Below, one piece after another: positions 1 to 42,034 of a stretch of DNA of 42,034 bases (within the stretch, counting starts at the first letter, position 1; each line of letters starts with the position of its first letter). The stretch comes from Deltaproteobacteria bacterium. Its GTDB lineage: Bacteria > Desulfobacterota > Dissulfuribacteria > Dissulfuribacterales > UBA3076. Made by a program: the position numbers and the translations under genes. Where the stretch lies: contig PQXD01000019.1 of the NCBI GenBank assembly GCA_003194485.1, positions 1-42,034 of the forward strand. The letters run 5' to 3'. The notes beneath the pieces were generated by a model, which had not been told where the DNA came from, searched no databases, and saw only the letters and a list, made by a program, of their open reading frames with translations.

Positions 1-341
1 ATAGGAGGGGATATATACTAACCGTCAAGCACCCGGCTATCGCCGCCACAGGCACGTTAAATGATACGGAAATAACATTGACGGAAAATCACCGTCATGG
101 ACAAATTTTTCGTTTTGTGAAAAAAAAATTAGAAAAATTGAGGAGTTGACTCAAAAAATGGTTGCTCTATGAAAGAATCTTCAGACCAATGGCAGTAATT
201 GTATGGCAAGCAGCCTACCCGGTGCTTGCTGCCTGTATCTTATATGAAATATCCAGAAGATCCGTTTTCCCTTGATTTTCCTTTCCTGTTTTGGCATCCT
301 GCGTTAAAAATCAATCAATTAAAAAATGAAAGGAAGATATC
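1..341. other. Gene-free leader region upstream of ilvD
   Basis: No convincing gene lies here. One frame stays open from position 3 to a stop at 147-149 (48 codons), so the 3' end of an upstream gene cannot be excluded, but I recognise nothing in it. Two small inverted repeats are visible: TGACGG at 79-84 with CCGTCA at 92-97, followed by a short T run near 105-109, and GCAAGCA at 206-212 with TGCTTGC at 223-229. The second could fold in the ilvD leader RNA, and GGCAG at 191-195 could compete for its right arm (CTGCC, 229-233). No T-tract or leader peptide supports a classical attenuator. Confidence 0.4.
146..173 (+). promoter_or_regulatory. Candidate sigma-70 promoter of ilvD
   Basis: TTGACT at 146-151 is followed after 16 nt by TATGAA at 168-173. 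This matches five and four of the six consensus bases. Transcription would begin near 180, leaving a leader of about 160 nt before the ilvD start. It is an inference from base matches only; no factor-specific sites were recognised. Confidence 0.4.
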
Positions 342-2000
342 ATGCGCAGTGACCGAATGAAAAAAGGTTTGGAGCGAGCACCCCACAGGGCCCTGTTTAA
401 GGCTATAGGCTATACTGACGAGGAACTCCGAAGGCCTTTAATAGGCGTAGCGAACTCCTTTAACGAAATTATCCCAGGCCATGTCCATCTGCGTCAGATC
501 ACGGACGCTGTCAAGGCGGGAATCCGGATGGCAGGAGGAACTCCTGTGGAATTCGGCGGAATCGGTGTCTGTGACGGTATCGCCATGAATCACCAGGGGA
601 TGCGATACTCTCTGGCCAGCAGGGAATTGATAGCTGACTCGGTCGAGCTGATGGCACAGGCCCACCCCTTTGACGGCCTTGCACTTGTAACGAACTGCGA
701 CAAAATAACTCCGGGTATGCTGATGGCAATGCTCAGGCTCAATATTCCTGCCATAGCCGTAACCGGTGGTCCTATGCTGACAGGAGACTGGAAAGGCCAA
801 AAGGTCAACCTGATTTCCGTATTTGAGGGGATAGGTCAGGTAAAGGCAGGAAGCATGAGCGAGGCGGAACTCAAAGAAATCGAGAATGAATCTTGCCCTA
901 CATGCGGCTCGTGTTCCGGGATGTTCACGGCAAACTCAATGAACTGTCTTTCTGAGGCCCTGGGGCTGGCCCTTCCGGGAAGCGGTACTGTTCCGGCGAT
1001 ATCAGCCGCCAGGATTCGCCTCGCAAAAGAGGCCGGTGTCCAGGCGGTCCGGTTGGTGGAAATGGAGTTAAGGCCAAGGGATATAGCCACTCTGCCTGCC
1101 TTTAAAAATGCTATCGCTGTGGATATGGCACTTGGTTGTTCAACTAACACGGTACTTCACGTACCTGCAATCGCCAACGAGGCCCGGGTTGATCTGCCTC
1201 TGGACCTCTTTAATGAAATCAGCGTCAGGACGCCCCATCTTTGCAACATGATACCTGCAGGTCCGCACAGCCTTCAGGAGCTTGATCTGGCCGGAGGCAT
1301 CCAGGCCATTATCAGGGAATTGGACAAGCTGGGGGGCATCGATACGGATATAATGACCGTTACCGGCTGCACAGTCGGAAAAAATATCGAGCACGCGGCA
1401 ATAACCAATATCGATGTAATTCATCCTGTTACCAGCCCGTATCACAAAGAAGGCGGTATTGCCATACTTCACGGAAACCTCGCTACCGAAGGCGCTGTAG
1501 TCAAACAGTCCGCAGTGGCTCCGGAGATGCTTAAGCACAGCGGTCCGGCCAGGGTCTTTAACTCAGAGGACGAGGCATACAACGCTATTTTGAATAATAA
1601 AATCAGGGCTGGAGACGTAATAGTGATCCGCTATGAAGGGCCAAGAGGCGGACCGGGTATGCCGGAGATGCTCTCTCCTACGGCCGCTGTGGTCGGCATG
1701 GGGCTGGATAAAGACGTTGCCCTCATAACCGATGGCAGGTTCAGTGGGGGTACCAAAGGCGCAGCAATCGGTCATATATCACCCGAGGCTGCTGACGGAG
1801 GTACAATATGTCTGGTCGAAGAAGGCGACATTATAGAAATCGATATCCCGGCCAGAAAATTGGACCTCCTTGTCGCTAAAGAAGAACTGGATCAAAGGCG
1901 GAGCAACTGGAAGCCGCCGGAACCTCGAATCACACAGGGATACCTGGCACGATATGCAAGGCAGGTAAGCAGCGCCTCCAGGGGTGCAGTAGTGAAATAA
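342..2000 (+). CDS. ilvD: Dihydroxy-acid dehydratase
   Basis: Fe-S enzyme that dehydrates 2,3-dihydroxy-isovalerate and 2,3-dihydroxy-3-methylvalerate to the 2-keto acids, the step after IlvC in valine, isoleucine and leucine synthesis. At 552 residues it has the usual length. Cluster-binding signatures are visible: NCDKITPGM near residues 118-126 and [17 protein letters not shown] near 186-202. The C-terminal GRFSGGTKG segment is also typical. The ATG at 342 follows AGGAAG with normal spacing. It stands alone on the + strand at the left end, while ilvB, ilvN and ilvC lie about 24 kb away on the other strand, so the pathway is split into two units. The downstream neighbour is convergent. Confidence 0.97.
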
Positions 2001-2002
2001 GT

Positions 2003-2434
2003 TCAGGGATTGAGGTTAAATTGCTCCTGAAAATCCCTTCTCCGGCCGGATACATGATTGTGTTCCTTCTCGGGAAACCAGGTCATATGCCAGAACTTAT
2101 AGAGATCTGAGGCTGTAACATAATTTGAAGGGACACCAATCTTTTTACAAAAGCGAAGGAGGTCCTCTTTTTCACTGCATATAACATGATATGATCGGCG
2201 TCTGTGGGAATGATAGTTCTCATGTATAGCTATATTACCGCGTCCGGCCCAGGCTACCGCCTGTGGAATTTCATTAAAAACAAAAAAGCGGATGTTGAAG
2301 TCCTTTCGGAGTGATTCTATAATGCCTTCTATGTTGGAAAATAGTGGTGGTTTTTTCTGCATCGCCACAGTACTGTCCAGACCATTATCAAGATATAAAT
2401 TCTCATCGTCTATTAATTCATCCGGCTTTAACAT
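2003..2434 (-). CDS. Hypothetical protein, convergent with ilvD
   Basis: An open frame of 143 codons between ilvD and hisB, ending 3 nt from the ilvD stop. I do not recognise the family with confidence. The C-terminal half (HSHRRRSYHVICSEKEDLL, then a RFCKKIGVPSNYV stretch) loosely recalls small DUF4031-like proteins, but this is only an impression. Several aromatic and histidine residues cluster near the C-terminus. The frame extends upstream to a TTG at 2476 inside hisB, but the ATG at 2434 is the first ATG and avoids that overlap. Neither has a clear Shine-Dalgarno sequence. It could be a real small cytosolic protein or a relic; no signal peptide or membrane segment is seen. Confidence 0.5.
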   Translation of the reverse strand: MLKPDELIDDENLYLDNGLDSTVAMQKKPPLFSNIEGIIESLRKDFNIRFFVFNEIPQAVAWAGRGNIAIHENYHSHRRRSYHVICSEKEDLLRFCKKIGVPSNYVTASDLYKFWHMTWFPEKEHNHVSGRRRDFQEQFNLNP

Positions 2435-2460
2435 TAAAATGATTTTAGCAGGTGACCACC

Positions 2461-3054
2461 ATGTCAAGAGAAGCAAAGATCAATAGAACTACAAAAGAAA
2501 CTGACATAAATTTGAGTCTTACTGTAGACGGCCAGGGAAGAGCCTCCATAAACACGGGAGTAGGCTTTTTGGATCATATGCTGACACTTTTGACCGTACA
2601 CGGCTTTTTTGATCTGGATATCGATGCCGCAGGAGATCTGGATGTCGATGCCCATCATACGACAGAGGATTTGGGGATATGCCTGGGAAAGGCTTTGACT
2701 CAGGCCTTAGGGGATTTGAGCGGTATAAGGCGTTTTGGAAATGCCTCCATACCTATGGAGGAGACCCTTGCCTGTGTAAACCTCGACATCTGCAGCAGGC
2801 CTTACTTGGTCTACAAGGTGGAATTCCTTACTTCCAAGGTAGGAAATTTTGATACAGAACTGGTTGAGGTATTCCTTCGCGCCCTGGCAGCAAATAGCGG
2901 CATGACCTTACACGTTCAGGTACCTTATGGAAAAAACAGCCATCATATTGCAGAGGCAATATTCAAGGCCTTGGGCAGGGCTATTGATAAAGCGACACAG
3001 TTAGATCCCAGATTAAGAGGCCCTCTATCCAGCAAAGGTGCACTATATTTTTGA
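2461..3054 (+). CDS. hisB: Imidazoleglycerol-phosphate dehydratase
   Basis: Catalyses the dehydration of imidazole glycerol phosphate to imidazole acetol phosphate in histidine synthesis. The 197-residue length is that of the monofunctional enzyme, without the phosphatase domain of the E. coli fusion. Metal-binding motifs are present: FLDHM (36-40), DAHHTTED (63-70) and HHIAE (161-165). The ATG at 2461 is preceded by AGGTGA at 2450-2455, which makes it a better start than the in-frame GTG at 2452. No other his gene is in the window, so hisB is here a stand-alone member of the pathway or is followed by unrelated genes in one transcript. Confidence 0.96.
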   Translation: MSREAKINRTTKETDINLSLTVDGQGRASINTGVGFLDHMLTLLTVHGFFDLDIDAAGDLDVDAHHTTEDLGICLGKALTQALGDLSGIRRFGNASIPMEETLACVNLDICSRPYLVYKVEFLTSKVGNFDTELVEVFLRALAANSGMTLHVQVPYGKNSHHIAEAIFKALGRAIDKATQLDPRLRGPLSSKGALYF

Positions 3055-3100
3055 GAAGCAGGAGCAGGAATGGTTACCTTAAGTTTATAAGGCCACAGAC

Positions 3101-3811
3101 ATGAAGAGTACAAATTTTAGAATCCCCTCGGCCATTTTCCTTTCTTTGCTGTTATTTTGCCAGATTACCTGTCTTTTGGTCTTCCCGGGATGCAACAGCT
3201 TTTTTCAAAAAAGAGCTGAAACAAAACAGACTCGGCTTCCAGCACTCAACCGGATTGCCGTCCTTCCAATGGACCGGGCATCTGCCCAACCTCATGAGGA
3301 AAGGCCAACCTGTGTCTTGAACGGCACTCTATCCGGTATCCATAAGATAACACCGGAGGCGGCCAGTAAAGTGACGCATCTTTTATTTCAAGCCCTTCAG
3401 GATAATCAAAGGTTCCTGATTGTATCTGAAGGCCGATGCACAGGTCTTATGAATTCCATGTTAGCCGCGGACATAAAGGCCTCCAGGCTCCGGTTGATCC
3501 AGGCATTTGGAAAGGAGCTTAAAGTGGATGCAGTATTGTACGGCAAGCTTTTCAGATTCGAAGATCGTATAGGCGGGGAGTACGCGGTAAAAAGTCCTGC
3601 CTCTGTCGGCTTCACCCTCCAAATAATCCGGGTTTCGGACGGAGCAATACTCTGGCGCAATACCTTTGATGAAACACAGCAGTCATTAATGGAAAATATC
3701 CTCAAGGCCGGGCTGTATAGGAAAACAGGCATGCGCTGGCTTACTGCCGCTGAATTGGCGAATTATGGCATTAACCAAGCCGTTGGTGAACTCAAGAATC
3801 TCCTTCCCTGA
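3101..3811 (+). CDS. Putative lipoprotein of unknown function
   Basis: A 236-residue protein with an N-terminal hydrophobic segment (residues 11-28) ending in FPGC, so Cys31 may be lipidated; the residues before it are not ideal for a lipobox. The rest resembles small periplasmic lipoproteins of the CsgG/LpoB/TolB-N type: a strand-rich start (IAVLPM), a region about a failing or stressed output (FLIVSEG), then VDAVLYGKLFRFEDRIG, a VGFTLQIIRVSDG strand and ILWRNTFDETQQSL. This is a fold-level guess. It lies 46 nt after hisB and 56 nt before the RNB gene on the same strand, which suggests co-transcription. It may be an outer-membrane-attached accessory factor. Confidence 0.7.
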   Translation: MKSTNFRIPSAIFLSLLLFCQITCLLVFPGCNSFFQKRAETKQTRLPALNRIAVLPMDRASAQPHEERPTCVLNGTLSGIHKITPEAASKVTHLLFQALQDNQRFLIVSEGRCTGLMNSMLAADIKASRLRLIQAFGKELKVDAVLYGKLFRFEDRIGGEYAVKSPASVGFTLQIIRVSDGAILWRNTFDETQQSLMENILKAGLYRKTGMRWLTAAELANYGINQAVGELKNLLP

Positions 3812-3867
3812 TTCCCGGCAGGATGGTAATTATTCACTCTGACCAGGAGTGCAAACGGTTATGCCAG

Positions 3868-5880
3868 ATGAAAATATCACCCAACCAGGTAGTTGAGTTC
3901 CTGGAAGGCCAGCGCTTTATGTGCGCACAGTGTATTGCGAAAAAGGGAGCCAGATATCACTTGCTTACCCATCTTGGAAGGGAAATCAATCTCGCCTCCA
4001 GCCGCTTTATCCATGTATCTACGCAGCAGATATCCGCCAAGGCAAGAGATATCCGTATCAAGGAACTGAACGAGATCTTTGTCCGCAGGGAGGCACTGAA
4101 AGGGAAAATCAACATTCCTGAAATCTGGGAACTGGTTCAAGACGAACAGTCGCTCTGGTCTCCGGGAAAACTGGCCGAACTGGCCTTTGAGAATACAGTC
4201 GAATCCGACCATGAGGCCGCTTTTATACGGGCAGTGATAGACGATCATACATACTTCAAATTCAGGGAAGGGATGATAAAAGTCCAATCTCCTGAGACTG
4301 TCAAACAAATCCTGGATCAACGTGCAAGAGAGGCAAGACGTTTTGCGCGACTTATCAAGGGAAGCCGGTGGCTTGAGAACCTGTGGTCAGACGATCCATT
4401 GAAAAAGGACAAGGCCATGAAAGATCTTGATGATCCGGATATTTCTTTCTGGATATCAAATATCAAAGACTTCTGTATACAGGGCGGCGAGTCAGAGCAA
4501 GCGGTTTCGGTCAGGGAACTGTTCAGGCAGGCGGGCATTACCGGCGCCGCCGCCCCTTTTTTCACCCTCATCAAGGCGGATATATGGGATGAAGAAGAAA
4601 ATCTTGAGTTACTTCGATATGAAATAGACACAGGGTTTTCCGAAGCAGTAGTCCAGCAGGCGGAAGCACTGGCCGAACTTCAGGTAGATACAGAAAAAGA
4701 AGGCCGGGAGGATCTGACCGGTCTCCATACTTTTACCATAGATGGGCCGGAAAGCCTGGATCTTGATGACGCGTTGAGCTTCAGAGAGGTCGATAACGGA
4801 TGGGAAATTGGTATACATATAACTGATATCGGGCTTCAGATAGGACGCGGCACCCCTATATTCAATGATGCAGTCCAGAGGGGAACAACCATTTATTTGC
4901 CAGACAGAAAAATTTCGATGCTTCCTGAAATACTTTCCCATGGGGCGTGGAGTCTCGAGACAGGAAAGGATCGCAGGGCACTGTCCTTCTTTATATATTT
5001 AGACCGGAAAGGAAATATCCTCTCGCGACGAATAGTCCGTAGCATAATCAATGTTCACGAACGCCTCACATATAAAGACGCCGAGTCAAGAATAGTAGAA
5101 GGACATCCGTTTCACACTCTCTATGAACTCTGTATTGCCCGCCAGGCCAGGAGAATTGAAGACGGTGCCCTTCCTCTGCCCATCCCTGAACTTGTAATAC
5201 GGGTTGATGAGTCCGGAGATGTGGAAGTAGAGCTTTCTCAACCCGGGCCGGCACGTTTTCTCGTAGCAGAGTGCATGATTTTGGCAAATTTCATAGCAGC
5301 CCAATTTTTAAAGGATCATGCAATTCCAGCACTTTACCGAAGTCAACCCCCGCCAAGGGATCGCATTATCTCCGGAAATGAAACAGATATGTTGGCAAAT
5401 TTCAGGCAGAGAAGACTCATCAGTAAAGGTAATCTCGGAACTGAGCCTGACATACATCACGGCCTTGGCCTGGATGTATACACAACGATAACATCGCCAT
5501 TAAGACGCGGGCTCGATCTCCTTATGCAGCAGCAAATTACATCCGCGCTGGCAGAAAATAAACCTCTTCACTCAAAAGAAGATCTGGCAAAACTTGCCGT
5601 ATACCTCCAGCAGGGCCTCGATGCTGCTGCTTCAGTATGCCAGGCAAGGACCCGTTACTGGCTGCTGAAGCACATGGAAAAAAGGAAAGACGCACCACTT
5701 GACGCATGGGTACTGGAAACAGGTCCGCACAAGATACTTGCTGTACTTTCGGATTACCTTCTGCCTGTGGAACTTCCGGTAATACCCGGACAGAGCTATT
5801 CCTGGGACGAAAAAATCAAGGTTTGCATCAAAAAAGTCAATGCCAGAGAAAACATCCTCAAAATGGATTGGTGCCATTAG
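3868..5880 (+). CDS. RNase II/R-family (RNB domain) ribonuclease-like protein
   Basis: A 670-residue protein with an RNB catalytic domain, expected to degrade single-stranded RNA 3' to 5'. The signature IDGPESLDLDDALSF carries the four acidic metal ligands (D292, D298, D300, D301) with the spacing of RNase II. TSPLRRGLDL (542-551) matches the conserved TSPxRRYxDL segment, although Tyr is replaced by Gly. There is no convincing C-terminal S1 domain of usual size, and the N-terminal part (VVEFLEGQRFMCAQC) is a short barrel-like region seen in the divergent deltaproteobacterial/cyanobacterial subfamily. An upstream ATG at 3823 would add 15 residues; I prefer 3868 because the family motif starts there, but no clear ribosome site decides it. 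Confidence 0.85.
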   Translation: MKISPNQVVEFLEGQRFMCAQCIAKKGARYHLLTHLGREINLASSRFIHVSTQQISAKARDIRIKELNEIFVRREALKGKINIPEIWELVQDEQSLWSPGKLAELAFENTVESDHEAAFIRAVIDDHTYFKFREGMIKVQSPETVKQILDQRAREARRFARLIKGSRWLENLWSDDPLKKDKAMKDLDDPDISFWISNIKDFCIQGGESEQAVSVRELFRQAGITGAAAPFFTLIKADIWDEEENLELLRYEIDTGFSEAVVQQAEALAELQVDTEKEGREDLTGLHTFTIDGPESLDLDDALSFREVDNGWEIGIHITDIGLQIGRGTPIFNDAVQRGTTIYLPDRKISMLPEILSHGAWSLETGKDRRALSFFIYLDRKGNILSRRIVRSIINVHERLTYKDAESRIVEGHPFHTLYELCIARQARRIEDGALPLPIPELVIRVDESGDVEVELSQPGPARFLVAECMILANFIAAQFLKDHAIPALYRSQPPPRDRIISGNETDMLANFRQRRLISKGNLGTEPDIHHGLGLDVYTTITSPLRRGLDLLMQQQITSALAENKPLHSKEDLAKLAVYLQQGLDAAASVCQARTRYWLLKHMEKRKDAPLDAWVLETGPHKILAVLSDYLLPVELPVIPGQSYSWDEKIKVCIKKVNARENILKMDWCH

Positions 5881-5884
5881 ACAT

Positions 5885-5926
5885 TAACCATTCAAGGGTT
5901 CATGGTTCACAGGTTCAGAGGTTAAA
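5885..5926 (+). repeat. GGTTCA-type intergenic repeat, left of DUF2760 gene
   Basis: Run of degenerate 8-10 nt units of the form GGTTCA/GGGTTCA between the RNB gene and the next gene. A run of the complementary form (TGAACCC) lies at 6684-6722, so the gene between them is bracketed by inverted copies. Confidence 0.6.
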
Positions 5927-5933
5927 CGAAATT

Positions 5934-6668
5934 ATGAAAAATGACAATCTTCACAGAAAGATACTTGCAAGTTCACTTTTGTGTTTTGGCAGTCTTACCG
6001 GTCTGGCGGGTGCAGCAGTCTATTTTGACCCGACTCTCATGAACAACTGGATCGGCCCCGCCATTCTGGGAGCCCCTCCGGCAGTTGGACTGATTTTCTA
6101 TCTCATAGTGAAATCATGGCCGAAAGAAATCACTTCGTCTTTGGAAACAGAAAAAGTTATCGAATCCAAAGCAAAAGAAGAAATCACAACAACCCCTGAA
6201 ACAATGCCGCCTCTGAGCAAATCAACGGTCGAGGACGATTTTGATCACCAGGTCACGGCGTCACCGGATCACCAATTTCCTCATGCCTCGGAGATCGCTA
6301 TAGTCCAGATTCTGGGCCTGCTCCAACGGGAAGGCCGGCTCATTGACTTCCTGCAGGAGGACATAGAGCCGTATGACGACGCACAGATAGGTGCCGCGGT
6401 GAGAGAAGTCCATCGAGGATGCAGGGCCGCGCTGAAGGAGGTTTTTGGGCTTTCGCCAGTGCTTAATGCTGCAGAGGGAAGCCAGGTGGAAATAGAGGAG
6501 GATTTTGACCCCACCAGGATCAAACTCATAGGCAATGTCCACGGCAATCCCCCTTTTAAAGGAACACTCCGCCACTGCGGGTGGAGGTTCACTGAAGTCC
6601 AGTTGCCCGAATGGACCGCGAAGGAAGAGACCGACGTTCTGGCACCTGCGGAAGTGGAGATATTGTGA
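5934..6668 (+). CDS. DUF2760 family membrane-anchored protein
   Basis: A 244-residue protein of unknown function. Two hydrophobic segments come first (about residues 10-27 and 36-59, the second being the clearer membrane span), then an acidic low-complexity linker (about 60-110). The C-terminal domain is that of DUF2760: LLQREGRLIDFLQEDIEPYDDAQIGAAVREVH, a cysteine-containing helix, and GNVHGNPPFKGTLRHCGWR. DUF2760 genes often neighbour Hsp70-like genes in related genomes (from memory); here the neighbours are an RNB ribonuclease and a HEAT-repeat protein. The ATG at 5934 is chosen because it begins the hydrophobic N-terminus; the frame is open further upstream inside the RNB gene. Bracketed by inverted intergenic repeats. 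Confidence 0.85.
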   Translation: MKNDNLHRKILASSLLCFGSLTGLAGAAVYFDPTLMNNWIGPAILGAPPAVGLIFYLIVKSWPKEITSSLETEKVIESKAKEEITTTPETMPPLSKSTVEDDFDHQVTASPDHQFPHASEIAIVQILGLLQREGRLIDFLQEDIEPYDDAQIGAAVREVHRGCRAALKEVFGLSPVLNAAEGSQVEIEEDFDPTRIKLIGNVHGNPPFKGTLRHCGWRFTEVQLPEWTAKEETDVLAPAEVEIL

Positions 6669-6683
6669 TGGATGCGTCAGGGA

Positions 6684-6722
6684 TTAAACCCTGAACCCTG
6701 AACGTTGAACCGCTTAACCTTA
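6684..6722 (+). repeat. GAACCC-type intergenic repeat, right of DUF2760 gene
   Basis: Units of the form CCCTGAAC and GTTGAACC in tandem, ending just before the HEAT-repeat gene. It is the inverted counterpart of the run at 5885-5926. Confidence 0.6.
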
Positions 6723-6733
6723 GGCTATTATCT

Positions 6734-7603
6734 ATGTCATCTATAGTCCCGTTTGACGTCCGTGAACGTCTTCTGAACCAGGCCAAGAGATATATATCTG
6801 ATCCAGGACTGGTGATTGCCGAAAAGGACCAGGCAATACCTTTACTGCTTCGGGCGCTGAAGCTTGGGGAGCTTAAACTCAGACGAGAAATTGTCTTATT
6901 ATTGGGAAGTTTTGCCAAGGAAGATGTCTACTGGCCCTTGTATGAGATTATGTGCGATCCTGAAGAGCCGGACGAACTCAGAGATCAGGCAGCTTTACAC
7001 CTCAGCGTAATAGGACCCTTTCTGGATGACCCTCAGGCCATAATCAGAAAATTGATTGCAGACCTGAAAAGCCCTGATAAAGATATCAGGGTCCGTGCCA
7101 TATTGGCCCTTGGCTGGGAAGGTAATATGGGAGCGGTTCTGTCCCTGATTGAATGTCTCTATGACCCTGATGGAGAGATACAGGAAGTAGCGGTCTGTGC
7201 GCTGTGCAACCTGAAGGACAGCCGTGTGATCGGACTCCTGGTCGACAGGATGCAGCGATGCTCTCTGGACCAGAAGAGGGCCATCCTTTTTAATCTGTGG
7301 AGGTTTAGGGACAAGCAGAAGGAAGTTGCTGAAATTTACAGAAAAGAACTTGAGTGCGGTGAACCTTCTCTGAGACTGGACATACTCATACTCCTGGGGC
7401 AATTAGACAACCATACGAACCACGAGGGACTCTATCGTTCCTTCCTCAAAGATCCCAACTCAAAGATAAGGGCCCTTGCCCTTGAGCGCCTGGGTGTCAT
7501 GAAGTCAATAGGGCTTGAGCAGGTCCTCCCTTTTTTGGACGATCCTGCCATGGAGGTTAAAAGGACGGCCATAAGTATTGTCCAGAACTATAAAAAGCAA
7601 TGA
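6734..7603 (+). CDS. HEAT-repeat domain protein
   Basis: A 289-residue all-helical repeat protein. Degenerate HEAT/PBS-lyase-like units recur about every 31-37 residues: LKLRREIVLLLGSF, ELRDQAALHLSVIG, DIRVRAILALGWEG, EIQEVAVCALCNL, SLRLDILILLGQL, KIRALALERLGVM, EVKRTAISIVQNY. Such proteins act as protein-binding scaffolds; the partner cannot be read from the sequence. Sharing a strand with the DUF2760 gene 65 nt upstream suggests a common role, but this is inference. There is no signal peptide. The ATG at 6734 lacks a strong Shine-Dalgarno sequence. It converges on the trehalose operon. Confidence 0.88.
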   Translation: MSSIVPFDVRERLLNQAKRYISDPGLVIAEKDQAIPLLLRALKLGELKLRREIVLLLGSFAKEDVYWPLYEIMCDPEEPDELRDQAALHLSVIGPFLDDPQAIIRKLIADLKSPDKDIRVRAILALGWEGNMGAVLSLIECLYDPDGEIQEVAVCALCNLKDSRVIGLLVDRMQRCSLDQKRAILFNLWRFRDKQKEVAEIYRKELECGEPSLRLDILILLGQLDNHTNHEGLYRSFLKDPNSKIRALALERLGVMKSIGLEQVLPFLDDPAMEVKRTAISIVQNYKKQ

Positions 7604-7621
7604 AACCATCGGGACATTGCT
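7592..7621 (-). terminator. Candidate terminator of the trehalose operon
   Basis: Read on the - strand, AGCAATG (7621-7615) and CATTGCT (7602-7596) form a 7-bp stem with a 12-nt loop, running into five T residues (7596-7592). It overlaps the 3' end of the convergent HEAT-repeat gene. The stem is AT-rich, so strength is uncertain. Confidence 0.4.
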
Positions 7622-7670
7622 CTTGGAACAATATTTACTCCAACCAAAGATGGAAATTTTGCATATGGAG

Positions 7671-9152
7671 CTAATGAGATGCAAGTGGGATCTCAAGCAC
7701 ATAATCTTCAACGGCAGGAAACGCTCGAAGGTCCTTGGCAAGGGCCGCCTTTAAGAAATTATTTACCCACCAGAAAATGTCCCTGTGACGCACTATCTCC
7801 CTGAGTCTGTGCATCCTGTTATGTCTTTCCGCTTGATCCATGTGAAATGCCTGATGAATGGCGTTAGACATCCCTTCGACATCATAGGGATTGACCATGA
7901 TAGCCCCTCTGTGCAGTTGGGCTGCAGCACCTGCAAACTCGCTGAGAATCAGCACGCCGTTTTCCTCCAGATTACAGGCGCAGTATTCTTTTGCGACCAG
8001 ATTCATCCCGTCTTTCAGGGGAGTAATGATGGCGATTTCAGCCAGACGATAATAGGCCAAGAGCTCGTAGCGGTCCAGGCTCCTGTAGAGATAATGTATC
8101 GGCACCCAGCCTGACTGGGTAAACCGTCCATTTATTTCACCAACAAGACGGTATAGCTCTGTCTTAAGTGCCTGGTATTCAGGGACCTCTTCCCTGCTGG
8201 GGACCACGACCTGGACCAGGGTGACCTTTCCCTGAAGTTCAGGAAAGCGGGAAAGCGCGTCTTTAAAGGCCTCGAGCCTCTCCGGTATCCCCTTGGTATA
8301 ATCAAGGCGATCCACACCCAGTATTACCTGGCGATCCGGTAAGGCCTCGTGGAGGTACCATGCCATATCGGCCACCTCTTTAGATTCTGCATCCCTGGCA
8401 AATGCATCGTAACTGATACTGATAGGGAAAGTACCTACTCTGACCCGTTTATCTCCTGCAATAACGGTAACAACAGGTCCCCTTCCCGAAATCCTGATAC
8501 CTGAGCTGATATGACGGAGACACTGGATAAAATTCCTGCGGTCCCTGAGTGTTTGAAAACCGACCAGTTCATATTCAAGGAGTGCCCTGAGGATCTGGGC
8601 CCTCCATGGTAATTTCATGAAGATGTCCGCAGGCGGAAATGGAATATGGAGAAAAAAGCCCGTGTTCCTCTCCGCACCAATCTCCTTGAGGAACTTGGCC
8701 ATATGCATGAGATGGTAGTCATGGACCCATATATAATCGATATCGCTGCTGTATTTTATTGTAATCTCAGCGAATTTACGGTTGACGTTGAGGTACTGGT
8801 ACCAGTACCTGGGCCTGAAATTACAGCGGGTCTGTAAATCATGGAACAGGGGCCAGATGACCTCATTGGAGAATCCGTAGTAATAGTCGCCGACCTCATC
8901 GGCTGAAAGCGGTACCGGATGGAGGGTATATCCGGCCTCACGGGACGCTGGTTCCATGAGCCCGGCAAGATCGGCGTCATCAGTCCCTCCGGACCACCCA
9001 ATCCAGATCCCTCCCTTGTTTCTGAAGATCGGAGCAAGGGCGGTTACAAGGCCACCTGCACCAGGCTTTATCTCTAATCCATCCGGTCCATTAACCAGTC
9101 GGATAGGCAAACGGTTTGAAACTGCTACTATCCTGGTACCCAGCCCTTCCAC
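7671..9152 (-). CDS. otsA: Trehalose-6-phosphate synthase-like glycosyltransferase (GT20)
   Basis: GT20 enzyme expected to transfer glucose from a nucleotide sugar to glucose-6-phosphate (or, in the related GgpS, to glycerol-3-phosphate). At 493 residues it is close to OtsA length. Motifs: NRLPIRL (13-19), GGLVTAL (33-39), VIWPLFHD (98-105), HDYHLM (144-149), DRLDYTKG (281-288, with the Arg and Lys that hold the donor phosphates), DGMNLVAKEY (381-390) and EFAGAA (405-410). The start is GTG with GGAGG at 9157-9161. It is the last gene of a three-gene unit after the TreT-like and DUF5752 genes. No trehalose-phosphatase domain is fused to it and no phosphatase gene is adjacent, which is odd for this route. 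Confidence 0.88.
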   Translation of the reverse strand: MEGLGTRIVAVSNRLPIRLVNGPDGLEIKPGAGGLVTALAPIFRNKGGIWIGWSGGTDDADLAGLMEPASREAGYTLHPVPLSADEVGDYYYGFSNEVIWPLFHDLQTRCNFRPRYWYQYLNVNRKFAEITIKYSSDIDYIWVHDYHLMHMAKFLKEIGAERNTGFFLHIPFPPADIFMKLPWRAQILRALLEYELVGFQTLRDRRNFIQCLRHISSGIRISGRGPVVTVIAGDKRVRVGTFPISISYDAFARDAESKEVADMAWYLHEALPDRQVILGVDRLDYTKGIPERLEAFKDALSRFPELQGKVTLVQVVVPSREEVPEYQALKTELYRLVGEINGRFTQSGWVPIHYLYRSLDRYELLAYYRLAEIAIITPLKDGMNLVAKEYCACNLEENGVLILSEFAGAAAQLHRGAIMVNPYDVEGMSNAIHQAFHMDQAERHNRMHRLREIVRHRDIFWWVNNFLKAALAKDLRAFPAVEDYVLEIPLASH

Positions 9153-9243
9153 ACCCCCTCCTTTTCTTGTCAGAATGATTTGCGGGTTTCATCCCATCCC
9201 CCCTTACGGCGCGAAAAAGACATCTTCATCAATTCTATTATAA

Positions 9244-10482
9244 TTATACCACTTCTATCCGGTCTTCAAGGCCGTGAAGCACGCCGATCATCAATGCAAG
9301 GTATTCTTTCAACTGCCGTGTCAGGAGGAAATTCTCAAGAACAAGACGTCTTGCCCTGATGCCCATTTCCTCCAACCTATCCATACGGTGCAGGAGATAA
9401 CGGATGCGCAGGGCAGCGCCTTCAGGGCTTTTTACCCTAAAACCGGTAAAGTGATCTATTACCTGCAGACGAATTCCACCCGTATCTCCTCCGATCACTG
9501 GTTTTCCTTTCCACATTGCCTCTGTAACAGTGAGCCCAAAGCCCTCCTTTACGGACTTCTGAAGCACAATATCAGAGGCCCGCTGCAAGGCATTGACAGT
9601 CCTGTGGGCATCCGGCGGAAGAAGCAGTACATGGACATCTTCTTCGTCTTCCGCAGCCTTTCTGACCTCCTCAAGCACCTTTTCGCCTTCAGGGTCATCG
9701 GTGGCACCGCCGCCTGCCAGGACCAATTGCAAAGGCACCATCTTTCTGGCATATCTGAATGCCTCTATCACGCCAAGGGGATCCTTAAACCGGTCAAAAC
9801 GTGAAACCTGCAAAATAAAGGGTAAATCCGGCTTCAGGCCAAAGCGGTCAAAGACGCTCCTGATCTCTTCTTTGGGAAGGTCCATGTTTTTTTCGCTCAA
9901 GGGATCTATACTGGGGGCGATCAGGTACTGGGGGTGGGGCAGGAGCTGGGCAAACTGCGCCAGGGAGAATACGCTGGCGTCATAGCCCTCTACCCACTTC
10001 CTTAAATACTTCCATACCGGGCGATACGGACGGCTGCAGTCTATATGGCACCTCCATATCCACTTTCCGCGCCTGTTGGGGCAGAAGTTGAGGAACGGCG
10101 CTGGTTGAGGATCATGTATAAAGACAAAGTCAGCCTCTTCAAGGACGGGCCGGAGTCTCTCCGCATTCTCTGCATTAACGGTCTCATAGGTCTCCAGCAG
10201 GGCCTCTGAAATATCTGTTGGAGAGCCCTGGACGGCATTGTGAAACCCCTTGGTGCATTGATAAAAATCAGGACTGCCCTCCAATACTTCCCAGATCACA
10301 TCAAGGCCAAGGGCCTCCATCATGGGGACGAGTTTTCTGAGGATCTCAGCCACTCCTCCTCCCTCCCTGGTGGAATTTATATGAACAACCTTCATGCCTT
10401 TAAGGGGGGCAGCCAGTTGATAAAGGTGATTTATTACGTCCCGGCCAGTAACTTCTGCGTATCTGTCAAGGAATTCGCTCAC
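9244..10482 (-). CDS. treT: TreT-like trehalose synthase glycosyltransferase (GT4)
   Basis: A 412-residue GT-B retaining glycosyltransferase resembling TreT, which joins NDP-glucose and glucose into trehalose. The N-terminal domain has the phosphate/nucleotide loop region NSTREGGGVAEIL (36-48), HDPQPAP (123-129) and WRCHID (143-148). The C-terminal domain has QVSRFDRFKDP (225-235) and the EX7E motif EGFGLTVTE (313-321). These positions fit the TreT family better than general GT4 enzymes. Its start overlaps the DUF5752 stop by 4 nt (ATGA type), indicating translational coupling. Having both a TreT-like and an OtsA-like enzyme in one operon is unusual; acceptor identity is inferred, not shown. 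Confidence 0.85.
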   Translation of the reverse strand: MSEFLDRYAEVTGRDVINHLYQLAAPLKGMKVVHINSTREGGGVAEILRKLVPMMEALGLDVIWEVLEGSPDFYQCTKGFHNAVQGSPTDISEALLETYETVNAENAERLRPVLEEADFVFIHDPQPAPFLNFCPNRRGKWIWRCHIDCSRPYRPVWKYLRKWVEGYDASVFSLAQFAQLLPHPQYLIAPSIDPLSEKNMDLPKEEIRSVFDRFGLKPDLPFILQVSRFDRFKDPLGVIEAFRYARKMVPLQLVLAGGGATDDPEGEKVLEEVRKAAEDEEDVHVLLLPPDAHRTVNALQRASDIVLQKSVKEGFGLTVTEAMWKGKPVIGGDTGGIRLQVIDHFTGFRVKSPEGAALRIRYLLHRMDRLEEMGIRARRLVLENFLLTRQLKEYLALMIGVLHGLEDRIEVV

Positions 10483-11168
10483 GAGTTCACTCCGCTGAAG
10501 TATTCCCCCAGCACCATGGTGACCATATGACGCAATTCTTTCAGAGAAGAAAAGAATGGATCAACGGCCATCAGCTTAAGCCTGAGATCATTATATTTAT
10601 CGCCCCATCCTATTAACCACGCGCTGAAGTCGTCACTTCTGTCTTCTGTCCTCTTGCGGGCATCTATAAAGTGGTAAAATACGCTGCCGATGGTCATCTT
10701 TGCCACTGCGGCCGGCAGATCTGACGGCCTCTCCAGATAACGCCCGGTATCCAATACCACTATCTGGGAACGGATAAAATGAAATTGCTGATCGGCCCTT
10801 GTCCAGGGCACGAATTCATTCTCGTACAGCCTGTCTTCTACCCGCTCCACCAATTCCTTTCTGACTGATTCAATATCTTCATAGTCAGTTGGGTCAATAA
10901 CACTCAGCTTCTCCGCCAAGGCCTTTTCGTTAAGACGATGATATACCCAGGCTGCAAAATCATTACTGTACTCAGGTTCATCAAACTGGGGCTCCAGAAA
11001 ACGCCCCCAGAAGTGATGATATATGCTGCTCTCATGGACCCTCAGCAGCCCCTCTTTAAATTCTCTCAGGTTTTGGGCCCTGTAACCAGTGGCCATGGAG
11101 ACAAGTGCGCAATCCCTTATATTAAAGGGTTGAGTAAGCGGGCTTTTGCCATCATCCTGTTCAGCCAT
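10479..11168 (-). CDS. DUF5752 family protein, first gene of the trehalose operon
   Basis: A 229-residue soluble protein that I assign to DUF5752 from its two similar halves. The first has SIYHHFWGRFLEP, YSNDFAAWVYHRLNEKALAEKL and IDPTDYEDIE; the second has SVFYHFIDARKRTEDRSDDFSAWLIG followed by LKLMAVDPFF. The duplicated (Y/F)HHF...(D)DFSAW pattern suggests an internal repeat with conserved His, Arg and Asp residues. No function is known to me. The 4-nt overlap with treT and its first position argue for a role in trehalose-type sugar metabolism, such as regulation or handling of the product. The ATG at 11168 is preceded by AGAGGAG. Confidence 0.75.
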   Translation of the reverse strand: MAEQDDGKSPLTQPFNIRDCALVSMATGYRAQNLREFKEGLLRVHESSIYHHFWGRFLEPQFDEPEYSNDFAAWVYHRLNEKALAEKLSVIDPTDYEDIESVRKELVERVEDRLYENEFVPWTRADQQFHFIRSQIVVLDTGRYLERPSDLPAAVAKMTIGSVFYHFIDARKRTEDRSDDFSAWLIGWGDKYNDLRLKLMAVDPFFSSLKELRHMVTMVLGEYFSGVNS

Positions 11169-11546
11169 GCCAAAACTCCTCTTTCATGATCCCTATACCT
11201 ATGAATTTGTCTATTCAGGAGGAATCAGCCCCTGTATCATGTTTTATTTATCGTATAAAGCCAAAAAGTTTTTAAGGTTGCAGCGGAATCATATAATCCA
11301 CCTCACAGCCGTGCATCCTGCTCAATTACAAGAACATCATTGCAAGTATTATATCTACTTCCTCTTGATCAGGCAAATAACGAGTCCTGCCGGAGTTATT
11401 TTCAGGTAAGCACATTCAAAAATATTTTCTGTCCATTGGAAATTTTCAGACAGAAACTTGCTTGACTCAAGGAACTCAGGACTTATATTTTTTACTGAAT
11501 ATTCGGCCGCATAATAAATATTTTAAAATACAAGGAGGTATGCACC
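11169..11546. other. Divergent intergenic region between trehalose operon and hsp20
   Basis: A gene-free stretch of 378 nt between divergently transcribed units. It is AT-rich and must hold the promoters of both. A good candidate for the + strand is given separately; for the - strand I see only weak -10-like hexamers and name none. Confidence 0.5.
11462..11489 (+). promoter_or_regulatory. Candidate promoter of hsp20
   Basis: TTGACT at 11462-11467, 16-nt spacer, TATATT at 11484-11489, placing the transcript start about 50 nt before the hsp20 ATG. The first element lies in a small palindrome (CTTGACTCAAG, 11461-11471) that could be an operator. No CIRCE element was seen. Confidence 0.5.
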
Positions 11547-11990
11547 ATGTTTGAAGTCACACCATGGAGACCATTTCGTGAACTGAGCAATCTTAGAAGG
11601 GAGATGGAAGATCTTTGGGAAAATATTGCAGGTGAAAGGGAATTCCTGCCCATGAGAGGGGAATGGGTGCCTGCTTTAGATGTATCAGAGACAAAGGATT
11701 CCCTTATTGTAAAAGCGGAAATCCCGGGTATGGAACCAAAGGATATTGACATATCCATATCCGGCGATCTGCTGACAATAAAAGGGGAAAAGAAGCAAAA
11801 GACCGAGGAAAAGAAAGAGAGCTTCCATCGCATCGAGACACGCTACGGGGCCTTTTCCAGGACAATCAGAGTTCCTGTAGCAGTAAATTCTGACAAAATA
11901 GATGCATCCTACGATAAGGGTGTCTTAAAGATTGTCCTCCCCAAAAAGGAAGAGATAAAGGCAAAACAGATCGAAATCAAACAGGGTTAA
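11547..11990 (+). CDS. Small heat shock protein, Hsp20/alpha-crystallin family
   Basis: An ATP-independent holdase chaperone of 147 residues. The N-terminal arm (MFEVTPWRPFRELSNLRREM) is followed by the alpha-crystallin domain from about residue 40: WVPALDVSETKDSLIVKAEIPGM, DIDISISGDLLTIKGEKK, the FHRIETRYGAFSRTIRVP strand, and the A-x-x-x-n-GVL motif as ASYDKGVLKIVLPK. The C-terminus KQIEIKQ supplies the I-x-I tail motif that caps neighbouring subunits in the oligomer. A strong AGGAGGT precedes the ATG. It is a single-gene unit, with its own promoter and a terminator directly after it, as expected for a stress gene. Confidence 0.96.
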   Translation: MFEVTPWRPFRELSNLRREMEDLWENIAGEREFLPMRGEWVPALDVSETKDSLIVKAEIPGMEPKDIDISISGDLLTIKGEKKQKTEEKKESFHRIETRYGAFSRTIRVPVAVNSDKIDASYDKGVLKIVLPKKEEIKAKQIEIKQG

Positions 11991-12018
11991 TCCTGTCCCG
12001 ATCTGCTAAAAACTGAAG

Positions 12019-12045
12019 GGCAGCTTTTTAAAACGCTGCCTTTTT
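12019..12045 (+). terminator. Intrinsic terminator after hsp20
   Basis: GGCAGC (12019-12024) pairs with GCTGCC (12035-12040), with a 10-nt loop and five T residues at 12041-12045, starting 29 nt after the hsp20 stop. Confidence 0.8.
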
Positions 12046-12195
12046 CTGACACGGATTGCACGGATGTATGGTCTGATGAAGCAGGACGCATGGAGCAGGG
12101 GGAAAGAAAAGGGCGGCCGGTGGTTGTTGCGTCCTCTAAATTCAGTTGCCTGAATTCCAAACAAATCACCAGCAGCGCAATCCGTGTCACAAAAA
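12041..12195. repeat. MITE-like element with 19-nt terminal inverted repeats
   Basis: TTTTT(C/G)TGACACGGATTGC occurs at 12041-12059 and as its reverse complement at 12177-12195, 13 nt of it perfect plus a T5/A5 extension with one mismatch. The 117 nt between have no gene. The left end shares the T-tract of the hsp20 terminator. Size and ends resemble a small non-autonomous element, but no target duplication was recognised. Confidence 0.5.
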
Positions 12196-12353
12196 TAAAT
12201 ACAGTTATCCAGTGAAACAACGTCATCGGAACTTGTCAATGAAAATGAGATCACCTGTATTTAAAATTAAAGTACAATAATTATGTGACTCTTCAATTTT
12301 TTCATCAAGTTTTTCTAGAGCATAAGCATAAAGGTTAAAGGTGCCTCCTCAAT

Positions 12354-12407
12354 CCCCCCGTCGTCGGGGGGACTCCCTACCTGGCTTCGGCCCTGCACCC
12401 AGGTAGG
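12354..12407. repeat. Two adjacent GC-rich hairpins
   Basis: The first hairpin is CCCCCCG (12354-12360), loop TCGT, CGGGGGG (12365-12371). The second is a 9-bp stem CCTACCTGG (12376-12384) with CCAGGTAGG (12399-12407) and a 14-nt loop. Neither is followed by a T run, so they are not ordinary terminators. They could belong to a small structured RNA or to a degenerate repeat. Confidence 0.5.
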
Positions 12408-12427
12408 CTTAATACGCCTCCTCGCTA

Positions 12428-12603
12428 ATATCCAGCCTTGAAGCGGTTACCTTTTTCCGGGTTTCAAAGCTCACTCATTGCAGACCGGAGAGGCAGTGCA
12501 ATACTGGCCCGCTACCCAAAACCCTGCAAAAGGCAAACCGCTCCTGCGGCAAGGCACGGATGGCAACTCATACAGCGGCCCACGGGTTCACCGAATATTT
12601 ATA
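12428..12603 (+). repeat. Dispersed repeat, copy A
   Basis: About 140 nt (12428-12567) match the reverse complement of 18851-18991 with few differences, estimated by eye at about 90% identity. The right end, CACGGGTTCACCGAATATTTA (12581-12601 region), matches the inverted left end of the second copy at 18705-18726. Compared with the second copy, this one lacks a long central hairpin and its left terminal repeat. No protein is encoded. Confidence 0.75.
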
Positions 12604-12756
12604 TTGAGGGAAATGTTGGCGAATCTTTAAAAGGATGTTATTGACCATTGAATAACTTTGATGTGAAGATTGGAAATGTCCATGGGGGTAGATTTTGATA
12701 ATATTAAAAGACTTAAAAAAACAACTTTAATTTTCTCATGAAAAAAGGAGGATGCT

Positions 12757-13092
12757 ATGTATAAGCTGTTTAAAATTATGGTCATTATTGCCTGCATCAA
12801 TTTTCTGCCATTTCTTTCTTCTTCTTGCACCCATGCAAGGCCACCCAAACCAGGACCAAATTTTATTTGGGTAGCTCCTCACACACTGCCAAGCGGAATA
12901 TTTGTGCCCGGTCATTGGAAGTACACCGGGCCGGTGCATCCAGGAAAGACGTGGGTGCCGGGACACTATAGGCCGGACGGGACCTGGAAGCCGGGTCATT
13001 GGAAAAAACTGGTTTCCCCAAAACCAGGTAAAATATGGGTACCAGGACATCACGGTCCACGGGGAAGGTGGATACCAGGGCACTGGAGATAA
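12757..13092 (+). CDS. Secreted WxxGHW-repeat protein
   Basis: A 111-residue exported protein. A hydrophobic signal segment (residues 5-22) ends at LSSSC, so Cys24 might be lipidated, although the box is imperfect. The mature part consists of repeats built on W-x-P-G-H-W/Y: FVPGHWKY, WVPGHYRPDGTW, WKPGHWKK, WVPGHHGPRGRW and WIPGHWR. This matches the YXWXXGHW/BcpO-type repeat family, for which I know no function; the regular Trp, Gly and His suggest a compact surface or metal-binding structure. AGGAGG at 12746-12751 gives a strong start. It is a lone gene between structured intergenic sequences. Confidence 0.8.
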   Translation: MYKLFKIMVIIACINFLPFLSSSCTHARPPKPGPNFIWVAPHTLPSGIFVPGHWKYTGPVHPGKTWVPGHYRPDGTWKPGHWKKLVSPKPGKIWVPGHHGPRGRWIPGHWR

Positions 13093-13107
13093 ACATAAGA
13101 CGTTTTC

Positions 13108-13167
13108 CCCGCCAGCATGGCGGGCAAAAAGTGGCTATCCGGCCATTTGCCGGTTTGGCAGATGGCC
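13108..13167. repeat. Two hairpins downstream of the WxxGHW gene
   Basis: CCCGCCA (13108-13114) pairs with TGGCGGG (13118-13124) over a 3-nt loop, with outer TTTT/AAAA pairing beyond one mismatch. A second stem pairs GGCCATTTGCC (13141-13151) with GGCAGATGGCC (13157-13167), one G-T pair, 5-nt loop. The T runs are on the wrong side for intrinsic termination on either strand. Confidence 0.55.
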
Positions 13168-13234
13168 CGAGTCTGTGTGTGTCGAGCGGGCATAGCGATG
13201 GCACTTCAGGTGCTTGGAGGATACGCCAGATTCA

Positions 13235-13294
13235 ATAGCATCAATATAATACCGATAAATGATGACTTGACAACTATAATATAGATGCTATGAT
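13235..13294 (+). promoter_or_regulatory. vapBC promoter with operator-like inverted repeat
   Basis: TTGACA (13267-13272), 16-nt spacer, TATGAT (13289-13294) is the best promoter match in the window. Inverted arms ATAGCATC (13235-13242) and GATGCTAT (13284-13291) surround it and extend to 16 nt each with two mismatches; the right arm overlaps the -10 box. This fits autorepression by the VapBC complex. The predicted start of transcription falls at or next to the vapB ATG at 13301, so the mRNA may be leaderless. Confidence 0.6.
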
Positions 13295-13300
13295 GTTTTT

Positions 13301-13567
13301 ATGAGAACAACGCTTACAATAGATGATGACCTTTTTCGTGAATTGCGACAAAAGGCCAATGATACCGGTTCTTCTTTTAAGGAGATAGTGAATAAGGTCC
13401 TTAGAGCAGGCCTGAAGGGTTTCAATAAACCGAAATCCTTCAAGCCCTATAAATGCAAAACGTATTCTCTCGGTTACCCTCCACGTGCAGATCTTGATCA
13501 TGCCTTAGATCTTGCAGGGCACCTTGAGTCCGAAGAAATCGCCAGGAAGCTTTCACTTCGGAAATGA
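13301..13567 (+). CDS. vapB: VapB-type antitoxin
   Basis: An 88-residue ribbon-helix-helix antitoxin. The N-terminus MRTTLTIDDDLFRELRQKA has the strand-helix pattern of the RHH DNA-binding fold, followed by the second helix (SFKEIVNKVLRAGL). The C-terminal tail (residues about 45-88, YKCKTYSLGYPPRADL...) is the part expected to wrap the toxin. It overlaps the toxin gene by 4 nt (ATGA). No Shine-Dalgarno sequence is visible and the promoter lies directly upstream, consistent with a leaderless start. The pair is flanked by repeat-rich DNA, consistent with horizontal acquisition. Confidence 0.88.
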   Translation: MRTTLTIDDDLFRELRQKANDTGSSFKEIVNKVLRAGLKGFNKPKSFKPYKCKTYSLGYPPRADLDHALDLAGHLESEEIARKLSLRK

Positions 13568-13992
13568 AAGTTGTCGATATCAATTTATTAATTTACGCTA
13601 TCAATAAAGATACTCCCCATCATCTCAAGGCAAAGAAGTGGCTCGAAGCATCCCTGTCAAGCGATGAACCCTTCGGATTTGCATGGACCGTCATTTTAGG
13701 TTTTTTGAGGATTACTACCAACAGCAGAATTATGCCAACGCCTCTTTCATCAGAGATTGCTTTGGAGATCATTGATGAATGGATCAGGCAGCCGCCGTCC
13801 AGGATCATTGTCGCAACAGAGCGGCATTGGTCTATCCTGAAGGAACTTCTCATGCCCCTCGGAACAGCCGCGAATTTAACTTCTGATGCGCATCTTGCCG
13901 CACTGGCTATTGAACATGGTGCGCGATTATTCTCCACGGATAATGACTTCAGCCGATTCGCAATGCTGCGGTGGACAAATCCCATTAATTAA
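13564..13992 (+). CDS. vapC: VapC-type PIN-domain toxin
   Basis: A 142-residue PIN-domain endoribonuclease expected to cleave RNA, often tRNA or rRNA in this family, and to be neutralised by the VapB encoded just before. Visible acidic residues of the metal site are D5 (VVDINLLIYA), D108 (NLTSDAHLAAL) and D126/D128 (STDNDFSRF). The segment FAWTVILGFLRITTN carries Gly46 where many VapCs have an acidic residue, a feature also seen in some members of this subfamily. RWTNPI at the C-terminus is typical. The gene is complete and ends close to the convergent coaD. Confidence 0.9.
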   Translation: MKVVDINLLIYAINKDTPHHLKAKKWLEASLSSDEPFGFAWTVILGFLRITTNSRIMPTPLSSEIALEIIDEWIRQPPSRIIVATERHWSILKELLMPLGTAANLTSDAHLAALAIEHGARLFSTDNDFSRFAMLRWTNPIN

Positions 13993-14029
13993 TCGAGGGT
14001 AAACTTCCGGACAAAAAATCTCAGGGCCT

Positions 14030-14527
14030 TTACCTAAACGCCTTTCTTAAACGCTCTTCTACCAATGGCGGGACAAGCCCCTCAAGACTGCCGCCGAAAC
14101 GGGCGGCCTCCTTGACTATGGTGGAGCTTATATAAATCCAGCGGAACCCGGTCATCAGGAATACGGTCTCTATATTGCGGGACAGCTTGCGGTTCATCAG
14201 GGCCCGCTGGAGCTCGTAATCAAAATCCGAGACGGCTCTTAATCCCCGCAGTATGGCACAGGCCCCATACCTGGCGGCAAGATCCACCAAGAGCCCATCA
14301 AAACTGGTTATCTCTACTCTTCCGTTTGTTCCCATTGTCTCACGAACCATCTCCAGACGCTCTTCCAGGGTAAACAGGCTCTCTTTAACAGGATTGATAC
14401 CTATGGCGATCACTACCCTGTCAAAAAGCTTTAATGCCCGATCAATAAGATCCAAATGGCCGTTGGTCACCGGATCAAAGGTGCCCGGATATACTGCTAT
14501 GCGAGATGTTGGATTTGGTGATTGCAT
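14030..14527 (-). CDS. coaD: Phosphopantetheine adenylyltransferase
   Basis: Transfers AMP from ATP to 4'-phosphopantetheine, the penultimate step of coenzyme A synthesis. The 165 residues carry the nucleotidyltransferase motif YPGTFDPVTNGH (13-24), RGLRAVSDFDYE, and the C-terminal ISSTIVKEAARFGG (ISSTxxKE is the ATP-contacting motif). The start overlaps rsmD by 31 nt, and rsmD-coaD is a very common gene pair in bacteria. It is the last gene of the long - strand block; only a weak 6-bp GGTAAA/TTTACC repeat follows, so no clear terminator is named. Confidence 0.97.
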   Translation of the reverse strand: MQSPNPTSRIAVYPGTFDPVTNGHLDLIDRALKLFDRVVIAIGINPVKESLFTLEERLEMVRETMGTNGRVEITSFDGLLVDLAARYGACAILRGLRAVSDFDYELQRALMNRKLSRNIETVFLMTGFRWIYISSTIVKEAARFGGSLEGLVPPLVEERLRKAFR

Positions 14528-15138
14528 TGTATTGACCTGTAAAACCAGAGCTCAGTCTGGCCGTATATCCGCCTGTCCATCAGTTGAATGGATGATCTTG
14601 TTTCATGCCCTTTCTTCTCAGTCTCACGGCTGGATATAACTTTGTGAGGAAGCTTTTCTCCTTTAGACTCTTCAGCAACCATCCATCCCCCGGGGGCCAA
14701 GGCGCCAGTCTCTGCTACCCATTCCAGGGCCTTTTTACCAAGGCCCTGGGAATATGGGGGATCGGCAAATATCAAATTAAAGGGCCCATGTTTGAGAACC
14801 AGACCAAGTGATTTCGAACCGGTCCTGATATCGGCCCGGACAACTTTCGCGCGCTCGCTGAAGCCGCACAAACTGAGGTTTCGCCTGATGAGATCAAGGG
14901 ACGATCTGTGGTGATCTACAAAGACGACCTCCCTTGCGGCCCTGGAAAGGGCTTCAATCCCCAATGCCCCGGTACCGGCAAAGAGATCGAGAACACTGCA
15001 CGATTCCCAGGGATATTTCAGGCGGACGGCCAGGATCTGAAATAGCGCCTCACGTACAAGATCTGATGTAGGACGTAAACAGCGGCCTTTGGGCCCTATC
15101 AAGCGCCGCCCCCGGGCCTGTCCTCCGGTGATTCGCAT
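14497..15138 (-). CDS. rsmD: 16S rRNA m2G966 methyltransferase
   Basis: SAM-dependent enzyme that methylates G966 of 16S rRNA. Of 213 residues, 1-30 hold the conserved MRITGGQARGRRL and RPTSDLVREALF; DLFAGTGALGIEALSR (51-66) is the SAM loop; FADPPY (124-129) is the base-flipping motif. The C-terminal 25 residues (IQCNHQIQHLA end) read into the coaD start region, so the overlap of 31 nt extends the protein beyond the usual ending. The ATG at 15138 has no obvious Shine-Dalgarno sequence. Confidence 0.95.
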   Translation of the reverse strand: MRITGGQARGRRLIGPKGRCLRPTSDLVREALFQILAVRLKYPWESCSVLDLFAGTGALGIEALSRAAREVVFVDHHRSSLDLIRRNLSLCGFSERAKVVRADIRTGSKSLGLVLKHGPFNLIFADPPYSQGLGKKALEWVAETGALAPGGWMVAEESKGEKLPHKVISSRETEKKGHETRSSIQLMDRRIYGQTELWFYRSIQCNHQIQHLA

Positions 15139-15177
15139 CAGACGTTAATCGTGAAAGCCGCCTATTCCCCATTATCG

Positions 15178-16443
15178 CTATTGATTAATCGTGACGGCCC
15201 GTTCAATGATCTTGCTCTCAGTCCAGTCTTCGGGATCCTCCTGTCGATGAGTCTTGGGACCGAGGTCATAGGACCCTGCGGTCAGTATGGCATCTATTGC
15301 CAATGGTGCGGTATCCTTGGCATTAAAGACATTAACCAGCATGTTATAGACAAAATCTTCCACACGTCCGGCCATCCTTTCCCTTATATCCCTGGATAGA
15401 CCAAGTATCTTGTTCTCAAAGGGAAGATTCAATTTCTTAAAATTCCCTCCCTTTAGACCTTTGGACTGTGCATAGGCCGTCATCTCCGCCCACAGTTCCT
15501 CTGTCACCCCTTCTCCTGCAATCTTGATGAAATTGCCGTCTTCATCTGTTACGGCATTGCCGTAATCGTTCACTTCAAGACCCCAGGAGATCATCTGAAG
15601 GGCAGTGGCTACGTTGGCCTTGGTGGTATTGGTCTTTGAGGCGATCTCCCGCAGTCTGTCCGAGTTATTGCCGGACGTGCCGTGCTGTGCCCCGGAGACC
15701 TTGTATTTGGCCAATGCCTCGTGAATCTCTCTGGTCAATTCTACCTGTATTCCCAAGTCACTTGCCTCAATACCATGGGTGGAGCCATTATTAAGGGCTA
15801 TCCAGTCAGGGAAGATATCATGGGCGTTAAGACCCTGTATCAGGAACAAGGCCTCATCAACTGTCGAAAGCCCTTCTTTTCCTTTGATTTCACCCACTTC
15901 GGTCTCAAGCCCGGCCCACTCGGGGATAAAGGGAGCAAGTTGCAGATTTGCAAGGAGGTTTTTGTCATCGGGGAGGTGTGATGCATCAATTGCTATGGAG
16001 GTCATGCCGGCTTCAAACAGGGTGGGGATCTCTACCTTTGCCGGTTCGACATCTTCTTCTTTCTTGATGCCATAGTGGTCGGCATGAATTGCTACCGGTA
16101 TAGTGATTCCCAGCTCATTGCAGACCTGATCCACCTGCCTGGCTATGTTCCAGTAATTGACCGCGCAATAGGCATTCGCACCGCCTTCCGACCTGGCTAT
16201 CTCTATTAGTATGGCTGCATTGGCCCTCTGAGCGGCGGCCAAAACGCCGCGAATGATGAGATAATTTCTGCCGTTAGCCGCAATAGTCATGGCCTTGCCT
16301 TTGGTCCGCATTGCCCTGTCAATGGCCTTGCCGCTTACCAGCAGGGCCTTTGAGTTAGGGAAAAGCCTAACTACATTGGGCGGACGTCCTACCTGCAGTG
16401 CCCTCTCAAAATCCGCGGAATAGTGACCCGCTTTTTCCGTCAT
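15178..16443 (-). CDS. fba: Class II fructose-bisphosphate aldolase
   Basis: Zn-dependent aldolase that cleaves or forms fructose-1,6-bisphosphate in glycolysis and gluconeogenesis. The 421-residue form is longer than the E. coli enzyme. Metal and substrate motifs: HADHYG (120-125), DASH (153-156), GLETEVGEIKG (178-188), ALNNGSTHG (216-224) and GAQHGTSGN (251-259). The ATG at 16443 is preceded by AAAGGAGGT. Its upstream gap to asd contains inverted GGTTCA-type repeats, so it may be transcribed with asd or on its own. A related function (other aldol substrate) is possible but less likely. Confidence 0.92.
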   Translation of the reverse strand: MTEKAGHYSADFERALQVGRPPNVVRLFPNSKALLVSGKAIDRAMRTKGKAMTIAANGRNYLIIRGVLAAAQRANAAILIEIARSEGGANAYCAVNYWNIARQVDQVCNELGITIPVAIHADHYGIKKEEDVEPAKVEIPTLFEAGMTSIAIDASHLPDDKNLLANLQLAPFIPEWAGLETEVGEIKGKEGLSTVDEALFLIQGLNAHDIFPDWIALNNGSTHGIEASDLGIQVELTREIHEALAKYKVSGAQHGTSGNNSDRLREIASKTNTTKANVATALQMISWGLEVNDYGNAVTDEDGNFIKIAGEGVTEELWAEMTAYAQSKGLKGGNFKKLNLPFENKILGLSRDIRERMAGRVEDFVYNMLVNVFNAKDTAPLAIDAILTAGSYDLGPKTHRQEDPEDWTESKIIERAVTINQ

Positions 16444-16467
16444 GACATACCTCCTTTCAGTTTTATT

Positions 16468-16592
16468 AGGTTCAATGGTTCCCGGTTCAAAGGTTCAGTT
16501 GGTTTTGAACCCAGTCTCTTGGCCGATATTCAGCGAATACAGCGGGACAAAGGTAACCCTGAACGCTGAACCCTTTCAACCCTGAACGGTTA
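16468..16592. repeat. GGTTCA/GAACCC inverted repeat between asd and fba
   Basis: Left half (16468-16515) consists of GGTTCA-type units and right half (16552-16592) of CCCTGAAC-type units, so the two can pair imperfectly across about 35 nt. The right half ends in GAACGGTTA, whose TTA is the complement of the asd stop codon. Confidence 0.65.
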
Positions 16593-17609
16593 CAGATATT
16601 TCTCCACCAGCAACTCTGCTATCTGAACGGCATTTGTGGCCGCCCCTTTCCTGATATTGTCAGCCACCACCCAGAAATCAAGTCCATTTGCCTGGGAGAT
16701 ATCTTCTCTTATCCTGCCTACAAGAGTCAGATCCTGTCCTTCAGCCTCCAGGGCGAGTGGATAGGCATTCCTGAAAGGATCATCGATTACCTTAATCCCG
16801 GGTGCATTGGTGAGGAGTTCTCTTGCCTTGGATGCGCTGATCTTCTGTTCGAACTTCACATTGACCGCCTCGGAGTGACTGTAGAATACAGGTACCCTTA
16901 CGGCAGTTGCAGAGACCTGGATCTCGGGATCTTCCATGATCTTCCTGGTCTCATTCACCATCTTCATCTCTTCCCTGGTATAGCCATTGTCCATGAAGAC
17001 ATCTATGTGTGGAAGGCAGTTAAAGGCGATCTGGTGCGGATAGACCTTGGGCTCAAGAGTCCTGCCTTCGGCCCAGGACTTCACCTGATCCTCAAGCTCA
17101 ACTATGGCCTTCTGCCCGGTGCCCGATACGGCCTGATAAGTAGATACGACAACGCGTTTTATCCGGGCACAGTCGTATAATGGCTTAAGGGCCACAACCA
17201 TCTGGATGGTGGAACAGTTGGGATTGGCTATAATGCCTTTTGCCTTATAGCCTGAGATGGCATGGGGATTTACCTCCGGCACTACCAGAGGGACCTCCGG
17301 ATCCATACGCCATGCGCTTGAGTTGTCCACGACTACAGCGCCGGCCTCTGCAGCCGAAGGAGCAAAGGTGAGGCTCCTGTCTCCGCCGGCAGAAAAAATT
17401 GCTATATCCACACCGTCAAAAGAATCGTGATCAAGCTTCCGGACCCGGACCTTTTCCGCCTTGAAGGAGAGCTCCTTTCCCTCGGAACGCTCGGAAGCCA
17501 AAAAACGGATCTCTCCTACAGGGAAATCCCGCTCCTCCAGAACCTTTATCATGGTCTGGCCGACCGCACCGGTGGCACCTGCTACTGCCACATTAAAAGT
17601 CTTTGCCAT
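16590..17609 (-). CDS. asd: Aspartate-semialdehyde dehydrogenase
   Basis: NADPH-dependent reduction of aspartyl phosphate to aspartate semialdehyde, the branch point to lysine, methionine and threonine, and hence to isoleucine. The 339 residues begin with the nucleotide motif VAVAGATGAVGQ (7-18); the catalytic cysteine is C132 in ANPNCSTIQMV; the Gln-containing YQAVSGTGQKA segment follows. ATG at 17609 follows GAGGAAAG. It starts 10 nt after the leuB stop, so the two are co-transcribed, as is common for leuB-asd. Confidence 0.97.
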   Translation of the reverse strand: MAKTFNVAVAGATGAVGQTMIKVLEERDFPVGEIRFLASERSEGKELSFKAEKVRVRKLDHDSFDGVDIAIFSAGGDRSLTFAPSAAEAGAVVVDNSSAWRMDPEVPLVVPEVNPHAISGYKAKGIIANPNCSTIQMVVALKPLYDCARIKRVVVSTYQAVSGTGQKAIVELEDQVKSWAEGRTLEPKVYPHQIAFNCLPHIDVFMDNGYTREEMKMVNETRKIMEDPEIQVSATAVRVPVFYSHSEAVNVKFEQKISASKARELLTNAPGIKVIDDPFRNAYPLALEAEGQDLTLVGRIREDISQANGLDFWVVADNIRKGAATNAVQIAELLVEKYL

Positions 17610-17619
17610 GACTCTTTCC

Positions 17620-18684
17620 TCAACCCATTAATCCCTCCTCAACCACCAGATCCCCTACTTCGGTGGTGCTATAGCCCATCCTGCCTGCTGAAAGGCTCTT
17701 CAGGTCCTCGCTGACCACCTTCCTGACTGCATTTTCAACAGCCTTTGCGGCCTCAATCTCACCCAGGTAGTCCAGCATCATCTGGGCGGCGCAGATGGCG
17801 GCCAGGGGATTAATGACATTTTTACCCGTATACTTGGGGGCCGAGCCGCCTATAGGTTCAAACATGGAGACACCCTCAGGATTGAGATTGCCTCCTGCGG
17901 CAATACCCATGCCTCCCTGTATCATGGCCCCAAGATCCGTGATGATGTCCCCGAACATATTATCAGTGACTATTACATCAAACCATTCGGGGTTTTTGAC
18001 CATCCACATGCAGGTAGCGTCCACATGGGCATAGTCTGTTGCAATATCAGGGTACTCCCTGCCTACATCATAGAACGTACGTTCCCACAGGTCAAAGGCA
18101 TAGGTAAGCACATTGGTCTTTCCACAGAGGGTGAGCTTCTTTGCCTTATTACGACGCCTGCAGTACTCAAAGGCAAAGCGGATGCATCGCTCCGCACCCT
18201 TTCTTGTATTGATGGATTCCTGAACAGCGACCTCATCCGGAGTGCCTTTCTTGAGCACGCCACCGGCTCCGGTATAAAGGCCTTCCGTATTTTCCCTGAC
18301 GACTACGAAATCTATATCCTCTGGCCCCTTATCCTTAAGGGGTGTATCCACGCCGGGATAGAGGATAACCGGTCGAAGATTTATATACTGGTCCAGTGCA
18401 AATCGCAGGGCAAGGAGTATCCCTTTTTCCAGAATACCCGGCTTTACATCCGGATGACCGATAGCCCCGAGATAAATGGCCTTGTTTTGCTTGAGATCTT
18501 CCACTGCCCCTTCCGGGAGGACCTCTCCTGTTCGCAGATATCTCTCTCCGCCGTAATCATACCAGGTAAAATCGAGATTAAATCCAAAACGATCAGATGC
18601 GGCCTTGAGGACCTTTACACCTTCGGCCACAACCTCAGGGCCTGTACCGTCTCCCGGAATAACAGCAATTTTGTAAGTATTCAT
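17620..18684 (-). CDS. leuB: 3-isopropylmalate dehydrogenase
   Basis: NAD-dependent oxidative decarboxylation of 3-isopropylmalate, third step of the leucine branch. At 354 residues it has the isocitrate/isopropylmalate dehydrogenase fold: [10 protein letters not shown] (9-18), VRENTEGLY, the [10 protein letters not shown] lysine segment, [11 protein letters not shown], and the NAD-side [11 protein letters not shown]. The sequence resembles the LeuB/tartrate-dehydrogenase-like group, so broader substrate range is possible, but the position between leuD and asd supports LeuB. AAGGG precedes the ATG. Its 5' gap contains a repeat element. Confidence 0.93.
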
Positions 18685-18704
18685 TATCTAAACCCTTTAT
18701 AAGC

Positions 18705-19012
18705 AAATATTCTTGTGAACCCGTGGCCCCACGTAACCGTTCACTGGCAGGGGATATTTCTTTTCACTTCACACTTCAGCCCCTTAAAAGCCGAGAAAAC
18801 TACGGGGCTTCCGTTAAACTGTTCAAAGAAATATCCCCTGCCAGTGAACGGTTGCCATCCGTGCCCTGCCGCAGGAGCGGTTTGCCTTTTTTCGGGGTTT
18901 TGGGTAGCGGGCCGGATTGCACTGCCTCTCCGGTCTGCGATGAGTGAGCCTTGAAACCCGGAAAAAGGTAAACCGCTCCAAGGCAGGATATAACGGGTTC
19001 ACTGAATATTTA
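18705..19012 (-). repeat. MITE-like element, copy B, between leuD and leuB
   Basis: The element is bounded by imperfect terminal inverted repeats: AAATATTC..TGAACCCGT at 18705-18724 and its complement ACGGGTTCAC..GAATATTTA at 18993-19012, one indel apart. The segment 18851-18983 matches copy A (12436-12567) in inverted orientation. It also holds a 119-nt hairpin (18735-18853) that copy A lacks. It lies inside an operon, so it would be transcribed. Confidence 0.75.
18735..18853. repeat. Perfect 29-bp hairpin nested in the repeat element
   Basis: Arms 18735-18763 (AACCGTTCACTGGCAGGGG...) and 18825-18853 are perfect reverse complements. The 61-nt loop itself holds a 6-bp inverted repeat, AGCCCC (18778-18783) and GGGGCT (18804-18809). 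Confidence 0.9.
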
Positions 19013-19038
19013 CCTTTATAAAAAGAAAAATTCAACAT

Positions 19039-19527
19039 TTACAAGCTTTTAAGCACATGCGGGATCAGTCCCCCATCTGAAATCAACTCCTGCATGAATA
19101 GAGGTATGGGCTGTGCTCTGAAGACATCTCCTGTAGTCAGGTCCCGGATTTCTCCTGTATCTGCATTCACCTCCACCTCGTCGCCTTCTTTGAGGGCTTC
19201 GGCTGCCTTATCACTCTCGAATATCGGAAGACCCATATTAAACGCATTGCGATAAAATATCCTGGCAAAGCTCGGGGCTATTACACAACCAATGCCTGCC
19301 GCCTTAAGGGCTATGGGAGCATGCTCTCTGGAAGAACCGCAACCAAAATTCTTTCCTGCAACTATTATGTCTCCCGGTTTTATTTTTTTGGAAAAATCAG
19401 GATCGGCATCCTCCATACAGTGTTTGGCAAGCTCTGCCGGGTCCGAGGTATTTAGATAGCGTGCCGGGATAATCACATCGGTATTTATATCTTCCCCGAA
19501 TTTCCAGACCCTTCCCTTGATTTTCAT
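19039..19527 (-). CDS. leuD: 3-isopropylmalate dehydratase, small subunit
   Basis: The swivel subunit that, with LeuC, isomerises 2- to 3-isopropylmalate. The 162-residue length is the short archaeal/thermophile form rather than the about 200-residue E. coli form. Motifs: [17 protein letters not shown] (9-25) and [14 protein letters not shown] (58-71), then [15 protein letters not shown] precedes the ATG. It is separated from leuC by 222 nt of inverted repeats and from leuB by a repeat element, although all three genes act together. Confidence 0.97.
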
Positions 19528-19539
19528 GGTTCAGACCTC

Positions 19540-19712
19540 GTTAAGTGGTTAAGTCGTTAAATAGTTGAGTCGTTGAGTCGGAAAATAAATGTTAAATCAG
19601 TATATTAGACCTTCAACTACATCAAGTGTCCAATTTTTATGCAAACCATATAAGTTCATATAATAACCACTTAACTAATCAACTATTCAACCACTCAACG
19701 ACTCAACTATTT
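19540..19712. repeat. Inverted repeat between leuC and leuD
   Basis: Two nested pairs: GTTAAGTGGTTA (19540-19551) with TAACCACTTAAC (19664-19675), and the 20-nt AAATAGTTGAGTCGTT... (19559-19578) with its perfect complement (19693-19712). The arms consist of short GTTGAGTCG/GTTAAGT units. No T run follows on the - strand, the transcribed direction. Confidence 0.85.
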
Positions 19713-19749
19713 GACGATCTCTGTGGTTATTTAATACTTCTTTTTTCCC

Positions 19750-21015
19750 TTACAGCTCATCAGGACTTCCGATTCTACCCAATACCGCACTTGCAGCGGC
19801 AATGGCCGGATTTGCCAGATATACCTCACTCTCAGGATGTCCCATCCGGCCCACAAAATTCCTGTTTGTCGTTGCAAGGGCCCGTTCCCCCCTGGCAAGA
19901 ACCCCCATGTGCCCTCCGAGACAGGGTCCGCAGGTGGGTGGCCCTATAACCGCGCCGGCATCCAGAAAGGTCTTGAGAAATCCCTTATCCAGGGCCTGGG
20001 TATACTCTGAGGGAGTAGTAGGAATGACTATCAGTCTAAGACCTTTTGACACATGCCGTCCGGATATGACCCCAGCGGCAAGGGCCAGGTCTTCCAGACG
20101 TCCATTGGTACAGGAACCTATCACCACCTGATCCAGAGGTATGTTTCCCACTTCTGAAATACCCTTGGTATTTTCAGGCAGATGGGGACAGGCCACCTGA
20201 GGTTCTATATCGCTGCAGTCATACTCAATAACCCTGGCGTATCGGCTGTCTTCATCACTGCGATAAACGGTAAAATCCCTGCCTGTCCGGCCAGTCAAAT
20301 AGCTTAGGGTCGTATCATCAGGATTAATAAGCCCCACTTTGCCACCTGCCTCGATGGCCATATTGGACATGGTAAACCGGCCTGCCATGGACAGGGAATC
20401 AATCACCGTACCCGTAAATTCCATGGCCATATACAGGGCCCCGTCCACACCGATATCGCCTATGGTGTAGAGTATCAAATCCTTGCCACCGACCCAGGGC
20501 CGGAGTTTTCCATTGTATATAAATTTTATGGACTCCGGCACCTTGAACCAGGTCTTTCCTGTCATCATAGTGGCGGCCAGATCAGTGCTCCCCACCCCTG
20601 TAGCAAAAGTCCCCAATGCACCGTATGTACAGGTATGACTGTCGGCTCCTATAACGACTTCACCTGGAAGCACCAGTCCTTTTTCCGGAAGCAGCACATG
20701 TTCTACTCCGGATTCACCACCGTCATAATGGTGAACAATACCCTGCTCGGCGGCAAACTCCCTGAGGAGCCTGGCCTGCTCGGCACTCATAATATCCTTG
20801 TTGGGAACAAAGTGGTCTGACACCAGGGCAATCTTTTCCCTGTCAAAAACAGCCCTTACGCCTGCCTGCCTGAAGGTCTTTATGGCAATGGGGGCTGTAA
20901 TGTCGTTGCCCAGTGCAAAGTCCACATAGACTTCGACCAGTTGACCAGGCTCCACGCTATCCAGGCCGGCATGGGCAGCCAGGATCTTTTCGGCTATTGT
21001 CATCGGCCGGCTCAT
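19750..21015 (-). CDS. leuC: 3-isopropylmalate dehydratase, large subunit
   Basis: [4Fe-4S] aconitase-family subunit acting with LeuD. The cluster ligands are C302 (GSCTNGR), C362 and C365 (PTCGPCLGG). ADSHTCTYGALG (124-135) is the aconitase signature. At 421 residues it is the short homoaconitase-like type, matching the short LeuD. The ATG at 21015 gives MSRPMTIAEK; a second ATG four codons in (21003) is also possible. Upstream is a repeat-bearing gap to leuA. Confidence 0.96.
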   Translation of the reverse strand: MSRPMTIAEKILAAHAGLDSVEPGQLVEVYVDFALGNDITAPIAIKTFRQAGVRAVFDREKIALVSDHFVPNKDIMSAEQARLLREFAAEQGIVHHYDGGESGVEHVLLPEKGLVLPGEVVIGADSHTCTYGALGTFATGVGSTDLAATMMTGKTWFKVPESIKFIYNGKLRPWVGGKDLILYTIGDIGVDGALYMAMEFTGTVIDSLSMAGRFTMSNMAIEAGGKVGLINPDDTTLSYLTGRTGRDFTVYRSDEDSRYARVIEYDCSDIEPQVACPHLPENTKGISEVGNIPLDQVVIGSCTNGRLEDLALAAGVISGRHVSKGLRLIVIPTTPSEYTQALDKGFLKTFLDAGAVIGPPTCGPCLGGHMGVLARGERALATTNRNFVGRMGHPESEVYLANPAIAAASAVLGRIGSPDEL

Positions 21016-21026
21016 AACATGCTCTC

Positions 21027-21178
21027 GTAACCGTTCACGGGTTCAAAGGTTCAGGGTTCGATGCAGCAAATTCATCTAAAGGATTCAAAGATTCAAGGTA
21101 TGGGGTTAATGCAAGTTACAAAAAGAAAAGCAATCCTTAACCTTTGAACCCTGAACCCCTGAACCTCGGAACCCTGAT
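21027..21178. repeat. GGTTCA/GAACCC inverted repeat between leuA and leuC
   Basis: Left part (21027-21059) starts with GTAACCGTTCACGGGTTCA and continues GGTTCA units; right part (21137-21178) has CCTTTGAACCCTGAAC units in the opposite sense. They share GGTTCAAAGG-type words in inverted form. It is another member of the family at 5885, 6684, 16468 and 25482. Confidence 0.7.
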
Positions 21179-21185
21179 TCACAAT

Positions 21186-22724
21186 TCAACATTTCTTTTG
21201 CAGCGCATTTTCCTTTATATATACAAGACGGTTCAGGGCGTTCAAATATGCCCTGACACTGGCAGTAATTATATCAGGATCGGCTCCATGGCCTGTGACC
21301 ACATGGCTGTCTTCTTCAAGACGCACAGTGACCTCTCCCAAGGCATCCGTGCCTCCTGTAATGGAATTTACAGTAAAACGGAGCAGATGGCTTTTAGTAT
21401 TCACGATCTCGGCCACTGCCTTGTAGGCCGCATCTATGGGACCGGCCCCCGTGCTCACTCCGTCAACCTCTTTGCCGTCTATTTCTATTATCACGGTTGC
21501 GGTCGGTTTTATGCCGCTGCCACCGGCAACATGGAGATAAACAAGACGATAACGATCCGGAATCCTGAGTACCTCCTCTGCCACGAGGGCCTCAATATCC
21601 TCCGGATAAACCTCCTTTTTTTTGTCTGCAAGCGACTTGAACCTCGTAAATACCCTATCGATCTCTTCATCACTGAGCTTGTAGCCTGATTCCTCAAGCT
21701 TTGCCTTAAGGGCATGTCTCCCGGAGTGTTTTCCAAGGACCAGGATCCCTTTGCTAAGACCTATGTCCTTGGGATCGATAATCTCATAGGTCGTACGTTC
21801 CTTTAAGACACCGTCCTGGTGGATTCCGGACTCGTGTGCAAAGGCATTGGCCCCTACTATGGCCTTGTTTGCCTGGACCACCATTCCGGTAAGCATGCTT
21901 ACCAGCCGGCTGGTAGCCATAATATGTTGAGCGGATATCGCAGTGTCATAGGGAAGGACGTCTCGCCTGGTACGGATGGCCATGACCACCTCTTCCATGG
22001 CGGCATTTCCACACCTTTCACCTATGCCGTTTACAGTGCACTCCACCTGTCTTGCACCTTGTTCCAAAGCCGTCAGCACATTCGCTGTGGCCAGTCCCAG
22101 ATCATTGTGACAGTGTACGCTCAGGACCGCTTTGTGGATGTTGGGCGTGTGCTCGATTACATACCTGATCATCCTGCCAAAGTCATGAGGTACAGCATAC
22201 CCCACTGTGTCGGGAAAATTGACCGTTGTGGCACCGGCATCTATCACTGCCTCAAAGACCCTGCACAGAAAATCCAGATCGCTCCGGCTTGCGTCTTCAG
22301 CGGAAAACTCCACATTGCCTGTGTATTTTGCAGCATACCCTACCGCAGTCCTGGCCATATCCAATACCTGTTCCCTGGTCTTTCTCAGTTTATACTGGAG
22401 GTGGATATCAGAAGTGGCAATAAAGGTATGTATTCGAGGATTTTCTCCCTCCTTTATCGCCTCCCAGGCCGTATCGATGTCTTTCTCATTGGCACGGGCC
22501 AGGGCAGCGATCTGCAGCCCCCTGATTTCCTGTGAAAGGCGCTGAACACTCTCAAAGTCACCCTGGGAGGCAACAGGAAATCCGGCCTCGATTACATCGA
22601 CGTTCAGCTTTCTCAACTGCCTTCCGATCTGGAGTTTTTCTTCAGCGTTCAGGGATACACCCGGGGACTGCTCACCGTCCCTTAATGTAGTATCAAATAT
22701 TATTATCCTTTCACCGCTGCTCAT
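21186..22724 (-). CDS. leuA: 2-isopropylmalate synthase
   Basis: Condenses acetyl-CoA and 2-ketoisovalerate, the committed leucine step. The 512 residues have the TIM-barrel catalytic part ([14 protein letters not shown] near 10-23, [19 protein letters not shown], and the metal-binding HCHNDLG) and a C-terminal regulatory LeuA dimer domain from about residue 380 ([10 protein letters not shown]..., AVAEIVNT). The latter binds leucine in the family, giving feedback inhibition. I chose the ATG at 22724, which starts just before the conserved motif and follows GGGAAG; the open frame reaches a TTG at 22769. Homocitrate or citramalate synthase is less likely given the full leu cluster. Confidence 0.95.
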
Positions 22725-22786
22725 TTTCTTTACTTCCCAGTAATTGTTCACTTCCCGCACTGTTGCCAAGGAGCATGAACAGGCCC

Positions 22787-23599
22787 CTAAGTCCCCTTGT
22801 CCCTGCCATGGAAAACATCTTTACTTTGATGTCTTATACCGGACCTCAACGACCTGGGTCTCAGAACTCTGAGGGACATCAACACAGGCCCGGATATCAC
22901 ATAGGTAACCATAAGGACAAACAGGGTCACCTTTGGCTCTGTAGCAACTACCATTATACCCAGAATCAACACCACCATACCGGAAAAAGGATGCTGTTGA
23001 AGCCAGCGAACTTCCTTAAAACTGTGGTAACGCACATTGCTGACCATCAGAAAAGAGAGGCCGTAGACCGTGATCAGCACTGTCACATGGCGCACCGGCC
23101 CAAATATTCCGAGATGCTGGCATAAAAGCACTGATGTAGCCAGTACGGCCGCTGCAGAGGGGCATGGCAGGCCAAGGAAGTAACTCCTTTCGCGGCTATT
23201 GCCGCCTTGGCTCAGGGTATTGAATCTGGCCAGCCTGAGAGCAGTGGTTGCCACATACAGAAAGGCGGCAAGCCATCCCAGCCGGCCGTAGTCCTGCAGC
23301 CCCCACATAAAGGCCAGTATGCCCGGGGCTACCCCAAAGGCCACCAGGTCTGAAAGGGAATCATACTCCAGACCGAATCTGGTGGTAGTACGGGTCCAGC
23401 GGGCCACCCTTCCGTCCAGACCATCCAGGATACCGGCTATCAAAATGGCCACGGCAGCAGCCTGATAATTACCCTTGATAGCGGCAATAATGGCATAGAA
23501 CCCGCTGAATAAACTTGCCGAGGTCAGCAGGTTTGGAAGGAGATATATTCTGCGTCTTGAAACCCTGTCTGCCGAATCACTGCTTTGCTTTTCTGCCAT
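22787..23599 (-). CDS. pssA: CDP-diacylglycerol-serine O-phosphatidyltransferase
   Basis: Membrane enzyme making phosphatidylserine from CDP-diacylglycerol and serine. The CDP-alcohol phosphotransferase motif is intact: [18 protein letters not shown] followed by EYDSLSD, with the spacing DGx2ARx8Gx3Dx3D. Of 270 residues about six to eight hydrophobic segments cross the membrane (for example [13 protein letters not shown] and [15 protein letters not shown]). It is the step before Psd, encoded directly upstream. Standing between ilvC-psd and leuA is a gene order known in deltaproteobacteria. The extended C-terminus (residues 240-270) is Arg-rich. Confidence 0.95.
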
Positions 23600-23635
23600 G
23601 AGAGCCCCCTGTTAGAAATAAGGAACTGGAAACTG

Positions 23636-24286
23636 CTAGTTGCTGCCGTTTCGGGCAAGAACCGTCTGCCCGGCCCTTGTCCGGTCACCCTTTTTTACCA
23701 ACACTGAGACGGTTTTTGGGACATACACGTCAAGACGGGACCCAAAACGAATGAGTCCAAAGCGTTCACCGATTTTAACATTATCACCGGCCTTAACCCA
23801 ACAGGAAATCCTTCTGGCTATTATACCCGCTACCTGTACAACGGTCAGCTTTATTCCGTCCTCGCCGCAGATCAAGATGGCATTCCGCTCGTTTTCGAGC
23901 AAGGCCCTTTTACGGTCAGCAGGCCAGAAAGATCCGGGCCGGTATGAAATCTGTCGAACCTGACCTGTAATTGGAACCCTGTTTACGTGCACATTAAAAA
24001 TACTCATAAATATACTGATTCGCCTTACATCTTTTCCGCCAAGGGAATCCCTGTCATCTTCAGCCACATCTATGACCCGACCGTCAGCCGGCGATACCAC
24101 CAGGCCTGAACCTGATGGAATTATACGCTCTGGATCCCGAAAGAAGAACAGGACAAAGCCTGCAATCACAAAAAAGACTATGGCCGTAACAGACCAGTTG
24201 AGTGAAGCAAATACCACAGCGGCCAGGACAGCACCACCTATAAAAGGAGTTCCTTCCCTGGCAACCGGAATGCGATGAGAATGCAT
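23636..24286 (-). CDS. psd: Phosphatidylserine decarboxylase proenzyme (short type)
   Basis: Converts phosphatidylserine to phosphatidylethanolamine. The 216-residue short form has an N-terminal hydrophobic hairpin (17-48), FFFRDPERIIP, SPADGRVI (65-72), and FMSIFNVHVNRVP. The self-cleavage site is FGS at residues 181-183; cleavage before Ser183 would yield the pyruvoyl group. Follows ilvC across a 185-nt gap holding a long hairpin. No strong ribosome site is seen before ATG 24286. Confidence 0.95.
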   Translation of the reverse strand: MHSHRIPVAREGTPFIGGAVLAAVVFASLNWSVTAIVFFVIAGFVLFFFRDPERIIPSGSGLVVSPADGRVIDVAEDDRDSLGGKDVRRISIFMSIFNVHVNRVPITGQVRQISYRPGSFWPADRKRALLENERNAILICGEDGIKLTVVQVAGIIARRISCWVKAGDNVKIGERFGLIRFGSRLDVYVPKTVSVLVKKGDRTRAGQTVLARNGSN

Positions 24287-24320
24287 TAAGGGCTTATTAG
24301 AGATTATTTACTCCATATCT

Positions 24321-24431
24321 GGCGGTCGGCAGGGCCTTTTGCAGGATTTCAAAGCATAATCCGGTGCAGATCTCAATTGGGTGTGCTATCCGCCCGCGGT
24401 TGAAATCCTGCAAAAGGCCCTGCCGACCGCC
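24321..24431. repeat. Perfect 31-bp hairpin between ilvC and psd
   Basis: Arms 24321-24351 (GGCGGTCGGCAGGGCC...) and 24401-24431 are perfect reverse complements around a 49-nt loop. No T run follows on the - strand, so it is not an ordinary terminator. It fills most of the gap between psd and ilvC. Confidence 0.9.
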
Positions 24432-24471
24432 ATGAAGCGTAAATGTTTAAAGGGCCAAGAAAAAACCAAGG

Positions 24472-25461
24472 CTACTTCTTAAGCCAGCCCATCATATCCC
24501 TCAGGCGGGAGCCGACCTCCTCAATGGGATGTTCCTTTTCACGCTGCCTGAGGGCGTTGAATACAGGACGATTGACCATGTTATCCAGCATCCACTCCCT
24601 GGCAAAACTTCCACTCTGAACCTCCTCGAGGATCCTGCGCATTTCCTTTCTCGTTTCTTCTGTTATTATGCGTTTCCCCCTGGTAAGATCGCCATATTCC
24701 GCGGTATCGCTGATTGAGTAACGCATCTGTGCCAGACCGCCTTCGTAAATCAGGTCAACTATGAGCTTGAGTTCGTGGCAGCACTCGAAATACGCTATTT
24801 CCGGTTGATAACCCGCTTCAACCAGGGTCTCAAAACCGGCCTTTATGAGCTCAGTGACCCCGCCACAGAGCACACACTGCTCGCCAAAGAGATCGGTTTC
24901 GGTCTCTTCTTTATACGTGGTTTCAATGACGCCCGCACGGGCGGCTCCTATGCCGTTTGCATAGGCAAGTGCCCTTTTAAGGGCTTTTCCAGTGTGATCC
25001 TGATGTACGGCTACCAGGCTGGGCACCCCGGCTCCCCTTTCGTATTCCCTGCGCACCAGGTGTCCCGGACCTTTGGGCGCCACCATTGTGACGTCTACGT
25101 CAGCCGGAGGAATTATCTGGCCAAAGTGAATGTTAAAGCCATGGGCAAAAAGGAGCATGTCCCCGGTCTTCAGATTTGGCTCGATGTCACTTTTGTATAG
25201 CTGTGCCTGGACATGGTCAGGTACCAGGACCATGACAAGATCTCCCTCGGCTGCAGCCTCTCCGGCACTTACTGGTTCAAACCCGTGTTTGATTGCAAGA
25301 TCGTAATTTGATGTTCCGGGAAGTTCCCCCACAACAACGGACAACCCGCTGTCTCTCAAATTCTGGGCATGGGCATGCCCTTGGCTGCCATAGCCGATTA
25401 TAGCTATGGTCTTCCCTTGAAGTATGTCCATGGGGGCGTCCTGTTCGTAGTAAATCCTCAT
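24472..25461 (-). CDS. ilvC: Ketol-acid reductoisomerase
   Basis: NADPH-dependent alkyl migration and reduction of acetolactate and acetohydroxybutyrate, second step of Val/Ile synthesis. The 329 residues are of the short class I type. The Rossmann motif is [13 protein letters not shown] (23-35), then [13 protein letters not shown] (128-140) and the metal-site helices near residues 190-230 ([27 protein letters not shown]). AAGGAG precedes the ATG. It lies 158 nt after ilvN, the gap holding repeats. Confidence 0.97.
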
Positions 25462-25481
25462 CCTCTTATAGCTCCTTCCTG

Positions 25482-25623
25482 GTAACCGTTAAAACTCCTT
25501 GTCAGCCGGGAAATGATTAATTACCTTTCCTAATCGGTGCAAGACCGTTCGAAATTCACAAAACAACTGCTCAGACTTTCGGTGAACCCTGAACCCTGAA
25601 CCTCTAAACCCGCGAACGGTTAC
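25482..25623. repeat. GTAACCGTT/AACGGTTAC inverted repeat between ilvN and ilvC
   Basis: GTAACCGTT (25482-25490) is matched by AACGGTTAC (25615-25623). Between 25581 and 25612 lie CCCTGAAC tandem units. The right arm contains the ilvN stop codon as its TTA, just as in the asd-fba gap. Confidence 0.65.
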
Positions 25624-26105
25624 ATAGTCTTTTTCTCTCTTATCATAGCTATGGTGCCAGTTCTCGAAATTTCTTTGATTCCAATGGGACGCAGGAGCTC
25701 TATTACTGCCTTCAGCTTAGACTCAGGTCCGGTAACCTCTATAGTGTAAGATTTGGGGCTTACGTCAACGACCTTGCAGCGGAATATATCGCACATGCGT
25801 AGTATCTCGGCCCTGGATTCTTCCTCGGCCCGGACCTTTATCAGGGCCATCTCGCGCTCAACAAATTCGCCCTCACTCACATCCACGACCTTGAAGACAT
25901 CCACTATGCGCCTGAGCTGTTTGATTATCTGCTCAATTATGAATTCATCGCCCATGGTCACCAGAGTGAGATGAGACAGGGTCGGGTCCAGGGTTGCAGC
26001 CACATTAAGGCTCTCGATATTAAATGCCCGCCCGCTGAAAAGCCCTGTTATGCGGGACAGGGCACCAGGAGTATTTTCAACCAGTACGGAGAGAGTATGC
26101 TTCAT
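25620..26105 (-). CDS. ilvN: Acetolactate synthase, small (regulatory) subunit
   Basis: Regulatory subunit of acetohydroxyacid synthase that confers valine feedback control in the family. The 161 residues comprise an N-terminal ACT domain (SVLVENTPGALSRITGLFSGRAFNIESLNVA, residues 5-35 region) and a C-terminal domain (EFVEREMALIKVRA onward). AAGGAGC precedes the ATG at 26105. It starts 25 nt after the ilvB stop. The stop codon coincides with an intergenic repeat. Confidence 0.96.
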   Translation of the reverse strand: MKHTLSVLVENTPGALSRITGLFSGRAFNIESLNVAATLDPTLSHLTLVTMGDEFIIEQIIKQLRRIVDVFKVVDVSEGEFVEREMALIKVRAEEESRAEILRMCDIFRCKVVDVSPKSYTIEVTGPESKLKAVIELLRPIGIKEISRTGTIAMIREKKTM

Positions 26106-26130
26106 TGGGCCAAGCTCCTTATCATCAATA

Positions 26131-27831
26131 TCAAACGAGCAACATCTCAGTTGTAGCCTTTCCTGCCGGGACCATTGGGAATACCCCTTCCTCGCGGGCT
26201 ATGGCAAATTCCATAATCGCCAGGCCTTCCACTTCAAGACCTTTGCTGAGCACATCATTGACCTCTTCCGGCCTGGTTGCCCTGAAACCCTTTGCTCCGT
26301 ACGCCTCGGCCAGCTTCACGAAATCCGGGGTCATTTCAAACTCGGTAGCTGCATAGCGGCGATCATAGAACAGCTCCTGCCATTGTCTGACCATGCCGAG
26401 GAACTGATTATTCAGAATGACTATTTTCACAGGCAGGCGTTGCTCCATGGCGGTCGCCATCTCCTGGATATTCATCTGTATGCTGCCATCACCGGCTACA
26501 TCCACCACCAGCTTTTCAGGGAAGGCCATCTGGGCCCCGATAGCAGCAGGGAATCCGTAACCCATGGTTCCAAGGCCACCGGAAGTCAGCAGGGTCCGTG
26601 GCTCGTCGAATTTATAGAACTGGGCAGTCCACATCTGGTTCTGGCCGACCTCCGTAGTAATGATGGCCCGCCCCTTTGTCATCTCATACAGCCTTTCAAT
26701 AACATACTGGGGCTTGATGACACCGGGCTCCTCTTTATATGTGAGGGGATGGCGTTTTCCCCATGCATCAAGCTGCTCCAACCACGCCTGGTGCTGGTCC
26801 CTCCAGGCTTCAGCAGGGCGGCCGGCATCCTTTACGGCGTCCAACAGCTTCTTCAGTATCCTCCTGCAATCACCCACTATAGGTACATCCACCCTGACGT
26901 TTTTCTGAATGGATGTCGGGTCTATGTCCAGGTGAATTATCTTGGCCATTGGCGCAAATGCCTCGATTTTTCCGGTAACCCTGTCGTCAAAGCGGGCGCC
27001 GATAGCAATGATCAGATCACTGTTTGCCATGGCCATGTTGGCACAATATGTACCGTGCATGCCCAGCATACCCAGACTCAGCTCGTGGGTGCCTGGGAAT
27101 GCGCCAAGCCCCATCAAGGTCATGGTTACAGGGATATAAGCCGCTTTAGCAAATGTCCTGAGTTCTTTATAGGCATCAGATATGATTACTCCGCCACCTG
27201 CGTAAATAACCGGCCGCTTTGCCTTCTCTATCAATCTGTAGGCCCGTTCGATCTGTTTGCCGTGAGGCTCGGTAACCGGATTATAGGAACGCAGCTTTAT
27301 CTCCTGCGGATAATCAAACTCGGCCTTGGCGTTCTGCACATCCTTGGGAAGATCTACAAGGACCGGACCCGGCCTGCCCGACCTGGCGATATAAAAGGCC
27401 TCTTTAAGAACTCGAGGAAGGTCTCTGGCGTCTTTAACAAGGTAATTGTGCTTTGTGCAAGGACGTGTAATGCCGACGATATCTACTTCCTGGAAGGCAT
27501 CATTACCGATCAGCGCGGTGGGTACCTGACCAGTGAATACAACTATGGGAACCGAGTCCATATTTGCTGTTGCTATTCCAGTTACGGTATTGGTGGCTCC
27601 CGGACCTGATGTGGCAATGCACACCCCCACCTTTCCGGAAGCCCTGGCATAACCATCGGCGGCATGGGCTGCTCCCTGTTCATGCCGTACCAGGACGTGC
27701 TTTATGGTGCCGTCTTTTTCCAAGGTGTCGTAGACATCAATAATGGCCCCGCCGGGAAAGCCAAAGACAACATCGACACCTTCCTGCTTGAGGGCCTCTA
27801 TGACCATCTGTTTTCCGGCCATCTTAGCCAT
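26131..27831 (-). CDS. ilvB: Acetolactate synthase, large (catalytic) subunit
   Basis: Thiamine-diphosphate enzyme forming 2-acetolactate or 2-aceto-2-hydroxybutyrate. Of 566 residues, the N-terminal domain holds GFPGGAIIDVYD (24-35) and the catalytic Glu in RHEQGAAHAADGYAR (49-63). The C-terminal domain has the diphosphate-binding GDGSIQMNIQE motif near residue 441 and NNQFLGMVRQWQ. The ATG at 27831 follows AGGGG. Its first 8 nt overlap the stop of rplQ, so translation of the two is likely coupled and ilv expression follows that of the ribosomal operon, at least in part. Confidence 0.97.
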   Translation of the reverse strand: MAKMAGKQMVIEALKQEGVDVVFGFPGGAIIDVYDTLEKDGTIKHVLVRHEQGAAHAADGYARASGKVGVCIATSGPGATNTVTGIATANMDSVPIVVFTGQVPTALIGNDAFQEVDIVGITRPCTKHNYLVKDARDLPRVLKEAFYIARSGRPGPVLVDLPKDVQNAKAEFDYPQEIKLRSYNPVTEPHGKQIERAYRLIEKAKRPVIYAGGGVIISDAYKELRTFAKAAYIPVTMTLMGLGAFPGTHELSLGMLGMHGTYCANMAMANSDLIIAIGARFDDRVTGKIEAFAPMAKIIHLDIDPTSIQKNVRVDVPIVGDCRRILKKLLDAVKDAGRPAEAWRDQHQAWLEQLDAWGKRHPLTYKEEPGVIKPQYVIERLYEMTKGRAIITTEVGQNQMWTAQFYKFDEPRTLLTSGGLGTMGYGFPAAIGAQMAFPEKLVVDVAGDGSIQMNIQEMATAMEQRLPVKIVILNNQFLGMVRQWQELFYDRRYAATEFEMTPDFVKLAEAYGAKGFRATRPEEVNDVLSKGLEVEGLAIMEFAIAREEGVFPMVPAGKATTEMLLV

Positions 27832-28333
27832 GTACTTTACCCCTTTCCCCGGCAGGTCCTTCCTCTTTCATGCTCTCCGGTTCATCCACAGACGGCTCCG
27901 GAACAGCCTGCGGGATCACAGATTCAGTAGATGCCGTCTCTTGGGCGGTCCTGCGTTTAGGCCTTGGCTTTTCCAGGGAGCTGGTGGCAAGTTCCACAAT
28001 AGACATCATGGCGCAGTCTCCCCTTCGCGGGCCTTTCCTTATTATCCTGGTATAACCGCCATTTCTGCCAGCAAACTCTTTCCCCAACTCATCAAAAAGC
28101 TTCGTAACGACCTTGCGATCACGTATGACTGAAAACGCCTGACGCCTTGCATGGAGATCCGATCTTTTTGCCAGGGTAACCATCTTGTCAGCCACACGCC
28201 TGACCTCTTTGGCCCTTGGAATTGTTGTAACAATTCGACCATGCCTTAACAGCGATGTAACCATATTTCCGAGCATTGCCTTGCGATGAGGGGTCTTACA
28301 CCCCAATCTGTCCGTCCGTCTTCGGTGTCTCAT
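27824..28333 (-). CDS. rplQ: 50S ribosomal protein L17
   Basis: Last ribosomal gene of the alpha cluster. The core (residues 1-115: [21 protein letters not shown], the L17 signature, to SIVELA) is standard. It then carries a tail of about 45 residues rich in Pro, Glu and Ser, making 169 residues against about 127 in E. coli; such tails occur in deltaproteobacteria. The start overlaps the rpoA stop by 1 nt (TAATG), and the stop overlaps ilvB by 8 nt. Confidence 0.97.
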   Translation of the reverse strand: MRHRRRTDRLGCKTPHRKAMLGNMVTSLLRHGRIVTTIPRAKEVRRVADKMVTLAKRSDLHARRQAFSVIRDRKVVTKLFDELGKEFAGRNGGYTRIIRKGPRRGDCAMMSIVELATSSLEKPRPKRRTAQETASTESVIPQAVPEPSVDEPESMKEEGPAGERGKVHG

Positions 28334-29382
28334 TACCGACCACCTTTTTTTTCTTTATTATTTTCTTCTACGTCTGTTTTCTCAGGCGGGCTCCATCCCT
28401 GAAGCTTCATGCCCAAATGCAATCCCATGCCATCGAGGCTTTCCTGGATCTCCTGCAGAGATTTCCGTCCAAAATTTTTGGTCTTGAGCATCTCCTGCTC
28501 TGACTTTTGGACCAGCTCACCAATGTAGTGAATATTTGCATTTTTAAGGCAATTGGCCGAGCGTACAGAAAACTCCAGCTCATCAATTTTCCGGTTCAGA
28601 TATTCGATCTTACCTTCAAAATCAAAAGAGAGTTGATCTCCTTCAGATTCCTCCTTCTCGTCAAAGTTAATAAATACCGTAAGTTGATCCTTCAAAATCT
28701 TTGCGGCATAGGCGATTGCATCCTCAGGAAGGATGGTGCCGTCGGTTAATACCTCCATGATCAACTTGTCATAGTCCGTCATCTGACCGACACGGGCTTT
28801 TGTGACAACAAAATTGACCTTCTGAATCGGAGAAAACAGGGCATCTATAGCTATAGTGCCTATAGGCTGGCCTGGATCCTTATTGCTTTCAGCAGATACG
28901 TATCCCTTGCCCCATTTGACCATCATTTCCATCCGCAGCTCTCCATCTTCTGTCAATGTGGCAATATGATGATCTGGATTCAGTATCTCAACCCCACCCT
29001 GCGGAGCAATTAAATCTTCACCACGTACTTCTCCCGGGCCCTGTTTTTCCAATATCAAGGTCTTTTCTTCTTCTCCGAAAATCTTCGGATGTATGCCCTT
29101 CAGATTAAGTATAATATTGGTTACATCTTCTATCACTCCTGGTATGGTTCCCAGTTCGTGCAGCACTCCGTCTATTTTTACAGAAACAATCGCAGCTCCC
29201 TGCAGAGAAGACAAGAGTACACGGCGCAAGGCATTTCCCAGCGTGATACCATAGCCTCTCTCCAGAGGCTCACAACTGAATTTGCCATATGAATTCGTGT
29301 GTGTTGCACTATTAACTTCCAGCCTCTTGGGATAAATTAATTCCCGCCAATTGCGATAGTATGGAGTCTGTTCAGCAGTCAT
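28333..29382 (-). CDS. rpoA: RNA polymerase alpha subunit
   Basis: Alpha subunit of RNA polymerase; assembly platform and contact for activators and UP elements. The N-terminal domain (1-235) has [23 protein letters not shown]. The C-terminal domain (from about 262) has [27 protein letters not shown] and the helix-hairpin-helix [14 protein letters not shown]. At 349 residues it is slightly longer than E. coli's 329, with a charged tail. It lies 83 nt after rpsD, the second-largest gap in the ribosomal block. Confidence 0.98.
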
Positions 29383-29465
29383 ATTGTCTATCTAAGCCCC
29401 TTCTACTCTGGATATAATTTAATTCTTTTGCCATATAAGGCCGATCAGCACTGAATCACAAGTTA

Positions 29466-30092
29466 TTACTTAGAGTAGAATTCAACTATCAACTGCTCCT
29501 GAATGGGCGTAGTTATGTGTCCTCGTTCAGGCATTGTCTTAACTGTACCCTGTAACTTATCTTCATCCAGTTCAAGCCATTCAGGCACACCCTTGCGGGC
29601 AATTGTCCCTAGCGCCTGCTTGATAGGAACTATAGATTTGCTCTTCTCCATTATCTTGATCTCATCTCCCTGTTTTACCAGGAAAGACGGTATGTCCGTT
29701 TTTTTCCCATTTATGGTGAAATGTCCATGACGAACCAGTTGGCGGGCCTGTGATCTGGATTCAGCAAAGCCAAGGCGGTAAACTACATTGTCAAGACGCC
29801 TTTCCAGGAGTAATAGGAGGTTAGTACCCGTGACCCCCTTTTGACGATCAGCTTTATTAAAATAACTCCTGAATTGTGCCTCCTGCAATCCATATATACG
29901 TCGAACCCGCTGCTTCTCTCTCAAACGAATTCCATAGTCAGAGACCTTTATCCGGCCCTGTCCATGTTCTCCCGGCACATAACTGCGTTTTTCAAAGGAA
30001 CATTTATCTGAATAACATCTGTCTCCTTTAAGAAAAAGCTTGCAACCTTCCCTGCGACACAAACGACATCGTGGACCTGTATATCTAGCCAA
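29466..30092 (-). CDS. rpsD: 30S ribosomal protein S4 (zinc-binding type, TTG start)
   Basis: Primary 16S rRNA-binding and assembly protein. With the TTG at 30092 as start the protein has 208 residues, the canonical length, and begins (M)[16 protein letters not shown] at 30100-30104, 7 nt upstream, supports this over the longer in-frame opening at 30185. Cysteines 9, 12, 26 and 31 form a zinc site as in Thermus S4. The S4 RNA-binding domain covers about residues 95-160 ([28 protein letters not shown]). In other bacteria S4 represses the alpha operon. Confidence 0.97.
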
Positions 30093-30154
30093 AGAATTTC
30101 CTCCAATAAATTGGGAATATAAGAATCTTGTTTGACACCCTTTCCGGCACAGTT

Positions 30155-30541
30155 CTATACTCGACGTCTTTTTGGAGGCCTGCAACCGTTATGAGGTATT
30201 GATGTAACGTCTCGAATAATTGAAACCTTAAATTCTGCTATTTGGAGGGCCCGCAATGCTGCCTCTCTTCCGGACCCTGGCCCCTTGACATGGACCTCAA
30301 CACTTCTCATGCCATGTTCTGCTGCCTTTCGTACAGCGTTTTCTGCCGCTACCTGGGCGGCGAAGGGCGTGCCTTTTCTGGAACCCTTAAAGCCCTGGGT
30401 CCCTGCACTTGACCAGGAAATCGCATTGCCCTGTTTATCAGTTATGGTAATTATAGTATTATTAAAAGTAGATTGTATGTGCACAATACCTTCCGGCACA
30501 TTCTTCCTTTCTTTTCGACCACCTCTTCTCGGTGATGCCAT
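30155..30541 (-). CDS. rpsK: 30S ribosomal protein S11
   Basis: Platform protein near the mRNA exit and E site. The 128-residue form starts at ATG 30541 ([19 protein letters not shown]), preceded by GGAGGG; the longer frame to 30640 reads into rpsM and lacks family similarity. Typical S11 motifs: [29 protein letters not shown], and the C-terminal [16 protein letters not shown]. The gene is 19 nt after rpsM. Confidence 0.97.
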
Positions 30542-30560
30542 ATTCTTCTGCCCTCCGCAA

Positions 30561-30935
30561 CTATGATCTTCTCTTCTTTTTGACCACTGAACGTCTGGGA
30601 CCCTTTCGCGTACGGGCATTTGTTTTAGTGCGCTGCCCATTAACAGGGAGTCCTCTACGATGCCTGAGTCCCCGATAGCTTCCGAAATCCATCAATCGCT
30701 TGATGTTCAATGACACCTCTCTACGAAGATCTCCCTCTACTTTATAGCCGGCATCGATAGTCTTCCGCAGCGACGTGATATCTTGATCAGTCAAATCATC
30801 GGATTTTTTGTTTCTGTCAATTTCTGCCTTATCCAGAATTTGTTGGGCGGTTGTGCGTCCAATTCCATAAATATACGTGAGCGCAATCTCCAGCCTCTTG
30901 TTTTTTGGCAGCTCAACACCTGCAATTCTTGCCAC
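30561..30935 (-). CDS. rpsM: 30S ribosomal protein S13 (GTG start)
   Basis: Head protein contacting the P-site tRNA and the 50S subunit. The 124 residues include [21 protein letters not shown], the helix-hairpin-helix [13 protein letters not shown], and the basic C-terminal tail [16 protein letters not shown]. The start is GTG at 30935 with AGGGGG upstream. It follows rpmJ by 15 nt, so both are in one transcript. Confidence 0.97.
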
Positions 30936-30950
30936 GGATCAACCCCCTAG

Positions 30951-31064
30951 CTATCCTTGTCGCTGTTTGTGCCTTGGATTTTTGCAAATCACGCGCAGTA
31001 TGCCTCTGCGTCGGATTATTTTGCATTCCTTACAGCGACGTCTGATTGATGCTTTAACCTTCAT
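30951..31064 (-). CDS. rpmJ: 50S ribosomal protein L36 (zinc-binding type)
   Basis: A 37-residue gene between infA and rps[21 protein letters not shown], then [18 protein letters not shown]11, C14, C27 and H32 make the zinc ribbon of the C+ type of L36. Together with the Cys-rich S4, S14 and L24 here, it indicates a zinc-dependent set. The ATG at 31064 is preceded by AAAGGT. Confidence 0.96.
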
Positions 31065-31110
31065 GACATATACCTTTCCGTACCAGGTTTAATCTTACCT
31101 GTAACGAAGA

Positions 31111-31329
31111 TTACCTGGCCCTATATATAACCCGGCCTCTGGACAAGTCGTAGGGCGACAGCTCTATGGTTACTGTATCACCAGGCAATATTTTTATATA
31201 GTGCATACGCATCTTACCTGAAATATGCGCGAGTACTTTGTGACCATTTTCAAGCTCAACGCGAAACATGGCGTTAGGTAAGGTTTCAAGCACCTTTCCC
31301 TCAACCTGTATGGCATCATCTTTGGACAT
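31111..31329 (-). CDS. infA: Translation initiation factor IF-1
   Basis: OB-fold factor that occupies the A site during initiation. The 72 residues ([20 protein letters not shown]...) match family length with the ATG at 31329; one codon upstream is a TTG that is also in frame. AAGGT is 8 nt before the ATG. It lies between secY and rpmJ. In many bacteria map and adk occur between secY and infA, but here there are only 84 nt, which contain a perfect hairpin. Confidence 0.97.
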
Positions 31330-31380
31330 CAAATTTACCTTGGTTCCTTTTGTAAGTTCAAGACTTAGAATTCCAAATTA

Positions 31381-31406
31381 TGTATGAACGGCTCTCCGTT
31401 CATACA
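31381..31406. repeat. Perfect 11-bp hairpin between secY and infA
   Basis: TGTATGAACGG (31381-31391) and CCGTTCATACA (31396-31406) are exact complements with a 4-nt loop. No T run follows on the - strand, so RNA processing, pausing or a deletion scar are more likely than termination. Confidence 0.85.
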
Positions 31407-31413
31407 CCACAGA

Positions 31414-32721
31414 CTACCTTCTTCCCTTCAGCCTGGCTCCTTTCATAAATCCTTCGTAGCTTCTGGTGATAAGATGGGACTCAATTTGAGCCATGGTATC
31501 CATGCCCACACCCACGACAATCAGAAGGGCGGTTCCACCGAAATAAAAAGGAACATTTAACTTTGAAATCAATATGCTCGGCAAAACGCAAATCACAGAA
31601 ACATAAATGGCACCTATCAGGGTAATCCTGGTCAGCACCCTGTCAATATATTCAGAAGTGCGCCTTCCTGGTCTGAGGCCCGGGACATAACCGCCATGTT
31701 TCTTCATGTTGTCTGCGATATCAACCGGATTGAAGATGATGGCTGTATAAAAATAACAGAAAAAGATAATGGCTGCTACAAAGATCGTCTCATAGACAAA
31801 ACTTCCAGGTCTCAGACTCTGAGTTATACTCTGTATCCAAGGCACCTGGATAAAATTTACCATGGTTGCAGGAAACATCATAATAGACGATGCAAAAATC
31901 GGTGGTATTACTCCTGCAGTATTTACTTTCAGGGGCAGATGGGTGCTTTGTCCTCCATATACCTTTCGTCCCACCACTCTTCTGGCATATTGGACCGGAA
32001 TACGCCTGTGCGACCGCTCCATAAAACATATGAATCCGATTACGGCCGCCATCATCACCAGGAGAAATATGACCAGTGCCAGATGTATATCCCCGGTACG
32101 CATCAGGCTGAATGTATCTATAATGGCTGAAGGCATTCTGGCTACAATACCTGCAAAGATAATCAGAGAAATACCATTACCTACCCCTCTTTCCGTGATT
32201 TGCTCTCCAAGCCACATCAGAAATACAGTTCCTGACATAAAAGTCAGGGCACTTAAAAGTCGAAAAGGCCAGCCGGGCTCTGTTACTACCGGAGCACCAC
32301 CTGGTGCTCTCATGCTCTCAAGAGCAATTGCTATTCCAAGCCCCTGGATAAGGCTCAGGCCCACCGTACCATACCTGGTATACTGGCTGATCTTCTTTCT
32401 TCCCGCCTCACCTTCCTTTTTTAAGGCCTCAAGATGCGGAATTGCTACTGTAAGGAGCTGGATAATGATGGAAGCACTGATATAAGGCATTATGCCCAAG
32501 GCCAAAATGGACATTTTCCTGAGAGCTCCCCCGGAGAACATGTTGAACATACCAAATAGCGTCCCCTGGGCGCGATCGAAGAAGGACGCCATGGCCGCAA
32601 CATCAATACCGGGAGTAGGAATTTGGACTCCGACCCGATACACAGCCAGCATAAGCAGGGTAAAACCGATGCGTCTGCGCAGCTCCGGGACCTGGCCTAT
32701 GCCTCCTAATCCCCTAAGCAA
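31414..32721 (-). CDS. secY: Preprotein translocase subunit SecY (TTG start)
   Basis: Central channel of the Sec translocon, with ten transmembrane helices in 435 residues. The N-terminus MLRGLGGIGQVPELRRRIGFTLLML, the plug-region and lateral-gate helices, and the C-terminal LLIVVGVGMDTMAQIESHL are typical. The start is TTG at 32721, with GGGAGG 7 nt upstream; residue by residue this agrees with other SecY N-termini. The first 8 nt overlap rplO, implying translational coupling. Confidence 0.98.
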   Translation of the reverse strand: MLRGLGGIGQVPELRRRIGFTLLMLAVYRVGVQIPTPGIDVAAMASFFDRAQGTLFGMFNMFSGGALRKMSILALGIMPYISASIIIQLLTVAIPHLEALKKEGEAGRKKISQYTRYGTVGLSLIQGLGIAIALESMRAPGGAPVVTEPGWPFRLLSALTFMSGTVFLMWLGEQITERGVGNGISLIIFAGIVARMPSAIIDTFSLMRTGDIHLALVIFLLVMMAAVIGFICFMERSHRRIPVQYARRVVGRKVYGGQSTHLPLKVNTAGVIPPIFASSIMMFPATMVNFIQVPWIQSITQSLRPGSFVYETIFVAAIIFFCYFYTAIIFNPVDIADNMKKHGGYVPGLRPGRRTSEYIDRVLTRITLIGAIYVSVICVLPSILISKLNVPFYFGGTALLIVVGVGMDTMAQIESHLITRSYEGFMKGARLKGRR

Positions 32722-33187
32722 TATTTGCCTCCCGGCCCCGTTCCTTGATGATCTCTATCCGTCCGCCAGTAGTCTCTATTTTATTTCTGGCTGTTTCACT
32801 GACTGCATGAGCACGAACAGTCAGCGGTTGCCGTATCTCTCCATCACCTAATATTTTCAGGAGATGATAACGTTTACGTATAAGTCCCCGTGATTTCAGA
32901 AAGGCAATATCCACCACTCCTTCATGCCCGATCTTTGCCAGATCACCAATATTCAATACGCCGTAGACCTTTCTGAAACGGTTCTTGAAACCTCGTTTCG
33001 GAAGTTTCCTGTACAACGGCATCTGACCTCCTTCAAACCCTGGGCGAATACCGGGGCCAGATCTGGATCGTTGGCCCTTCTGACCTCTGCAGGCCGTTTT
33101 TCCATGTCCAGAACCCGGTCCCCTTCCAATGCGCTTTTTCCCGCATTTGGATCCGGGATGAGGCCCTAATGAATCCAGTGTAATCAT
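32714..33187 (-). CDS. rplO: 50S ribosomal protein L15
   Basis: Late-assembly 50S protein. The 157 residues have the Gly/Arg-rich N-terminal extension (GRGPGSGHGKTACRGQKGQRSRSG) and the globular C-terminal domain (LTVRAHAVSETARNKIETTGG). AAGGAG precedes the ATG at 33187. It follows the putative rpmD by 12 nt and overlaps secY by 8 nt. Confidence 0.97.
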   Translation of the reverse strand: MITLDSLGPHPGSKCGKKRIGRGPGSGHGKTACRGQKGQRSRSGPGIRPGFEGGQMPLYRKLPKRGFKNRFRKVYGVLNIGDLAKIGHEGVVDIAFLKSRGLIRKRYHLLKILGDGEIRQPLTVRAHAVSETARNKIETTGGRIEIIKERGREANIA

Positions 33188-33199
33188 ACAGGCTCCTTA

Positions 33200-33343
33200 T
33201 CAGTGAATTAATTTATATACCGTGATTCCATTGAAAATACCCAAGGGGTTAATTACGATAATTTTTTGAGCTGATCTTAGCACCTTGCGTGTGAGGCATT
33301 TTGAGCGGGAATCATATTTCAGGACTCTCTGCACTGTAATCAT
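33200..33343 (-). CDS. rpmD: Divergent or decaying 50S ribosomal protein L30
   Basis: Between rpsE and rplO, where rpmD sits in the spc cluster, a 47-codon frame begins (M)[14 protein letters not shown] and ends with [19 protein letters not shown]. The start (M-x-x-V-x-x-V) and the final P-x-I-x-x-G-I-x-x-V/Y-x-L-I pattern recall L30. However it is about 12 residues short, lacks the LGL(R/K) motif, and overlaps rpsE by 32 nt. It may be a very divergent L30, a frame-shifted remnant, or chance. Typical L30 has 58-60 residues. Confidence 0.45.
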
Positions 33344-33842
33344 ACTGCGATTTTTCGACGCTTCTGCCCCGGCATTTTGCCCTGGATACGGAAACACGCA
33401 AGGTTTCCAGACCATCAAATGTGGCATGCATTACATTGTGTGGATTATTGGAGCCGAGGCACTTGGTCAGTATATCATGAATTCCCGCCGCCTCCATGAT
33501 TGCTCTTACTACCGCCCCGGCTATGACCCCGGTACCTGGTGATGCAGGTTTCAACAAAACCCTGCCCGCACCAAAATGACCTGTTACTTCGTGAGGTATG
33601 GTTTTGCTTACCATTGGTATCTGAATCATAGACTTAATGGCCTTCTCGCGAGCCTTTCTGAGTGCCTCAGGAACTTCTCTGGCCTTTCCCATGGCGAAAC
33701 CGACTCTTCCCGCCCCATCACCTACCACCGAAAGAGCACTGAAGCTGAAGCGCCTTCCGCCCTTGACTACCTTGGCCACCCTGTTAATATAAACTATCTT
33801 TTCTATCAGCTCTTGTTCGTTTTTTATATATTCTTCCTGCAA
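33312..33842 (-). CDS. rpsE: 30S ribosomal protein S5 (TTG start)
   Basis: Fidelity protein at the mRNA entrance. The TTG at 33842 gives 176 residues ([26 protein letters not shown]) and is preceded by AAGGAGGT 5 nt away, better than the in-frame GTG codons further up. The double-stranded RNA-binding N-domain and the C-domain ([23 protein letters not shown]) are intact. The C-terminal 20 residues ([13 protein letters not shown] end) differ from the family consensus and overlap the putative rpmD, which hints at a frame change near its end. Confidence 0.96.
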
Positions 33843-33951
33843 CGACACCTCCTTAAGGCCAGCAACTACCACCCATTACACCTGACACTTCATGCTTCCT
33901 GACAGATGTCAGGCTTTCGCAGGATTCACCCGCTGGCAAATCGAGCCCGAA

Positions 33952-34323
33952 TCAGAAATCAAGGCCGGCTTCCCTGGCCGCCTCTGCGAGGGCCTTTACT
34001 CGGCCGTGATATAGATATCCGCCACGGTCAAACGCCACCGCGTTTATACCTTTTCCTTTGGCCCTTTGGGCAACAATCCGGCCGACTTCTTTAGCAACTG
34101 CCGTTTTGTCTCCAAGATCCCCTGCCTTGTTTCTGATCTCAGGGGTCAAGGAGGAAGCAGACGCGATTGTAATGCCTCGTTCATCATCAATAATCTGAGC
34201 ATATATGTGTTTACTGCTCCGGAAAATTGCCATCCGTGGACGATTTCCCGTCCCTGATATGCGCTTACGTATGTGCTGTTTGCGCCTTAAACGCGCTTTC
34301 AGCTTAGGGCTTGTCTTTGCCAT
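33952..34323 (-). CDS. rplR: 50S ribosomal protein L18
   Basis: 5S rRNA-binding protein of 123 residues: the basic start ([25 protein letters not shown]), [19 protein letters not shown], and the C-terminal [26 protein letters not shown] are typical. It is followed by a 109-nt gap to rpsE, which contains a small CCTGAC/GTCAGG hairpin at 33898-33913 but no gene. Confidence 0.97.
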
Positions 34324-34370
34324 AATTACTTAACCATACACACTGTTCCAGATGGTTCCGAAATCCATAG

Positions 34371-34916
34371 CTACTGTGCAGCAGCCTTTCCGGCTTTGCG
34401 GATTATACGTTCATCAGCATAACTGATTCCCTTGCCTTTATATGGCTCCAGCGGCCTGAGAGATCGGATTCTCGAAGCAGTGAGCCCCAAAAGCTCCTTA
34501 TCATATCCCTCCAGGATCAGACTGATTTGTTTTTGCCGTTCTACCCGGGCCTTGATTCCTTCAGGAAGAGGAAATTCTATCGGATGAGAATAGCCCAAGT
34601 GAAATACCAGCTTGTTGTCCTTTTCTTCAATTTTGTAGCCGACTCCTGTTAATAGAAGCTCCCGTGTAAATCCTTTTGTGACCCCGATTACCATGTTATT
34701 TATAAGTGTCCGGCACAACCCATGTATTGAACGGCCCAGCCTTGTATCCTCGGCTCTCCTGACTATCAGCTGTTCCCTATCTCTTTCAACGATTGCCAGG
34801 GGATGTACTTCCAGACTCAAGGTGCCCTTGGGGCCCTGGACAGTAATGATACGTCCATCTATGGTAATTTTGGCCTCCGAAGGCACATTTATTGGTTTTT
34901 TACCTATTCGAGACAT
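34371..34916 (-). CDS. rplF: 50S ribosomal protein L6
   Basis: Factor-binding-site protein of the 50S subunit. The ATG at 34916 gives 181 residues beginning MSRIGKKPINVP, the family start; an in-frame TTG at 34937 would add seven residues. Two L6 repeats are visible, the second ending in the RIRSLRPLEPYKGKGISYADE signature. It lies 14 nt after rpsH. Confidence 0.97.
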   Translation of the reverse strand: MSRIGKKPINVPSEAKITIDGRIITVQGPKGTLSLEVHPLAIVERDREQLIVRRAEDTRLGRSIHGLCRTLINNMVIGVTKGFTRELLLTGVGYKIEEKDNKLVFHLGYSHPIEFPLPEGIKARVERQKQISLILEGYDKELLGLTASRIRSLRPLEPYKGKGISYADERIIRKAGKAAAQ

Positions 34917-34930
34917 AAAAAAATTCCAGA

Positions 34931-35326
34931 CTACCAAATGGCGCAGACAACTTCTCCGCCAACATTATTTTTCCTGGCCTGGGCATCGGTCATGATACCC
35001 TTTGATGTAGAAATCACCGCAGTACCGAGCCCGGCTCTTATCCTTGGAATTGCGTCCTTCTTACAATATACCCGTCGTCCAGGTGTGCTTATCCGCTTTA
35101 ATCCAAGAATAACAGGTTGCCCGTCTGAGTATCTCAGAAACAACCGAAGAATTTTCTGTCGTCTGTCTCTGTAGATACGAAAGTTGCTTATATAACCTTC
35201 TTTTTTAAGTAGTTTCGAAATTCCTATCTTAAAATTAGAGAAAGGGATGTCAACCCTATCATGCTTTGCCTTATTGGCATTTCGGAGCCGTGTAAGCATA
35301 TCCGCTACAGGATCAGTCATAGACAT
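34931..35326 (-). CDS. rpsH: 30S ribosomal protein S8
   Basis: 16S central-domain binder of 131 residues; in E. coli it represses the spc operon. It has DPVADMLTRLRNANKA near the start and the C-terminal signature GTAVISTSKGIMTDAQARKNNVGGEVVCAIW. GGGAGA stands 8 nt before ATG 35326; a second ATG two codons on is also possible. Confidence 0.97.
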   Translation of the reverse strand: MSMTDPVADMLTRLRNANKAKHDRVDIPFSNFKIGISKLLKKEGYISNFRIYRDRRQKILRLFLRYSDGQPVILGLKRISTPGRRVYCKKDAIPRIRAGLGTAVISTSKGIMTDAQARKNNVGGEVVCAIW

Positions 35327-35359
35327 AAAAAAATCTCCCGAAAGTATGGAATTATACAG

Positions 35360-35545
35360 CTACCAACTGGCTTTGGTGACCCCTGGAATTACACCCTGTG
35401 AGGCCATTTTCCTGAAACATATTCTGCATAAGCCAAATCTTCTGATAAAGGCACGTGGACGGCCACAAATCGGGCATCTATTATATTTTCTGACATCAAA
35501 TTTTGGTTTCCTCTGTACCTTATATATCAACGCCTTTTTAGCCAA
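35360..35545 (-). CDS. rpsN: 30S ribosomal protein S14, type Z (TTG start)
   Basis: The short 61-residue zinc-binding S14 with C24, C27, C40 and C43 in CPICGRP and CRICFRK. It starts at TTG 35545, (M)[12 protein letters not shown], with a strong GGAGGG shortly upstream and no nearby ATG in frame. It is the only S14 in the window. Confidence 0.97.
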
Positions 35546-35565
35546 AGATCCCTCCTCAACGAATT

Positions 35566-36105
35566 CTACTTACGAAACGGCATTCCAAGAGCATCCAATA
35601 AGTACCGAGCTTCGTCATCAGTTTTGGCGCTGGTAACCACCGTTACATTCATTCCCTTGATCTTGTCTATCTTGTCATAGTCGATTTCCGGAAAGATAAT
35701 CTGCTCCTTAATGCCCAATGTGTAATTACCCTTTCCGTCAAAGGCCTTCGGCGATATACCCCTGAAGTCCCTGATCCTGGGAATGGCAATGTTAATCAGT
35801 TTGGTGAGAAAATCATACATTCGTTGTCCTCTGAGGGTCACGCGACACCCTACAGGCATCCCTTCTCTCACCTTAAAGGCTGCGATTGATTTCCTGGCCC
35901 TGGTAATGACCGGCCTCTGTCCGGATATAAGGGTCAATTCTTCAACTGCGGAGTCTAATATCTTTGGATTTTCAATTGCCTCGCCAAGTCCCATATTCAA
36001 GATCACCTTCTCGATTTTTGGAACCTGGTGGAAATTCTTATATCCAAAATGTTCCATTAATCCTGGAACACATTCTTTTTTATATCTCTCTTCCAAGAGG
36101 ACCAT
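35566..36105 (-). CDS. rplE: 50S ribosomal protein L5
   Basis: 5S rRNA-binding protein contacting the P-site tRNA. With ATG 36105 it has 179 residues, the usual length, starting [21 protein letters not shown] lies 9 nt upstream. Family motifs: [16 protein letters not shown], [21 protein letters not shown] as [20 protein letters not shown], and the C-terminal [17 protein letters not shown]. Confidence 0.97.
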
Positions 36106-36126
36106 GCCTGAATGCCTCCACAAGGC

Positions 36127-36462
36127 CTACTTTTTTTCTGTCGGGATGACCTCTCCGCACTTCTTGCAGACGCGGACTTTATCCCCATCTTCCAGTATCT
36201 TTCTGGATATTCGCGTTGATTCGGTACATTTGGGGCAAATCAACAACAAATTAGACAAATGGATGGATGCTTCCTTCTCTAAAATGCCGCCACTTGTACC
36301 GGGCCCCGGGCGTGTATGGCGTTTGACCATCTGTGCACCCTCAACAAGCGCCCTTCCTTTTGCAGGCAAAATGGAGAGTATCTTGCCGACCCTGCCTTTG
36401 TCCCGGCCGGCCTTTACCATTACCCGGTCATTTTTTCTCAGATATGTCTTTACGCTCTTCAT
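36127..36462 (-). CDS. rplX: 50S ribosomal protein L24 with zinc-ribbon tail
   Basis: Early assembly initiator for 23S rRNA. The KOW domain (DRVMVKAGRDKGRVGKIL) opens the 111 residues. The C-terminal part carries CPKC and, later, CKKC (residues about 77-80 and 100-103), a zinc-ribbon form found in some bacteria but absent from E. coli. GGGAGA precedes the ATG. Confidence 0.96.
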   Translation of the reverse strand: MKSVKTYLRKNDRVMVKAGRDKGRVGKILSILPAKGRALVEGAQMVKRHTRPGPGTSGGILEKEASIHLSNLLLICPKCTESTRISRKILEDGDKVRVCKKCGEVIPTEKK

Positions 36463-36480
36463 CGACCCGATCTCCCTGAA

Positions 36481-36849
36481 CTAAAGCACCTCGGGTGCAA
36501 GCGATATTATCTTCATGAAACGTTTTGCCCTGAGCTCCCTGGCCACTGGTCCGAAAATTCTGGTGCCAACCGGTTCTCCGTATTGATTTACCAAAACCGC
36601 TGCATTCTCGTCGAATCGTATCCAGGAGCCATCAACCCGTGGTATCTCTTTTTTGGTCCGTACTATAACGGCTTTAACCACATCACCTTTTTTCACTTTG
36701 GAATTTGGTATGGCCTCCTTGACCGAGACAATTACTATATCCCCTATGCTTGCAACACGCCTACGAGTTCCGCCTAAGACCCTAATACAGCACACGCGTT
36801 TTGCACCTGAATTGTCGGCGACATTTAATAATGTTTCTTGCTGGATCAT
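36481..36849 (-). CDS. rplN: 50S ribosomal protein L14
   Basis: Intersubunit-bridge protein of 122 residues with [18 protein letters not shown] at the start, [19 protein letters not shown] and the C-terminal [24 protein letters not shown], all standard. AAAGGACAGGA precedes the ATG. It follows rpsQ by 29 nt. Confidence 0.98.
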
Positions 36850-36878
36850 GATATGATCCTGTCCTTTCTTTTCCTGTC

Positions 36879-37151
36879 CTAGAGAGCCTTCTCAATAACT
36901 TCTCTAACAAGCCAACGTTTGCGTCGACTCATAGGTCGGTACTCTTCTATCAGAATTTTGTCGCCAATTCCGCAGCTATTACCTGCATCATGAGCCATGT
37001 ACTTCTTTTGTTGCTGTATATACTTGCCGTATACCGGATGCCGGACTCGCCGAACGACCTTAACAACCACTGTCTTGTCCATCTTATTGCTGGCAACAGT
37101 GCCAATAAGCATCCTGCGGGATTTCCTGCCGGCATTCATGCTACTCTCCAT
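36879..37151 (-). CDS. rpsQ: 30S ribosomal protein S17
   Basis: Early-binding OB-fold protein of 90 residues: [33 protein letters not shown] and the [19 protein letters not shown] end. Start is ATG 37151 with GGGG upstream, or ATG 37139 four codons later with GGAG 6 nt away; both are plausible. It begins 2 nt after the rpmC stop. Confidence 0.96.
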
Positions 37152-37153
37152 TG

Positions 37154-37357
37154 CTATACCCCGGAATCAGCAATTTTCTCTGCCAATACTGTTTTGGTTC
37201 TTGCTATCGATCGCCTCACGGCACGAATCCTCATTACATTTTCCAATTGGTGAGTAGCCTGCTGAAACCGCAGATTAAAAAGCTCTTGCCGAAGATTTTT
37301 TTCTTTTTGCTGAATTTCTTCTGTGCTCAGTTCCCTGAGTTTGTCAGCTACGCTCAT
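37154..37357 (-). CDS. rpmC: 50S ribosomal protein L29
   Basis: Small two-helix protein (67 residues) at the polypeptide exit, docking site for trigger factor and SRP in the family. [32 protein letters not shown] and the [20 protein letters not shown] end are typical. It overlaps rplP by 4 nt (ATGA). Confidence 0.97.
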
Positions 37358-37770
37358 AACATTTCACTCCTGGCGACAATCTTGGTGGGAACCGGAAGCT
37401 TATATTGTGCCAGCCTCAGGGCGGCCCTGGCAGAAGCCTCATCTACACCCTCCATCTCATAAAGCATCCTGCCTGGCTTAACCACTGCTACCCAACAATC
37501 CACTGAGCCCTTACCCTTGCCCATTCTGGTCTCGGCGGGCTTACTGGAGACAGGCTTATCCGGAAATATTCGTATCCATATTTTTCCACGGCGTTTTACG
37601 CGCCTCGTGATAGCTATCCGGGCGGCCTCTATCTGCTGGGCCTTGATCCTGCCGCGACCGATGGCTTTAAGGCCGTAATCGCCAAAGGACAGCTTATTTC
37701 CCCGTTGTGCCATGCCTCTTATGCGGCCTTTCTGTTGTTTGCGGTATTTGACTTTCTTCGGGCTAAGCAT
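37354..37770 (-). CDS. rplP: 50S ribosomal protein L16
   Basis: Late-assembly protein near the A site (138 residues). It starts with [46 protein letters not shown] and the [24 protein letters not shown] signature are intact. GGGGG is just upstream of ATG 37770. Twelve nt separate it from rpsC. Confidence 0.98.
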
Positions 37771-37782
37771 TTATTCCCCCAA

Positions 37783-38442
37783 CTATATCTCTATTGCAGC
37801 AACTTCAGACTCTTTGTCAGGCAGAACTTCTCCCTTGAACACCCAAACCTTGATACCTATTACCCCATAAGTAGTCATTGCTTCAGCCTGGCCGTAATCA
37901 ATATCCGCCCTAAGGGTATGCAGCGGTACCCTGCCATCGAGATACCATTCGGTGCGGCACATTTCAGCGCCACCCAGACGCCCGGAGCTCGCAATCCTTA
38001 TACCCTGTGCGCCGAACTTGCGTGCTATGCTTATAGCCCTCTTCATGGCCCTCCGGAAAGAAATGCGCCGTACAAGCTGACCCGCAACGTTTTCAGCTAC
38101 CAGTTGAGCGTCTATTTCCGGTCTTCGGACTTCTGTAATGTCAATCATTACCCGACGTCTGATCATTTTTTCCAAAGACCGTTTCAGGCTCTCAATTTCC
38201 ACACCCTTCTTGCCAATAATTATCCCTGGACGCGCGGCGAAGATACGGATGCGTAATCTCTGTGCAGCCCTTTCTATTTCAATTTTTGATATTCCTGCAT
38301 GATAGACCTGATTCTTAATGAACTTTCTGATCTTGTAGTCCTCAAGGATCAGGGCAGGATACTCCTTCTCGGCAAACCAGCGCGAGTCCCACGTGCGCGT
38401 TATCCGCAGTCTCAGACCGATCGGATTTACTTTTTGACCCAA
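37783..38442 (-). CDS. rpsC: 30S ribosomal protein S3 (TTG start)
   Basis: Head protein lining the mRNA entry channel. A TTG at 38442 gives 219 residues beginning (M)[17 protein letters not shown], exactly the family start; AGGAGG lies 5 nt before it. The in-frame opening at 38466 would add eight atypical residues. The KH domain ([19 protein letters not shown]) and the C-terminal [31 protein letters not shown] signature are visible. Confidence 0.97.
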
Positions 38443-38484
38443 GGCATCCTCCTGTAACCGTACCACTTTTTGACAGAGAGTGAA

Positions 38485-38817
38485 CTATTCTTCATCCAAT
38501 ACCACCATTATATGAGAAAAACGATGCTGTATTCTGCAGGCCCTGCCCATTGCCCTGGGACGAAATCTCTTCAGTCGTGGGCCTTGATCCACCGCGATTT
38601 TTTTAATGTACAGAATATCCACATCGATATTTGGATTTTGATCCGCATTGGCCAAAGCTGATTCAACCACCTTTTTAATTATCCTGGCGCCCTTTTTGGG
38701 CATGTAATTCAGGATCTGCAAGGCCTCTCCAACAGATTTGCCTCGAACGACATCGGCAACCAGCCGAGTCTTTTGCGGAGAAATTCTTAAGTATTTGGCA
38801 ACTGCCCTGGCTTCCAT
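38485..38817 (-). CDS. rplV: 50S ribosomal protein L22
   Basis: Protein lining the exit tunnel (110 residues). MEARAVAKYLRISPQKTRLVADVVRGKSV and the KRFRPRAMGRACRIQHRFSHI tunnel loop and strand are typical. AGAGGG precedes the ATG. Confidence 0.97.
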   Translation of the reverse strand: MEARAVAKYLRISPQKTRLVADVVRGKSVGEALQILNYMPKKGARIIKKVVESALANADQNPNIDVDILYIKKIAVDQGPRLKRFRPRAMGRACRIQHRFSHIMVVLDEE

Positions 38818-38832
38818 TGGTGCTATGCCCTC

Positions 38833-39117
38833 TTACTTCTTCCGGATCCTGGATTTTTTATCAACAGCGTGGCCGTAATAGGTGCGGGTCGGCGAAAACT
38901 CGCCAAGCTTATGTCCAACCATATTCTCAGTAATGAATACAGGGATAAATTTCCGTCCGTTGTGCACAGCAAAGGTGAGACCCACCATTTCAGGCACAAT
39001 CATGGATCGCCTGGACCATGTCTTGATGACACGCCTGTCTTTGGTCTCAACGGCCTTAAGCACTTTTTTCATAAGGTGATCATCAACAAAAGGACCTTTC
39101 TTTACCGACCTTGGCAC
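38833..39117 (-). CDS. rpsS: 30S ribosomal protein S19 (GTG start)
   Basis: Head protein (94 residues) that binds next to S13. Begins (M)[14 protein letters not shown], with a GTG at 39117 and GGAG 8 nt upstream. The signature [34 protein letters not shown](S)PTR is present. Confidence 0.97.
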
Positions 39118-39140
39118 CTGTTTTCTCCTATTTCCAAAGA

Positions 39141-39974
39141 CTACTTCTTTTTATGCCTGCTTCGTACTATGAATGAATCACTGGGCTTGTTCTTCTTCCT
39201 CGTGCGATAACCCTTTGCCGGCATTCCCCACGGACTGCATGGATGCCTGCCGCCGGAAGATTTCCCTTCACCACCCCCCATGGGATGGTCAACAGGATTC
39301 ATGGCTACTCCGCGCACCCTGGGGCGTCTGCCAAGCCACCGGCTCCTGCCGGCCTTGCCTAATTTGATATTTTCATGATCGAGATTTCCTACCTGGCCAA
39401 CAGTGGCCCGGCAGGTATTGAGAAACATTCTTACTTCTCCACTTGGAAGGCGCAATTGTACGTATTTACCTTCCTTGGCCATTATCTGGGCCGAACTGCC
39501 GGCACTTCTTACTATCTGCCCGCCCTTGCCTGGACGCAATTCCACGTTATGGACCAAAGTACCCAGGGGAATATTCTTTAAAGGCATGCAATTCCCTGGA
39601 TGTATGTCCGCCACGTCGTCAGACACAACGAACTCACCGGTCTTGAGTCCCAGAGGGGCCAGAATGTATCTCTTTTCCCCGTCAACATATTGCAAGAGGG
39701 CGATCCTCGAGGACCTGTTGGGATCATACTCTATGGCAGCCACTTTTGCAGGCACACCGAGTTTATGTCTCTGAAAATCTATAGTCCTGTATTTACGCTT
39801 GTGCCCACCACCTCTGTGCCTGGCAGTCATTCTCCCGCAGGAGTTTCTGCCGCCGCTGCGCTTGAGGGACTCAACCAGCGATTTCTCAGGGGCCTTATCA
39901 CTAATTTCGCGGTCCACCAATACGGTCATGCCGCGCCTGGCCGGAGATGTCGGTTTGTATTTTTTAATCGGCAT
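39141..39974 (-). CDS. rplB: 50S ribosomal protein L2
   Basis: Largest and most conserved 50S protein (277 residues), needed for peptidyl-transferase activity and subunit joining. [14 protein letters not shown], the OB and SH3-like domains, and the essential [17 protein letters not shown] loop are intact. The ATG overlaps the rplW stop by 1 nt (TAATG). Confidence 0.98.
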
Positions 39975-40264
39975 TATACACCTTCAAAGAACTCGATACT
40001 TTCCCCGGGATACAGCCTTACAACGGCTTTTTTAAAACTTGGGCGTTTACCTGTAAATCGACCGACTCTCTTGGGCTTTCCTTTGACCTTGATGGTCTGA
40101 ACAGACAGGACTTTCACTTTAAAGATCTTCTCCACTGCAGTCTTTATCTCGATTTTATTTGCCTTTTGGTCCACCTTGAAGGCCAACTGGTTTGCCATTT
40201 CTTTCTGTAAGGTGGCCTTCTCGGTAATCAGCGGGACCTTTATCACCGAATACAGTTCCTTCAT
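39974..40264 (-). CDS. rplW: 50S ribosomal protein L23
   Basis: Exit-site protein and chaperone dock (96 residues): [18 protein letters not shown] near the start, the RNA-binding basic loop [21 protein letters not shown], and the [10 protein letters not shown] end. It overlaps rplD by 4 nt (ATGA), so the pair is translationally coupled. Confidence 0.97.
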
Positions 40265-40884
40265 GGCTGCAGCCTCTCCTCGATCACTCCGACAGCCGGT
40301 TCCTTGATTATCACATATTCGTATTTTAACAAATCATACACATTAATACCTCTCAAGGGCAGAATCTTGACATTGGGAATATTACGCGAGGACAGTTCCA
40401 ATATCTGATCCGGTGTGTCGGTTACTATTACGGCCTTCTGTATATCAAAACGGTCAAGCAGGCGCTTCATATCTTTGGTTTTTATTTGCTCCAGGCCAAA
40501 ATCCCTGAGGACCAGGAGACGATCACCCTCGATCTTTGTGCTTAACGCCATCCTCAGCGCCAAGCGGCGGACCTTTTTAGGCAGGCCGTAGCTGTAATCC
40601 CTTGGCTTCGGACCAAATACCGAGCCGCCTCGCTTCCATAAGGGCGACTTGTTGCTGCCTGCGCGGGCCCGGCCGGTTCCTTTCTGACGAAAAGGCTTCT
40701 TTCCGCTTCCGCTGACTTCGCTGCGCGTCTTTACGCAAGCGGTACCGGCCCGTTTCCCGGCCATCTGCCACCTGACTACTTCATGGAGTATCCCTCTCCT
40801 GGGTATCACACCAAAGACGGCATCACTTACTGTCAGTTCACCGACCTTCTCTTTCTGTGCGTTATAAACTGCCAGGGTTGTCAT
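40261..40884 (-). CDS. rplD: 50S ribosomal protein L4
   Basis: Tunnel protein of 207 residues; in E. coli it also represses the S10 operon. The long RNA-binding loop is recognisable (residues about 45-95, with KKPFRQKGTGRARAG and GGSVFGPKPRDYSY). The ATG at 40884 follows GGAGACAGGG. Confidence 0.97.
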   Translation of the reverse strand: MTTLAVYNAQKEKVGELTVSDAVFGVIPRRGILHEVVRWQMAGKRAGTACVKTRSEVSGSGKKPFRQKGTGRARAGSNKSPLWKRGGSVFGPKPRDYSYGLPKKVRRLALRMALSTKIEGDRLLVLRDFGLEQIKTKDMKRLLDRFDIQKAVIVTDTPDQILELSSRNIPNVKILPLRGINVYDLLKYEYVIIKEPAVGVIEERLQP

Positions 40885-40901
40885 GGATTGCCCTGTCTCC
40901 T

Positions 40902-41531
40902 CTATTTTATTAGCACATATACAAGTTGATTAATGGAACCCGGAACACACCCCTTAACCAACAGCAGGTTCTCATCAGGCCGCACGTCAACAACCATGGA
41001 ATTCTTCACGGTAACACGTTTTCCTCCCATGCGACCAGGCATCTTTTTGCCCTTGATGACCCTGGATGGAGTGGCACTCTGCCCAACAGAGCCTACTGCT
41101 CTGTGATGTTTGGATCCATGGCCCATAGGACCCCTGGAAAATCCGTGACGCTTAATAGTGCCAGCAAAACCGCGACCTTTACTCACTCCGGCTATGTCCA
41201 CCAGTTGGCGGATTTCCAGATCCTTCAGTGTAAGGACCTGGCCTACATCAAAGGCTTCAGGATCCTTGACTGATATCTCCCTGATATAGCGAAAGCCGTG
41301 GGACAGCCCGGCTCTCTTTACATGTCCCTGCTCCGGAAGATTCAACCTGCCTAAAGGCCTTGGGGAAAATCCGAATTGCAAGGCGTTATAGCCCTCTCTC
41401 TCCGCTGTCTTCTTTTGGAGCACGGTACAGGGACCGACCTCCAGCACCGTAACCGGGACGACCTGACCGTCCTCGGAAAAGACCTGGATCATTCCTACCT
41501 TGCGGCCCATCATGCCTGATAAATTCGACAT
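40902..41531 (-). CDS. rplC: 50S ribosomal protein L3
   Basis: Early assembly protein near the peptidyl-transferase centre (209 residues). [17 protein letters not shown] opens it; the basic loop ([31 protein letters not shown]) holds the conserved Gln that is methylated in E. coli. Starts 27 nt after rpsJ. Confidence 0.98.
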
Positions 41532-41558
41532 TGCTGCTTCTGTCCCCGTCCTTAATCT

Positions 41559-41873
41559 CTATAGCTTAATTTCAACATCCACCCCAGCAGACAATTCCAA
41601 CTTCATCAAGGCGTCTATTGTCTGTTGTGTAGGCTCCAGAATATCTATGAGTCTCCTGTGGGTACGGATCTCAAACTGCTCCCTTGACTTCTTGTCTACA
41701 TGGGGAGAGCGCAATACAGTATAGCGCCTAATAGAAGTAGGTAACGGGATTGGCCCGCCAAGACGGGCTCCGGTCCGTTTTGCCGTATCTACAATTTCAC
41801 CTACAGACTGATCAAGCTGCTTGTGATCATATGCCTTGAGACGAATTCTTATCCTCTGGGTTGGGACTATCAT
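41559..41873 (-). CDS. rpsJ: 30S ribosomal protein S10
   Basis: First gene of the S10 cluster; also acts as NusE in antitermination. The 104 residues include [23 protein letters not shown] and the signature [36 protein letters not shown]. The ATG at 41873 is 34 nt after the tuf stop, so both share a transcript and no promoter is needed between them. Confidence 0.98.
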
Positions 41874-41907
41874 CCCTCATTCCTCAATTCTTAACTGGTG
41901 AATACAT

Positions 41908-42034
41908 CTACTCCACGATCTTGGTTACCACGCCGGCCCCGACCGTCCGGCCGCCTTCACGGATCGCAAACCTGACTCCCTCTTCCATGGCAATGGGCTG
42001 GATCATCGAGACCTCAAGAGATACATTGTCCCCT
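41908..42034 (-). CDS. tuf: Elongation factor Tu, C-terminal fragment
   Basis: The window ends inside this gene. About 42 codons are present, reading [19 protein letters not shown] and then [22 protein letters not shown] to a TAG stop. This is the end of domain III of EF-Tu, which delivers aminoacyl-tRNA to the ribosome. The tuf-rpsJ order is typical. Truncation is due only to the window edge. Confidence 0.96.

What the first reader, a model, noticed from the sequence alone, without database searches (positions are those of the whole stretch)
24321..24431. 31-bp perfect hairpin between ilvC and psd
Both arms are exact over 31 bp around a 49-nt loop, and no T-tract follows. Perfect arms of this length imply recent origin or selection. 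It separates amino-acid genes from phospholipid genes in the same transcript, so it could act as a processing or differential stability element.
Basis: seen in the sequence. Interest (0 to 1): 0.5.

Follow-up and report, generated by a model that had tools for sequence, protein, structure and literature searches.

The report
Jumping DNA hairpin with self-matched arms
The perfect hairpin is one copy of a small mobile DNA repeat that landed between two genes, and its two arms probably match exactly because DNA copying rewrote one arm from the other, not because the hairpin was designed to control these genes.

Summary
The hairpin is real: 33 bp exact arms (24320-24352 / 24400-24432), 47-nt loop, no T-tract. 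It is the core of a ~154-bp non-autonomous transposon (MITE, "family A") inserted with an 8-bp target duplication 10 bp before psd; the site is empty in 7 of 7 same-genus genomes. The genome holds at least 8 hairpin copies of family A and 142 cores of a related family B, whose ends match an IS66 transposon of a sister genome. One named relative is labelled SeepSRB2.

The notable part is the arms. The 8 copies here have exactly matching arms (15-35 bp), yet the arms differ between copies, with changes on both sides together, indels included. In 18 measured copies with both arms from five sister genomes the longest exact match is 5-9 bp. The inner segment is inverted in 3 of 7 orientable copies here, in one case relative to orthologous copies. 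Arm homogenisation plus spacer inversion is the published signature of template switching. RNase III processing of an ilvC-psd transcript is plausible but untested. Ordinary kind, new family; the lineage-wide concerted arms are the interesting part.

The parts
24297..24450 (-). Family-A MITE copy (whole element, ~154 bp; strand is that on which the loop reads TTTCAACCGCGGGC first, also the strand of ilvC and psd)
   Evidence: Similarity to 7 other own-genome copies; stretch absent from the ilvC-psd junction in 7 of 7 same-genus genomes; ends placed by eye
24320..24352 (.). Left arm of the perfect hairpin (33 bp)
24400..24432 (.). Right arm of the perfect hairpin (33 bp)
24353..24399 (-). 47-nt loop with an inner hairpin; among the most conserved parts of the family
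24451..24458 (.). Target duplication, ilvC side (AGGGCCAA on +)
   Evidence: 6 of 8 bases equal to the other copy; sequence, empty site
24289..24296 (.). Target duplication, psd side (AGGGCTTA on +)
   Evidence: as above
24433..24450 (-). Decayed alpha end (TTAAACATTTACGC...; family consensus GTAACCGTTCACACTCCC)
24297..24319 (+). Decayed beta end (family consensus GTAATTATTCACTCCC)
25482..25524 (+). Collapsed family-A footprint (both ends, hairpin deleted) between ilvH and ilvC, flanked by CCTTCCTG / CTTTCCTA (6 of 8 equal)
   Evidence: read by eye; collapsed copies elsewhere
3826..3862 (-). Second collapsed family-A footprint, flanked by GCAGGATG / GCCAGATG (6 of 8 equal)
   Evidence: read by eye
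18703..19013 (+). Family-B MITE copy with exact 8-bp duplication CTTTATAA (18695-18702, 19014-19021); carries another hairpin element at about 18733-18855

Best explanation
The hairpin is the body of a MITE, a non-autonomous DNA transposon of IS66-like design, that inserted between ilvC and psd in this lineage with an 8-bp target duplication. Steps shown: insertion relative to empty sites, membership of a multi-copy family, arms that match within each copy here but differ between copies, imperfect arms in sister genomes, and opposite orientation of the inner segment at one orthologous site. Steps inferred: the arms became exact because, at hairpins or cruciforms formed during replication, one arm was used as template for the other (quasipalindrome template switching). 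That both homogenises arms and can invert the spacer; slippage across the stem gives the collapsed footprints. In an ilvC-psd mRNA the 33-bp duplex probably acts as an RNase III-type cleavage site and weakens coupling of psd to ilvC translation, as a side effect of the insertion.
For: Copies: 7 core matches in the own genome, 0 for the reversed control, plus an eighth at C18. No insertion at ilvC-psd in 7 of 7 same-genus genomes. Clean 8-bp duplications at L046, L047, L054 (CCCTGTAC, AGTCTACG, GATTGAAG). For L003 the duplication is GTGCCTGA (a ninth base, C, also agrees), with no A element at that junction in 6 of 6 relatives with the gene. Arms: longest exact arm match 15, 17, 22, 22, 24, 33, 35, 35 in 8 of 8 own-genome copies. 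In 20 measured copies from five sister genomes it is 4-9, and 5-9 in the 18 that keep both arms (Mann-Whitney p 2e-5 and 3e-5). Outer 14 bp of 7 own-genome copies: 97 Watson-Crick pairs and 1 G-U of 98. On the 7-copy alignment 15 of 33 pairs changed on both sides, 21 cells both-sided against 3 one-sided and 8 unpaired; four of five measures exceed all 500 shuffles, the fifth (further pair types) is reached by 64. On 7 relatives' copies 1 of 31 pairs, not above shuffles. Templated direction: the arms of other copies differ (TTTTGCAGGG against TTTTTCGGG-type); L001 and L006 carry the first version on both arms, L004 the second on both, and stem-length differences of L001 and L004 are mirrored in both arms. 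Spacer inversion: L005 (dprA-topA) has flanks 80-85% identical and co-linear with L049 and L050, but its element aligns in reverse to L050; L006 and L007 are inverted relative to their ends. Published signature: PMC8604942 (abstract, introduction, first results and passages seen); PMC8794818 (abstract and start of introduction).
Against: Most family-B copies in the same genome keep mismatched arms: only 4 of 91 examined (of 142 cores) have exact runs of 15 or more, so the process does not act equally on all hairpins, unless B is much younger. Diverged copies in sister genomes (L048-L050, L226, L227) are not homogenised, so age alone does not explain the contrast; why this lineage differs is unknown. 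Inner mismatches persist in L003, L005 and L007, so homogenisation is partial. Inverted spacers here are ~46 nt, versus 2-5 substituted bases in the yeast cases. RecA-type conversion between arms would leave the same traces. 12 of the 20 comparison copies come from one genome's burst, so they are not independent, and 2 of the 20 (L052, L055) have lost the left arm. The orientation contrast (3 of 7 vs 1 of 20) is weak (p = 0.04), and the call for L052 is at the threshold. The element of L049 gave no BLAST match to L005; only its loop score favours the reverse orientation (41 vs 20). No transposase with family-A ends was found.
Confidence: 0.7

Rival explanations
1. Selected RNA element: the hairpin is kept perfect because the duplex in the transcript sets processing or differential stability of ilvC versus psd, like Correia/NEMIS or ERIC inserts.
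For: Both genes co-directional with a 185-bp gap; strongly stable RNA duplex; 6 of 7 own-genome copies whose context was examined lie between co-directional genes; RNase III encoded.
Against: Absent at the same junction in 7 of 7 relatives. Loop is sense in 3 and antisense in 3 of the 6 co-directional cases (strands, genes). Few G-U pairs among varied pairs, which RNA selection would tolerate. Four relatives' elements with imperfect arms still fold well (-42 to -69 kcal/mol), so perfection is not needed for a hairpin. Mirrored indels and copied multi-base blocks fit templating better.
Confidence: 0.12
2. Transposition-linked: the mobilising enzyme requires or creates exact arms (DNA hairpin recognition, or a hairpin intermediate filled in from one arm), so each new copy is born self-matched.
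For: Three copies with long exact arms (L001, L003, L006) were not found at their sites in the 7, 6 and 6 relatives examined; exact arms of 15 bp or more in 8 of 8 copies of this genome.
Against: The burst in G005 has clean target duplications but mismatched arms. L005 sits at a site shared with two sister genomes and differs from them in arms and loop orientation, so it changed in place. DDE transposases of IS66 type are not known to me to read internal hairpins (recalled).
Confidence: 0.1
3. RecA-dependent gene conversion and crossover between the arms, rather than replication template switching, homogenised arms and flipped loops.
For: Arm rewriting and inversion of the inner segment are expected of recombination between inverted repeats; the data fit.
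Against: Arm matches are short (15-35 bp), near or below lengths usually needed for RecA recombination (recalled).
Confidence: 0.15
4. Assembly or amplification artefact.
For: Draft assembly with 87 contigs; stems can disturb assembly.
Against: Eight copies with different arms, target duplications, empty sites and an orthologous copy; the stem is inside a contig with genes on both sides. No reads were available.
Confidence: 0.02

Closest known systems
Correia elements / NEMIS of Neisseria
   Same: Short non-autonomous mobile element with terminal inverted repeats, target duplication and long RNA stem; RNase III acts on such stems (passages of PMC10969869 and PMC2229807).
   Different: Different sequence; RNase III cleavage not tested here; there cleavage is at the terminal repeats, here the long stem lies inside decayed ends.
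ERIC / RUP / RPE-type bacterial MITEs
   Same: ~100-200 bp, stable stem-loops, many copies (passages).
   Different: The passages seen do not describe arms concerted within copies while differing between copies, or inverted spacers.
Quasipalindrome template switching (E. coli, yeast)
   Same: Exact arms produced from imperfect arms, spacer inversion (PMC8604942; PMC7202029, start of abstract in listings only).
   Different: Here across 8 copies of one mobile family in one lineage, with ~46-nt spacers and mirrored indels; no experiment.
IS66-family insertion sequences and derived MITEs
   Same: Ends begin GTAA, 8-bp duplications; family-B ends match the ends of IS66 elements in sister genome G004.
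   Different: No IS66 copy with family-A ends found; the two own-genome IS66 matches are partial and lie near contig ends.

Membership tests
MITE (non-autonomous DNA transposon) | Short (<~500 bp), no transposase gene | tested here: met
   ~154 bp, between genes, no ORF of 60 aa or more confined to it
MITE (non-autonomous DNA transposon) | Multiple dispersed copies | tested here: met
   At least 8 hairpin copies in own genome, more in relatives
MITE (non-autonomous DNA transposon) | Target-site duplication and empty sites | tested here: met
   8-bp duplications in clean copies; at the window copy 6 of 8 bases match; no insertion in 7 of 7 relatives
MITE (non-autonomous DNA transposon) | Terminal inverted repeats | tested here: met
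   GTAACCGTTCAC.. / GTAATTATTCAC.. in clean copies L046, L047, L054; decayed in the window copy
IS66-derived element | Ends starting GTAA and 8-bp duplication (definition recalled) | tested here: met
   Clean family-A copies
IS66-derived element | Ends shared with an autonomous IS66 transposon | tested here: inconclusive
   Met for family B (G004 IS66 elements); no match found for family-A ends
Correia/NEMIS-like regulator | RNase III cleavage of the transcribed stem | not testable with these tools
   RNase III gene present; no RNA data
Intrinsic terminator | GC stem with short loop followed by T-run | tested here: not met
   No terminator-like site at the hairpin; 47-nt loop
Known Rfam RNA family | Match at gathering score | tested here: not met
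   0 matches in the window
Template-switched inverted repeat | Arms homogenised relative to an imperfect state | tested here: met
   in place at dprA-topA; ancestral state inferred from relatives, no tree built
Template-switched inverted repeat | Spacer inversion | tested here: met
   L005 against L050 and, by loop score, L049; L006, L007 and, at the threshold, L052 against their ends
Template-switched inverted repeat | Dependence on replication rather than recombination functions | not testable with these tools
   Needs mutants

The most novel reading that the evidence does not exclude
In this lineage a host or element process actively rewrites MITE arms so that every copy ends up with its own exactly self-complementary stem, a fast concerted-evolution system confined to one branch of the genus; the loop between the arms flips as a by-product.
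Probability: 0.12. Interest if true: 0.7.

Novelty: new member of a known kind. Interest (0 to 1): 0.42.

Why it matters
Covariation between stem arms is normally read as proof of selected RNA structure. Here 15 of 33 pairs covary within one MITE family, while mirrored indels, few G-U states, copied blocks and a flipped loop point to a mutational copying process instead. The family gives a natural dataset (8 copies with exact arms against 18 with inexact arms, one shared insertion site) for telling selected structure from templated structure in bacteria, and it warns against reading a perfect hairpin as functional or recent.

Tried and rejected
Terminator: rejected, no T-run and long loop. Known RNA family: none at gathering score. 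Phage origin: the exact core pattern gave no match in viral contigs. Wide distribution: the exact core pattern in genome contigs gave 4 stretches; L148 and L151 are identical over 1611 and 2780 bases to same-genus loci L046 and L047, and L149, L150 look like chance (no hairpin seen by eye). That tool may leave out the own genome. That corrects my earlier impression that the family is confined to one genus. The match counts are capped, so 'at least 8 copies' is a lower bound. Autonomous partner for family A: a pattern search for the alpha end and a follow-up of a repeated G009 contig end did not reveal one. The first arm-comparison script used a faulty anchor and was replaced. In one search the between-copy arm differences (mean 8.1 of 14) are inflated by stem-length differences and its L048 row is mis-anchored, so only its within-copy counts for the 7 own-genome copies are used, and the between-copy comparison rests. 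One search failed to extract L154, L160, L172; they are. Not in the count: truncated or chimeric copies L051, L162, L164, L177, L224, L225, L228. L052 and L055 were counted there although their left arm is lost; one search repeats the test without them. L216 was not in the counts. L004's loop orientation is unclear and left out of the 3 of 7. Literature: none of the papers listed (lists capped; titles and starts of abstracts seen) is on this family or on IS66 MITEs with such arms; the library is open-access only. The review has no occurrence of 'IS66' in its main text. One search looked in PMC7202029 for exonuclease and inversion terms and found none.

Full report
OBSERVATION. The inverted repeat is there and a little longer than reported: 33 bp exact arms, 47-nt loop, with an RNA fold far below shuffles (-86.1 kcal/mol, z -11.8) and no terminator-like tail. 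It lies between ilvC and psd, both on the minus strand.

WHAT IT IS. A search of the own genome (2.55 Mb, 87 contigs) with the hairpin gives 41 matches, with 40 of 138 candidates scored. They fall into two related families. Family A has the loop core TTTCAACCGCGGGCGGATTGCA: 7 places at up to 3 mismatches with none for the reversed control, and an eighth, more diverged copy at C18. Family B has 142 cores, again none for the control; one lies in this window at 18703-19013 with an exact 8-bp duplication CTTTATAA. Clean family-A copies in relatives show the whole element: alpha end GTAACCGTTCACACTCCC, imperfect stem, loop, and beta end (GTGAATAATTAC and similar), flanked by 8-bp duplications (L046, L047, L054). 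The window copy follows this plan at 24297-24450, with decayed ends and a duplication matching at 6 of 8 bases. The ilvC-psd junction lacks the element in 7 of 7 same-genus genomes. So it is a MITE insertion. Family-B ends match the ends of IS66 transposons in sister genome G004. Two partial IS66 matches occur in the own genome, one followed by a DruA-type ORF. No transposase with family-A ends was found, so 'IS66-like' for A rests on GTAA ends, 8-bp duplications and the loop core shared with B.

WHO. Two relatives' loci are identical to named records: L046 to JAJSZR010000051.1, whose title carries SeepSRB2, and L047 to QNAY01000188.1, Thermodesulfobacteriota bacterium isolate B4_G9. The window's genome is placed in the same genus as these. 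That SeepSRB2 bacteria partner methane-oxidising archaea is recalled; I saw only listings of papers that name them.

THE ARMS. In the own genome the longest exact arm match is 15, 17, 22, 22, 24, 33, 35 and 35 bp (8 of 8 copies). In 20 measured copies from G005 (12), G008 (3), G007 (3), G006 (1) and G009 (1) it is 4-9 bp. Two of these, L052 and L055, have lost the left arm; the other 18 give 5-9. Relatedness, above all the G005 burst, makes the p-values (2e-5, 3e-5) only a guide. The own-genome arms are not one shared sequence. On the 7-copy alignment, 15 of 33 stem pairs have changes on both sides, with 21 both-sided, 3 one-sided and 8 unpaired cells; four of the tool's five measures exceed all 500 shuffles, the number of further pair types does not (64 of 500). 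The same count on 7 relatives' copies gives 1 of 31 and does not exceed shuffles. The outer 14 bp of the 7 copies hold 97 Watson-Crick pairs and one G-U. Stem-length differences are mirrored in both arms (L001 two bases longer than L002, L004 one shorter). The middle of the stem shows direction: the two arms of other copies read TTTTGCAGGG and TTTTTCGGG-type, still different in L003, L005 and L007; L001 and L006 carry the first version on both arms, L004 the second on both. That looks like copying of one arm onto the other, in either direction.

THE LOOP. Relative to the ends, the inner part is inverted in L005, L006 and L007 (3 of 7 orientable own-genome copies; L004 unclear) and, at the threshold, in L052 of G007 (1 of 20 others) (Fisher p 0.04). 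At dprA-topA the flanks of L005 align co-linearly with L049 and L050 (80-85% identity), but the element aligns in reverse to L050; L049's element gave no BLAST match, and its loop scores better in reverse (41 vs 20). So the change of orientation, and the 15-bp exact outer arm of L005 (relatives 5 and 7), arose in place. That the flip happened in the own lineage is inferred from two genomes sharing the other state; no tree was built. Sister-genus elements L229 and L230 also read with opposite loops behind the same kind of end (by eye).

COLLAPSED COPIES. Of 50 alpha-end sites in 8 genomes I fetched 30; 12 of the 30 retain both ends with the hairpin reduced to a few bases (by eye). Two such footprints are in this window, at 25482-25524 next to ilvC and at 3826-3862 (by eye). 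This is expected of slippage across a hairpin.

MECHANISM. Arm homogenisation and spacer inversion together are the described outcome of DNA polymerase template switching between inverted-repeat arms (PMC8604942; abstract, introduction, first results and passages seen). PMC8794818 (abstract and start of introduction) argues that such events create and maintain perfect stems and give multibase compensatory changes. I take this as the best explanation of the perfect arms (0.7). RecA-type conversion between arms is not excluded. Against it: only 4 of 91 examined family-B copies (of 142 cores) in the same genome have exact arm runs of 15 or more, and diverged copies in other genomes are not homogenised, so the contrast between lineages and families is unexplained.

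FUNCTION HERE. Seven own-genome copies sit at ilvC-psd, hemE-hemH, jag-mnmE, dprA-topA, a CdhD-family/pterin-binding pair, rsmG and a gene with a weak match (below cut-off) to CDP-archaeol synthase (all co-directional), and one convergent junction (L216 not examined). The loop faces sense in 3 and antisense in 3 of the 6 co-directional cases (with these contexts). This spread over unrelated genes, and absence in relatives, speaks for insertion tolerance rather than a tailored regulator. A transcript through it would carry a 33-bp duplex, and RNase III is encoded. Cleavage and unequal stability of the two sides, as described for Correia elements and ERIC (passages), is therefore plausible. The insertion sits 10 bp before the psd start, where relatives have only a short gap after ilvC, so translational coupling may be weakened. 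None of this is measured.

VERDICT. The element is a new family of a known kind. The concerted arms of all eight copies, with an in-place loop inversion at one site, are a clean natural case of apparently templated stem evolution and the part worth following.

Noticed in passing
window 18703-19013: Family-B MITE with exact duplication CTTTATAA; its left half carries another hairpin element with 29-bp exact arms (18735-18763/18825-18853). Family B has 142 cores in 2.55 Mb.
   Followed up: partly
L069 849-1730 (G000 contig C34): A DruA-type ORF (Pfam PF14236, 3e-51) follows a partial IS66 transposase match; an ORF similar by eye follows the IS66 element of G004 (L071).
   Followed up: partly
L003 (G000 C43), jag-mnmE junction: In 4 of 6 relatives jag and mnmE overlap (GTG CCT GA). 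The MITE inserted there, and its duplication GTGCCTGA leaves both the jag stop and the mnmE start in place.
   Followed up: partly
L164 (G004 C144), from position 88: Chimeric element by eye: family-A end and left arm, family-B-like loop and right arm, suggesting module exchange between the two families.
   Followed up: no
L017 and L100 (family B): Left flank of the stem reads CCTGCCTTGGAGCGG instead of CCTGCCGCAGGAGCGG, as if copied from the other side; a templated tract running out of the stem.
   Followed up: no
L229, L230, L213, L214 (G002/G003, another genus): Sister hairpin elements with a similar alpha end, 32-46-nt stems of 80-97% complementarity and, by eye, loops in both orientations.
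   Followed up: partly
L057, L058 (G000 C62, C36): Another hairpin family with 25-30-bp exact arms (AACCGGTCACAGGGGAGCTCCTTCT and similar).
   Followed up: no
L154 (G005 C11): A family-A copy lies within a long open frame (959 aa in a rough ORF scan); it may be an in-frame insertion into a gene.
   Followed up: no
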